The translations under genes and the position numbers were made by a program. Below the pieces are notes generated by a model. That model was not told the DNA's origin and made no database searches. It saw nothing but the letters and a program-made list of their open reading frames with translations. Shown here piece after piece: positions 1-64,000 of a stretch of 64,000 nt of DNA (position 1 is its first letter; each line of letters opens with the position of its first letter). The DNA is from Lasiosphaeria ovina (lineage: Eukaryota; Ascomycota; Sordariomycetes; Sordariales; Lasiosphaeriaceae): NCBI GenBank assembly GCA_033439765.1, contig JAULSN010000005.1:3921001-3985000 (forward strand), read 5' to 3'.

Positions 1-633
1 ACCCGCTGCGTCACCTCGGCTTCCCCTGCAGGTCTGTTTAGGCACGAGAAACTCTGCAGGTATATGGGGAATTCCAACTCGAAACTGGTAGGAAAGCGAA
101 GCGTCCACGTTTCTAAAGTTCTACGAGCTTTCCTAACAATGTCCACGCCATATTTATTAAAGGTTCACAGTCAAGTTCATGACTCTCCGCTCGGGCACTT
201 AAAAATACGCATTCCATGTGAATTTTGTGCCAGGGACGGAGCCAGGATATCGCTCAAAAGAGCTTCAGATTTGAGGCGTTTGCTTGACGATTGTTCACGA
301 TTCCACTCAGGCGGTGCGGGACGGGAGCTCCTCGGCCGCCGGCTTTTTCTGGTTGATGCACAAATCAACCGTTTGCACAGGTGTATCTAGTTGTAGGCCT
401 CAGTACATCAAAATACACATTTCGAAGAGCCTATCACGGCAACACACGTCTCCGAAGTCTCGTACGTACTCTGTTTACTGTGTAGTTGTTTGCCCCCCTT
501 GCACCTGGCTTCCACTGCAACTGCGAGGCTGCCTGTCTCACAGACTAGGAGGCTGTCTTTGCGGATATGAAGGTCAAACCGCCATGTTCCTAGAGCGGGC
601 AGCCGTTCCTTTGCTTCAAGACAGCATGTGCTC
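1..633. other. no gene recognised; upstream of J-protein gene
   Basis: Short open frames occur on both strands, but none has a recognisable domain, a plausible splice partner or biased composition. The last part presumably contains the promoter and leader of the J-domain gene that follows. Confidence 0.5.
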
Positions 634-1653
634 ATGATGGAACCGCCGAATGATCCTGACCACTATACCAACCTTGGGCTTTCCCAGAACGTAAACTTTC
701 AAGACATCAAACGGGCTTTCCATAAACTGGCAAAGCTGCACCACCCGGACAAAAAGGCGCCAGGCCAGCATGTCGACGCTGCCGATTTCCGGAAGGTCAG
801 TATCTGCCAACTTTTCCTACAGACGGCCCGGGACAGGAGCAAAACTGACGAAGGCATAACTCAGGTACGCGAAGCATACGAGTGTCTGAGGGACGAGAAA
901 AGCCGTGCAAAGTACGACAGGATCTACTCTATGCTCCAAGATCAATGGACCAGATACAAAATTTGGCAAAAAGCCCAGCGCGAGGATGACAATAAGAGAC
1001 AAGCCCAGGAGGAGGATCGTGCTGCCAGAGAAAGAGCCGAACAACAACGACGGACACAAGAAGCTGAGAGTAAACGAAGAAGGGAAGAGCAATCAGAGAG
1101 AGAGAGAAAAGCAGCAGAAGCCGAGAGAAGACGAAAAGAGGAGGAAATACAAGCTACTCGGGCGAAAGCGGAGCGAGAGAGGAAGAGGGAGGAAAGAGAG
1201 AGGCTCGCCGAAGAACGCACCCGAGAGGCTGCCAGACGAGCACGCGAAGAACAAGAGCAGGCGGCCAGGGAGCGGATACGCAAGCAGAAGGAAAAGGAAG
1301 CAGCAATAAGATCGGAAGAAGCCGCAACGAGGACCAGGATCGAGCAGGAACGAGCTGCGCAGGAGCGACTGAAGAGTATCCTGATCGAGGAGAGGCAGGA
1401 AGATGCCCGCCGCACCTGGGCAAACATGAGAGAGGCAGCAGAGCGTCGTCGACAAGCCGATCCCGGTGCCCAGCCGGCGCCTCCTGGATTCCCGCATGAT
1501 TCTGCTTGTGCTCATCCACGCTTCGGATGGCCAAAGAAAAAGGGCAGAGCTACCTGTATGTTCTGCGGAGAGATCCGTAGAAAATGGCTGCATCGTTGCC
1601 CCGACTGCGAGGCATTGGCCTGCCCAAGCTGCATGCTTCTTGTCTCCCCCTAG
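634..1653 (+). CDS. J-domain (DnaJ-like) coiled-coil protein with C-terminal Cys cluster
   Basis: Proposed CDS is join(634..795, 865..1653), 316 aa. The N-terminal ~70 residues form a J domain with the HPD signature (LHHPDKK) and the helix-IV end (AYECLRDEKSRAKYD). J domains stimulate the ATPase of an Hsp70 partner. A long Arg/Glu/Lys-rich coiled coil follows (about residues 75-265). The C-terminus has a zinc-binding-like cluster: CAH, then CMFC, CPDC and CPSC. The single long frame is open throughout, but 796-864 (GTCAGT...CTCAG, with a CTGAC branch site) is exactly 69 nt. Removing it joins FRK to VREAYECL and restores a canonical J domain, so it is almost certainly an in-frame intron. The start is the ATG at 634 (or 637); an in-frame GTG lies at 628. 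The client and Hsp70 partner are unknown. Confidence 0.85.
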   Translation: MMEPPNDPDHYTNLGLSQNVNFQDIKRAFHKLAKLHHPDKKAPGQHVDAADFRKVSICQLFLQTARDRSKTDEGITQVREAYECLRDEKSRAKYDRIYSMLQDQWTRYKIWQKAQREDDNKRQAQEEDRAARERAEQQRRTQEAESKRRREEQSERERKAAEAERRRKEEEIQATRAKAERERKREERERLAEERTREAARRAREEQEQAARERIRKQKEKEAAIRSEEAATRTRIEQERAAQERLKSILIEERQEDARRTWANMREAAERRRQADPGAQPAPPGFPHDSACAHPRFGWPKKKGRATCMFCGEIRRKWLHRCPDCEALACPSCMLLVSP

Positions 1654-2268
1654 CTGGGCTTCAAAGACATCTCGACTCGCGCGTCACAGTAGCCGGCAGG
1701 TAGAGCGGTTGTAAGGATCGACGGGAACGAGAGCCTGCAACTTAAACATGGAAGAGAACGGGACGTATATCAATGGGCGGGACGGAATTGGTGGAGCTGT
1801 TGCTCGCTGCTACCTGGTTTCTGTATTTATGCGCAATTCCCGACCCCGAGCCTTTTTGGCATAAAGTTTAGTAAATAAATTAAACAGCAGCTCGTCATTG
1901 AACAGGTGGCATCCATTCCCGGGCTACAACGACAGGGGGTAACCGCAAGGTGGGCCACAAGGCTGCAGGGCGTATTGTAAAGCGTACAGTACCAGGTACG
2001 GTTACCGAGCGTAACACCGTACTCACAACGTTGCCTGAACACCCGGGTTTCGCGGGGCGTGGCCTGAAACGGCCCCGCCAACGCCCGGAGCTCACATCCA
2101 GGGATGTCGCCTGAGCTTTAAACCTTTGGGGTCCCTTGATGCCACGACATCTCCCACTTCTAGGCTGCGACTTTCCGAACAATCTACAAATATTGGAAGC
2201 GACACCCTCGATACCCCCCAAACCACAATCCCTTTTTCTCGGCTCTCCAGCTCTTTTGCGTGTGCGTC
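1654..2268. other. intergenic region between J-protein gene and sec18
   Basis: Holds the 3' end of the J-protein transcript and the sec18 promoter/leader. No conserved coding signal was seen on either strand. A pyrimidine-rich stretch just before the sec18 ATG is typical of fungal leaders. Confidence 0.5.
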
Positions 2269-5106
2269 ATGGATTTGCGCAGCAACCTCTTCGGCAAAGG
2301 CCCCAAGGCAGGAGGCACCGGCAGCCTGCCTCCCCGCCCAGCACAGAGACCACAGCCCGGAAACGATGCGGGAGGCTACTCCCCGGCTCCCACCAACTAC
2401 GATGCCTACGGCGGCCGCTCACTAGGCCGGCTAACAGGCGCGCCTGGCGGAGGAGGTGGTGGTGGCGGTGGTGGTTATGGCGACGGTGCTGGCTACAATG
2501 CCGGCTATGCCTCTCCGAACGCCCCTCCGCCTCCCTCTTATAACAACAAGACGCGTGGTGGTGTGCCTCTGAGACTGGCTAAGGTGGATGACAAGACCCT
2601 TCAGGCGCGTTACATATTCGGGAACATGTAAGTGTGCGCTCCTTTCAGGCGTCTAGACAGGACGGCTAGCCGTCTTCCTCTTGTCCGGTACGCCTCTTGC
2701 TGACTGCCCCATGCGATCCTAGCTGTGCGGTGTCGCCCAACGACTTCCCCCCGAACCGGGATGGCTCGGATATCTATATACGCTTGAGCGGGCCTCAGCT
2801 GCGAGGCGATTTCGTCCTGACGGCGCGTCCCACCCCCGGCTTCCCCAACAACTCCATCAGCCTCTCAGACCCCCAAAGGACATGGTGCGGAGTGGGCATG
2901 ATGGACGAGCTGGTGGGAGAGCTATATGACCCATTCAGTCAAGGTGCTGCCGCCTACCTCGGCGCAATGGACCTCGAGGTCGGGTTTGCTTCGACCAAGA
3001 AGTTTGTCGACACGCTCTACGACCCCGACCAGCTCGCCGATGAATTCACAAAGAACTTCGCGAACCAGGTCTTCTCCCCAGGGCAGAGACTGATAATGGA
3101 CGTCAACAATGTGCCGCTATCCATATTGGTCAGGACGGTGACCTTGATTGACCTCTCGATGAATAAACCCGGCGGCGATGCCCCAACGCGTAGCGATCCG
3201 GCCGCTCGCGGAATCCTCACCAAAAACCCCCAGCCCAACATAGGCTTCTTCAAGGACGCCAGGTCACCTATCAAGCTTAAGCCGTCGAACAAACGGCCCG
3301 CGGCCAACGCCATCATAAGCCCGGATTTCAAGTTTGAGGACATGGGCATTGGCGGTTTGGACGCCGAGTTCTCCACCATTTTCCGCCGTGCTTTCGCCTC
3401 TCGTATCTTCCCCCCCGGTCTCATTGAGAAGCTCGGCATCATGCACGTGAAGGGCATGCTGCTCTATGGGCCTCCCGGAACCGGAAAGACTCTAATTGCT
3501 AGGCAGATTGGTAAGATGTTGAATGCCAGAGAACCCAAGATTATCAACGGGCCAGAGGTCTTGAACAAGTACGTGGGTCAGAGTGAAGAGAACATCCGGA
3601 AGCTCTTTGCCGACGCAGAGAAGGAGTACAAGGAGAAGGGAGACGAGTCTGGGCTCCACATCATCATCTTCGACGAATTAGACGCCGTGTGCAAGCAGAG
3701 AGGCTCTGGTGCCGGTGGCGGCACGGGAGTGGGCGACAGCGTGGTCAACCAGCTGCTTTCCAAGCTCGACGGTGTAGACCAGCTCAATAACATCCTCCTC
3801 ATCGGAATGACCAACCGAAAAGACATGATCGATGATGCTCTGCTGCGTCCCGGCCGGTTGGAGGTTCAGATCGAGATCTCGCTTCCAGATCAAGAGGGTC
3901 GGGGGCAGATCCTCAAAATCCACACAGCCAAGATGAAGCAGAACAAGGTCATCGAAGCTGACGTCGACCTTCTCGAGCTCGCTGCTCTGACCAAGAACTT
4001 TTCGGGCGCCGAGCTGAGCGGTCTCGTCAAGTCGGCAACTTCGTTTGCCTTCGCGAGGAATATCAAGGTCGGCACAATGGCTGGTGTGAGCGACGAGGTC
4101 GCGAACATGAAAGTTGGCCGTACGGACTTTATGAACGCCCTTGCAGAAGTCAAACCCGCCTTTGGTGTTGACGACGAGGAGCTTCAGGACCTCTTTCCTT
4201 TCGGAATCATCCACTTCTCGGAGAGCATCAAGGGCATTCTCAACGACGGCATGCTGTACGTCGAGAGCGTCAGGCGGCAGGAAAAGCTCAGGCGCACGTC
4301 GGTTCTTCTCCACGGCCCGGCGGGCAGCGGAAAGACGGCTCTGGCCGCTTATGTTGTAAGGATCCCCCCTATCTTTGTGCAGTATCTTGAGGATGCTTGG
4401 ACTGACAAGAACCGACGTGGATAGGCCATGAAATCTGAGTTCCCATTTATCAAGCTGATCACGCCCGCGACTATTATCGGCTTCCGTGACGAGATAGCCA
4501 AGAAGGACCATCTGCATAAGATATTCACGGATGCGTACAAGAGTCCATTGAGCTTGATCGTTCTTGGTATGCCTGTTATCCATTTGACTTCATTTCGGAG
4601 ACTGTTATCTCTCTCTCCTCTATGGCTACAAATGACATTGGCCTTAGCTTGACTATACTAACTGACCTCCGCAACTAGACAATCTCGAGCGCATGATCGA
4701 GTGGAACCCTGTTGGACCCCGCTTCTCCAACACTATAGTCCAGACGCTGGTCACTCTGCTTCAGACGCCGCCTCCAAAGGGCCACCGCCTGCTGGTTCTG
4801 GCTACGACATCGCAACGCACCATCATGGAGCAGCTCGACATGACAAACGCGTTTGACGGCCAAATACCCGTCCCCGCCGTCGAGGACCTCCGCCAGCTCG
4901 GCCGCGTTCTCGGCGAGTCGGGCGCCTTCGCGTCCTCGGCTGACGTGAACGAGGCCCTCAACAACGTCCGCTCTTATACCAACTCGGACACATTGCGCAT
5001 TGGCATCAAGGCTATCCTCACCACGGCCGTGAGGGCGAAAGACAGTGACGACGCGACTATGTGGTTTGCGGAGCAGCTGTCTGGGCAGGTCGCCATGTAT
5101 AGGTAG
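2269..5106 (+). CDS. sec18: Sec18/NSF vesicle-fusion AAA ATPase
   Basis: CDS is join(2269..2627, 2723..4355, 4425..4566, 4679..5106), 853 aa. Sec18/NSF is a homohexameric AAA ATPase that disassembles cis-SNARE complexes with alpha-SNAP (Sec17) and is needed for membrane fusion throughout the secretory pathway. The protein has a Gly-rich low-complexity N-terminus (a run of ten Gly around residue 70), then an N domain containing YIFGNICAVSPNDF. The D1 ATPase has Walker A GPPGTGKT near residue 369 and Walker B IIIFDELDA near 435. The D2 ATPase has P-loop GPAGSGKT near 651. The three introns (95, 69 and 112 nt) all have GTAAGT, GTAAGG or GTATGC donors and TAG acceptors. They are confirmed by protein continuity at each junction (GN|ICAVSP, AAYV|AMKSEF, IVL|DNLERM). 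The length is normal for the family. Confidence 0.97.
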
Positions 5107-5304
5107 AGCATAGTATATCTTTGAAGGCATTGGGTTGGGGGGGACAGTTGGAAACATATACGTTTCGAAATAGACGACGGATAAAGATGAGGGAGAAAAC
5201 ATATGGAATGACAAGCAAAATTGACTTTATTCGTAGCCACTAAACCTTGATATCTTGCTAAACTCGGACTCGCTTGCTTGCCCCTGAATGTTGACTTTCC
5301 TTGG

Positions 5305-5615
5305 CCGCGCGCCATTGGAACTAGTCTACGGTTTCAAGCCAAAGTCAGCCCTTGACCTGGTCTACCGCGACGATGACAAGCACGACGCAGAGGCAATTCA
5401 AATGCTGTACCAGCGTGAGGCAGACTTGGCCACTGCCCATGCTTAGGCACAGCGAAAATGGCACATGACCCGAAACGCCAACACGTTGAGATCCGAGTAG
5501 GGGATAAGGTGTACCTACCTGAAATTGCACCATGGTTACCACTTGCCCGGGAGACCACCTCGCAAGTACTTCTCCCAACAGCGAACATGCCCTTTCACGG
5601 TCCTTGAGATGAAAT
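5305..5615 (+). pseudogene. Ty3/Gypsy retrotransposon relic (integrase C-terminal region)
   Basis: Three short stretches in different frames read in order like the end of a Gypsy pol polyprotein. First comes PLELVYGFKPKSALDL (from about 5310), where Gypsy integrases have YELLYGFKP-like text. Then comes HVEIRVGDKVYLP (about 5480-5520), the VGDKVYL motif. Last comes GYHLPGRPPRKYFSQQ followed by PFTVLE (about 5527-5610), equivalent to the GY.iP...KL.QQ..GPF.VLE block. Frame changes and an internal TAG show it is dead. No LTR, reverse transcriptase or protease was found next to it, so only a 3' pol scrap survives, in the 3' flank of sec18. Confidence 0.65.
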
Positions 5616-5884
5616 GGAGAGCCATAAGAACCAGATGGAGGGAATTAATGGCAGAAACCATCAACGTGTTGAAGGCTCAACTGGCACAGCAGCAGAACGA
5701 ATTCGAAGCGCGTTCCAGACGATGACGTATGCGACAGTGATAGAAGTCGGAACTTTGATGTGTGCGTGGTGATGCGTATGAGCCATTTCACTTTTGTGGT
5801 GAGTCTAACTGCGGAAGTCCCTCCTTAAGCAAGCCTCACTAAAGCAAACGATATAATATACAGAAGTCGAGAGCGTCAGGGACG

Positions 5885-6076
5885 AAAGATTTGAAAGGCC
5901 TTGATACCTTACGGCTTGTCCTAACTGTTTTTCGCTAAGGTGGATAAAGGCTATTGGAACCCCTATTTTAGAATCCTAGATGCCACTCTCTTTTCTAAAA
6001 ATATATATCAACTGCCTTTTCTAGCCAGTTTATTCATAATGATCTTCTCCTTCCCAAGTACCACGCCAATCAACAT
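5885..6076 (+). mobile_element. small dispersed inverted-repeat element, copy A (decayed)
   Basis: Similar to the element at 58040-58256 (opposite orientation). Shared landmarks in order are TTTTCGCTAA, TAGAATCCTAGA, TTTTCTAGCCAGTT and a right end AAGTACCACGCCAAtCAACAT. The left terminal repeat is not recognisable here, so this copy is degraded or truncated. It has no coding capacity. It lies immediately before a second degraded copy. Confidence 0.6.
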
Positions 6077-6103
6077 CCAGGGGCTGGATTGTAGTGGAGG
6101 ATT

Positions 6104-6499
6104 GTAGCGGAGGACTTTCCAAGATTTGAGAGGCCTGCTAGCGATGCAATGGCGCTCGCGGCTTTCGGGTTGCTCTTCTCATATTGGTGAGCGGCGGCGG
6201 CCCTGTCCTTTGTGTCGGGGACATGACAAAGGTGTGTAAAGCGTCTTCGTTTTGGAGTCGGTGCCGGTCTCTCGACCTGTCACTCTGTAATACCTACCTA
6301 CCTGCTTTTCGTCTCGCTCGCCCTAACTGTTTCCACCGAGGGAGATGATAGTTTTACCATCCCCCATTATAGAATCCTAGAGGCCTTTCTCTCTCCTAGA
6401 ATACGTTACCTATTAAATGCTTTTCCTAGCCGGTGTATTTGCTGAGGTCTTTGTTCTTCTTCGTATATACCTAGGTAGGTAGGTACCACGCGAACACAT
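6104..6499 (+). mobile_element. small dispersed inverted-repeat element, copy B (decayed, with internal extra DNA)
   Basis: Starts with GGACTTTCCAAGATTTGAGAGGCC, which aligns to the left part of the 58 kb copy. It resumes at about 6320 with CCTAACTGTTT, TATAGAATCCTAGAGGCC and TTTTCCTAGCCGGT, and ends with GTACCACGCgAACACAT. About 190 nt between the two halves have no counterpart in the other copies and may be an insertion. Short TACC/GGTA runs flank the right end. Confidence 0.5.
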
Positions 6500-9400
6500 C
6501 ATCGGAGAGATAGATACTTCCCAAGATCGATATATTCCAGTGAACATCTTACAAGTTCTGGACGCCACACCGCGTCTGCGCGCAGGTCTCAACCACAAGT
6601 ATACAGCGCCAGAGAATCACGGCAACAGAGGGAAAGTGAGCAAAGCCAGCGGGCGGCAGTCGACATCATGTCCGCCATCATGAGACTTACTGGGCGCTGA
6701 CGACACTGACACCGACTTGGACTCAGGAGAGTCCATCTTTCGAGACAACCTAGGATGTATGCCGCATCTTCCATATGCGCCATTTAAGTAGAAACCACGG
6801 CTCCCAGAGTCAAATTCAAGGCAGTCGTCCCAGACTGCAAGAATGTTGCGCCGGGTATGGATGACTTCGGACATTCAGGGGTTGGACTGTACGACGTCTC
6901 CGCGTCTTTGTTACTAAGGAAGGCAAGCTGCCAGGGCGAGCTCGTCACGCTCTCATCCATCCATCTACACACATACATCACCAGAAATGTATCTTCTACA
7001 AATCTCCGCCGCAACTCAACAACAATCTACTCGCCAGACCACACCCTCCAAGAAAGGAGTACCTGGAAGGGTGACCACAACGCAGCGCCCTTGCATGATA
7101 TGCCATGCACAATACCTAAGATACCTAGTATTGTTCTTGGCTCTTTGCTGCAGAAAACACGGGAACTTTCATGGCCAGAGCCAGAGCCAGAGCCAGAGCC
7201 AGACTCGCAGTTCTTCTCATGCAGTGGATAGAAACCGGATACCTACAAGACGTTAGCACATGGTCGTCCTTTAGCCCCTCTCCCCTCTTTCCATTCCCCT
7301 TTCCCAGTCCCCCCCCCCCCTCCATTCCTTCCTTCCTTCCTCGTGGTTGTTGTCCAACCCCTGCCACGCACCCAGACAGCCGGGAGCGGCACGGGCAACA
7401 ACAGCAGGAGGCAAGGAAAAGATAGGAGGGAAACCGGCCACTTGCCGGCCACCAATCGCCTGTGTAGTCTGCAGTTCTGCACACTTCCGTAGAAGCCAAT
7501 TGGTTAGGAGCCTTATATTTTTTGCCCCTTTCGTCTTTTTTCGAGGGGGCGAGGCGAGGCGTTGACGGAGAGAAGAAAAAGAAAAAAAAAGGAGAGAGGA
7601 GGCGCTCGCCTGATTGGTCGGTGTGGGTGTGGGTGGACCGTGTGCAGGATGAGCAAGGGTGCTTGCTGGTCGTCGTCTCGACTGCAGACTTGCCCAGCGG
7701 CCCAGAAGAGTTGAACATCACACACTTGACACCCTCAGACAGAGAAAGAGAGGGAAAAGAAAAGGAAACCTCGTTTATCAAGCCCATGCGTGTGTGGAGG
7801 AGAGATGCAATGCAATCCTTCGAGGCAACGAGAGAGCCGTTTTCTCGCGCCACTGGCGAACTATTGGTCAACTTGATGGAGATGATGGGCTGGAAGATGA
7901 CCGGCCAAAGGCAGACAGTGAGTGTGATATTTTGTCAAGAAAGAAGGGATGGAAATTATGTGTCTTAACTCACAGCGCCGTAATTTGGATTGGGGTATGC
8001 CGATTAACTACACGTTTACTCATCCAGGTCCTGTCCGTGAGATCTGACATGTATCCCGAGCCGGCAGCCTTGATGATGGCATGTCCCGAAAGGAAACAGG
8101 CATGGCAATGACCAGCACCAAAGCAATGACCACAGCTAAACGAACAGCCGGAAAGTAGTGCGTGACTCGGAATAAGGGCCGGCCCCACTGGGGGTCGAAT
8201 GCCTCGCCTCTCGGAGGAATGACGATGTGCTCACTCATCCATCTCGCCTCTGTTCCGGCGAGATGGACCCGCGAACCCGGGTCTGTTGGCGCTGGGAGCG
8301 GCACGCTAAACATGTTAGTGCTGAGAAGCAGTCGGGATAATTGAGATCTTGCCCGGGGCTCCATCTGTTGTCATTTTCCCCAGCGATCGGAACGGTGGGT
8401 TTTTCTTGGATTTCATCCAGGTGTTGGTGCTAATCCCGGATTCTTGACGATGCAGCCAGCAAGCAAGTACATGTACATGTCCCGCTGCGGCGTCAAATTC
8501 GCCTGTTGGGGAAAATGTGCCCTGGTTGGCTGACTGATTCAACGCCTTCCTGCCAAGAGAGAATTACCTTAGTTATACAGAGTACAGTACGCACCCCGTA
8601 TTGTGTAATATCCCTCGAAAGTCATCAAAACGCGACTTTCTTGCTGTTGCTGTTGGGGAACGCGAAGCGGTGTGACGTTGTTCGCTCAAGCTGCAGGAAT
8701 CGCGTCGTTGACTGGTCAGATAGCCGATCTACCAAGCCGTCGGGTTTTGGGATTTGGATTTTGAATTTGAAGCAATTCCCCCCTACATCATGTCTCAATA
8801 ACTAATTCAACAACAACCCCCCACCTGCCAATCCACGCGCTGATGATTAGATCCTGCCGTGTAACACAATTCTTCAATTGAGTCGCCAGCGATGAGACCT
8901 CGCGCCGCCACCGTGGGGATCAGGCCACCTGCCGTCTGAGGCGTCTGAGGTGGCGGAAGGTGGGGGAGCTCTTGCTTGTTCCAATTTCCACCTCCCCCCG
9001 GTCAATCATCACATCTTGGGGGACCGTTAGGCGTTGGGTCTCGCCGTTGCTCCCGCCGTTCGCGCCGACCGGGAGAAGAGGCGGACTGGACTGGAGGCGG
9101 GAGACAGTGGAAACTGAAAAGGGTCCAGCTCCAACCGAGCTCACTAGAATCACGCGGATGTCATCCGGTCTGTCGATGCCGCGGTAAACCGCGCCGTCTG
9201 CTCACCTCCCCAAGAAAGGGAGGAGGGAGGACTGACGTAGGATCGCGGGCGACTCTAAAAGAAAAAAAGGCCGGTCCGCCCACGGTCTACCTCGCAAGCC
9301 AGAGCCAAATGGCTGGGCAATCCTCCTCAGACTCCAGAGTCGCGGGGAGGGATCGCGCGCCTGGTTTCTGGGTCGTGAGAGGGGTAGCAGCCGGTCCCGA

Positions 9401-9935
9401 CGGCCCCGACAGCTCTCCACACCACTCCAAAGCCTGGCTTGTGATTTGTCCGTCGACCCAGATACCAAATGCCAGGGTCTGGATTTGGGAATGCTCTCCC
9501 TGCAGCACACCAGAACCCAGAGTGGCCTGAGGCGATACCGGCCTCCCGCCAACTCTCTCGATACAAAGTTCTCACCAGCAAGCCAACCCATTAACAAAAA
9601 CGACTGTTGGCACTGACAGCGGTGTATGTAGAAAGTGTGTAACTGAACTGCCTGTTGTTGTCTAGCTTCGCCGAGTTTCGGCGCATGCTGATGTTGGGAA
9701 GACGTCAGACCATGGCCAGCGGGCACACACAGTATCTCGCAGTAGGCGAATGCCCAAGGTCAAAACATGTCATTTTTCTTGGGATCAGAGAAGCTGCTGC
9801 ATGCACTGTGCACCTGTGACATCTACACGGGAGACTTGCCTGTGAAATATATCACACCGGCCTCAACACACAAGTTCCCCCGTCCCCTCCTTGGTGAGAG
9901 AGCAAAAATGAAGAAGCAAAAAAGAGAAAAAAGAA
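6500..9935. other. gene-poor stretch, no supported protein gene
   Basis: Many overlapping short frames exist, but none has a domain, consistent splicing or convincing composition. Low-complexity tracts are present: a GCCAGA hexamer array at 7174, a poly-C plus CCTT tract around 7306-7345 and a purine-rich run around 7565-7600. No ncRNA was recognised before the tRNA at 9936. Confidence 0.45.
7174..7203. repeat. hexanucleotide microsatellite (GCCAGA)5
   Basis: Five uninterrupted GCCAGA units are read directly. The array would encode alternating Arg/Ala or Glu/Pro in the frames that cross it, which explains some spurious open frames here. Confidence 0.95.
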
Positions 9936-10006
9936 TGCGTCAGCCGCGAATCGAACGCGGGGCCCATCGATGGCAACGATGGATTTTACCACTAAACCAC
10001 TGACGC
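9936..10006 (-). tRNA. tRNA-Gly (anticodon GCC)
   Basis: On the minus strand the 71-nt sequence starts GCGTCAGTGGTTTAGTGG (acceptor, D arm with box A) and has an anticodon stem CATCG/CGATG enclosing the loop TTGCCAT (anticodon GCC). The T arm has box B GTTCGATTC, and the end pairs CTGACGC with the start, followed by discriminator A. No intron is present. A run of T on the minus strand a few bases downstream suits a Pol III terminator. It is identical to the tRNA at 19593-19663. Confidence 0.97.
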
Positions 10007-10305
10007 TGGTGGATCTGTTGATGAGAAAGACACGCTGAGTTGTGAACATTCAATTGGAGATTGACCCGGATCTGTGGACTCTATCCTCTTTTGTGGGTTT
10101 ATGCGGAGTTGCTGTCTCCGTACGGAGCGGCCAAAAGAGACTCTAGCCACCCCGTAGCTACCGGTATGAAGCGGTAGAAAACCAAAGTGCGGATTCCGCT
10201 GGTTGCAACCTCCCATCCGTGTTGGATGTGGTCCGTGGATGGCATGGAATGACACGCCATTTGGCTTTTTGGGTTTGACGTCCCGCTTTCTCTTCCACCC
10301 TCCCA

Positions 10306-10338
10306 TGTCAACGTCAACGGTCACGGTTGACGTTGACA
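10306..10338. repeat. perfect 13-bp inverted repeat (hairpin)
   Basis: TGTCAACGTCAAC at 10306-10318 is exactly reverse-complementary to GTTGACGTTGACA at 10326-10338, with a 7-nt spacer. Each arm contains the half-site TGACGTT twice. It lies in non-coding DNA between the tRNA and the lte1 leader. It could be a protein-binding palindrome or a cruciform-prone site; no function can be assigned. Confidence 0.85.
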
Positions 10339-12607
10339 CGGGAAGGGAGAGCAGGCTTGCATGCTACATGCTCCAATCGCTGAGAGAAGCGTTTCCGTCC
10401 GTCTGGGAAATCAGCATCGCGTGTCCAACTCCAATCTAACCCAGGCTGCGCGGTGCCCAGGTTCTCGGTGCGAGGTCAAGTTGTCTGGTCTGCTTTGGCT
10501 GCGGCCTGAGCTCGCGGCCTATCTGTAGGCGGACTGCGTCACCCGTCCAGACGCGGACCCTGTGCCGCTCAGGCGGAGTCCTTTCCGAGTCCACACTACA
10601 TACTGTGTAGTAAGCCAAACAGAACACCCAAAGCACCATTGCGATACCCAACACCTTGGGCCGCCGAGGTTCTCTGCTACAGTCTTACTTCAAGAAACGC
10701 AAAAGAAAAAAGAAGTGCAAGAGGAACCGCGGATGACGCCTCTGTGGCACAGCATGTAAAAATGTTGACGATTACATAGTATAGTTACGCGTCGGGGCGC
10801 AACTTACAATTGCCGAAAAGGCATAGGCGGCCACAGACAAATCCTCAGCCATGTTGTGGAACGGAGGTACGTACTGTGCCATGTAGGAACCTGAAGGACA
10901 TGCCTTTTGCTGCTCCGTGCAGCACAGGTGCAGGTTGCCGACGTACATCATTGAGCCCTGCCCTTCTCGTCAGCATCTGTCGGGCCTTGTCCACATTGGG
11001 TGCGCTAGACTTGGTCGAACCGTGCGTGCGGTATGTACTTTTTCGATGGTGTCCTTGTCGTGCATCGACACCCATCTTCGCCTCGCACTTGGGAATGGGG
11101 TGCCTCAGTCTGTCTGGCTGGCGGCCCTGAGCAAGCCAAGTCAAGTTCGAGCAAGAGTTACGACAATTCCGGGACTTGCGAGGCGGGAGGCGTTCGCCTC
11201 TCCCGGTCAGGCCAGTTCTCCTTCGGGCTTAACGGCACACCTAATCTCTGCGCGCTCCAGTCAAACAAGCCAAGTGAAGCGGGAAGACGAACGGGATGGC
11301 AATCGAGCCCCAACCACACCGGACGCACCACGGTCCACACGGAAGAAGCACTGGTCGCCCTCTCACCCACCCTCCCTCCCACCACCTCAGCCGAAGGGGG
11401 CACCTTGCGGGCAGAGGGCAACGCTCACCAGACGGGAGTCCTTCCAGATTGTCCAAGCGGGCCAGCCACTGCAAATTAGCGTTGCACCTTGCCCCCCGGT
11501 TCTTGCGCCGCCCCGTCTTCCCACGACGACCCTATCCCCAGTCTCCCAGAGCCAAGCAGCGGTCGGCTCCATCTCAAGTCGCCTGCTGAACCAGTTCCCA
11601 ATTCCCGTCCCTCATGCGGCCATGCCTGCACACCAAGGGCCCTCCACTCCAGCTCCTCCCCTGCCTTCCCAGTCTGGCAGTGAGTGGCCGGCCCACTGGC
11701 AAAAATTTAATTCCCGTGGGCGTTGCTCACTCGAGCTGGACTTGGGACGGACTTGGAGTGGGCATGGGGAGAGACTGAGAGAGCTTCTTGTTGCTCTATG
11801 GTGCTGTGCTCCGCACCGGCGTACCCAAGACCAAGTGAACGAGGTGACCTTAGGTACCTAGCCCAACGAAGGCTCTTCAAATCACTTAGGCTGCCGGTGG
11901 CATGCTTTTTTGGGGCCGTGGTCTATCAAGGCATTCCATCTTCCTGTGCCGCTTTGGTCCGTCAGTGTGGATCGGCGAATTTCTGCTGCCATTTTTGGCG
12001 ATCATAGCGTGTTTGTGTCCCGTCCGATCTTGCCTGGCGACGTGCGAATGCCGTACTCCGTACCTTACTACGTAGGTAGTGAGAGGTGACTTTGCCTCAG
12101 CGCGCTAACCTCCTGAACTCGCGCCAGCCGTTGTTTGCAGCCCTGTCGTTCCCCTCTGAACAGCCCTGCCCGTCCGGTCCTTCCTGGGAGCCCGCCCGTA
12201 CAGCACGCCCACCCATCCCTCCTTCCCGCGCAGGGCTTCCATGGGTGGTAAACACCTGCTGGCACCGGCACTGGCACACCCACCCACCCCAACCTCACCT
12301 TCCACTCACTACCCGACAGTACTGGACTCGGCATGCTGCCTTCCCTGCCTCTGCCTCTGGCGCGAATCTCTGCCATGCTCCTTCTCTCGTCCGAATCAAG
12401 TGTAAGTGCAACTGCGACCGCGACCGCGACTGCATAGGCGACAGCGATACGAGAACTTCTCATCCGACCGTGTCAACTCTCCATGTCTTCAATCACGGAC
12501 ATTTCGGCCCGCAGCAACTGCAGCAGAAGCAGAAGCAGTAGTATCGGCAGCAGCAGCCGTTGCCGCACACAATAATCGGCCGAGCTGAGGAAGGGGGACA
12601 CAGCGAA
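10339..12607. other. long non-coding stretch and pyrimidine-rich leader upstream of lte1
   Basis: Frames up to about 300 codons cross this region (for example 10917-11861) but encode Pro/Ser/Arg-rich text without domains, typical of CT-rich DNA. From about 11300 the plus strand is strongly C/T-rich with CAG/CAGCAG tracts near 12510-12560. This suggests a long 5' leader for the lte1 gene. No separate gene is supported. Confidence 0.5.
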
Positions 12608-15600
12608 ATGGAGGCGGCCGCTTCGCCGTCGGCGCCTCCAGCGGCCGGCCTCACGACGCGATTTCGACAGCAGCAGCTGGCCCAGAGAGAGCGGGAACGA
12701 GGGCGAGACCAGTCGGCCCGAGACGCGGCCTCGCACCCCGAGAGGTCTCAGCGCGACTTGCGGCTACGCCGATCGCCCCCAAAGCTCGCAAAGGACGGCG
12801 ACAGAACGCCCCTGGCACGCTGGGCATCGGGCGCTGGTGTGGCAAAGGCAAAGTTGCGGGCTCTGCCCGGCGCGCTGCCCAGGTCGCTGCTCCCCGTGTC
12901 GGAACGCAAGCCTAACGACGACAACCCGGCAATTCGCCGGACAAACAAGACCAGCCAGGACGACGACAAGTGGGATTTGACTCCCGACGGAGGCTCCGCC
13001 GGACGTGAAGGAAGGCAATTTGCCGTGGCCAATGTTGGGAATAACGGTCGCATCTATCTGAGGTAAGCCCCAGGCGCCCTCGCGCTCTTCTGGAGCCCGC
13101 GAGGATCAGGCCTGTTGACGTGTTTTCCTCTAGGCCGACCGTTCGTCCGGCGCACCAGCGCTACCCTCAGCCACACTTTGTGTTTCCCATGACACCGCCC
13201 GGCTCCGCAAATCTGGATATCCTGGTCTCGGACAGACGCCACGAGATAGACGAGAGCACAGAGCTTCACGGCAGCCAGGGGACTCCTGCGCATGCCCCTT
13301 CAACTCCGTCGTCGCCTCGACGTTTCCACTTTGGCGACAGGCTGACTACGAGCAGAATACGACACCGCCGCGCCTTGTCGGACTCGACCGTGCCCGACAC
13401 CAGCGTGGCTCGCGAGTCGGAACCGGGGGGCTTCAAGATAGTCATTACCCAGCCTGGCGAGGTCCAGAGGCCTAAGACGCTCGAAGACGTTGACACTGGC
13501 CGCCTCCCGTTGATGCTGGAAGTGGCCATTCCGTCCTGGAGGATAGGCACGCCTAGATTCAGCGTCCGAGGGACCCCCTTCATCCGTGGCTCGTCGTATG
13601 CGCCGACCGAGGATATCCGCTCCAGCAGCGCCTCGTTCCTCCGTCGCACCCCCCAGGACATGACGCCAAAAACGTCGACCGGGCCAAGCCCGACTCGTAT
13701 ACCCGAGATACAACTCCCAACTACGGCTGAGACCTCAAAACCCCCGGGGCCCAGTCTAGCGTCTCCCCGTCTCCCTCCCCCGCTACGATCTACGTATATG
13801 TCGACCCACCTAGTTATCGAACCTGCCATGTTTGACGCGCTGACCTTCAAGCCTGCTTGCGATGACCGGATCATTGTCAGATATTCGGCCGTGGGAAGTG
13901 TAACTGCCGCGACGCCGCCTCGCTTGGTCGCCGAGATTACGTCTCCCAGTTTCTTGGACTACGAACTGTTGTCAGATTTTTTTCTCACGTTTAGGTCGTT
14001 CCTCGAGCAGTCAGATCTGCTTCGCATGCTGTTTGCGCGCCTTAGGTGGGCTCTGGCACGGAGTGACGAGGTTGGCATGGTTGTAAGAGTCCGCACCTTT
14101 GTCGCCTTGCGCCACTGGATCCTCAACTATTTCATGGACGATTTCGTTGTTGACTACAGCCTGCGAGTCACCTTTTGTAGTCTGCTGAACAACTTCGTCG
14201 ACGAGCTATCACAGGACTTGAGAGGGCGGAAGGTGCAGCTGAAGATTCTAGCCGAGCTCAAGAAGTGCTGGCGGAGGGTATGCGCGCAGTACTGGGATGG
14301 CCCCGAGTTTGACGCATCACTGGGATCCGATATTCCCATCTCACCCGGAGGGGTTGCTGGCCATCGCGACCCCGGCCTGGACCCGACCTTTTGGCTGAAG
14401 CTTGATTCTGGGCCGCCGCAGCTGGAAGGAGTCCTCGTACCGACCACACGCGAGCAGACGAGCTTTTACGCCGACGTGTCAAGGGCTGGGCACATCGATT
14501 CTATTGTCGTTGGTGACCGCCCAGGCACGCCGGAAAACCCCCCGCGGTCCGAGTTGCAGAGAAGCCAAACCTCCCCTATCAGCATCACCAGCGTGGAAGC
14601 GGTGTCTTGCTCCCTACCTACTAAGAACATGCGCTTCGCGCATCCCGGGTCCAGCTATCCGTTGGCGGCGCACCCGGTCGACCCCAGCTCTGTGTATAAC
14701 AATTCTGATCCCATCGCCACCACCCCCCGCGCTCTCGTCGGCAAGCGTGTCCGGCCGCACCACTCCCACAAGAGAAATGGCAGCCTCAGCGATTCGCTGC
14801 GCGAGCATGCGACCGTAACGGAGAAGGTCTTGTACAAGAGTGCCGAGCTTCTCTTGACTCTGCCATATGCGGGCAGCCTCGTCCGCGGCAACATGTTTCC
14901 GCCTAGTCAGCCCTTTGTGGAAGTTATCTCGCCTAGCGTTGTTGGTGGAGCTTCCAGACAGACTACATTGTTCCAGCCCATTGTGACCGAGCTTCCGAAA
15001 GAGAAATTTACGGCATCGGCCATGTCCGGGCAAGGCATGAGAAGACTTCTGGGCAGCGTAAGGCGGGCTTTGAGTACCCGGGGCCAGGTTATGTCTCCCA
15101 CTCAGGGGACATTTATCAACATTTCACCAATTGGCCCAAGAGGGGCTACCACCAACAGACTGCCGGGTACTGCGATAGTGCCGCAGGCGCGGCCCCGCCA
15201 GAACGGCATACGTCCTCCTGTGCGGATCGACGTGCTGGGTGCCGAGATTGCCGAAGACTTCAAAAAGGCTGTGCGAGAAGACGCCTTGGCAGAAGCTGAG
15301 AAGAACGGATATCTATCCATCCCGGCGGCTGGCACACGAGCCCCAGACGAAATGCTGGAATATTCGGCCGCGCACATGGATACCTCCTTCGGACTCTCCG
15401 ATAACCGCGACGTGCGACCTTCGAGCGATATGGGCATCACAACGGGAAGCAAGTCCATCGTCATCGTTGATGACACGGTACTTTCGGATGGCTATCCCGC
15501 CATGACGGGCGCGCTTCCCGCCATCAACTCCTCCGTAGAAGCTTTCTCCGAGTCTTTCCTACATCATGCCGTAGACCCAACACCACCCAACACACCGCCA

Positions 15601-18195
15601 GGTCGACCTGTGGGGGGAACACCAAGGAGATCGTCATATATACTGAGCCAGCATATACTCCGCCCTTCGCTATCCGCTGATCCGCTGCCACCGTTGGTAC
15701 CCGATTTGGCCACGCTCGGGTCCACGGCTCGGCCATCCGCAGATTCTACGCGGCCCTCTTTCGACTTCGTTTCGCGGAACCCGATGAGGCCGCCCCTTAG
15801 CGGAGTGCGTGGCCACGTCCGGCACCCGTCGAGCAGGTCGTACCGCTCGAACCGGTCTGCTGGTCACCGACGATACGCGTCCTTTACGAGCGGCATTGCT
15901 CCCCAGCCAACCATCCGGAGCTTCGACGCCACTACATATTCAGAGGGCTCGGTGGACGACTCGTCCCAAATTCTCGTCCCGCAGCCGCTCCGAGTTCTTC
16001 GGAGAAGGCCGGGTGGCGACCTTCGTGCTGTCTCAAATGTAGGCGATCTCGACCCGTCCACCCTAAGAAGGTCGCGCTCGGTGGGCTCCTTGACCACGTA
16101 CACGGATTCGATCCGCAGCTCTTACCTCCGCAGTCCTGCGCAGGACTCTAGTGGCTATGTAGACGTTGTGACCAGCGACTACTCGTCTCCGAACCGTGGC
16201 GACACCTTCTCCCTAGGCGCGATTGCCGAGCAGAATCCCAAGCGCAACCTCTCGCTCTTCAGCACCCACTCTTCGAAGCCCATTATGCGCCCCTCGTTTG
16301 AGGCTGAGGCACAGAAGCTGGCACAAATCCCCGATGATGTGTATGACGATGGCGGAGTCGAGTCTGCACTGCTGAAGCTTGAAGGCAGGTACGAGAGGAG
16401 GGTAGCCAAGCTATCAATGGACTTGAAGACAGCGCCGCCACAAGTCGAGCTCCCCCTCGAGGCTGTCTCGATAGACGGGGACGACACAGTGGTCAGCGTT
16501 GAGGAGAGAAAGGAGCATCGTCATGTTCACGTTGTAGAAGAGCTGCCGCCTGTGCCGGCGGTCCCTGCTGTTGCCGCGAGTGTCAAGGGGAGTTTACTGG
16601 ACGTTACGAGTCGCCAAAAGAGAAACACAGACGTGCAGTCCTTCCTATCCGATGATTCGAGAGCCTCGTACTCCTCAATACCTCTCCTCGAGCGCGGCTT
16701 GACAGACGACGGCCACAGCAAGCGAACCGTCACTCGGGAGTGGGTAGATCGCTCGTTCTTACAGGGGCCCGATGAGGAGGGCCCAAATGCATCCCACGAA
16801 CACAGTGCCGACGGCTCGCAGCACCCTTCGTACGACTTTATTCAGAGGACGGAGAGTCTGGACAAGATTCTGCCCGGAAGTACTGTGCCGACAGCTCCAG
16901 CCCCGCGTCTCAGCGCCGAGCATTCATTCCTGGATGTAGAAAGCGATAACGGAACAGACCTCTCTTCGGAGCTCTCCGTAGAAGCGCTCGATTTTGAGGA
17001 TAGAGGGGATGGCAGCCCCGTGTCCCAAAAGATCGGAATTGCCATTTCCACCTTGCCTACTCATCCTCTAGGCGAGAACCAGCTCACGTTCCTCAACACG
17101 CAGCCACCTAGTACGAATCCGCCATCACCGCCAATCACCCTTGTTCAAGCTCTCAGCATGTCTCCAGAGGCGGCGCATGTGCCCACATTGCAAGACCATC
17201 AGATCTGGCACGAGAAGCCTCTGCCGCCTACTCCCGATACCACGCCCACCTCGGCTGCCGCTCCATACAGGCAATACCCTGTCTCGTCGCCTGTAGATCC
17301 GACAGGCACCAAGGAGGCCCTACGTAATGCGCCGATGCTTGAAGTCACGGACCATGTTACAGACATGGTCGAGGCACCTCGGGGCAAGCTCTCAGCGCAC
17401 CTTCCGTTCATTCTCGCTTTCGACAGTGACGTCTTGGCACAGCAGTTCACTCTGATCGAGAAGGATGCTTTGAATGAGATTGACTGGAAAGAGCTGATCG
17501 ACATGCGGTGGAAAAATGCGGAGCAGAATGGAGTGAACGCTCGCAGCTGGGTCTCGTTCCTCCGAGACACCGATGCGCGCGGCGTCGAGGTCGTGATTGC
17601 TCGCTTCAACATCATGGTGAAATGGACTATTTCCGAAATTGTCCTCACCCAAGACATTGAAGAACGGGCACGGTGCATCATCAAGTTCATCCACATTGCG
17701 GCCCACTGCCGGCGCCACCGCAATTTTGCCACCATGAGCCAGCTGGCCATTGCCCTGACGAGCAACGAGATCAGCCGGCTGCACAAGACGTGGGCCATGA
17801 TCTCGCCCAGCGACAGGCGGACATTGCATGACTTGGAGGCGTTGGTCTCCCCGACTAGGAATTTCTACAATCTACGGGCCGAGATGGAGGGAGGCGGCCC
17901 GGTCGGCTCGGCCGTTGCAGAAATGGGGTGCATCCCATTTGTAGGCATCTACACACACGACCTACTGTTCAATACCCAACGACCGAGCGAGATCGCGAGC
18001 TCGCCGACCACGGCGCCGTTGATCAACTTCGAGCGGTGCAGAACCTCAGCCGCGATAGTCAAGACACTGCTAAGACTACTCGAGGCGAGCACGCTCTACG
18101 CCTTCCAGCCCATCGAGGGCATTACTGAGCGCTGCCTGTGGATGGGCGCGCTCAGCGACGAGGAGATTAGACGGCTTAGCGATACCCTGGAGTGA
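12608..18195 (+). CDS. lte1: LTE1-type guanine nucleotide exchange factor (RasGEF-N + RasGEF)
   Basis: CDS is join(12608..13062, 13134..18195), 1838 aa. The 71-nt intron (GTAAGC...CTCTAG, with a TTGAC branch) is fixed by continuity of IYLR|PTVRPAHQRYP. Residues about 395-508 form a RasGEF N-terminal (REM) domain (SPSFLDYELLSDFFLTFRSF, HWILNYFMDDF). Residues about 1567-1838 form a CDC25-type RasGEF domain (FDSDVLAQQFTLIEKDAL, RARCIIKFIHIA, NFATMSQLAIALTS, FVGIYTHDLLF). The ~1000 residues between are Ser/Pro/Arg-rich and look disordered, with many possible phosphosites, as in yeast Lte1. Lte1 acts at the bud/cortex as an activator of mitotic exit through the spindle-position pathway. In moulds the GTPase target is less certain and could be a Ras-like protein. 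The start is the first ATG in the exon-1 frame; an upstream leader intron cannot be excluded. Confidence 0.92.
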
Positions 18196-19592
18196 GAGCG
18201 GTGCGGCACCTGAAAGGGGTGTGACGAGACGATTTACGCAAATTCACGAACACTCGAGTCCTCGCGAGTTACGACAGAACTGAGCCAATACGCACGGCTC
18301 TCTGCAAAATTCACTCTTCCAAAATACCCTGTACATGCATCATCGACATTTGGTTTATCCTTTTTCTTTTCCTGTTACATACCCGTTCTAGGACTTTTTT
18401 TCTAGCCTCGACGCGATATACACCTCATAGACGGCTCACTTGCCCAGGCATATTCACTGTACAACTACTACGTCTGCGGATACGAGTTACTCGGCTTTTA
18501 CTTGTCGTGTTTGGTCAGACACATTGATACCACACTTTATTTTCCCCCTTTTTATTTTTAATTGTGTACGGCCTTTCTTCGCACCATCTATCTCCTTTTT
18601 CACGACCACAACTCTTACGATCAAACAAATTCGGCGCCCCGGATCCGGCCTGCTTGTTCTGCTTCGAAACTCCGTTACAAAATATCCCAGTCATAACGGT
18701 CTCACTCTCTCTCATCGACACACACACTATCAACTTATAATCCTATTTTCTTTTCTTTTGTTCTCGGCCATCTTGGGCTGTCTCGTTGGTTTCATTTTGG
18801 ATGTTTATCAACCAGAAATCAAAACCAACCCCGGCGCAGGAAGGAGCTGTATTTTTTCTTAGGTTCTTTTATAAAGCTAGGTACGGAGCCTCTAGCACGA
18901 ATGGGATATACCTAAAGTGGCTTGCGTGGGGTTTGGACTCAGGTCTTGGGGAAGGGTGGGGAGAGAGTTACGTAGTTGCATTTGGCAGAAACAGGGGCGA
19001 GGATACTGTAGAACTGGGAGGAGGGGCGCAAGACCGCGTGTGGCCGGATGTGCGGCGGGATTGTCAACTTTTGTTTTCCTTTTATGGCATTGGGTGCGGG
19101 AAAGGGGCTGGGCTGGGCATGGGCTGGGACATGGCTGCGCAGGGCCGCGCTGGGCAGATAGGGCTTATGCATATCGCGCTTTTCTCTTGTGTCTTTGCTC
19201 TCTTGCTATGTGTGTGTTCGTGTTCTCGTAAACTGCCGTTAAGAAATGAGCATGCCAATCTATTCCACGCGGACATTAAGTACTAAGGAAATTATCTACT
19301 TATCCTGCCTGGAGTTGCATTTCACGAATCCCTTCGAATATGACCCCAATTTCACCATTATATACGGATAAGGAAGGCGTAAAACTCCCATTTCATTAGG
19401 CTCTTTGCAGCTATTACTATAAAGAACAGCAGTGTCCTTTTTATTCAACTACATCTGTTGAGTCGTTAAAGGGGGGACTGGACAGGACGGGATGGTGGAT
19501 ACATGGGTGGGTGGCATGGCATGGGGCCAGCTAGCCCCTCAGAAATTATGCACAATACCGCACGGAATCTTCAACAACAGCTTAAAAAAACA
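18196..19592. other. intergenic, lte1 3' region to tRNA
   Basis: Starts with T-rich DNA that probably holds the lte1 3' UTR and polyadenylation signals. Frames across 18786-19286 are low in complexity and show no domain. Nothing else was recognised. Confidence 0.5.
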
Positions 19593-19663
19593 GCGTCAGT
19601 GGTTTAGTGGTAAAATCCATCGTTGCCATCGATGGGCCCCGCGTTCGATTCGCGGCTGACGCA
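19593..19663 (+). tRNA. tRNA-Gly (anticodon GCC)
   Basis: This 71-nt gene is identical base for base to the minus-strand tRNA at 9936-10006. It has acceptor GCGTCAG pairing with CTGACGC, anticodon loop TTGCCAT and B box GTTCGATTC. A TTTTT run at about 19666 is a Pol III terminator. The two copies lie either side of the lte1 gene, about 9.6 kb apart and inverted. Confidence 0.97.
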
Positions 19664-19670
19664 TTCTTTT

Positions 19671-21378
19671 TCAAACTTTTATTTTATTTGTCTGGATAAT
19701 GCCTTTTCTCCTTGTCGAGGAGTATCCTACTTTCTTTTCTCTAACCTGTCATTGGTAATATTCTTATCCTTAGTCTTTGTGGATCGGCCGCCGCCGCTAG
19801 TGTTGCTGCGCCGTTTTGTCTTTATTCTTTAGGCGTTTTGGTACGGGAGTTCCGTTTCGCTGCGAGTGAGGGCATCTCTTTTATTTATTTACATCTATTT
19901 ACACTTATGGGGAACTCTTGAAACTTGTTTCTGTGCGAAAGGATTTCCAAACAATTTTTCCTCTTAGCCCCAGTGTGTAGCTTCGCACAGTACTTGGCAT
20001 GCACGGTATGGATATGCCAATTTGAAGAAGAAAATACATGGCTATGTGAGTACTTGTTGAAGATTGCATGTTCTGGGTAATGTGCTTGAAGAGACGGACA
20101 TCCGCACGGTCTGACAAGGCATGAGCGAGCCTATCGTCAGTTGTATTGTATCCTCTTTGGCGTCGAGGGCGCTACGTAAGAGGAGGGCAGGAACTAGGCT
20201 CTATCAACGCATCGCCGCCAGATGTTGTAGACAGGGGGCGTCCATTCATAAAATCTACGTTTCTCATGGGAAAACGTGGCCGAGTGTCGAATATCATCAC
20301 CACTTGCTGAACAAGGACGATTACTTACCACGGCACGGGAACTACCTCACCGGACTGCAGGTCTGGTCTCTTTTCAACCCGAAATTAAACCCACAGGGGG
20401 GAAACAACGAAACTTTTCAATATTAAAATGCACTGACATCTTGTTTGGGCTAACACTACCACATGGTGGCCCTGCCAAAGACGCTCATTATCGGTTTCAC
20501 TAGGTTATTAAGGCATCTGGTCGACTACCTAGAGACATAGCTACCTTCAAAGTCCTGTTGCTTCTGAGCTCGTGAGCTGCCAAGGTCACTTATATAAAAC
20601 CCTCTATCGGTTAGTGACAATGCCAAACACCGAGCTAGTAAAAGAACATGACCGAGTAGATGGTGCCTAGAGAATCCCTCCCTTTAGGCGGAAAACCACT
20701 TAAACTCATGATTCTGAGCGCTGGGGAAATTGTACCAGGAGTCTACTACTCTCCATGGGCGGTAGACAAGAACCAGTCCGAGAGATACACACTTTAAGCC
20801 AAGCTAGATCCCAAGGCAACCCGCGGTAGAATACGACCAATGTAAAAGGATTTTGTGATGCGAGCTGGCGCGAAGAAAAATTGCCCATGACATACGAGTT
20901 GGCGTTAATCATATGCCTGTCATTCCTATAATGTATATTTTGGAGTGAATCGTCGACCGAAGACCTGATATAGGTTACTCGCAAACATGGACCGGCCCAT
21001 ACAAAGCAAGATATACAAGCTACGCAACGAGACACTGTCCACAAGCATGAGAGTCATTTAATTTTGTCAAATCCCTTTTCGGCTAAGACAGAGGACCACA
21101 AATCAAGCAGTCGCAAATTGTACCAAGTGAAGGCAGGATAACGATTAAGTCCACCCCTTTTGACCCCACAGGGCATTCCCTCTCTCTAGCAGAGCCAGAT
21201 CGAGTATCTTTCCCTCATTAGTGCGGTCAAGTTGACCTTCGCCAAGGATGTCGCGATTGCAAAAGCCGATTCAGGAGAAGAGTCTAATGGATAAAGGGAA
21301 GAAATCGGCAAGATCCAAGCCAGACCCAGCCCACCACGCCCCATTACGCCTGACCCCAATGCTGACTTTTTTCCGGAT
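19671..21378. other. intergenic, no supported gene
   Basis: T-rich to about 19900, then mixed composition. A minus-strand frame of 112 codons (20706-21044) and plus-strand frames near 20121-20503 have no domain or splice support. 21045-21378 is probably the rps0 3' UTR. Confidence 0.45.
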
Positions 21379-22558
21379 TTACCATTGGGTGGACTCCTTG
21401 GTGGTCTCAGCGCCCCACTCGGTAGTAGGGGCAGTGGCAGCAGGGGCGGCACCGCCAGCAGCGGCGGTAGCATCCCAGGTGCCGGCCTGAGCCTCGCTCC
21501 ATTCACCGCCACCAGCAGCAGCAAAGCCAGCAGGCGCAGCATCCCAGTCACCACCACCAGTAACGGGGTAGCCAGACTCGATGGCGACAACACCCTCCTC
21601 TTCGACACCGGGGAGCTTCTCCTCCTCGACCTTGTCCTCAGCCTCGGCCTCGGGGTCACGGTCTGTAAGAAATATGGGTTAGCGCACAGCTCCTTGCAAG
21701 TAGAGCGTTGGTGAAGACATACAGAAGTACAGATCCACCATGACGTCCCAGGGGGTCTCGCGGTTGTAGATGGTGCCGCGGAGACGCAGGACCTCACGAG
21801 CCAACATCCACCAGACAGCGCCAATAGCGTGGCGGCCCTTGTTGTTGGTCGGGATGGCAACATCCACGTAGTCGGTGGGAGAGTCGGTGTCGCAAAGGGC
21901 GATCACGGGGATGTTGACGTAACTAGCCTCCTTAATGGCCTGGGCATCGGTACGGGGGTCCGTGACGATGATAAGGCGGGGCTCCTTGAAAGAGCGGGTG
22001 ATGTAGTTGGTGAACGAACCGGGGGTGAAGCGACCGGCGATGGCCTGGGCACCGGTGTGCGCAGCGAACTTGAGCACGGCACGCTGGCCATAGGGACGGG
22101 CGGAGATGACGCAAACGTCGCTCGGGTTGTCAATGGCGACAATGATGCGGGCAGCAAGAACAATCTTCTCCCTAGAGGCAAAGAGCGTCAGTATTCGGCC
22201 CTATGCTTGCCAGGATAGGTCGAAACCGGCCCGAGGGAGCACTCGTCGTCCAATTCAACATACCAGGTCTTGCCAATGTTGATCACGTTGACACCATCGG
22301 CACGGGTCTTCCATAGGTACGCTGGTGAAGGAAGCTGTTAGAAGGCTTTATAGCGGCAGTGATTCGGGCAGTGAGTATTTACGCTGCATATGAACCTGGA
22401 GACTATTCGGAAGAAAGTCGTTAGCAACAGTTCGGTCTCCGACATGGCAGCTTGAAGGTCGCCTACTTCTTGGAGCCGACGTGGCACTGAGCAGCGAGTA
22501 GCTGCTCGATGTCATTGCTTGTGGCATTGAAGATGGAGGGGAGGTTTGCGGGCGCCAT
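21379..22558 (-). CDS. rps0: 40S ribosomal protein S0 (uS2)
   Basis: CDS is complement(join(21379..21662, 21723..22171, 22264..22321, 22383..22402, 22467..22558)), 300 aa. uS2 is a component of the small cytosolic subunit, needed for 40S maturation. The fold is complete: [11 protein letters not shown] start, [63 protein letters not shown] and [20 protein letters not shown] fungal Ala/Gly/Glu-rich tail follows, ending in TQW. Four introns (64, 61, 92 and 60 nt) isolate a 20-nt exon at 22383-22402 that encodes the LQVHMQ segment. All junctions are confirmed by the conserved protein. It is divergent from the mitochondrial uS15 gene. Confidence 0.97.
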
Positions 22559-22942
22559 CTTGACTGTGTTTTCTCTTTCCTGAGTGTGAGGACGGAGAAA
22601 GAGTTGTCAAGATCAAGCGTGGGCGGTTGAGGAAGTAGCCTTTTTTTTCCCTTCTTCGCGACAGCTGCAGGCGGTACCTCTGCGATTTTCGCACACAAAT
22701 TCGATTTTGTGGGGAGCCCCGCCAGGGTTGGCTTACGTAGTACGAGCTCGTCCTAGGCCAAGACCTACCCACTCTTGGCACTTCTTGACCTGCCAACCTG
22801 CCTTGAACAGGCGCTAGGTGGGATTAGGACTAGTGCCTTTATATCCCAAAATCTGTCTGGCCTCGTTCAAGGAGAAAGTCGCGAAGCACGCCCCAGAATC
22901 AGAGAGGAGGTTGGCAGCACTCTTCGCCGCAGGAACATCACC
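22559..22942. promoter_or_regulatory. shared divergent promoter of rps0 and mitochondrial uS15
   Basis: Only 384 bp separate the two start codons, so both core promoters and leaders must lie here. A T-run and a pyrimidine tract lie on the rps0 side around 22605-22650. No named transcription-factor site can be assigned with confidence. Confidence 0.55.
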
Positions 22943-23991
22943 ATGCCTCCTCGGATACCAGTCCCGCAAGGGCTGCGTAGCTTAACATGTAAGCCACCGA
23001 GGCAATCTAGCTCTCAATGGGCTGCCGGGCCTAGTGCACAGCTAACAGGACCCCGAACGACGCAGTATGCCTCCGCCCAGCAACATCGGCTTTCACGCCG
23101 AGCTTCCAGCCCCTGATACAGACAGCAAACCTCAGCCAAAGAGAGAAGAAAAAGAGGATGAAGCAAGACAAATACGGGTGGATGCAGGCCGAACAGCGCA
23201 AGGCCGCCCACGTCGCCCACCATGACACCATCCAGGCGCAGCGCGACGCGGAATGGGGCAGTCCCATCCACGGCATCACCACGCCCTTTGTCGAGTCGTT
23301 TGACTCGGCCGGCCAGGCCAAGTTCACGACGCCCCCCGTCGACGCCAACGGCGTCCCGCTCGAGGACCCGCGGCCGCTGCCTACCGCGACACACCTCAAG
23401 AACCACCTGCTCACACAAGAGGAGCTGGACAAGGCGATTGAGTTCGCCGGGAGGCTGGCGGAGCCGCTGACAGGCGCCGAGCGCGGCATCGACAACTCGA
23501 GGAACAAGAATGCCGAGGAGTGGGAGGCCGAGGACTATGCATACAGGCACGCCAAGGCTGTGGTTGCGCTGCAGCGCATCACGGACCTGAACAACGGCAG
23601 CGCCAAGGACCGGAAACACGCCAACATCCGGCGGTGCATCGACGTATTTGGCCGCCACAACACAGACCATACCCTCGCGCGACCGGGCCCGCCGACTGCA
23701 CGAGGCGTGGAGCCCCAGCCGAAACCCGAGCGAGCCGGTCCCGACACAGGCAGCAGCGAGGTGCAGATCGCCATTCTCACGGCCAAAATTCGGGCGCTGG
23801 CGCTGGTACTCGAGGGGCCCAAGGGGAACAAGGACATCATTAACAGGAGGAATCTGCGGGTGCTCTGCCACAAGCGCCAGCGGCTTTTGCGGTACATGGA
23901 GAGGAAGGAGAGAGGAAGCGAGAGGTGGCAGAACATGATCAAGACGCTGGGGCTATCTCCCGCCACGTGGAAGGAGCAGATCAGTTTCTAA
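22943..23991 (+). CDS. mrps28: mitochondrial ribosomal protein uS15m (MRPS28-like)
   Basis: Proposed CDS is join(22943..22988, 23042..23991), 331 aa. The C-terminal part is a bacterial-type S15 domain: GSSEVQIAILTAKIRAL, HANIRR, NKDIINRRNLRVLCHKRQRLLRYM and RYMERKERGSERW. S15 binds the small-subunit rRNA, here in the mitoribosome. The N-terminus is basic and hydroxylated, as expected for a mitochondrial targeting sequence. An internal ATG at 23158 opens the downstream frame, but the frame extends upstream through QTANLSQREKKRMKQD, which belongs to the family. It joins the ATG at 22943 through a 53-nt intron (GTAAGC...GCACAG). The first exon is therefore inferred, whereas the S15 domain is certain. 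It converges on vma6 with 294 bp between them. Confidence 0.88.
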
Positions 23992-24285
23992 TAAAGGGCT
24001 CTCGGGGGTGGGAGATGTGTGAGAATACGCCATGTAACAAAAAAACCAACAGCAAAACATTGTAACTTCTCTATGTGTACAATAAGGGCAATAAAATCGG
24101 CAGGAGTACACCAAGACTCTCCCGTTTTTCGTGAGTCCCAGTCGTCCATAGTATCTGATCCCTTGCCCGCCTAGACGCCCGTCGCCTTCCTGTTTCTGAT
24201 TATTCATACTGTTCATGCTCCGGGTGAGCAACTTAATCTACAAAGCTGAACGCAACAGGCTCAAAAGCAAAACCGCCGAAGCAAA

Positions 24286-25613
24286 TTAGAACACGCTGAT
24301 ATAATTGCCAATCCGCTCCTTCTGGTTCTGTGCTATGCACTCGGCGATCCATGTGATGTTGCGGATTTCCTTTTGGCTCATGTTAGGCTACCATCTTAGA
24401 CAGGACATGCAGGGGACGCATGATAGCGGGTTAAGTGCGGGAAAGGAGGTAAAGTGGGTGATAGTGCATAGCTTACCTGCTCCCTCAACTTCACCCAAGC
24501 GTAGATGATGGCGAATGTGAACTGCCGTGTGAAGGCGCCCTTGGAAATCTCCATCTCCTTCTGGTAAAACATGTCCTCCAGACTCCTGCCGTCGGACCCT
24601 GCGCCACCGGCCATGTTGCCGGGACCGCCGGGACCACCGCCCAGACCAGCCGCCTCAAAGAACGACTTGTAATCAGAAACACCCTCGACAGCAAGACGCA
24701 CGCCCTCAAAATCATCGGCGCGCGACAGCATCAGCGTGCCCTCGGGATACAGCAGGCCGAAATTCGGGTACAGCTTCTTACGGTCTGCCTTGGACAGCTC
24801 CGTACCGAACGAATTCAGCGTGATGTTGATGGCGCGGCGGTCGGCTTCAAACTCGAGAATCTCGGACATGACCTCGGCCGTGGGGGTGCCCGACATTTCG
24901 GGGTTCGTGTTGACAAACTGGTAGAAGTCTTCGAGGTAGTTCTTGTACAGCGTGTTGCGCACAATCTCGATGTTGAGCTCGTCGAGATCCTGGTGGCTCA
25001 GGCTGCCCTTGAAGTAGGGGGCCAGCGGCGTCTCGATCAGCACGCTGTTGTAGAGCTCCTCGATATTGGTCGCCACGCACAGCACCGGCATCGTCTCGAA
25101 CCAGCCCAGCGGGTGGCACCGGTCAAGCAGCTCGCGAGTGTCGCGCTCGTGCAGGGTGCCCGTGATCAACAGTGCCACGTTGTCAATCATGTAGCCGTAC
25201 GTGAGATAGTCCATAAACTTGGCGAGCGACCCGACGGCGTTGGCCCGGACATAGCGAAACTCGGATACGAGCTTGTCTGTCGTCTTGGCCGCGAGGCTCG
25301 ACGTCGACGGGTTAGGAGGGAGGGAGGCGAGGAAGTCGCCGTAGGCAGGGCCCAGCTGGAGTTTGAGGTCTGCATGCCAGTTAGAAACCCGACAGGCCGA
25401 TGCTGGGGGAGGTGGAGAGGCTCACCGTCGATGGTCTCGCATTGTGTCATGTTTGTGTAGTTTGCGCCAGTGAGCAGGCCATTCCTATAGCCACGGACAA
25501 TGCCCTCAATGTAGCTTGCGTCAACTATTAGCACGTTCCCGGACCGCCCAACCCAGCAAGGGAATTTTCAATGCAGCATACCCATTGTTCACGTTGAAGA
25601 AGAGGCCCTCCAT
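24286..25613 (-). CDS. vma6: V-type proton ATPase subunit d (Vma6)
   Basis: CDS is complement(join(24286..24369, 24477..25369, 25426..25514, 25582..25613)), 365 aa, the normal length. Subunit d sits on the c-ring of the Vo sector of the vacuolar ATPase and couples it to the central stalk. Diagnostic segments are MEGLFFNVNNGYIEGIVRGYRNG split over exons 1-2, then LTGANYTNMTQCETIDD and MDYLTYGYMIDNVALLITG. LGWFETMPVLCVATNIEELYN follows, and the last exon encodes EIRNITWIAECIAQNQKERI. Introns are 67, 56 and 107 nt. Two acceptors end in AAG rather than YAG (25515 and 24370), but protein continuity fixes them. The gene has a Gly-rich insert near the C-terminus (GGGPGGPGNMAGGAG). Confidence 0.95.
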
Positions 25614-26069
25614 CTTGCGCTGCCTAAAGCCGTGGAGCTTTGGAGATGAGGGACCCTGACTTGTTGGATCTTGAGGCGGCGTAGTGGTGTGTGTCGGTTC
25701 AAGGTTCAGGTGGGCGAGGGACTGGACTGTGCTTGGCTGCTCAAGGCGGGCATGTTATTACCGGGTCACTGAGGCGTAGGTACATTACGGAGAACGGACT
25801 GTACCTGTACGGAACACAATACTGTACGTACCCTGCCAAGATACCGCGGTACGTACCGTTATCCATAAAACTTACCGCATGAGCTCGGGCCCACTGCCCC
25901 ACTTCCCAACCTTTAGACTGCTGCCACTGGTGTAAAAAAAAATTGCTTCGATATTTTTTCCTTCCTCGAAGCCCTCGAGAATCGCAAGGACGCAGTCAAA
26001 CCGCTGCTTCCCACCACCTCAACAACGACCAGCAAGCACACCTGGGCTCACCAGTGCTAGCTGCCTACC
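25614..26069. promoter_or_regulatory. shared divergent promoter of vma6 and nop58
   Basis: 456 bp separate the two ATGs. The interval contains a dense run of GTAC-type palindromes around 25785-25865 (GTACGGAAC, GTACGTACC, GGTACGTACCG). A poly-A stretch near 25935 lies close to the nop58 leader. The sites are descriptive only. Confidence 0.5.
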
Positions 26070-28194
26070 ATGCCTCTCTTCATTCTCACAGAGACTAGCG
26101 CCGGGTAAGTTGCTTTGCTCCAATTGACAATTGTTGCTTCTCGTCGCAGCTTGCACCTGCCGAGCCCTCACCTCCGCCTGCGAAACCGATCAATAAGACT
26201 AACACGCGACTGTAGCTATGGTCTTTTCAAGGCCGCCGACAAGAAGCTACTCGATGACGACAACATCACGGAACGTCTGTCGACCGTTGACAAGATTGTA
26301 AAGGAGTAAGTTTTCCTGTCTTGGTGCTAGTCTCGGTCGGATTCTTGTTGCGCTCGTGTACCAACCATGGCTCTTCTGCAGGATCAAGTACAAGCAGTTT
26401 GCCAAGTTCGAAAGCGCTGCCAGTGCGCTCGAGGAAATCACAGGCTTAGTAGAGGGCAAGGTCACACCAAGACTTGCCCATCTGCTTGAGGAGTTCAAGG
26501 ATGAGAAGAAGGTCACATTGGCGGTGAACGAGACCAAGCTTGGAAGCTCCATCCTCAAGCTGCCCCAACTCAACATCAAGCCCGTTGCGGACGCCACGAC
26601 AAATGAACTCTTTCGCGCCATTCGTCAGCATCTTCCCGATCTGATTCCGGGTATGCTGCCTGAGAATTTCAAGGAGATGACGTTGGGTCTTGCTCACTCG
26701 CTCTCCCGACACCGCCTCAAGTTCTCGCCCGAGAAGGTTGACGTTATGATTGTCCACGCTGTGTCCCTCTTGGACGACCTCGACAAGGAATTGAACACAT
26801 ATGCCATGAGAGTAAAGGAGTGGTATGGCTGGCATTTCCCCGAATTGGCCAAGATTCTTCCCGACAATCTTTCCTACGCCCGCATCATCGTTGCGATGGG
26901 TGTCCGAGCCAACGCCCCTAAGGCAGATCTTTCGGAGATCCTCCCCCACGAGATCGAGACGGCCGTCAAGGCCGCTGCTGATATTAGCATGGGCACAGAG
27001 ATTGGTCCTGAGGACTTGGAAAATATCCGCCAGCTCGCTGAATCGGTAATCAACCTTTCCGAGTACCGAAAGCAACTTTCGGAGTATCTCGAGAATCGCA
27101 TGAGGGCCATTGCCCCCAACATGACGGAACTTGTCGGTGCTCTTGTTGGTGCGAGACTTATCGCCCACGCAGGATCGCTCATGAGCCTGGCCAAGAGCCC
27201 CGGTAGCACCATTCAGATTCTCGGCGCCGAGAAGGCGCTCTTCCGTGCTCTCAAGACCAAGCACGCGACTCCCAAATACGGTCTGATCTACCACGCTTCT
27301 CTTGTTGGCCAGGCCTCTGGAGCAAACAAGGGCAAGATGGCTCGTCAACTCGCCTCCAAGGTGGCTCTAGGTGTCCGCACGGATGCCTTGGCAGAGTTTG
27401 AGGAAAATGCCGACGACCAGACACGCGCAAACCTCGGAATACGGTCTAAGGCCAGACTTGAGAACAACCTCAGGCATCTTGAGGGCAAGCCTCTTCTCTC
27501 CAAAGGCGCCTCCGCAAATGACATGCCCTTGGGCGCGCCAACCAAGTGGGACATCAAGGAAGCTCGCAAGTATAATATCGACGCTGATGGTCTGCTTGGA
27601 GAGGAGCCTTCTGCCAAGAAGAGGCCTCTGATCGAAGAGGTTCCCGAGGTAGAAATGGAAGATGTTGAACCCGATGACGAATCAAATGTGGAGATGGAGA
27701 TGGAGGAGACTCCTAAAAAGAGTGGAAAGAAGGCGGCGGACTCTGACTCTGAAGATGAGGAGGAATCTCGTTCGGCCAAGAAGGCCCGCAAGGAGAAGAA
27801 GAAGGCCGAGAAGGCCGCCAAGTCCAAGAAGGCTCCCAAGGAAGCCGCGACATCGGTATCCAGCTCCAAGAAGAACGTGGAGGCGCCACAGACTGTGACA
27901 CCCAAGACGCTCAGCTCCAAGGACATCGGGCGCCTTGCCAAATCTGCCGGCCTGTCGGTTTCCAAGTTCACTCGCCGCTACGAGCGTGGTCAGGTCAAGC
28001 TGAACCCGGACGGCACCATTGATGTTCTGAGCAAGAAGGACCTAAAGGAGCAAGAGGCTGAGGAGGAGACGCCGGTGAAGGCCAAGGGTTCCAAGCGCAA
28101 GCACAATGCCGAAGAGGAAGAGGAGGCAGAACAGACACCCGCGAAAGAAGCCAAGCCGAAGAAGAAGAAGAAGAAGCACCACAGCGATGCATGA
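26070..28194 (+). CDS. nop58: NOP58, box C/D snoRNP core protein
   Basis: CDS is join(26070..26104, 26216..26305, 26382..28194), 645 aa. Nop58 pairs with Nop56 and, with fibrillarin and Snu13, forms box C/D snoRNPs that 2'-O-methylate pre-rRNA in the nucleolus. Exon 1 encodes [12 protein letters not shown] and exon 2 [12 protein letters not shown], which distinguishes NOP58 from NOP56. The NOP domain follows with [56 protein letters not shown] and [18 protein letters not shown]. The C-terminus is a Lys/Glu/Asp-rich nucleolar tail. Introns are 111 nt (GACTAAC branch) and 76 nt. I looked for C/D boxes in the introns and saw no obvious snoRNA. Confidence 0.97.
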
Positions 28195-30675
28195 GGCTGC
28201 TGCTTTCTGACTGCTTCTTCTGTATGATACATTTTGCGGTTATACTAACTCTTGTCATCTGGCGTTTGGAATGGGGTAAACGGCGTCATTGGAGCATAGT
28301 CTGCGCTTTGTAGTGTCACGGGGCGCTGCATCTTGGAGGTGACTGGAAAAATGGGCTGAGAGGCTTTGGCTGCCGGATGTCGAGTGATGGTAGCGCTCTA
28401 CTTAGTGAGCAGCGATCATGTTTATTGAACCATAAAGGAGTGTGTGTCTAGCTTGCTCTCTGGCACAAGAATTAAAAATGATATGAGGTTTTATTGTTAT
28501 TTATCCATTTTGTCTTTCGTCTTCTCCGATCTTTGGACGTTTTTCCCCTTAAATGATATGTGGCTCGCTCAGAGGGTGCCGAAACTAGCAGCACTAGTTG
28601 ACCTACGCAGTCGGCAGAATTCTCTACCTATAACCGTTATAAAACGTAGCTCCGTTTACACAAACAGGCAGAGGCCGTCGGCAGGTAACCGGGCTGTCAG
28701 GCTTCGTAAAAGCTACTTCGTATCTATCATCAGAATGCACCGTCAAGGGCCGGGGCGTCCAAAGGCTAACAAGATGAGCCTTCTAGGCCAGGTTCTTCCT
28801 CTTTAACTTCGAGGCGTTTTCCCCGCTGCCTACCTCGACTATTAGAGCTACGTGCAACTCTTCTGACATGGACTGCGATAATGACATTACTTGTGAAAAT
28901 ACTTAACCGGTGAGTTACTCCGTGAGGCGACTAGTCATATTGTGGTACATATAGCCTCGAGATAGCCTAGTATTATTAACTCGGGACTATTCATGTGCGC
29001 GGCATGGACAAGGTTCGAGAGGGGTTAGATATTATGATGTAAATAACAAATTCTGGCTATAGTTATGTAGAGTTGGGGACCCTGTATGTGGAAGATTGAA
29101 GGTGCAAGAGACTGAAGGAGGTTTGCCGTAGTCATGAACTTCAGGGGGAGAGTCCCAGGACAGTTCTCAGGTCCTAGGATAGTGCTCCAGGACAACTCCC
29201 CGAGATTCCCAGGACAACTCCCAGTCTCTGTCCTCACCTCCGACACCAAAACCCGCAAAGTCCCTCTCTGGAAAGGTATACCCTAGCCAAGGTCGTAGAT
29301 CGGGGAGATAGCTATAGAAGTATACCGTTCCATGTGCGAAAGCGGGAAGGTCTACTCGAGATAAAAAGAGTGCCGAGCGCTTACTGAACGGCAACCGCCC
29401 ACTCAAGCTGATCATCCCGGTATCTCGTACCTTCTCGACGACTTGCTCCTTAGCCAAGGCTAGCCGACCGACCCCGACCCCGAATTGACGTCGATCTACA
29501 TCGCGAGCGCCTGCCGAGGAGGTGTCGGCTAGTTAAGGGCACTAGAGACACATCACCCTTTAGCCACGGCTATCCTATACGTAGCTGACTTGAATCTTCC
29601 CAGTTCCGTACGGCAGACCTAGCAAAGCTCAAAGATAAGTTCGAGATACACAAAACCAACACCTTAAAACAAGTCTTCAGCCTAATTGAACGAGTTCGTA
29701 TAATGGAGGAGTAGCTCGGCCTTAATTATTTTGTCTTTTAGTTGCGATTTGGTTAGGTTATTGAGGTTGCCGGCTTCGCCGCCTATCTCTGAAAGCTTCT
29801 CGCATCTCTTTTGATATTTAAGGTCCCTGTACCTGCATGGTCTCCTGGTATCCCTTTCCTTATTTCTTCGCGGCATCGATGAGGATTGGATTTCCCTCAT
29901 ACTCATAACCTCTGACGTTAATCTTCTTCGATGTGGTGGTCTCTGAGGTGGCTTTTAGAGGCATTTTGAGTGACTTGCTATATTACGCGACCGAGTAAAA
30001 GAGATGCTCAGGATAGAGGGTGAAGTACGAGATTGAGTTCTGCCCGACCTTGTGTTTGAGATGTAGGAACCGAGAAAGATGTTTGAAGGTGCGCGAATGG
30101 CTTGAGTAGGTCGCGCGATTGGGGATAGCAAGGAAAATGTGCCTAAGTGTTTGGGGTGATCAATTCCAAGTTGGCGCTCTTCTTTCGGGGTGGTGCGCTC
30201 CTGTTTTGCGAAGGGAAATGATGTGTTTGTACGCGATTGGAATTATTATGAGCTTTGATCTACGTACCCGCCTACTTTTTCCACGTACCCTCCGGGGGTC
30301 CTTGGCAGCTGCTGGCAACTGAGATACCCAGAGCCTAGTTTACGCCGGCAAAATCGTGAAATACCATCCATCCTACCGCCCATGCGCTTCCCATGCGCCA
30401 GCCTAGCCACCCGCCCGCCCGGCTCAATAAGGTTGAAGCTGTCAAAACCGCCTGCAAACGCGTTTACCGTGGTGTTTTCCATTTTGACGATTTTTTCGTT
30501 GCTGAGTCACCCTCCAAATTGAGGCATGTTGCAAATGGCAACTCTGAGGCCCGGATTCGTACGTAAATTTACTAAATATTATGGCATGCGCCCAACTATG
30601 TAGTTGACTTGTTAAATCCTGATTTGTTGACATGGTGATACAATTCCTTGGTGTTGAGTCTATCAATCTAGTAAC
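28195..30675. other. repeat-like, gene-poor DNA
   Basis: The start is the nop58 3' UTR. Beyond about 28440 composition shifts towards A/T-rich with abundant TA, TAG and TAA, as in decayed repeats. One plus-strand frame (28444-28806) ends in a basic GPGRPKANK segment resembling an AT-hook, but has no domain context. A minus-strand frame at 29682-29906 is unrecognised. No functional gene is supported. Confidence 0.45.
29152..29225. repeat. imperfect CCAGGACAACTCCC minisatellite
   Basis: Three related units can be read: CCCAGGACAGTTCTC (about 29152), TCCAGGACAACTCCC (about 29187) and CCCAGGACAACTCCC (about 29208). They lie in decayed repeat DNA. Confidence 0.6.
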
Positions 30676-31280
30676 CTAGTATACAACATCTGGGTCATCG
30701 TCCTCGTAGCCGCCCTCTCCTTCGTCACTTACCTTACGAGTAAAAGGGTCATCTTCCCCGGAATCGAACCAGTAATTCTCTTCCTCAGTATGCTCTCTAC
30801 TCTCCCAAAACCGACGGCGTTGAGCCCTGCAGGCCCGCCATTCCGCTACCTCTATATTAAAGACGTGAGGATTAGGAGCCGGGGACGAGACCGGGCGAGC
30901 CGCCCGGACGGACTTGCCTGCTTTCTTGGTGGTCTTTCTTCTCTTCCTCTTTCCTTTCTGTTGTGTCGCCTTCCTCTTTCGACCTTTGCTAGGGATCGGC
31001 CCTGTGCTGACGACGATGCAGTCCGAGTCAATCTCTGCGTCTTCTTCTTCATCTCGTTCATCCTGCTCTTGGATCCGTAGATGGTTGTTTTCCGCATCCT
31101 GCAGGCAAATTAGCTAGGAAAGAAGAGACAATTAGATTCATGGCGACCTACTCGATGCTTCCTGAGATGCTAGGTACGGTCGCAGTCAGCAGGGCTAACT
31201 AGAGGGCCGTCTTCGTCATTATCGTTATACTTTTCAAGTAGCATATGCGCGCAGGGTAGGCCACATTGACTACTTATAAG
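30676..31280 (-). pseudogene. Mutator-like (MULE) transposase C-terminal relic
   Basis: On the minus strand, 31280-31170 reads SSQCGLPCAHMLLEKYNDND then GPLVSPADCDRT and a TAG followed by HLRKHR. The GLPCAH text is the C-terminal part of the SWIM-type zinc motif seen in MULE/FAR1 transposases, and the following D-x-HW-like segment also fits. The TAG sits where Trp (TGG) is expected, the change that C-to-T decay on the other strand would give. After a 38-nt gap, 31113-30676 is open for 145 codons and encodes an acidic stretch. Next comes a basic stretch (KGRKRKATQQKGKRKRRK), then FWESREHTEEENYWFDSGED. This part lacks an ATG. The 5' part of the transposase is absent from the window. Confidence 0.45.
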
Positions 31281-31381
31281 AAATAAAGAGAAAGCGAGGT
31301 TAAGAGAGAAAGAAAAACCAAAACCGTTAATAACCGTTTAAACGTTACGGCCGTTATAGCTTTATTTATATTAAGCTTAAC

Positions 31382-31585
31382 TGTCACGGGATAGGCGCCT
31401 GCGCCCTGACTGGTCGCACCTTATTTAGAGTATGGTCTGTGCTCAACGTGGCACGTGACCCACAACCACCTACTTCCCCGCGCCCTGCGTAATCCTTTTC
31501 CATAGCTTCCTTCTTCATCTTTAGATTCTACGAATTCAGCGATGATTACTGCAGCCCTGTCTCCTTACGTTGACTGAGCCGTGAT
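31382..31585. mobile_element. candidate solo LTR
   Basis: The segment starts TGTCACGG and ends CCGTGATA. These are inverted-repeat ends of the kind that bound Gypsy-class LTRs in moulds, with the final CA apparently turned to TA. No internal retrotransposon domain flanks it, so it would be a solo LTR. No target-site duplication was established, hence low confidence. Confidence 0.3.
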
Positions 31586-31715
31586 AATACACTACGGTAA
31601 TAGAAAAAGCTTACTTTTCTAATAACCGAAGGAACTAGGTTACTCGAGCCGGAAATAAGGCCACCTGGGCCATAGAGCCGGAATGAGGAAACGTGGCCTG
31701 TACGTTGAAACTGTG

Positions 31716-31860
31716 TATATATAGAGGGTCTCCCTCCCTCTTGCTCCAACACTTCTTTTTCATCCTACATCCAACAAAAATACGACCAGTCCTTCAAACA
31801 ACACATTCTTCATACCATTCTGTTCCATTTAATCCTCTCTTTTCAACGGTATCATTGGCT
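31716..31860 (+). promoter_or_regulatory. promoter-like TATA box plus pyrimidine-rich leader
   Basis: TATATATAG at 31716-31724 is followed about 30-140 nt downstream by a CT/CA-rich tract resembling a fungal 5' leader, then an ATG at 31877. The frame from that ATG is short and I could not build a convincing spliced gene. The signal may belong to a dead gene or a transposon. Confidence 0.3.
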
Positions 31861-32936
31861 TAGGCCAGTGATTACTATGGGGCTCACGATTCGTGTCCAA
31901 AGTCTACGACTACGGTAAACCTCCTTCGTTTACTAAAAGCAGAGGGATTGTTTTTGCCATCGGTAGAAAGACGCAGGGAATGAAAGGTGTAGTAGAGTCT
32001 GTCGTTGGTTGTCTTGTGACGGAAAACGATGGAAAAGCACTCGATATTGCGAGGAACCTCGACGTCTTCAGGCCTATGTGGGCACATTTCAGAACGTCCT
32101 CTAAAGCAATACCCTACGACAAAGATTGTTCCGAGGATCTCGAAGCGATTCTTGTTCGGTATGGAGCACGGGATTTTCAGAGTAAACCATGATAGCAAAT
32201 TTCCTTTCATGTACGGCTGCTGTCTAAAAATTTAAAAGACATGTCCTTTTGCCGTATAGCTTCATTTTTCCTGCGTATAGGAGCTGTCTTTCTATTTGAT
32301 TATTTCACCAACCCGCCTATTCTCAAAGAACAGTCGCACGCGATGCACCCTCGGCATGCCATCCATCTTTGTACGACGAGAGCCTGCGATTCAGGTCGTC
32401 TATCAAGCCGGTCCGCTCGAATCGCCTGTCGAGCCAGCTTCCGAGGTTGCTTAACTAGCTAGCCCAAATGGGTGGTCCTGAATGGTGTAACGTCAACTGC
32501 TTCGCCGACAACGTCGACAGCACGATTCAGTTGATGCCCGATGCAGCACTGGACAGGACGCGAGACATTCTCAAGCCTTATTCTCGTCATGTCTTCAGTG
32601 TGAAGCGCCGCTCCGGTTGGAATGGCATCATTTTATCCCCCTAGATTTGGAGCTCCGCTGAGCAATCCAAAGGCCAGATTCTTAGCCAGTCCGTTGTTTT
32701 AGTTAAACGTTTCAAACACCGTGCAGCTCTATGCCAAGATCCCGAGCGTTCTGAATCTTCCGAGCGTTCTGAGCCTTCTAAGTTTCTAGAATTATGCCTT
32801 AAAGCTAATCTCACTACTTTCACTATCTCTTCTATCTCGTCTGTATCCCTTTCTGACTCTAGATGAGCTAACCTGGTGGCTCCAAGGAATTTCCATGCTT
32901 GGAGATGTAAGCGTGAAGCATTGGTCATAATATCTC
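31861..32936. other. unresolved region with short open frames
   Basis: Contains a 99-codon plus frame opened by GTG (31893-32192). It also has a 58-codon ATG frame at 32468-32644, with MGGPEWCNVNCFADN near its start. A direct repeat of GAGCGTTCTGA lies at about 32747 and 32765. No domain was recognised in any of these. The composition is less A/T-rich than the surrounding relics, so a small or broken gene is possible. Confidence 0.35.
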
Positions 32937-34190
32937 TTACAGCGCCTGAATTTCTACCATGGTGAAATCGTCGTAATGGTTCAGGTCGCATGCCATCTTG
33001 GTATTAAGCTGGAATGCGAATGCGACCGCCTTATCGGCAATAAAGAAGTCTTTCATCATACGTTCTTGGAGATCTGAAGGATCTTTCTCGAAAACGTCGA
33101 TATACACAACCCGAGGCCCAGGGATTTCTCTGTCGGACGCACCTGAAGCCGCCGGAATATGGACCACAGGGATTGTCGCCATAGGCACCCGGCCTTGGCT
33201 GCGTATCAATGCCCGACGACGACAGGTCTCCCGTCGCGGTGGAAGAAGAAGAATAGGTCAAGCTTGGCACAGCGACAGCCAGCGTGGACAGAGGCCGGCT
33301 CGGGCGGGCTGAAGTTCGAGTGGTGTTCAGGCACGAACTAAAGTCCCTTCTGAACAGTACCTTGTCCCTGATCAGGGCCATCATATCGTTATACGTGGCG
33401 ACAAACGCCCTCGGGAACTGGCCCTGCGATGTCGAGACGTCGGCGGGGAACGCCCACATAGGGTATATCATGCCATGTGTGTCTTTGGTCAAAGTGTCCG
33501 AGGAACTGCCAGCACAACTAGCACGACTTCTTGCTACATCCGATCGACATTGGGAGGCGATCTTGGCGCAGTCGTTGAGCGTTACGCCGGCCGTAGGACC
33601 TTGCTCGAATGCTGTGCAGGTGGCAATGACGGAGTTGGCGATATTGAGGTTTTCGACGATGACGCGGCTCGAGGTTTTTAATTTTGCGCACGTACGACCC
33701 GAGCCGGGGGTGCATTATACTTTTACATGGCACCCCACATCTCCCCCTTACTAGGCTTGTGTCTTGCACCGTGAAGGAGTTGGTTGAGGGAGGGACGTGG
33801 GCATCCATGTTTTTGCCGCTAAGGTTCTTAGCCACATAGATCTTAATCCTTCGGTTTTGCTGATCGAGAACTACGGCCGCGGCGGACACGTGGGCTTGGG
33901 CATCCTCTGACTTGGATCGCGCGAAGCAATCGGCTAGGCAATCCATAAATTCCTGCAGCCTCACGTCTGTCCGGGACTGGTGATGCCTTCGCTGTGTCTC
34001 CGTGTCCCGGAGCTGTCCCTTGGAAGCGACGTGGAGGAAGAGCGCAGCTGCGTAGAACGCGCTCTTGTCAAGTCCCGGAAGGTTCCATAGCGTGTTCTGA
34101 ATGTTGGACTCTGACCTAATCCCACTGGCGGTAACTCGTGGCGAGAGCCGACTGCGTGCTGATTTTGAAGGTACGACAGGTTAGCAAGGC
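32937..34190 (-). pseudogene. unidentified gene or gene relic, several frames
   Basis: On the minus strand a frame without stops runs from about 34190 to 33518. It includes NTLWNLPGLDKSAFYAAALF, LQEFMDCLADCFARSK and AHVSAAAVVLDQQNRRIKIY. A second frame follows (33600-33031, including HGMIYPMWAFPADV and AFVATYNDMMALIRDK). A third ends at 32937 (RVVYIDVFEKDPSDLQERMM, KAVAFAFQLNTK). These read as genuine amphipathic protein rather than noise. Splice sites joining them are only partly plausible (GTAAGG near 33745, CACAG near 33617). I do not recognise the family; a distant likeness of the first part to fungal deaminase-like proteins is only an impression. Confidence 0.35.
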
Positions 34191-35821
34191 GGCAAACAGA
34201 TCTTGCTTTAATAGTCTCGATTATAAGTTCTTCCCGGAACCTAGTACTTCTTAATTTTATATCTTATAATGAGATGAGGAAGCAAATACTAAAGAAAGGG
34301 GTAGGGGGCTGGGTCGCCGGGCAACGCCCGGGGCGACTAAGGGCAGCGGCAGGCGGCGCTCTAACTAACTTTCATGTGGCTCAATGGCTGTCACCGAGGC
34401 GGGTAGAAGAGACCCGTAAATTGGATCGAAGAATAACGGGAGGAAGATTGGAAGGAGAAACGCGCACGCTTCGCAGGCGGCCCCCCCTACTATACACTAG
34501 AGCCCGCGCGAGCGGACTGAGCTTAGAAGAGGGACCGCATACCCTTTAGGATAGAGGCTACCGCCTCCACGGTGTACACAGTAAGATTAATAATAATAAT
34601 AATATCTTTAATATCTTTATTAAGTATACGCTGTTACGGCACGGCCGAACTATGCAGCCCCACTCTTCCAAATTGGGCCTAGTGTAGTTGCCCTTCCTCA
34701 CCACACAAAAGCGCGCTATTAGAGATCCAGACTATCAAGAACTTTTTCCAGAGTATACTTGACGGCATTAAGGCGGGTGGCACCACCCTGAGCACGGGAC
34801 GGCTGAGCCGGATCCCTTTTGACAGGCCACCATGTACGCAGCTCGGATTTATTAACAGCGAATAAGTATACATCGGGACGGAGAAAAAAAGGCAAAGCCG
34901 TACAGGTATCCATTGGCGCGTTCTTGGTCTGCGTACGGGACAAAGTCCACATAGCCCGCCTTGGAAGACGGTGCGCGACACGGGGATGAGATAGGCTGCA
35001 GCTTATATGACTCGGGCCGGCGAAATTTACTCCAGCAGCGGATCCGTGACGACGGCGACGACGACGACGCCTGCCAACGGTGAATTAATCAAAAGCAGCT
35101 CGCAAAAGCAGGCCCCCAGACTCCAGGGTGAACCGGATCAAATTTCTCTGTGGTTTGCCACATGAATGGTCATCCTCCCTACACCCTGGACTGGCAGGGA
35201 ACTAAACTTGGAACACACACTCGTGACTGGTCACACTGGTGTTTATCGCGAGACGGAACACTCACGGTCAAAAAGAAGCCGCCCGGGCCCATCGGTTGGG
35301 TTATTATCATGACAAGGCGGTTGTTTGGCCATTTTCATACACTGACCGTCAAAGACAATACCTGGGAAAAATTGGCTATTCACCGAAATTTTGTGTTGGT
35401 AGGTATAGGACGGTGATGTCTCGGTGGCGTTTTCGTGCGATTCCAGGCCCGGATATATAAATTGTTTGTGACGGTGTTTTTGCAAATGAGTTTAGCAGCT
35501 TTGAACTATAGAAAGTCTCGCAAAAGAGATAAAGAAAAGTTGTCGCTTCTAGTGCTCAGTAATTGGTTAAGAAGCGGGGCGTTATCGTATCGGCATGTAA
35601 CCGCAAAACGGAGGGGGCAATTCAGGGCGGGAACTTGGCGTTATTTGTAGGGCTGCCATGGCGGCTACTCATATGAGGCAATCGACATGCAAAAAATGCC
35701 CCTCCACAATCAGCCAGTAGACCCACAATTGTAATACTCCACTTCACCTCTCTACTTAGTACTCATGGATCTCCTTACGCCCACTGGTGCGTTCCATGCT
35801 CCCACCACTCCTCGACGAACA
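34191..35821. other. repeat-rich intergenic DNA
   Basis: No supported gene. Open frames at 34274-34549 and 34679-34981 lack domains. Contains a short TAA microsatellite and GAC/GACGAC tracts near 35050. Confidence 0.45.
34587..34604. repeat. trinucleotide microsatellite (TAA)n
   Basis: ATTAATAATAATAATAATAT is read directly, about six TAA units. Confidence 0.9.
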
Positions 35822-35823
35822 TA

Positions 35824-35996
35824 CACCTCTCCCGGGGTTTAAAACCTTAGCAGAGTGACTTTTAGTAGTGAATTTGCCGGGGAAATAAGCCATAAACGCA
35901 GGGGGGTTGGAAGCCACTTTTTTAGCAGGTTCTCACCTAAAAGTCACGTGGCGGCTTAGTTGTATCGCACTAAAGGTTCAAACCCCGGGAGAGGTG
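35824..35996. mobile_element. MITE with TA target-site duplication
   Basis: The left end CACCTCTCCCGGGGTTT (35824-35840) is exactly reverse-complementary to the right end AAACCCCGGGAGAGGTG (35980-35996). Similarity continues inwards (AACCTTAG against CTAAAGGTT). A further inverted pair, GTGACTTTTAG and CTAAAAGTCAC, lies inside. TA dinucleotides at 35822-35823 and 35997-35998 flank the element, the target preference of Tc1/mariner-type transposases. At 173 bp it has no coding capacity and needs a transposase from elsewhere. Confidence 0.85.
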
Positions 35997-36081
35997 TAGA
36001 GCTAAGCACAAATTAGGGATAGAACGGTTCGTGCACCAGCTAGATTCGCGGCGGACAGAAATCGGGGATAGACATGGTGGG

Positions 36082-36113
36082 CTAGCCAGACCGTTAGTCG
36101 CAGGTCTGGCTAG
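36082..36113. repeat. perfect 11-bp stem hairpin
   Basis: CTAGCCAGACC (36082-36092) and GGTCTGGCTAG (36103-36113) are exact reverse complements around a 10-nt loop. It has no T-run and no known element context. Confidence 0.8.
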
Positions 36114-37140
36114 TATGTGCTAGTCTACCCAGAATGTGGCCTAGACATGTCTCAATCAATACGACACCCCGCCATTAGCCATCCAGTGTCACCAGTCCTT
36201 TTAGCAGCGTTCGCGGCTGCTGATGGGCTCATAGGGTCAATGGCGCTATTCAACGTAACCGCGGCCACCTTGCGCCCCGGACGATTCGGACTTCGCCAGC
36301 ATCTGTGGCCGTTTGACTTCTGCCAGCCCTAATCGGTTCTGGGAAATTCTAGAATACGGAGTAAATTGTTAGTAATAGCCATGCAATATGAACGTAGTTG
36401 GCCATTGCATTCGGCTGGCACATATCCGCTTGTAACTGAAAGCACGCAAAGGGTTCCTAGGGGTCATACGTTCTGTCCGCATATGGCTTGGCATTGGGCC
36501 CGTGCAGAGCCCGAAATGAGATCCTATCCAACGGACCCACACGGGTGGCCATGTAAGGTAATGGTCCAGAAGTACGGCCAAATCCTCGATGAAGAGGCGG
36601 TCGCGTTCAGTCTTTCCCGGCTTTCCAAGGCCTCCACCTCCGACTAGTTAATGGGGGATGACATGAGCTAAAGAGAAGTAAAGGCGAAGGAATTAACCGA
36701 AATACGCGCTACTACCCGTGCCCAACTGCGTGAATGTCGTTAACATGCCCCCCCGCACCTAATGTCAGCGTTTCACTAACGTCGGTCATGATGCTGTGTG
36801 CTCTGAACACGCCGGCGTTCCCAACCCCTGGGAACGATACAGGTTTCCTCCTAATCCTGCCGGTGTCGAGCAAGCTCTCCGGAGTTGCTGTAGCTTCATC
36901 TGAGAAAATTGTCGAGTGCAGAGAAGAGCTGGATAATTAGTACGGGCCTCTGCCCCTCCTAGAGTTAGTTAGCCAATGTACATCACTATATTGTCTCCCT
37001 AACAGGTTATGAAGCCCTCCCGCTCGCTTGCCCTCCCGGTACCGACCGCATTCGCAGCTGGACTACTCGTCGGTTGGGCTGCTTAGCTAACCGACTCTCA
37101 GCATTTGCTAGGGCGGCTACGACGGCGCGCTTGCCATCTC

Positions 37141-37333
37141 CTTGGGGACCAACTTCGGCATCGGTAAAACTTCCTAGAAAAAGCCCACTTATTAAACAAA
37201 TTGGCCAACCAAAGATAACTTCAAGCTTGCCCCTCCTCACTAACAATTCTTTGACTCGAAAGAAAGGGCAACTATTGGTTGCAGCGTCTTGAATTACAAG
37301 GTAGTTTTACCGATGCCGAAGTTGGTCCCCAAG
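37141..37333. repeat. 31-bp perfect inverted repeat with coding-like arms
   Basis: 37141-37171 (starts CTTGGGGACCAACTTCGGC) and 37303-37333 are perfect reverse complements. Each arm, read towards the right in the second copy or leftwards in the first, encodes the same GSFTDAEVGPQ peptide. The arms continue into different but compositionally similar Ala/Lys/Arg-rich text (AKRAKAVGQGIKRRR after the right arm). This looks like two head-to-head copies of the 3' end of a repeated gene. Confidence 0.7.
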
Positions 37334-37682
37334 AAACGGTGGCCCAGTCTGCGAGCGCCAACGGCGACAAACAAGAAGCAGGCCGCCAACAAGCGGCAAA
37401 ACGGGCAAAGGCGGTCGGGCAGGGCATTAAGCGAAGGCGGTGATGGTGATTAGTCATGAGCAGCGATGCAGACTCAACGATTTTGCATTTTTTTTCCCTG
37501 TCTGATGAGAGCTCGTTATGTAATCGCATTTCAGGGGCAGCGCCCCACTATATATATTCGTCACTGTCAGCTAAGCCCTGTAAGGCTGTAGCTGCAGGGC
37601 TCGATTTCGCAGCGACTGCGACGACCGACTCTCGTTGCCAATCCAAACACTTCAGCATCGGGTTTGCCACAACACATAAAAA

Positions 37683-38501
37683 ATGGCCGACTCTCCGCGC
37701 AGAGAGCGGTCCCGCTCCCGCTCTCCTCGACGTCGTCCCAAGGGCAGCGGCGGCGGTGGCGGGTTCAAATGGAAGGAGAAGCGCTCCAACGACGACGGCA
37801 GCGGCGAGCAGGGCCGTCGCGACGGCGACCGCGACGCCCGCGGAGGCCTCCAGCGCGGCTACCGCAACCGCTCCCCACGCCGCGATCGCGATCGCGATCG
37901 CGATCGCGACCGGGACAGGGACAAGGACCGCGATCAGGCCACGGACCGTGACCAGCAGGGCCGCGACGGAGACCGGAGAAGAGACGACGACCGCGACAGG
38001 TCGAGGAGAGACAGGGACAGAGGTGGTGACAAAGACAGAGACAGAGACAGGGATCGCAGCAGCCGCTCGCCTGGCGCATCCTCGAGGCGGCGGCGCCATG
38101 ACGACGACGACGACGGCAACCGCAACGACAGGGACAGCCGCCCCCGCAAAGACAGCAAGCACAAGTCCAGCAAGCCCAAGTCCGGCGGCACCAACCCGCC
38201 CGCGCGGCCAGCCGCAGCAGCAGCCGCAGGAGCAGCTCCCGCCGGCGGGGCGTACAGCGGCGAGGAGATGATCGTGGTGACGGTCAACGACCGGCTGGGC
38301 ACCAAGGCGCAGATCCCCGCGTTCGCGAGCGACCTGGTCAAGCACTTCAAGATCATGGTCGCCATGAAAGTCGGCCGCGAGCCCCACGAGATCCTGCTCA
38401 AGCGCCAGGGCGAGCGGCCCTTCAAGGACCAGCTGACGCTGGCCGACTACGGCGTGTCCAACGGCGTGCAGCTCGACCTCGAGGTCGACACGGGCGACTG
38501 A
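37683..38501 (+). CDS. hub1: Hub1/UBL5-type ubiquitin-like protein with RS/RD-rich N-terminal extension
   Basis: Single exon, 272 aa. The last ~75 residues are a Hub1 fold: EEMIVVTVNDRLGTKAQIP, KVGREPHEILLKRQGE and FKDQLTLADYGVSNGVQLDL. Hub1 is a non-conjugated ubiquitin-like modifier that binds spliceosomal proteins such as Snu66 and influences splice-site choice. Yeast Hub1 is only 73 aa. Here it follows about 195 residues of Arg/Ser/Asp-rich text (SPRRERSRSRSPRR, then RD dipeptide arrays encoded by a CGATCG-type repeat at about 37885-37910). An SR-like extension on a splicing factor fits a role in spliceosome targeting. The C-terminus ends LEVDTGD, without a GG or the double-Tyr end of classical Hub1. 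The ATG has an A-rich upstream context. Confidence 0.9.
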   Translation: MADSPRRERSRSRSPRRRPKGSGGGGGFKWKEKRSNDDGSGEQGRRDGDRDARGGLQRGYRNRSPRRDRDRDRDRDRDRDKDRDQATDRDQQGRDGDRRRDDDRDRSRRDRDRGGDKDRDRDRDRSSRSPGASSRRRRHDDDDDGNRNDRDSRPRKDSKHKSSKPKSGGTNPPARPAAAAAAGAAPAGGAYSGEEMIVVTVNDRLGTKAQIPAFASDLVKHFKIMVAMKVGREPHEILLKRQGERPFKDQLTLADYGVSNGVQLDLEVDTGD

Positions 38502-39810
38502 AGAGAGAACGAGTCCTCTCTGTCTGTTGTGTGTCCTGGGGGACAATACCTGGTTCCACTTTTTCCTACACAAACGGATACCAACACACTCTGCACCTCG
38601 CCGTTCACGTTTCTCATCCCTGCACTCCTTTTTTAACCCTCCCCAAGTCTGTTACCTGTTCACATTGCTCACGCAGGGACGGGTGGTCAGCGAGCTGTCA
38701 ACGGCAGTTCATGCTGGCTAGGATTGGAGGGATGGATACTCGGCTCCATTGGGGATATAAAGGACATAGAGAGACAACAGCAGCACGTTCAGTCTGTGCA
38801 CATCAGAGCCCGGCATATTCGAGCTACCTTACAGATAGATACCCACAATAAAAGATAAGATAACTCTCGTGCTTCTTACAGTTTGTCCGCCACGCTCACC
38901 GCGTGTGGCTGCATGCAACCGAGTAAGTCTTTGACGGCAGGGCTCTTTTCCTTATTTTTCGTTAGCTTCAACTCTAACTTGTCCACGAAGACAGTTTGGT
39001 ATAGTATCTTCGTGGGATAAAAAATAAAATAGCCCGCAGCATAGTCTAATCTAATCTGCGAGCCGAAGAAGTATCCGCGACGGTACGGACCTACCTTTGT
39101 ACATACAGCCCAGTCCCTAAAGGTTTATTGGCCCGGCACTTGGGAAGCGAACCTGTAGATTCGGAATTGCAATCAGTCTGTAAAAGCCTTTATTAGATAG
39201 GGTATTTGTATGAAGGATATTTCCCCAAGGTAAGGATTCTGGTAGCTTTTGCCCTTCTCGGCGAAAAACCTCAGGGCGAGCCGTAATCTGTATTACGGTA
39301 GGTCCTGAGGCTTTTCAAGATCTTGGAAAGTCAAACAGAATTCTTAGTAAATTTACACAGTATATTTTCTTCTTCTTTTTTTCTTTTATTGGGTTAGTTA
39401 CAAGATATGCATAAGAAAGGCCGCTCCGTTGGTTTGCCTCGCTCATATCCATTTTGATCGTTCTTTGCCAATGTCGAGACAAGCCTTCCTCCAGAAAACA
39501 CAAGAACCAAACGGAGATTAAATGAACCATCCAAACCGTAAATGACTGCCCCTTTGCGGTGAATACATAATATACTCATAGACTGATGCCAAAAAGAGTC
39601 ACAGGCAAGGAAAGATAAATAGGGAAGAAAAGTCTGTGCGAGGATGGTGCAAGGCCGAAACCCCAAAGATCTCGGAGCTCGTGTTTCACATGTGCACTCG
39701 TGCGTAGTCGGAAATGAACTGCGCACCCTCGTTGCCGGGTTGGAGTGGTGACTTCCAGTGTCGCATACCTGGATACCGACATCTCTTCTCTCGGGCGCTC
39801 CTACCCGTAT
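38502..39810. other. intergenic, no supported gene
   Basis: Contains 3' ends of the flanking genes (hub1 plus, modular Cys gene minus). It includes T/A-rich tracts such as the poly-T/TTC run at about 39366-39388. No ncRNA or protein gene was recognised. Confidence 0.5.
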
Positions 39811-41676
39811 TCAGATATCGAACACCGGTCGGGGCCCCCAGATCACGTCTCGAGACTGAAGCTCTCGAGTCCGAGACTGTGAGCGAGTTCTCCTCCGTGA
39901 GCGAGATCTCGCCCTTACGAGGGGTCTCGCGGTGGGCGTGCCGTTGTAGAAATCGTTGAGGTCTGTTCGAGAGGGCAAAGGAGATTGGTTATTTTGCACC
40001 CATTGTAAGGGGGGGATGAGGGAAGCTATATAAACTCACGGTCGAGACATAGCTGAGTTTCGCTGCTAACGGCTATAGCGTTGCATTTTGGAAGGGAGCA
40101 TACGTCTACCGTTAAGTGTCAGCCTCTGGATCCACGGATACAGGGAATGAATGTCCCTGGTAAGGCCGGTTTCCGCAATTGCGTGGGAGAGATGACTTAC
40201 GGTATTCGCAGTAGATACTCTTGCTACCCACATGGGCTAGGCAGGCCGGTTCACGGCAAGTGTCTACGTTCGTCACCGTGTCAGGCCGTAATGTTCGCGC
40301 AAGGGTCCGCGTCAGCGGCTGAGTCGACTTACGCATCGGGCAGTATTTTCCTTCCAGGGTCCAGGGTCGAGGGTACGCGCATCCTGGGTCCATACAGGTA
40401 TCTTGCAGAGAATATATTAGAACAAAACAAACACGTCAAGACTGTTGCCAATCTTTGGAGAGGCTACTCACGGTGGCCGCAGTATGGTCTATCCTCCGAG
40501 GCTCTGAAGTCGCAGTTCCTGTCCCGGCAAATAGTGCCCCTGGGGATACTCGTATGGAGAGTACGTCCTCTGTTCTCGTTCTGCAGTTGGGCTGGCAAGT
40601 GCACCGAAGGCGGCTCGGGAGTATCTGGGTGGGTCGTTCTTAGTTTCCTGTCTTTATATAACACCGTTTGGATCTGGACGTCTTTGTTCTAGAGGAAAAT
40701 GACTGGATACTCACGGATGTGACAATAGGGGTCGTAGTCTCCTCTCACGGACGACCATAACCGGGTCCTGCCACAGTCTACTCTGCTGCATTTCATGTCT
40801 AGCCCCCGCAGGATTTTCTGGTCAGTGTTTCCAACATAGCATTGGCTAGTGAATATTCCTTACGAGAACTGCAATATTGTTTGTCTCTCTCCACCAGCGA
40901 CAAGCATCCGGCCATCCTACACTTATCTGAAGGACGGTTAGTCCCTCGAGTACTAAAAAAGCCACGACCGGAACGAGTAGAGGGAGCCGACGTACGAGTT
41001 AGACAGCAGCTACTGTTGCCAATGACAGGGTTTCTGCAGCTGTCGGCCCGGCAGGTGTCTGTTCTCTGTTTTTCAGTCTCTGGAAATCGGTGTTCGACAT
41101 GGTGAACCAATGGCTTACGGTCTTTACAATGTGGACTTTTAGACGAGATTCGAGCTTTGCGGCAATCTCCGGTATGGCACTTGTCTATTGCTCGGTAAAT
41201 AACGACTACTGTGTAGTTTCCTAGTGTGGATCGGCTTACGGCGAATGCAGGTTTCGGCGCGAATGACCGTCTCAGGCATGCCGAGGCCAGGTCTCTGTCT
41301 GGGGTCTGGAATTGGATACCGAGGCAGGGAGCAGCCCAAGACGGAACAATATGTGTCTACCCAAGGGGTTAGCTAAGCTCAACTATCACCTGTCAGGGGG
41401 GTTGGGGTTCGGGCCATACGCAAGTCGCAAACCGAGTCATAAGGATCATGGTGGTTGAGGCACGTCTCGGGCCCGTAGAAGGCGCTGCAGCAATCTATTC
41501 CAAAGTCAGCGGCGAGTTGATGGGTCATATGGAAGGGATTTCCAACGTTGCGGGCAGAACCTGGCTGACGTGAGTCTTTCGGGACTATTACGGTCGGCTG
41601 GGATGCTTTTGACTGTCTTGGTCGCCGCATAGCTGGAACACCGGGGGTAACGACAAAATGACAAATTGTACGCCAT
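39811..41676 (-). CDS. modular Cys-rich protein, one exon per C-x4-C...C-x2-H module (12 exons)
   Basis: CDS is complement(join(39811..39962, 40040..40105, 40201..40263, 40333..40401, 40472..40624, 40715..40798, 40864..40926, 40996..41058, 41119..41184, 41240..41356, 41420..41494, 41547..41676)), 366 aa. Exons 1-11 each encode one module, mostly C-x4-C-x(10-28)-C-x2-H (for example KCRMAGC then YCSSH, TCREPAC then YCEYH). Every one of the 11 introns (52-95 nt) is phase 1 and splits the final His codon as C|AC or C|AT. Donors are GTAAGN, GTGAGT, GTACGT, GTATGG and, once, GTTGGA; all acceptors are AG. Module 2 is deviant (HCCSAFYGPETC). Exon 12 encodes an Arg/Ser-rich tail ending VFDI. There is no signal peptide or membrane segment. 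The spacing suggests a Zn-binding C3H-like finger, which is inference. I do not recognise a named family, and the function is unknown. Confidence 0.85.
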
Positions 41677-43399
41677 GTCGGAGGTACTCGTTGTTGCACG
41701 GCTATGGGAAATGGACTATTGAGTCTGAACTGCGTAGAGAAGAGCGGTGGGTGGCGGTGGCAGTTTGGGTTTGAGTTTGACAGGTTGGGAGCCGGTATGA
41801 TACCTGATAAACAGTCGAGCGAGTCTCAGATACTTATAGCTAAATGACTGCGAGGGACCGACGATCTAGGACCTGGGACTTATGGCCTAGGACCCAGACA
41901 GGACCGAGAGTCCCGTTTGTTCAAGATCACGCGACTACTCGCCTCGGGATGCAAAGCAATCTAGGATGACGGGCGACGGGTGACGGGGTGGTTTCGCTTT
42001 TCGCCACTCTGACGAGGTTCCGGTCGTCTTGCAGCAGAATCCGCCTGTGTTTGTCCTCTGTATGACTGTGCTTCGCGACGAAACAGCGGGAAATTCCATT
42101 GGAGAGGGTGATTGCCCGGTAGGATAGTTGCGGTCAAGAACTAGTGAAGCGCGCTGTGCCCTTTTTTCACACTTGGCATCATCAAAGATCCTTGAGCACT
42201 CGCTTCAAGTTGTGCAGCCAGGTAGCCGTGTGGAAAGAGCCAAGTCAATACAACACGAATGAATTCCCCGAGGCTGTATGATAGGGAACGGCCCGAAGCT
42301 CGTTTAGTGGCTTGGTACAATCGTAACCAGAACTACCTTAGATCGGTCTACATGCTTCAGCCACTACGCTGAACATGCGGCGAGCGGCGAGCTTTCTGGA
42401 GTAGTTCTGCAGTGCATGGGCGTGGTTTTTTATCGCCATCCCCAACATCCCCGTGAATAAGTTGTGAGCGTCGAATGTGGGCGTAGCGGTAGGCTATATG
42501 AAGCATCTATGGAAGGCGAGATTCCGCCCGAGAGAGGCTTGGGCACAGGGACTCAAGCACCTGCCCAACCTCCGGGGCCGTCCAACTGCCTCATGCCTTT
42601 GTCCCATTGTAAGGCTTCCTGGTAATACCTCCATGGTGGAAAGGGTGTGGTGGTTGAGGACGCGATGCTGACCGAAAAGAAAAGCGTAACTGGCGTTGAC
42701 GGTACAACCAACACAGCCAACCGTTGACAGGAAAAATTGTCCATGCCACAGATCCACTGTATGCCACGTAAGAGATAACGCCCAGGAAAGAGTCACCCCG
42801 ACTCGTAGTCGCATGGTGTAGGGCAAGAGACTTTGCAAGAGGAAAGCACAGATGCCGTCTCCTGCCACAAAGGTAGCTACATTAAGTGGGGACGTTGAAC
42901 CGCCAACCACAGATATTTTGAGCCTCCAAGAGGGAAGGAACGTGTCCGGAGAGCTTGCCTAAATGTTTGTGCCTAGTTACACAAAGACTGAAATGACTCT
43001 TGCGAGAAAGGGCAGCCAAAGCACGGAAAACACCGGATTTTATGACGAAAAGAAAGGGGGCGCCTAAGATCTCACTTGGACGTCAAGACCAACGGGGCGA
43101 ATTAAACCACGTGACCGCGCACCAGCCTCGCGCCGAGCGGACGCGTTAATTCCCGGACCGACGCGTGCGCCCTTGGAATGACACGGCGACGGCCACATAT
43201 AATTGATTCCCGCTCTTAAACCCGCCTTGCTGTGGCATTGCTGCCATTACATCTACCCTTACAGTTTATTTTGCAGGAGTAACAGAGCGAGTCTGGAGAC
43301 AAACATCCCAACACAGCACACACACTGGACAGGAGGAAGACTCCAAACTACCTACGTACCAGCCTACAAAGCCAATAGAGCCACACCTCGTGACCAAGC
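41677..43399. other. intergenic, promoters of modular Cys gene (minus) and MGMT gene (plus)
   Basis: Divergent starts share this 1.7-kb interval. No coding signal is convincing; the 138-codon minus frame at 42494-42910 has no domain. Near 43080-43150 the DNA is GC-rich with ACGCG motifs, close to the MGMT start. Confidence 0.5.
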
Positions 43400-44232
43400 A
43401 TGGACAGCAGACTGAAAATGTCTGGCAGAATGAGGCGCAAGCTCACGGCCCTCTTACAACAACAGGAAACAGAAACCGCCGCCTCCCTCTCGCGCGCCAC
43501 GGCCCACCGCCCCACTGCAATCAAACCCGACCCAGACAGCGCTGGCAGTTCCGGGCTGGCGGGATACCGCCACCACCGCCAAGAAGAAGAAGAAGAAGAA
43601 GAACAAGACGTGGCCAGGCTCGAGGCGCTCATCGCCGGCTACCGACACGGGACCGTCTTCGACAAGGCGGTGTGGCGGCTGCTGCTGCAGATTCCGCGCG
43701 GGTGCGTGACGACGTACGGGATCCTCGCGGCGCAGCTGGGGTCGTCGCCGCGGGCCGTCGGCAATGCCCTGCGCCGCAACCCCTATGCTCCGCGCGTGCC
43801 GTGGTATGTTTTTTTTTTCCTTTCTTTTGTTTATTTGTTTTTTGCTTTTTTTTTGTGTTATTTTATCCATCCGTCCGGCTCGCCCTCGAGACGCTTCATC
43901 CATCTTCCCACCACACACATCATCATTCCCATCATCCCCTGACAAACCCCCAAAACAACATCAGAGCTAACATAGTTCCGCCTCCCCTCAGCCACCGTGT
44001 CATCGCAACCGGGGGCAAGCTCGGCGGGTTCAAAGGCACAGTCGGGCCGCGCGACGGGGCATCGTCCGCGAAGCTGGTCGAGAAGCGGATGCTGCTGCGG
44101 CGGGAGGGCGTCAAGTTCGGCGCGGCGAGCCCCAGCAGCAAGACTGGCGAGGAGAAGGTGCTGGGGACGCCGTTCACGGGGTTCGCGCCGCCGCGGGGCG
44201 CAACAGTAGTCAAAGCACCTGCTTCTCTGTAG
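43400..44232 (+). CDS. mgt1: O6-methylguanine-DNA methyltransferase
   Basis: CDS is join(43400..43803, 43992..44232), 214 aa. The enzyme transfers the O6-alkyl group from guanine to its own cysteine in a single-turnover suicide reaction. The catalytic signature PCHRVIATGG is created by splicing: exon 1 ends VP-TG and exon 2 starts with C, so TG|C gives Cys135. Other family features are FDKAVWRLLLQIPRG, VTTYGILAAQLG, PRAVGNALRRNP (recognition helix and Asn hinge) and GGKLGGFKG. The N-terminus carries a fungal-specific Gln/Glu-rich segment with a poly-Glu run. The intron (188 nt, GTATGT then a long T-run, CCTCAG) is the longest in the window. Unspliced, the frame reads PW, which superficially mimics the alkyltransferase-like (ATL) proteins. 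Confidence 0.95.
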
Positions 44233-44986
44233 CCAGTATGAAGAGGCCCAGAGTGGTGTTTTGGGTTCCAGCGGCTGGCTTGGTTAGGTTTGGTTTAGCT
44301 AAAAATGACGAATATGAACACGACGACGAGAGACAATACCACGACACAGAAAGGAGACGCATGTGGAGTTGGCTTATACTACATTTTCTTTATTCGAAGT
44401 CTTGCTATATATATCCATATATATCGATAGGCTGTCTCTGGCTGCAGTACGACAAAGTTACCTTTCCTCGCTATAAAACGTGACAACTGTTGATGTGCTT
44501 TCGAGACAAGTTGGCTCCTCAACTATCTATGCTCGCAAAACAAAAGAAAGAAAGGACAAGGCATAGACATTCGTCATTCATTTAGCAAGGCAAGGCTTGT
44601 TATGATACAATACATTTCGCTTCTTCTCCCAATCTGTCTAAAGTTAACAACGAGCAAGCAGGCGCCCGCATCACGCCCTTGCGCATAGCAGACATCTCTC
44701 CTCGCTCCGTGTTCCTTCCAGTTATTCAGGGTTGATGAAAGCGTTCGGCGGGTGGTCTTCCATCTGCCATGTTTCGTCGTTCTAAGTGTACATTATTCTT
44801 GAGATTTTTGTATATCCCTACCGAATGTGAGAGATCCGCTCATTAGCAGATTCTTTTTTTCAGTAAAACGCCATGATTGCTGCATGAGTGCTGAATGATG
44901 ACAAGCCAACAGCAGACGCAAAAGATCAAAAAAGGAAGCGACGGTGCTCCCCGGACCATGTTGCCTGCTTCTTCGGCGAGAGGGAA
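44233..44986. other. convergent 3' region between MGMT and YAG7-like genes
   Basis: Contains A/T-rich stretches (TATATATCC repeats near 44408-44430) and probable 3' UTRs of both genes. No additional gene was seen. Confidence 0.55.
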
Positions 44987-46611
44987 TTACTGCGGCTGCT
45001 CATCACCGCCACGACGGGAGCGGTTCGGCATGCCACCGCGCGGTCCACCACGGCCGCGACCACGGCCCTCGCCGCGATATCCTCCACGGCCACGATAGCC
45101 ACCGCGGTCGCCGCCGCGGTCACCGCCGCGGCCTCGCCAGCCTCCCTCGCGGTTACCACGGTTGCGCTGCACCTGATGGAAGCCATCCTGGGAGTCCGTC
45201 GCGGCAGCAGGGGTTTCGGTTGAGGGCTCGGGATGGTCGTCGGCCCATGACTGGGTTGTGGTAGGTGCGACAGCTGTAGGGGCGACAGAGGGTGCAGGCG
45301 GGGCGGCAGGCTCAGCCTGGGCCACGGGGGCGGTTGCGGTTGGGCTGGGCTCAGCCTCGCTCGCATCATTGGGCACCTTGACCCACTCCTGCGACATGGT
45401 CATATCATTTGCAGCATCCCACTGGCCCTCTCCTGCCGCATTTGCGGCGGCATCACCAACATCAGCATTGCTAGGGGCGCTGGCACTCGAGGCAACTTCC
45501 TGGATATGGCCATTAGTCAGGGCGGCAGCTGAACCCTCGTCGATCTCGGTCAGGCCAGCATTGGCGACGGTGGGGTCCGTCTCGACAGGCTCCTTAGATT
45601 CAACCGTCTCCAGCTCCGACGCCTGAGGGGTGCTCTCAGCAGGGTAGACAGGGGAAGCGTAGGCGATAGACAGCTGTTTAACCTGGGCATCTGCAGCACA
45701 ACGAATTAGTACTCTTCCAAATGAACCACATTTCTTTGCTGGGGAACTTACAAGTCGTCTCTAGCACTTCGCCCCCGGTGCTACGCGTCTGCTCCTCGGC
45801 ACCCTGCACCAACTTCAACATGGTAGCCACGGCATTCTCGTCGCCAGAGTAGATGTGGAGTAGCACGCCCTCAAGAGCCATATTCTCGTCGGCAGTGTTA
45901 TCGATATCCTCAGCACGGCGTGCCGCAGCGAGACGGAGGAACTGGGAGAGAGTGAGGAGGTTGTTGTTGAGTGTCTCGCTGGCTTCCGCCTTGGCCTTCT
46001 GCTCGAGCTCAGAACGAAGCTCGGCCTTCTCCTTCTCAAACTTCTCAGCCAAGACCTTCTCGCGCTCGGCAATGCGGCCACGGTTCTCGAGATCAATCTT
46101 CTTGTGCTGGGCAAGCTGCTCTTCCAGCTGGCAGAGCTGTCCCAGCAGCGCGGGTTTCTTCTGGTGCGAAGATTTCTGATCGGCATTGATGAGCTTCAAG
46201 GCGACAAGGTCATCGAGGGTCTTGCCGGGGTGCTCTGCTATGATGTTATCGATTTTTGCCGAATTGGTCTGGAAGATGCTGTTAGTAGGCAACCAATTGA
46301 AGTGGTTCGGGTTCTATCACACGAGACTCACAATCTTCTTGGTCACATTGCGGATGCTCCTACGGGGGGGTTAAATCGTTAGCACAATGACTGGAAGGGA
46401 AGGGGGGAAAGTTGTCGCCTCACTTCTGAAGTTCGCGGATATATGCGTTGTCCGCAAACTCATCGTCCTTGTCGTTGGCAGCCACCGAGGCAGGCTTGGA
46501 GGTCGAGACAGCGGGGGCCGGGGACTCGGTTCGCTCAACCTTCGACTTCTTCTTCCTGGCCGACTTGGACTCGGTAGGAGCTGGAGGGTTTTGGATGGGA
46601 GAAGTAGCCAT
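44987..46611 (-). CDS. YAG7-like protein with RGG-rich C-terminus
   Basis: CDS is complement(join(44987..45690, 45752..46268, 46332..46359, 46424..46611)), 478 aa. The N-terminus is Lys/Ser/Pro-rich (KSARKKKSK). A conserved segment follows across three exons: YIRELQKSIRNVTKKI, TNSAKIDNIIAEHPGKTLDD and LVALKLINADQK. A coiled coil comes next (LEEQLAQHKKIDLENRGRIA), then FLRLAAARRAED and a helical region with LEGVLLHIYSGDENAV. The second half is Ala/Pro/Glu-rich, ending in Arg/Gly repeats (WRGRGGDRGGDRGGYRG). This arrangement matches the fungal YAG7 family, whose role is poorly defined. The RGG tail suggests RNA binding and arginine methylation. Introns are 64, 63 and 61 nt and include a 28-nt exon. 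Junctions QK|SIRN, KKI|TNS and ETT|YAQ are supported by continuity. Confidence 0.85.
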
Positions 46612-47723
46612 GTCGAATTGGGTCGGCACGCTTTGGGTAGCTATTTGCGTGTTCAAGGAAGCCGGGGCGAAGCTGTCTGGGGCAGGCAGCCGTGGGATTT
46701 TTTGGGGGGTTCTTCGGTGCAGTGCTTGTTGGAGAACAGAGATGCAGATGTCTCGAAACGAGAGCGCGCAGCCAAATCAAAAGTTTGTAGAAGGTATGAC
46801 AGCAGAGGGGATCGAGGTTTGGGTGTGGGTTTTTTGGGGTTTGCGAGTGGTTGTGAAAAAGGTCAACGTTGTTGGGTTGACGGGCAGAGGTGGAGTAGGA
46901 AATTTTCGAAGTTCCGTGCCCCCCTAGGCGACAGGGCCGCGTGCCTGCCAACCCCGGGTTTTTCAGAACACGGGCGCCTTAGCACGGGCCAAGGCACCCC
47001 GCCTCTCCCGCCTCGTTTGCTCTTTTGGGGGGGGCCAGGCTGAGAGAAGCCAGCCGAAGCACTAAGAACATTCAGACGAACCGTTTGACCTAGGTGTCGA
47101 GCGGTGCGACTCACCTCCCGAGACATTATGCCAAGTTCATGGAATTATAAGTGGATAGGAGACGCGATATCCGTATTCTTGACTCCATACCGTAGCTCTC
47201 ACTTTGCTACCTAAGATATTATGGGAGTTACAGGGCACAGTACATACGATGGAGCAACTGCTTCCAATTGGCGTGCATCATCAACCAACAAGGTGTCCCC
47301 AACCGCCAAAAATAGCTGACTGCGCTGACGGCCCGCCTCAATTGATGTTCCCTAGGCTTGCTTGCATACCTTCCTGGTAGTGTATGTAAGGTATGTAGAA
47401 ACAAATGCCCAAGTAAGTTATCTCCAACAGGCACCGAGGTCAGTATCCCCACACTCGGTGGGAATGGCTTGCTCGCTTCCTAGTCGCGTGCTTGAATGGT
47501 TGAGCACAAGTCTAGGCTTTCGTGTTACCCTTTTACTGGGTAGTATCAGCTCTTACACCAGTCCTCGATCGACTGTCACTGGTGTTTTCCTTGTCTCAAA
47601 AGACATCTCCCGTTGAGGACGGGGTGGCAGATCTAGCGAGGTGATTTTGTCCTGCCTGGAGGTATCGTACCAGTCGTACTGGAGTGTCTGTCCTCAGCCC
47701 GGACACATCGGTTCCCGGTCACC
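46612..47723. other. intergenic between YAG7-like and CENP-W genes
   Basis: Holds the YAG7-like promoter side and the CENP-W 3' side. No coding signal stands out in either strand. A G-run lies at about 47028-47035. Confidence 0.5.
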
Positions 47724-48164
47724 TCATCCCTTGAATTTGGCCAGCGAATCCTGAAATAGCAATGCTGCATGAGTACTATAATGCGGGCTCCTGGGCCGGG
47801 TTTGACGAGTAAGAGCACTTACCGCCGTGACCTTTCTAACACCCCGGGCTGTGATACCTCGCTCACCCCCTTGCTTGGCCTCGATGGTTGCCTCTTTCAT
47901 CAGCCTGCACCGTGTCAGTCAGTCTGGGAAGGCTAGAGACACGGATGAGGGACATGGGGGAAGTCCTCACGTTTGCATGAACAGCGCGTAGTCCAGGAAG
48001 ATCTAGGAGAGCAAACAGTAAGAAACACGCTCCATCGTCGCGAGGACTAGGGATCAGTAAGTATGTACCAGCACGTCAACATTCTTGCTGACGTTGCAGT
48101 TTGAGTGAGCCTTGACAATTTTTTTGACTGTCGCCCGTGGATAGAGCTTTTGCCCGGGCGCCAT
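47724..48164 (-). CDS. CENP-W, histone-fold inner-kinetochore protein
   Basis: CDS is complement(join(47724..47750, 47823..47904, 47971..48002, 48069..48164)), 78 aa, the usual size. CENP-W pairs with CENP-T and is part of the CCAN (with CENP-S/X) at centromeric chromatin. The spliced protein is one histone fold: YPRATVKKIVKAHSNCNVSK, then NVDVLIFLDYALFMQTLMKEA, GITARGVRKVTADSL and AKFKG at the end. The gene is four tiny exons (96, 32, 82 and 27 nt) with introns of 66, 66 and 72 nt, so no single frame shows it whole. Donors are GTACAT, GTGAGG and GTAAGT, and acceptors CTAG, GCAG and TCAG. It is divergent from the prefoldin subunit gene. Confidence 0.92.
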
Positions 48165-48604
48165 TTTAGGCTCCTCTTGATTCGATTTACGGTTTGTGGC
48201 GGGACACAGAATACAGTCGGCGATTTGACGTGAAAGGGTGATGAATGAGGTGCTTGAGAATGCGAGAGTGGATTTGACGATTGTTAGCATTCAGGCAATC
48301 GCGCTCAAGTGCCAGATGTGAATTGATCCTTGTTCGGTTTGTTGACTCGGGCGTGGGCTAAGGTAAGCGGCCAATCGGGGAAAAGATGGAGCGACCCACC
48401 AAAACCCACCTCGAAGACCCCTGTCACTTTTGCCCGATTTCGCTGTGTGGTCTACTGGTCAGGCGTCGAGGCTCGGACAAATTCAAGCTCCAGAGCTAAG
48501 CTAATAGGGCGCCGTTTGTGACAGCCGAAAGGGCCAAACCGACGACGACTTCCTATTTTCAGCAACGAGCTGACCACCAAGATCAGAAGCACCTTCGATA
48601 GATA
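48165..48604. promoter_or_regulatory. shared divergent promoter of CENP-W and prefoldin subunit 4
   Basis: 440 bp between the two ATGs must contain both promoters. No TATA or named site stands out. Confidence 0.5.
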
Positions 48605-49228
48605 ATGAATCGGCGCATGGTAAGACTATATGCGTCTCGCATCGCGCGGCCCCTTGATTGAAATCCCTGCTGACGGCCTGCCTAACAGTTGACGAGGGAG
48701 GAGGAGGAGGCTGCGGGAGAGGAGATCGAGGTCCGCCGCGAGGACCAGGACAAGATCAACAAATTCAGCCGCCTGCACCAACACGAGCTGTCAATAGAAG
48801 AGAAGTTGACCACCAAGAACGTGAGCGCGGTCCCGACACAACCGAGAGCCAGGAGGCAGGATCAATGGGCCGAGTCGCTGAACCAATTTACAGAAGGAGA
48901 AAGAGGAACTCGACGACGTCACCACTGAGCTCGAGCTTGCTGACGAGGACGAGACTGTCCCGTGAGTAACACCCCCACGATTTTTTTTATCTTGAACCGC
49001 AGTGAAAGGAGCTATTGTGCTGAGACCCGGCGTAGATACAAGATTGGCGACGCCTTCTTCCACGTATCACTACCTCAAGCCCAGGAGATGTTAGGCATCT
49101 CGTCCGCAAAAATAGAAGACGAAATCACGGCGCTTGAGGACAAGCTAGCCGGTATCCGAGACGAGATGACCGAGCTCAAGGTTGACCTATATGCGAGATT
49201 TGGGAAAACAATCAATCTTGAGACATGA
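48605..49228 (+). CDS. prefoldin subunit 4 (GIM3)
   Basis: CDS is join(48605..48619, 48689..48820, 48894..48961, 49036..49228), 135 aa. Prefoldin is a hexameric co-chaperone that hands nascent actin and tubulin to the CCT chaperonin; subunit 4 is a beta-type subunit. The protein has MNRRM then LTREEEEAAGEEIEV. An N-terminal coiled coil (DQDKINKFSRLHQHE) and the beta-hairpin segment YKIGDAFFHV follow. The C-terminal coiled coil (EDEITALEDKLAGIRDEM) ends LYARFGKTINLE. Exon 1 is only 15 nt. Introns are 69, 73 and 74 nt, and junctions TKN|KEKEELDD and TVP|YKIGDAFF are as expected for the family. Confidence 0.95.
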
Positions 49229-51591
49229 TGCCAAAAATGAGCTTCTCTTCCACATCAGAAATCCACGCATGTGAACCGCTGCTGCATGCCTCCTCACCCG
49301 CAAACTCGGGACGGTGACACAATGATCAGCCCACTCAGTCCGGCTTCGGCACGCGTGCATCTGTATGCATCTGTTATCCACGATCAAGACTCAACCATCG
49401 AGTCCTGTGTGGTTGTCAGCGAGTTTAGGGACGAATCAAGCCAACATCATCATCCTGCCACCTTCGGCTGTCTTCCGAATATGCCCATTCAATTGCATTT
49501 GATAGCGACAGAAAGAGGGGCCGGCCTGTGAAAGCTCCTCGGGAATGAAACGAGTGGTACGGTGGCAGCACGCAGGCAGGTTGCAGAGCCTTGCGTATGT
49601 GGTCAGCACCTGGTTTTCCCCGACGAAAAGTGAATTTCAACCCAGGCCTATGGCACATACTCACAAAGAAGCATCGACCGACTTTTGTTCATTCACACGA
49701 GACTCATGTCTTCAGGGAAGGTGCCAGGTTTCTGTGTACAAGCCAGCGTGATCGAGCAGCGGCGGTATTCCGTGCTAATTAACTGGTCAGGGAGTTCTGC
49801 CTCGCGAGCGGTTGAATGAGGCACCGTTAGTATATGCTATACCTAGGTACCTTACCTACGTAGCTATGTCCCTGCACGCATAAGCCTTGACCTTCCTCTT
49901 GGAACCGCTGAGTTCGTTGGGAAGATGTTGACATCATTTTCAAGAAGCTAAGAACACCAAGGTGCTTAGGCAACCCAGGCTTGTATCCAACTTTTCTAGG
50001 AAGTGAAGCCGAGTCTGCGCTGTTAAAGTTTACCGGCTGATGAGACTAAGCACGCCTGAAATCGTTTCAAGAACGGCACCTACGAGGTTGAGAAAAAACC
50101 GCTTTGATCCAACCGGCAACGATTCCGTTCGCAAGCAACGTCATTGCTGCACTCGAGATTTCTAGCCCAGCTAAGAACAATTTTCTTTCCGGGTGTTGCA
50201 TACTCAATGACACCGCCATTAATGTTCGGATGGGTGGATAGCTTTAATGCCCGACTGACTTGTGATAGATGTTATGGATGCTTGAGACCCGACACATGCA
50301 TGAGCAAAAGTCAACTACAATTCGAACCCTCTCTCGGCGATTCTGCTGTGCAAGTTAAGGGATTCCAGTCTCTGAACACTGCGTCTCCTCGCAGTACAGC
50401 GTCTCCGGCGAGGCGTCTTTCTCGTCAACAATTTCCAGTTTTCTTACAAGTTATCTGAGCGGTCCTTAGTTGATACGCCTGGACCCTCGTGCGCCCTGAA
50501 ACGCCATTTAATTCGGAAATTGGGGCTAAATAACATTCGTCGGATTCGTGGCCCTATGATGGCGCCTCCTAGTCTCTCTTCTCGAGATTATCTTGTACGG
50601 CTGGAGGGCAAACGCGCTTGCACCGTTCAAAGTCAATACAGCCTAGGGGGCCACCATCGTTTTAGTAGCCCGACTCCTTGGTTCGGCTACGTCGGGCAGC
50701 TTGCAGGACGGATCCAATGGCCCGACATTGGCGGACAATGCACTCATGCCAAGGTTCGCAAGGACATTCACAGCCTGCCGCTACCTGTTCGACGCCAACG
50801 CCCTCGTTTGGTGTTTCCTGTTGCCCACTCCACCGCCATGGACATTTCACAAGCCGGCAACAACTGAGATGATAGCCAGAATAAACCCTCTATCCAAAAC
50901 AGACAGTCTGCTATGTCACGACAGACGGGTATCTCTGTTCGCAGCGAAGACTGGGTCCGGCTTGAACAGTCAAACCCCACAGAGTTAGGAGAGCAGGTGG
51001 AGGATGTCTAGCGTCAAGAATCTGCTCATAATGGGAGGTCAGCCGATCGTGGGGTGTAGGACACGGAGAGAATAAAGAATAAGGCAAAGAACCCTGCCAG
51101 GAAAAGCCTCAAATAGGTATTTCTAATAATAAAACAGGCCTCTTAAGATTCTGTGCCAAAGGTTTCAAGGGTTCTAAAAGCCACCCCCTCCTCACCAAAG
51201 AAAAACATTCAGGGCGAGGCAAAGAAGGCCATCAATATCTTAGAGTATCCTGCGCTAACAAACATCGGGGACTGGAGTATGCAATACATCCGCAGCCACG
51301 CCGATGCCATACTCGTATCATATAGACACAATACATGGAGGCATGGCTAAATACACGACAGAATCTCCATAGCACATATTCATACATACTGTGAACATAT
51401 TTTCGTACGTACGCCGGTTGCCTCGCGGCGGGGAGGAGACCACTAGGTATTATGTGGGTTTATTTATTTCCATGCATGTACAGTATATGAATAATAATGA
51501 CATTTCGTGTGCCTGCCTCCCTCATCGGCAGTTCAGACTATTTGTTACCCGGCATGAACTGCCTACCTAGCCAGCGAGAATACCACATCAG
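49229..51591. other. intergenic, no supported gene
   Basis: Frames up to about 115 codons are present (50520-50867 and others), but none has a domain or splice support, and most overlap on opposite strands. Nothing transposon-like was recognised. Confidence 0.45.
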
Positions 51592-51693
51592 TCAGTAGTA
51601 CCGCGGCAGGCTTGCCTCCGATTCTGCCCCTGTCTTGGTTTCCCAGAGGGGGACTTCCTTTTCCGTTCGGCCCCTGTTTGCTACTACTACAAA

Positions 51694-51728
<35 letters not shown>

Positions 51729-52991
51729 CGGTCGCCGCCTTCCCGACGCTGCGAAGTTTGGGTTTGCTATCACCGATACTATCGCCGATTCCACCGCCTC
51801 TAGCTGCTATTCTTGCTCCTGTCTCTGGCGGCGGCGGCGCTGCTTGCGTGGGAGACACGGGCGCTGCTGCTGCTGCCGCCGCCGCCGGCTCGGTCCTGGC
51901 CTGGCGGTAGACGTCGTCGCGGAGCATGCCGAAGCGGTCGACGTGCAGCGGGAACGCGTCGAACACGTCGCGCCGCCGCTGCGCCGCGAGGCGGACCGAG
52001 ACGAAGTCTTGGATTACCGGGTAGGTTTTGGGCCTGGCGGCTCCTGCTGCTGCTGTTGATGGGCCGTTGGCGAACAGGCCGGCGGAGCTGGTGGCGGCGG
52101 CTGAGGGCTGCTTGGTGTTGTTGGCGTACTGGGAAAGCCGCGAGACGATGCTGGCGTTGAGGTGCGTCGTCATCTCGGGGTAGCTGAGCCCCTCGGAAAT
52201 CGGCAGCAGGTAAAGGCTGAGGAAGTGCTTGCTGTGGTGCGGTTTCATGGTGTATTCTTGTGCCGTGATGCTTGGATGGGCGGTTTAGTTGCTGCGTGGT
52301 TGTTTGTTTTGGTGGGGAGTGAAAAGGGGTTATCGTGACTTAAAGGGCTGGGCTGGGCTGGGCTGGGCTGGGTGTAGTGAGGCGGGTAATACAAATGAAG
52401 AGGAGACAAGAGAAATGGCACACACCACTGCAGGCATCTGTCGGCACTCTTGTGCCGGATCTCGGCGTCAACTTTCAGGATGGTGCTATACCTTCCCGGA
52501 TCGATGCAGCGCCGCCTGAAGTTTGCAATGATGGTCTGGCGGAGGGCCGCGAGGTTGGCAATGCCATCACCATCGCCATCGCCATCGCCATCGCTATCCT
52601 TGTTGGCACGGGTGTTGTGTGGAAAGACTCCATTTGACGAATACCCAGGTGAATGTCCTGGACTTTCCAGCATCTGTGCCAGGGGCTGTGGTTGCGATGG
52701 TGGTTCATCCTTGGCAATCGTCTGTTTCTGTTGCTGTTGTTTCTGCTCCAGGGGTTTGAGGTTGCTTGGGTTTTCAGGGGGTTTAAATGCGCTAATCACC
52801 GAAGCCTGGCTCTCGCCGCCGCCGGCCTGGGATGGGATTTCATAGAGCCAGTCGCGGATGGCGGTGGTGCCGTTATTGACTTTGTAGCCGTTGTAGCTAA
52901 TGAGGTTGTTGCGGCCGTCGTCATTGTCGTCGTGTCTGCTGTCGAATATCGGGAGGCCGTCCCTTCTGCCATCTTGATTCCGGCTCATCAT
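51592..52991 (-). CDS. conserved-looking fungal protein of unknown function, low-complexity rich
   Basis: CDS is complement(join(51592..52270, 52429..52991)), 413 aa. No family was recognised. The N-terminal half contains NLISYNGYKVNNGTTAIRDW and LYEIPSQAGG. A Gln-rich run and an Asp-Gly repeat (six DG, from a GATGGC array) follow, then LAALRQTIIANFRRRCIDPG and ADRCLH. The junction to exon 2 gives ITAQEYTMKPHHSKHF and LSLYLLPISEGLSYPEM, well-formed helical text that supports the splice. The C-terminus has QDFVSVRLAAQRRRDVFDAF and long poly-Ala runs from GCA repeats. The acceptor is CCAAG. The 158-nt intron contains a GGGCT pentamer array. The order (helical core plus repeats, two consecutive Met at the start) suggests a regulatory or scaffold protein, but that is inference. 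Confidence 0.75.
52345..52372. repeat. pentanucleotide array (GGGCT)5 inside an intron
   Basis: Five GGGCT units plus GGG, read directly. It lies within the intron of the unknown gene at 51592-52991; transcribed, it reads AGCCC repeats. Confidence 0.95.
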
Positions 52992-53824
52992 AGGTATGGA
53001 TGGGGCAGGAGCAGCAACTTAATCACAGCCCCCAACGCGAAGACCAAATTGTAAATGCATAAAATTCTTATGACAGTCCGTATCACGAGTGTCATGATCC
53101 AAATCCATAACGCAAGTGGTAGGCTCAAGTGTAGATGAAGTGTAGATGAGTTTTGGTGTGTAGACTGTTTTGCAGCGGTGGCCGGAGGCGTTGGGGGTGA
53201 GTTCGCTGGGCAACCACCTAATTCGGGTACAGTACAGGAGCAAGTTCATTGGTGGCCGTTGACAAGAGGGTTTAGGTTCACTTCAGGGCTGCAGCAGCTC
53301 AGCTGTGAAGGAATTGGCCGTCATGTACATTTCCCCTTCCAGACTCGAACTGACAGCCAGAGCAGCTTCAGTGCCCTGCCCAACCAATTGAGCTTCCATG
53401 AACGCGGTCAAGCTGGAGCCGTGGGCGTTTGAGGTCCGTAGCAACCAACCACCGCCGAAGGGAGCGTCGAGACAAAGCTTTCACATCCTGTGTTTTCCAA
53501 CCCATAACAGAAAATTAAATAAAAAATGAACCGCAAAGACTGAAAGAAACTTACTGTAATAAGGCCTATCACGGCTCACTAAGAATCGCATCGCCATCGA
53601 TACCTGATCACTGACATGGAGGGCAAGGGAAGAGAGAGCGAAAGCACCTTCAAAGTCAAGTCACATTTCATCAGGTCACAGACAGCGAGTTGAGAGTTGA
53701 AAAAACCACGGGCAAAGCGCCGTTTCAGGCCGAGATCGTACAGACAAGGGGCTACAGTATTTTCGCTTCTGTTAAAAATCATATCATTGCAAGTCCATGA
53801 AGCATACACATGTGTGTGGTGTTT
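52992..53824. other. intergenic between unknown gene and sec6 3' end
   Basis: No coding signal. It includes the sec6 3' UTR side and the promoter side of the unknown gene. Confidence 0.5.
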
Positions 53825-56080
53825 TCATTTCACCTTGCTCATGACCGTCTCGGGGCCGCGGACGACGTCCATCTGGGCGGCCCTGGCCTTGACGGCGTTG
53901 AGCATGCTCCTATCAAAGTCGTCGCGCGACCTGAGAACGGCCTCGACCCAGCTGATCTGCAGGTCCCAGTAGCCGCGCTTGAAGGCCTCGAACACGGCGG
54001 GCACCTGCTCCTTCTCGACCGTCAGCAGCTGCAGGAACGGCTCCGTGACGCGCCACGTCTCCTTGATGGAGATTCCCACGCCCGGGTTGGGCAGGTTGCT
54101 GAAGTAGCCAAACGCCGTCGACAGGTCGTCAAAGATCTTGTCTTGGAACTTGTCGCTGCGGCGGAACTTGGCGCCCTTGTTGCGCACCGACGACAGGTAG
54201 CGGATCAGCAGCTCCTCGGCAAAGATCTCGATGAAGATGTCGAGGAGCGAGTGGTGCAGCACCTGCTTGTAGTCGCTCACGTACTCCTCAAACGTCGCCA
54301 CCATGCGCGCCATGGCCGTGCTCGTGTACCACTTGGCCGTGAAGAAGTCGGGCATGACGGCCTTGAAGTCGATGGTGAAGACGAGCTGCGCGAACTTGGT
54401 GATGCACCACGTGCTCAGGTCCACGTACCCGTCGCGGATCGCCATGACCTCGCTCTCGGCCCGCTCCATGTACTGCGGCGTGACCATGTCGGTGAATTTC
54501 TTCTGGAAGTCCGAGAGGTAGCCCAGCCGGCTCCCGTCCTCGCTGTCGTCGATGCAGGCGATCTGGTCGTTCGCCGTGGCCACCAGCCAGTCCTGCAGGG
54601 GCTGGAACCCGTCCAGCTCGACCATCTTGCCAGTCTCATAGCGGGCCGCCTCGTCCTCGAGCATCTTTTGCCACCCCTGCTGGCGCGTCCTCAGCCTCTG
54701 GAACATGGCATCGACCACGCCCTCGACAACGTCAGCCCGCTTCGAGTTGGCCGCAACGTCCAGCTGCTCCCGCAGCATCCTCCACAGGTCGACCAAGTTT
54801 TTGGTCCGGAAGTAGCCGTATTCGTCCACCTCAAGGTTGCCGCCCTCGGCGTTGCGTGCGGCAAAGTCCTTCCTCTCCTGCACAAATATGCGGTCGATCC
54901 ACTCGTCCAAGAAGCGGATAATGAGGGAGCGGAAGTCGCGCACGAGCTCCGTCTCCCTGTTGTCGATGACGTGCGGCGTGAGCTCGTCCTGCTTGAAGCC
55001 GAGCTTGTTCATCTTTCTGTAGTATTTCTCAGGCCAGCTGACAATCTCGAGCGTGTGTGATGACGACGTCTGCGGGTCGTCGATGAGGCCCACGAGAAAC
55101 GCGTGCATAAGGTCGTGGTACATTGTTGCCCACGTCTTGAAGATCTTCCACTTCTTCGGCATCAGCTGCACCATGCCCAGCCTTACCGTGTTGAGGTCGT
55201 TGAAGTACCACTTGAGGCTCTTCTCCAGCTCCTTGGGATCTCCCAGGAACTGCTCCCTGCTTTCGGCGAACTGGCTCTCGCCGACCTGCTTTATAGCCTT
55301 AAGGAACTTGTCCTTATACCCCCTCACCGTCTTTGCGCCGTCCGTGATGCTCTGGAAGCGCGTGGCGATCTCCTTGTGGTCCTTTAGTGCCTCCTGGAGC
55401 GCCAGAACCCTCTGGTCGCTCTTCTCTTCGGCCTCAATGACCAGCGCGAACCGGACCACAAGACTATTATTGTCGTCGACCACCAGATTGATGAGACTCT
55501 GGGCGATCAGGGTGATGTGCTCGTCGAACCACTTGACGGCGCTGTCGAGGCGCTCAAAGTAGTCCTCGAGCGTGGACTGCAGGCTGGGGTCGTCGCCGCG
55601 CTGGATCTGCTCGATTGCGTCGTCGCGGATGTTGCGCAGCTGCGTCAGCTCGTAGTGGATGGCGAGCAGGTTGGGCATGTTCTCGGCGTCGGCGTCGTCC
55701 TGGCGCAGCATCTCGAGCACACCGTTCAGGCGGTCGCTGAACATCTCGAGGTTGCGGCGCATGGCCTCGACGGCGCCAAAGTTGCGGTGGGCCTGGGACA
55801 CGAGGTTGATGGTGGCAAAGTCGGTGATCATGTTCTGGGAGCCCGAGCATATCTTGTCGATCTTCATCATTTCCTCCTTGATCTGCTGCACCGTCTTCTG
55901 CCCGTCGGCGAGGCCATTCATGCCCGACTGTGTCGTCTCGAGCTGGTCGCGCAGGCCGCTGCGCAGCTGCGAGTCGACGGCCGCCTTCTTGCGCGTGAAC
56001 TCGGCCTTGAGGGCGGCAATCTTGTCGAGGTCGTCGGGGTGCCGCAGCAGCTCCGCCAGTTTGACGGGCGGCACGTCCAT
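53825..56080 (-). CDS. sec6: exocyst complex component Sec6
   Basis: Single exon, 751 aa, the normal length. Sec6 is one of eight subunits of the exocyst, which tethers secretory vesicles to the plasma membrane at growth sites such as hyphal tips; it also contacts the t-SNARE Sec9. The N-terminus has a coiled coil (KLAELLRHPDDLDKIAALKA, INLVSQAHRNFGAVEAM, LLAIHYELTQLRNIRDDA). The C-terminal Sec6 domain includes YGYFRTKNLVDLWRMLREQL, FFTAKWYTSTAMARMVATFE and YLSSVRNKGAKFRRSDKFQD. No intron was needed. The long antisense frame (416 codons) is a shadow of GC-rich codon use. Confidence 0.97.
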   Translation of the reverse strand: MDVPPVKLAELLRHPDDLDKIAALKAEFTRKKAAVDSQLRSGLRDQLETTQSGMNGLADGQKTVQQIKEEMMKIDKICSGSQNMITDFATINLVSQAHRNFGAVEAMRRNLEMFSDRLNGVLEMLRQDDADAENMPNLLAIHYELTQLRNIRDDAIEQIQRGDDPSLQSTLEDYFERLDSAVKWFDEHITLIAQSLINLVVDDNNSLVVRFALVIEAEEKSDQRVLALQEALKDHKEIATRFQSITDGAKTVRGYKDKFLKAIKQVGESQFAESREQFLGDPKELEKSLKWYFNDLNTVRLGMVQLMPKKWKIFKTWATMYHDLMHAFLVGLIDDPQTSSSHTLEIVSWPEKYYRKMNKLGFKQDELTPHVIDNRETELVRDFRSLIIRFLDEWIDRIFVQERKDFAARNAEGGNLEVDEYGYFRTKNLVDLWRMLREQLDVAANSKRADVVEGVVDAMFQRLRTRQQGWQKMLEDEAARYETGKMVELDGFQPLQDWLVATANDQIACIDDSEDGSRLGYLSDFQKKFTDMVTPQYMERAESEVMAIRDGYVDLSTWCITKFAQLVFTIDFKAVMPDFFTAKWYTSTAMARMVATFEEYVSDYKQVLHHSLLDIFIEIFAEELLIRYLSSVRNKGAKFRRSDKFQDKIFDDLSTAFGYFSNLPNPGVGISIKETWRVTEPFLQLLTVEKEQVPAVFEAFKRGYWDLQISWVEAVLRSRDDFDRSMLNAVKARAAQMDVVRGPETVMSKVK

Positions 56081-57106
56081 GGCTGGATCTTTTCTCGAGA
56101 CTGCCTAGGCGGCCGTGTATGTGTGGCTTTCCTCAGACCATGCCGTGTCGGGGTTGGTCAACCGATGTGCTATGATATAACCATATTCCCATGCTTGGCA
56201 TGGCACTCGTTCAGTGGAGGTTGAGATGTTGTTTCAGCCGAGTTCCAGCGCGTGCTGCAATGAGCTTCAGCGGTGTCAGTTCCTCAGGGGCCGCCCAGAT
56301 ATCATGGTCCGTGCGCCAATTCCCCCTCAAAGGTACCGAAAGATTACGGTCGTCCAGATACCGTCTCATGTGCCCGTTTTATATCAAAATTAAATAATCT
56401 ATACATGATAGTAATGGGGGACTTGAGTTTCTTGCTGTAGTATTAATGGTTTACTTAATGGGACGTATAAAGAACGTTCAACTAGCTAGAACAGTGGCAT
56501 TCTCTAGGTACCCTCCTCGAATACTTGGGGGCAACAGTCAATAACCCACCCAGACGTAGGGGACCACTGGATGCGCCGCCCACTGGATGCGCTTCAACAG
56601 TAACGAACAGAAGACTAGCTGCCAATCGGAATGCGTTATACTTGTTTTGTCTGTTCGATATCCTCAAATCTACACGAGTGAGAGGTGCAAGCCATAAAAA
56701 CCCGGAGGTCCTAGGCCTGTCTGCCTATCAAAGTGCTCGGTATATGACGACGTGAACGCCATGGCAGCTTTACCAAAAGTCGCCAGTCCGACTTCCCTGT
56801 CGAGCAGACCTGCTTCTACAGGCATACAGGTAGGAAAGGTAGTTAGTATTCACGAATGTAGACGGCTCCCTCCGAGCAGGATCGGGAAATGCCGTAGTAA
56901 TTGCAGTCACAAAGGGAAACCAAGTCGATGAGTTTATCGGTTATTGTGTCATGTACAGAGCGGCCCTTCCATTCGTTCTCGGCCTCCTTTCCACGCAACC
57001 CTCTTTCTAATCCTGTTTATCAAAAACACAGACAGACACAATCCTCGCCTGGCCCGCCGTCTAGAGACGCAACCAAACCCCCCTTGACCCTCTGCGAGAC
57101 GGCAAT
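56081..57106. other. intergenic between sec6 and cox8
   Basis: The first part is presumably the sec6 promoter. No other gene or repeat was recognised. Confidence 0.5.
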
Positions 57107-57498
57107 CTAAGACCGAGGGCGGTAGGTTTGCCAGGCTGTCGTTGCACCATCACGTCAGTATTCAACAAAAAGAATCAACGAGAAAATCCCGCTTGGCACC
57201 CCCATCGAATAATCATTTCCTCCCGAAAAGTCCAAGCGAGCAGAAGAGTTGGGAGGAGGTAAAAAAAAGACGCACCGGCAATTCCAAACGGAGCCCCGAA
57301 GCCGACGATGCAGAACAGCCAGTAGCGCAGGCCGAAGAACCTGGTCTTGGTGTTGAAGGGCACGTTGGAGAGCGGGCCCTCGGGGTAGTGGTAGGGCGAC
57401 GAGAGCTGGGCGCGCGTCGACTGGAAGCCGCGGCGGGCGACCAGCGAGGCGATGGTCGTCGTCCGGGGAGCCGCGCGGAGAGCGGTACGGGCAATCAT
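57107..57498 (-). CDS. cox8: cytochrome c oxidase subunit VIII (COX8 / COX7C family)
   Basis: CDS is complement(join(57107..57135, 57276..57498)), 83 aa. This small nuclear-encoded subunit of complex IV lies in the inner mitochondrial membrane. The N-terminus (MIARTALRAAPRTTTIASLV) is a mitochondrial targeting sequence. The mature part has SSPYHYPEGPLSNVPFNTKT, then a single membrane helix in RYWLFCIVGFGAPFGIA. The last 29-nt exon supplies AWQTYRPRS, the conserved end. Without splicing the frame would read through a further 32 unrelated codons. The intron is 140 nt (GTGCGT...CGACAG, with a CTGAC branch). Confidence 0.93.
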
Positions 57499-58039
57499 CT
57501 GTGTTCGGAGGAGTTGGACACGGGCTGGTTAGTCTTTGCAGTTTTCGCTCGTCATCCGCGTCCCATTCTCAATCGGCGACCTCCTTCCCTCCCCTCTCTC
57601 TCTCTCAATTCATCGTGGACGAGTGACCCGACCCGGCTTTCCTGGCCTGCCCGCTCCTCCAGAGAGCTCAATTGCGCGAGAGCCAGGTTTCCAATTGAAG
57701 ATGATGGACGCAATGCATACCTTGAGAGAGTGGAGATTTGGTTTTGCGGGTGCAACAAGCCGGGGAACGATGTGCGTCTGGTGTGAGAGGTTGCGAGGTT
57801 TCTCCTGCAAATCCGGAAGCCGTGACGCTAGTAGAGCAGCGACGTCGTTTCGAGGAGCAAACAGTTCGAGCTCGGTGGTGTGGTGTGACTTTTTGCGGCT
57901 GCGAGCTGTGGTCTGCCGTAGTTAGCACAGACGACAGGGATGATCGGGGATCGTGGCCTTACGTAATCCCTACGCGCGGGGTCGCGTTCATTCCTTCTCG
58001 ATACTGAGCCCGTTAGTTTAGTTTACAATCCAATCTCTG
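57499..58039. other. cox8 upstream region
   Basis: C/T-rich leader-like DNA directly upstream of cox8 on the minus strand; a leader intron is possible. Open frames here lack domains. Confidence 0.45.
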
Positions 58040-58256
58040 AATGTTTGTTGGCGTGGTGCTTATAAAGGAAAATAAAATAACAAATGAACTGGCTAGGAGA
58101 GGCCTTTGATAGATATTTCTAGACAAGGAATAGACCTCTAGGATTCCAAAATTAGAATTCAAATAGCTATTACTTCCTTTAGCGAAAATCCTTTATGGCA
58201 AGTCGTAAGATGCTAAGGCCATTTGGATCTTGGAAAGTACCACGCCAACAAACATT
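58040..58256 (-). mobile_element. small dispersed inverted-repeat element, copy C (best preserved)
   Basis: Ends AATGTTTGTTGGCGTGGTGC at 58040 and, as the reverse complement, AATGTTTGTTGGCGTGGTAC at 58256. This is a 22-bp terminal inverted repeat with one mismatch. The 217-bp interior has no coding capacity and is A/T-rich. The inner sequence aligns, in reverse orientation, to the two elements at 5885-6076 and 6104-6499. A target-site duplication is not obvious, so the superfamily is undetermined. Confidence 0.75.
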
Positions 58257-58446
58257 TGGGGATATTATTGTCTGTGGGGGAGACGAAAACTCCGTTGGAT
58301 TTGCGGCACACTGTTAGGATGACCGTTTCGCCAGCTTCGCCGTTGCGGCGGCGGCGCAGTCTATTTAAGAGGGAGCTGGGCCTTCCTCCTGTTGGCAGTT
58401 CTCGCTGTCGCAGACATTGAGCAAAAAGCATCCGAGTCGCGCCAAA

Positions 58447-59188
58447 ATGTCCCGACGACCCGTTATTGTTCTCAGTAAACCTATCAAGTTGCGCGACCAC
58501 AAAGAGCGACAACGAAAAGCGGACGAGGACGATGAGTTACTCGTAGATGATAATATCGATAGCAAGCGGAAAGTATGTTTTCGTCTGCAAGAAGAGCGGT
58601 TTCGCGCATGGCAAACGATGCGGCTGTAAGTAATCTCGCGGGTTATATTATTTGCTCTCGTTAACGATACGCTCGAGGAGGACCTAGGCCATGGCGGCTC
58701 GGTGCAAGGGCGGAAGCCGTTGCGCACCAAGGTGATCGTGTTGGTAGACTCGCCCATGGTCGTCGACATCACCGCCGGCATTTTGACCGAACCTCAGATC
58801 CGACCAGCGCGTTCTCGCCGTCAAGAGCGACAAGGTTCCGGCAGGCAAGCGCGATGCTGCGCTACAGTCCTTTGCCCGAAGGCTTTGCGACGAAGACCCC
58901 GATGAAGTCGACCCAGACGACCCCGTCGTACTGGTCTCGACCTACGGCACTATGGCCCTGGGGTATGATCTGGTCCGAGCAACGGTCGTGGTGAATTTCC
59001 AAGTTCCCGATCAGGTTTGCCAGCCCGTTCAGGCCTTCGCCAGGGCTTGGCGGCAGGGTCAGACCATGGCGTGCAAGGAGGTATGGATAACCCTGAAGAA
59101 TAGCATGATGGACCATCACTATCTGGACCTGGGGAATTATGCGCAAAGACATCAGCCACATCGCCGGAAGCGAGCAGCTCCCCAATAG
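58447..59188 (+). pseudogene. SNF2-like helicase C-terminal domain relic, frameshifted
   Basis: Three stretches lie in order. 58447-58628 encodes MSRRPVIVLSKPIKLRDH and DELLVDDNIDSKRK. About 58690-58810 has RTKVIVLVDSPMVVDITAG, the start of a helicase C domain. About 58812-59188, after a one-base frame change, has PAGKRDAALQSFARRL, VVLVSTYGTMALGYDLVRAT, VVVNFQVPDQVCQPVQAFAR and AWRQGQ. The last part matches motifs V and VI of superfamily-2 helicases (..T..G..G.NL..A..V......W......Q...R..R.GQ). Motif VI is altered: ARAWRQGQ replaces R.HRIGQ. The helicase N-terminal ATPase lobe is absent, so this is a dead or truncated copy. Confidence 0.5.
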
Positions 59189-60930
59189 TGGCGGATCGAC
59201 ATGGCCTAAGCCGCCATCTATTGGGCGTCGGTAGCATCATATTACGACGAAACTCGCACAGTGCCGCATATCGGTCCACGTCAAGAGCCTCGTACAGGCT
59301 AGCTAGTTATGTAGAAAATGGACGTGTCTGTAAACACTATGCCAAATGACTCTGGATCCTTCGCATCGTTTTAACCAGCCAATCCCGCAAATTCTTTCTC
59401 TGACAGCGCAATCGGAAGGATGAATCAAAGTCCCACCGCAATATCAGCACCTTTCTGACTGCCCTGCCGCTGAGACTGCCGGGAAGTAAGGAAGCAGGAC
59501 AGAGGTAGGTTCGAGTTACCGTAGCTACTTGGCCCTACCTAGGTCTCGCCAGTCGCAAGTCCTCCAGCGGCCACTCTCCTCCTGTATGCCACGGGCGTTT
59601 CTGCTTTGCCGCCCCATCTCTCAGTCTCCGACGGGCCGCGATCAAATTCTTCAACGCAAGATACTAGATATTGTCCCCCAGGCAATCCCGTGTGATAGCC
59701 GGCTGCTTGGGTGGTTGTGAGGCATGAGGCCCGATGACGGTTTACTGCCTTGCTGATTATGTGGCGTGGGGGACTGACAGCAAGAGAGGATGCTGATGGC
59801 GCGTTTGCCCAAATGAAGCATCGACGAAGTTGAGGCCAATAGTTTATCCACATCGGGCTCTTGGTGGCTGATTCAGCGGTTTAGCGCCAAGGCGGCGCCA
59901 AACTCAGTCCGTGCCCTCAGCGGGTGGGAATAATTCAGCTGAACGGAGCCACCGTAGGCGAGCTTGCGAGCCGGAGGTGGCGTAGAGAGGCTGTATTCTA
60001 TAATACCGTGAGGGTGCCGAATGTTTTTCGAACGCTGATTGGCCAGTTTACGTCCGTGTCAAAATGGGAGGTGGGAATTGGTCAATCGGATAAACCTCGG
60101 ACTCCTTAAGCCGTGGAATACCGAGCGCAGCGAGCAGCCCGCCGCAGGCGCCCCCGGAGGGCCGCCGGAGGCACCGTTCAGCGACTCCTTCCTGACTTGC
60201 CAGGTAGCTTATTTTGACCGCTATCTACCTTGACCAAGACAGATGCAACGGACGCGCATGGCGGCCTCGTCGTTTGTGCGCTGCGACCGCGCCATACGGC
60301 GGATCTCCTTGATGATCTCAAGCCGCAATGAGTACCACTGTAACTCGCTTGCCCGGCCTGACCTCCAGCCGCTGCCCCAGCGGCTGTCAAGGGCGGCAAC
60401 AGATGGCTGACCTGCCAGCCCGATTGTCCATTCTCGCCACAAGTCCTTGTCTATCCTTGTTGATGCTGAGAATATTGAGAATGCTGAAGGTGCTCTGACT
60501 GAGTCGGGGATGAAGCAATCGCCCGCGGCTGACTGGAGGCAGGCGGCTCAAAAGGAGACATCATCATGTCACAACCGGCCTTCTGGACTGTTAAGTCCGG
60601 TGTACCGCCCACCGTAGCTTTAGACTAGTCACGTGACCCGCGCCCAGCCACTGTAATTTTGTAAATTTCAGCAGCTGTGGTAATGGGTACTCTGACCAAG
60701 AATGAATCAACTCGCTCAACGGGGAAGCACCCCTACGATTAGTGCCATATCGCATTAACGCTTGATCCGAGTGCATTCAACAAATCATGCCCCACTTTCA
60801 TAGCCGGGCAGCAGTGCGGAGAAGCCTCGCGAAATCACGTGATTGGTCGCGTTTATTTATTGTTTTTGTTTCTTTTGCCCTTTCGTTTCCAAAACAATCA
60901 GCAATTACGCAAGCCGCGACCACCCTCCAA
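59189..60930. other. intergenic, promoter side of FunK1 gene
   Basis: No supported gene. A GC-rich, hairpin-prone stretch lies at about 60125-60175 (GGCGCCCCCGGAGGGCCGCC). The FunK1 leader is T-rich from about 60845. Confidence 0.45.
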
Positions 60931-63243
60931 ATGCCTCTTACAGGGCAGCAGAACAAAATCATTTCAGAGTGCCCTCTCCAAGGGACTCTTGACCCCTTTC
61001 GAGACAAATTGCGAAATCTCAATGGAGACGACAAAACTCGCCAGGCACATATTGCAAATCTTTTATCGGCTCTTGTCGGATCTCCCGCAGCATTCAACCT
61101 TCCCTCCCCCAACGGAAACGGCAACGTGGCACTCAGATTATTCGCCATACAGCAGCATGTCCGAGGGAATGAGATAGATCTCGACCCATTTGATAGTCTC
61201 GTCCGTCATGTCGTCGATCAATCCTCCGACTTCGCCATCTGGGCTGCGGTCTTCAGCCTGATCGATACCCTCCATCCTCGCACACCCCCTCTTTCCAGCA
61301 TCCCCCCGACATTCATAGGAACGCCCATCAAGGCGAGCTCGAGTCGACTTGCCGATAGCGAGACCCGCGACATCGTTGAAGGCGAACTATTCGAGGAGAT
61401 AAAAGATCGTGTTTTCCGCAGTGCCGGGGGATTTTGGGACAAGTTCTTCAACCCCCAGAACTGGCGCCAAGAACAGAAAGCGATGCTGAAGGGGATCACA
61501 ACAGCGCATGACGGAGAGAAATGGGAGGGTTTCCCGCCCGACCCTTATGAAAAGCCCATCTGGGACTGGCTTCGCTCTCTGGAGGAGCGCTTCCTGGCCG
61601 ATGCACCCTACAAACTCGGTAGCACCGAGACGGCGAACCAGTTCGCGGAACGGAAAGGCCAGATGGATCTCTTCCTGCAAAAGCGAGCCACAGAAGCGAC
61701 CGGCATCTACTGGTACAAAGACGTCCTTGTCGTCGGGGAGCAAAAGAAGACACACAACACAGCGAGATTCAAAGCCGATTTCCTCCAACTCACCCGCTAT
61801 GTACGAAATATTTTCGCCGACCAGCCGACCCGCCGATTTGTTCATGCCTTCTCCTTCTGCGCCTCCACGATGGAGCTATGGATCTTCGATCGATCCGGGG
61901 CGTACAGTTCGGGACCATTCGACATTCACGATGAGCCGGATAAGTTTGCGCGCGCTCTTGTCGGCTACACCGCGATGGACGATGATGCGATGGGTTTGGA
62001 TACTTTCATTGAGCGAGAAGATGGACGTCGCTATATTACGTTGAGCGACGCAAGCGACAACCAAACGAGGATCAGGCTAGACAAAGCGATGGTCCGACAG
62101 AAGGCCATCGTATGCCGCGGAACTACCTGCTACCAGACCGAGAACAACCATGTCGCCAAGTTCTCTTGGGCATCGGATAAGCGGAAGCCCGAGGTGGAGT
62201 ACCTCAGGCTAGCTGAAGAAAGGGGTGTCCAAGGGGTAGCCAAAGTGGTGGCGCATCGTCGGATCACCACCATTGCAGACATGCGGACAGGGCTGCAATT
62301 CCCAAAGGCTCATCGGTTCCGGGGGGCAGACGTCTACTTTGAGGATCTGCCATCGGCCACAGCAAGCAGCAGCGCCTCAGGCCGCAAGCGCGAATCGTCG
62401 GCCGATGTTACACCTGACAACGGGCCTAGATCTAAGAGATCGCGATCCAACAGTCAGAAGTTGCAGCTACATCAAAACTTGAACGACCAACCGTCGATTG
62501 TTGGCAAGGCGAAGCCAAGCCTGTATACGACCGGCGAGGACCTGTGGGATGATAGGATATTCTCCTGCCTCGTTGTTTCACCAGCTGGCCGCGTCATCAG
62601 CGAATTCAACACGGTCCGGGAACTGCTGGAGTCGATGCGCGATGCAATCAAAGCGCACCAGTCTCTCTACATCACTGGCAACATTCTCCACCGCGACATC
62701 TCTTCGAATAACATCATCATCACGAAGCCCGCCACGGCAGATGGCTTCAAGGGCATGCTCATCGACCTTGACCTGGCCAAGGTGCGGGACAGCGGTCCGA
62801 GCGGAGCGCGACACCAAACCGGCACGATGCAGTTCATGGCCATCGAGGTGTTGCGCAAGACCGACCATACCTACCGCCACGATCTGGAGTCGTTCTTCTA
62901 CGTCCTACTGTGGATGTGTGCGCGTCAATCGTGGAGTAACGGGTTTTCCGGTAAGAACGAGAAGGCGCCTAAGGATAGCCTTCTTCGAAAATGGGAGATC
63001 GGAAGTTTTAAAGGAATTGCCGATAGCAAAGAAGGCCACATGACCATCAATGGGCTTGAACGGATTATGGACGAGTTTCCACAGTCGTTGGACATTGTCA
63101 AGCTGCTCTGTCTGAGGATTAGGAAGGTTCTCTTCCCCCTAGATAAAGATGAAAGGATGATGTTTGGAACCCCTGCAGGAGACCCAGAGCAACTTTACGG
63201 GCCCATTATAGTAGCATATGATGAGGCTATTAGCAGCCTATAG
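60931..63243 (+). CDS. FunK1-type fungal protein kinase
   Basis: Single exon, 770 aa from ATG 60931. An upstream in-frame ATG at 60787 would give 818 aa, but the added 48 residues (RLFIVFVSFALSFP) look like translated leader. The N-terminal half carries fungal-specific text (PFRDKLRNLNGDDKTRQAHI, FFNPQNWRQEQKAMLKGI, FVHAFSFCASTMELWIFDRS). The kinase lobe has HRDIS at residues 587-591 (catalytic loop HRD plus SSNN), IDLDLAKV at 611-618 in place of DFG, and GTMQFMAIEVL (APE-like). The N-lobe is interrupted by a Ser/Lys/Arg-rich insert (KRSRSNSQK). FunK1 kinases are a large, lineage-expanded fungal family, often in accessory regions. Substrates are unknown. It sits between repeat relics. Confidence 0.92.
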   Translation: MPLTGQQNKIISECPLQGTLDPFRDKLRNLNGDDKTRQAHIANLLSALVGSPAAFNLPSPNGNGNVALRLFAIQQHVRGNEIDLDPFDSLVRHVVDQSSDFAIWAAVFSLIDTLHPRTPPLSSIPPTFIGTPIKASSSRLADSETRDIVEGELFEEIKDRVFRSAGGFWDKFFNPQNWRQEQKAMLKGITTAHDGEKWEGFPPDPYEKPIWDWLRSLEERFLADAPYKLGSTETANQFAERKGQMDLFLQKRATEATGIYWYKDVLVVGEQKKTHNTARFKADFLQLTRYVRNIFADQPTRRFVHAFSFCASTMELWIFDRSGAYSSGPFDIHDEPDKFARALVGYTAMDDDAMGLDTFIEREDGRRYITLSDASDNQTRIRLDKAMVRQKAIVCRGTTCYQTENNHVAKFSWASDKRKPEVEYLRLAEERGVQGVAKVVAHRRITTIADMRTGLQFPKAHRFRGADVYFEDLPSATASSSASGRKRESSADVTPDNGPRSKRSRSNSQKLQLHQNLNDQPSIVGKAKPSLYTTGEDLWDDRIFSCLVVSPAGRVISEFNTVRELLESMRDAIKAHQSLYITGNILHRDISSNNIIITKPATADGFKGMLIDLDLAKVRDSGPSGARHQTGTMQFMAIEVLRKTDHTYRHDLESFFYVLLWMCARQSWSNGFSGKNEKAPKDSLLRKWEIGSFKGIADSKEGHMTINGLERIMDEFPQSLDIVKLLCLRIRKVLFPLDKDERMMFGTPAGDPEQLYGPIIVAYDEAISSL

Positions 63244-64000
63244 TTAGATAATAGTATGTCACCATTTTGTATGAAAGGTCACTAGTTTCGAGCGCGTCAT
63301 CTTCGACTTTGGCCCAAGCTTATGCGCAGAGTCCTGGTGACCCAGACATACGAAGATCCACCGGAAGCGTACCGATAAGCTGGCAGTCGAAGCGGCTGAA
63401 CGTCGTGGCACTGCCGGGAGTCTCCGATTTGACCTCTTACGCTACATAACAGTCCGGAGAAGCCTGCTACGATCAGCTTACAACAATTTCTCAGCCCAGA
63501 GCCCATAGATAGCGACGCGGATCTGATTCACCCCGAAGACTGCGAACTCAAGGTTGAATAGATATGCCGCCTGTTTTGATGATATTAATCTTATCTCTGT
63601 AGAATTGAGACTAACTTGAAATATGTGAAATCCAGCTGCTGCTGCTGTAGAGAGTCGACGCGGATAGGTATCCGATGAAGGATCTAAGCCGAGCCCCTGC
63701 GCCCTGTAGTCCTACCTTCTCCAACAGCTGCTCGTCTTGGAGTATAGGGAGCCGAGACTGACGAAACTATCTGCAAGACAGAATACGGGTCGGCGGCTTA
63801 ACTAACTGTAATTATATAAGATTAGCTAATAGATAGCCCATCTCGGCAAGAAGCGAGAGGTAGTGCTGGTGATGAACCAAACTGTTAGGTTCTCCCTACC
63901 AATTAGCTCCCACATGTAGTCGCTGAAACCAACTATATAGCAGACCTTACGGTTATCCGGAATGATAGATGTATTAGTGTTGTGACGGCCCGCAAGGAAG
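63244..64000. other. A/T-rich repeat-like DNA to the window end
   Basis: No gene. The last bases, TGTTGTGACGGCCCGC (from 63978), resemble the start of a Gypsy-type LTR (TGTYACGG...) cut off by the window end; this is an impression only. Stops are dense in all frames. Confidence 0.4.

Follow-up and report, generated by a model that had tools for sequence, protein, structure and literature searches.

An exon-per-module Cys/His array gene and its intron-free relatives in the genome of Lasiosphaeria ovina

Genes in which a single phase-1 exon encodes a single module are unusual in fungi. Exon-per-repeat genes are already known as a kind, and the gene described here, from a 64-kb window of the genome of the wood fungus Lasiosphaeria ovina (the window being the whole stretch of DNA that we analysed), is a variant of them. 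Among described systems, the bicycle genes of aphids resemble it in their many small internal exons, phase-1 introns and fast-diverging sequence; in the available part of that report, nearly all internal exons start at codon position 2, corresponding to intron phase 1 (PMC9168663). The same part describes bicycle genes as aphid effectors with CYC motifs (PMC9168663), whereas the 366-aa protein of the L. ovina gene is made of C3H modules, and we claim no homology between the two. Membership among the bicycle genes was rejected, given that the 366-aa protein contains no CYC string and, as judged by hydropathy, no long hydrophobic N-terminus (the best 11-residue mean within its first 40 residues was 0.23). 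The SP7-like effectors of arbuscular mycorrhizal fungi are, like the 366-aa protein, fungal repeat proteins, and the accessible portion of their description takes a shared exon-intron structure as evidence of common origin (PMC11333574); according to that portion they are secreted proteins with hydrophilic repeats, whereas the repeats considered here are Cys modules.

Structure of the array gene

The gene lies on the minus strand at 39811-41676, from ATG to stop, and comprises 12 exons, 11 introns and a CDS of 1101 nt encoding 366 aa. An earlier note on this DNA had joined twelve minus-strand exons into one 366-aa protein. We reassembled the model without using the junctions of that note, by locating 5′ splice sites after TGY-N6-C and then 3′ sites that kept the frame open, and arrived at the same model. 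Moreover, the spliced product agreed with the public record B0T24DRAFT_630559 (NCBI, Lasiosphaeria ovina, Sordariales) at all 366 positions (100% identity).

Exon 1 (41547-41676, 130 nt) carries the ATG and module 1 (C8-H44) and is followed by intron 1 (41495-41546, 52 nt), which has the weak donor GTTGGA. Exon 2 (41420-41494, 75 nt) encodes the deviating module 2 and precedes intron 2 (41357-41419, 63 nt; donor GTATGG). Modules 3 and 4 occupy exon 3 (41240-41356, 117 nt) and exon 4 (41119-41184, 66 nt), separated by intron 3 (41185-41239, 55 nt). Intron 4 (41059-41118, 60 nt) and intron 5 (40927-40995, 69 nt), both without an in-frame stop, flank exon 5 with module 5 (40996-41058, 63 nt), and module 6 lies in exon 6 (40864-40926, 63 nt), ahead of intron 6 (40799-40863, 65 nt). 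Exon 7 with module 7 (40715-40798, 84 nt) and intron 7 (40625-40714, 90 nt) lead to exon 8 (40472-40624, 153 nt), in which a linker of ~30 residues accompanies module 8. After intron 8 (40402-40471, 70 nt) come exon 9 with module 9 (40333-40401, 69 nt), intron 9 (40264-40332, 69 nt), again without an in-frame stop, exon 10 with module 10 (40201-40263, 63 nt), intron 10 (40106-40200, 95 nt), exon 11 with module 11 (40040-40105, 66 nt) and intron 11 (39963-40039, 77 nt). Exon 12 (39811-39962, 152 nt) encodes a basic tail of 49 residues, 12 of them Arg, in which 7 RS/SR dipeptides occur, followed by the stop codon.

All 11 introns are GT-AG introns of 52-95 nt in phase 1, and the codon split at each of the 11 junctions is that of the His ending a C-x4-C...C-x2-H module, rebuilt as CAC seven times and as CAT four times. 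Of the 11 exon modules, all but module 2 show the C-x4-C...C-x2-H spacing (10/11). Every internal exon (10/10) is divisible by 3, has phase-1 introns on both sides and has borders that match a module, as is characteristic of symmetric phase-1 exon-per-module genes. The architecture set out in the earlier note was reproduced in these respects: one module per exon with module 2 deviating, phase-1 junctions in the same His codon throughout, and internal exons that are multiples of 3 and can be skipped in frame.

Several further features lie in the window. A 181-aa ATG open frame at 40147-40692 (+) runs opposite exons 7-10 and shows no sign of being a gene. The stretch 37683-38501 (+) encodes a protein rich in Arg, Ser and Asp, reminiscent of Hub1, whose C-terminal part resembles ubiquitin (ubiquitin and YukD matches, both below threshold), and 43400-43942 (+) encodes the first part of a 6-O-methylguanine DNA methyltransferase (PF01035, 58.5 bits). 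Two tRNA-Gly(gcc) genes, at 9936-10006 (-) and 19593-19663 (+), lie within 10 kb of each other on opposite strands.

A Sordariales family with intron-free members

The 366-aa protein gave no Pfam match at E <= 10 and no match in the PDB. Tandem C-x4-C...C-x2-H spacing is the pattern of the plant and oomycete WRKY19-type zinc finger (Zf_WRKY19, PF24906) and is common to both, but the 366-aa protein lacks a match to that profile at the same threshold; among the 14 genome hits listed, none was over the cut-off and none lay in the array gene, and this assignment was rejected. The C2H2 zinc finger (PF00096) was likewise set aside, as none of its 25 listed genome hits fell in the window. The TRM13 CCCH zinc finger (PF11722; cut-off 20.9) scored below threshold in two relatives, with 9.8 bits for P0004 and 8.4 bits for P0007, and gave no hit in the 366-aa protein, in which no methyltransferase domain was found.

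A search of its own genome with the 366-aa protein detected one further locus, on contig C29, and the protein searches of this genome together yielded just two further arrays (C29 and C12), with the module not seen in any unrelated host gene. When the C29 paralogue served as query against 2215 candidates, 4 proteins had E <= 0.01 and brought in Lasiosphaeria miniovina, Podospora didyma and Apodospora peruviana. A profile search of 1199 candidates gave 4 proteins at E <= 0.1 and extended the family to a Rhypophila protein and P0008. The Sordariales array relatives, B0T24DRAFT_533122, B0T26DRAFT_645403, B0H63DRAFT_489181, B0H66DRAFT_215686 and V8F33_010349 (Rhypophila), are all annotated as hypothetical.

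Homology was assessed by scoring the 366-aa protein with a full-length profile of the intron-free C29-type relatives. The score was 64.4 bits, which none of 500 shuffles with every Cys and His fixed attained (maximum 44.5), nor any of 500 shuffles that were also confined within modules (maximum 38.4); an earlier profile run had given 61.7 bits versus a maximum of 36.1 in 300 shuffles. A single-module profile separated the 366-aa protein poorly: the summed domain bits were 17.3, where shuffles reached up to 16.1, and the whole sequence scored -33.4 bits, under the shuffle mean of -27.6. When the order of the modules was permuted 1000 times, the whole-sequence score was reached by 22 of the permutations and the best-domain score by 128. 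Judged by these scores, the modules of the 366-aa protein and of the C29-type relatives are homologous beyond the Cys/His pattern, and their order appears weakly conserved at best. The Sordariales C3H arrays share the module, its tandem arrangement and this homology with the 366-aa protein; they end in a long C-terminal region, whereas the 366-aa protein ends in its 49-residue RS-rich tail. In P0007 this region (residues 366-434) is helical in the model, mostly with pLDDT above 90. A long helical region after the array is absent from the 366-aa protein, whose model draws a helix at 329-357 with mostly low pLDDT.

The C29 paralogue is a 429-aa open frame with 13 modules (counted by eye), 12 of them ending in C-x2-H and one in C-x3-H. 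No break was found at the His codons of these modules in the open frame, whereas the array gene is split at 11 His codons. Its public model, P0003 (354 aa), omits a 73-residue stretch as a predicted intron whose borders are not at His codons. Both P0003 and P0004 omit in-frame stretches containing modules across which the L. ovina frame stays open (L023, C29 paralogue), and these omissions could represent exitron-like splicing or prediction errors. The C12 array, at about 3387-3850 of L041 (G000 C12:7142883-7143447) with its gene frame at L040:802-2166, carries five intact modules within a single frame of 454 aa, and worn remains come after them; a two-module unit is repeated internally, and a worn, frame-shifted module lies downstream. 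The array is preceded by a PPVIIVIDDDDDD stretch that resembles a SUMO-interacting motif. The earlier note had regarded homologues with the same modules and intron-free His codons as speaking against its account; the C29 and C12 arrays are such homologues in the same genome, so module and intron are not invariably tied in this family.

Predicted protein and consequences of splicing

Each module is likely to fold about a single zinc ion, with its three Cys and the split His as ligands. This prediction, drawn from residue spacing, agrees with the suggestion of metal binding in the earlier note, and the C-x4-C...C-x2-H pattern was confirmed. Structure models built on shallow alignments had mean pLDDT values of 60.9 and 70.2 and a pTM of 0.30; the modules partly reached pLDDT 70-87 with short paired strands, a global fold was absent, and fold searches against solved structures gave no significant match. 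The lack of a long hydrophobic N-terminus and the Arg/Ser-rich tail would point to the nucleus. The array and its tail would most likely act inside the cell, probably in the nucleus, where the 366-aa array would serve as a multivalent binder of nucleic acid or proteins. A multivalent nuclear binding protein is our best guess at its function, and a tentative one.

By sequence, retention of any of the 11 introns would convert the ligand His (CAY) to Arg (CGT), since every donor starts with GT, and would thereby disable that finger, and skipping of any internal exon would remove one module and leave the frame intact. Introns 4, 5 and 9 are retainable without a stop or frameshift. We consider it very unlikely that splicing licenses each finger, such that the fungus tunes the number and identity of its working fingers by splicing alone.

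History of the introns

P0008, a predicted protein of 163 aa from a 4453-bp contig of another fungus (JGI/ENA data), shares ~75% identity with P0007 and is collinear with the C29 family of intron-free arrays. Its match with P0007 starts at the residue that follows one His codon and stops at the residue that precedes another, and between these ends five module-ending His codons are read through uninterrupted. At the start of P0008 (...LTKPNQTLD-RCTELLC), Asp follows Leu in place of His, as CTAG|AC would read, and the L-T-K ahead of it is consistent with a CTAAC branch point. At its end (...YCRI-RESTNQL), R-E-S stands in place of His, as C|GTGAGT would read; the unspliced frames of the array gene give a like signature, R-K or R-E after the module (CEYRKSSLP, CHIREYPV). 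Read from protein letters rather than DNA, P0008 appears to run into two phase-1 introns, one at either end and both placed at this His position, the acceptor being AG|AC and the donor C|GTGAGT. Under uniform chance, two introns would fall on that single nucleotide with a probability of about 2e-4.

Comparison of the 11 introns with each other gave a mean pair score of 7.25, versus 7.02 (sd 0.18) for dinucleotide shuffles, and hence no excess likeness. Among the exons, only exons 5 and 10 stood out, and the DNA of the array gene matched itself alone in the genome in a search skipping very common words. The earlier note had proposed that the array grew by duplication of exons along with their introns, and had pointed to the introns as the place to look for traces of duplication; a direct trace is lacking, with no mutual similarity among the 11 introns beyond that of shuffles. 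Because of this dissimilarity, we take the growth of the array to be old. Introner-like elements were rejected as a source on the same two observations, the dissimilar introns and the gene DNA that matched only itself in that search.

Could the exons be a forced reading, with the true gene different or the array decayed? We scored the joint motif TGY-N6-C|GTRNG, which combines a Cys, two residues, the split His codon and a 5′ splice site. The gene contains it 10 times. Across 500 dinucleotide shuffles the count averaged 0.09 and never exceeded 2; the gene's opposite strand had none, and anywhere else in the 64-kb window there was no more than one per 1866 nt. This excess argues against an artefact, as do the identical public model and the similarity to intact relatives that extends through the spliced product. 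The poor donors of introns 1 and 2, the absence of a YTRAY branch-point match from four of the 11 introns (3, 4, 7 and 11) and the open frame antisense to the gene would fit one, which we nonetheless consider very improbable; the locus is a genuine fungal gene with many exons and belongs to a Sordariales family of C-x4-C...C-x2-H tandem arrays. An intron-free array might alternatively have acquired its introns singly, at the C|AY site of each module. Consistent with such a course, the other arrays in the same genome are all intron-free at their His codons, and parallel intron gains in fungi are described in the available part of one report (PMC4457414). However, the placement of 11/11 introns on one nucleotide of the module, with none elsewhere, has a probability of about 10^-19 under uniform insertion, and the introns, which lack mutual similarity, are not copies of a single element. 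Random gain is hard to accept because the border introns of the array gene and of P0008 all sit on one nucleotide, and we regard repeated gain as quite unlikely.

A reasonable rival, given how poorly module order is kept, is that the arrays descend from a shared module but were amplified separately, from an intron-flanked copy here and from intron-free copies elsewhere, with no mass loss of introns. The permutation results, the internal two-module repeat of the C12 array, and the old, dissimilar introns of the array gene are all in keeping with separate amplification. P0008, despite its identity to P0007 and its collinearity with C29, seems to be split at two His codons, which argues against it, and on balance we find it possible but doubtful. 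Because P0008 seems to have His-codon introns, the P0008/C29-type lineage would have gained or lost introns at exactly the His site; for the same reason, we favour an ancestral array built of exon-modules, from which introns were lost later.

Fungal genes often lose introns. From these comparisons, we infer the following order of intron gain and loss. The founding module would have been flanked by phase-1 introns within its last ligand codon, and the array would have grown by duplication of this intron-flanked module unit; all 11 introns would then have been kept in the array gene, some lost in P0008, and all lost in the C29 paralogue. We hold with moderate confidence that the best explanation as a whole combines zinc-binding modules, an intracellular and probably nuclear multivalent binder, a duplicated intron-flanked unit and later loss of introns.

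The Sordariales family of C-x4-C...C-x2-H arrays is uncurated and absent from Pfam, and genes whose exons measure 63-84 nt are easily overlooked in single-frame views. Within one genome, this module family takes both forms, an exon-per-module gene and arrays free of introns, and another fungus offers an apparent half-way case. Exon duplication, intron gain and mass intron loss become directly testable against each other in fungi, and the family offers a natural case for how repeat genes gain and lose introns.
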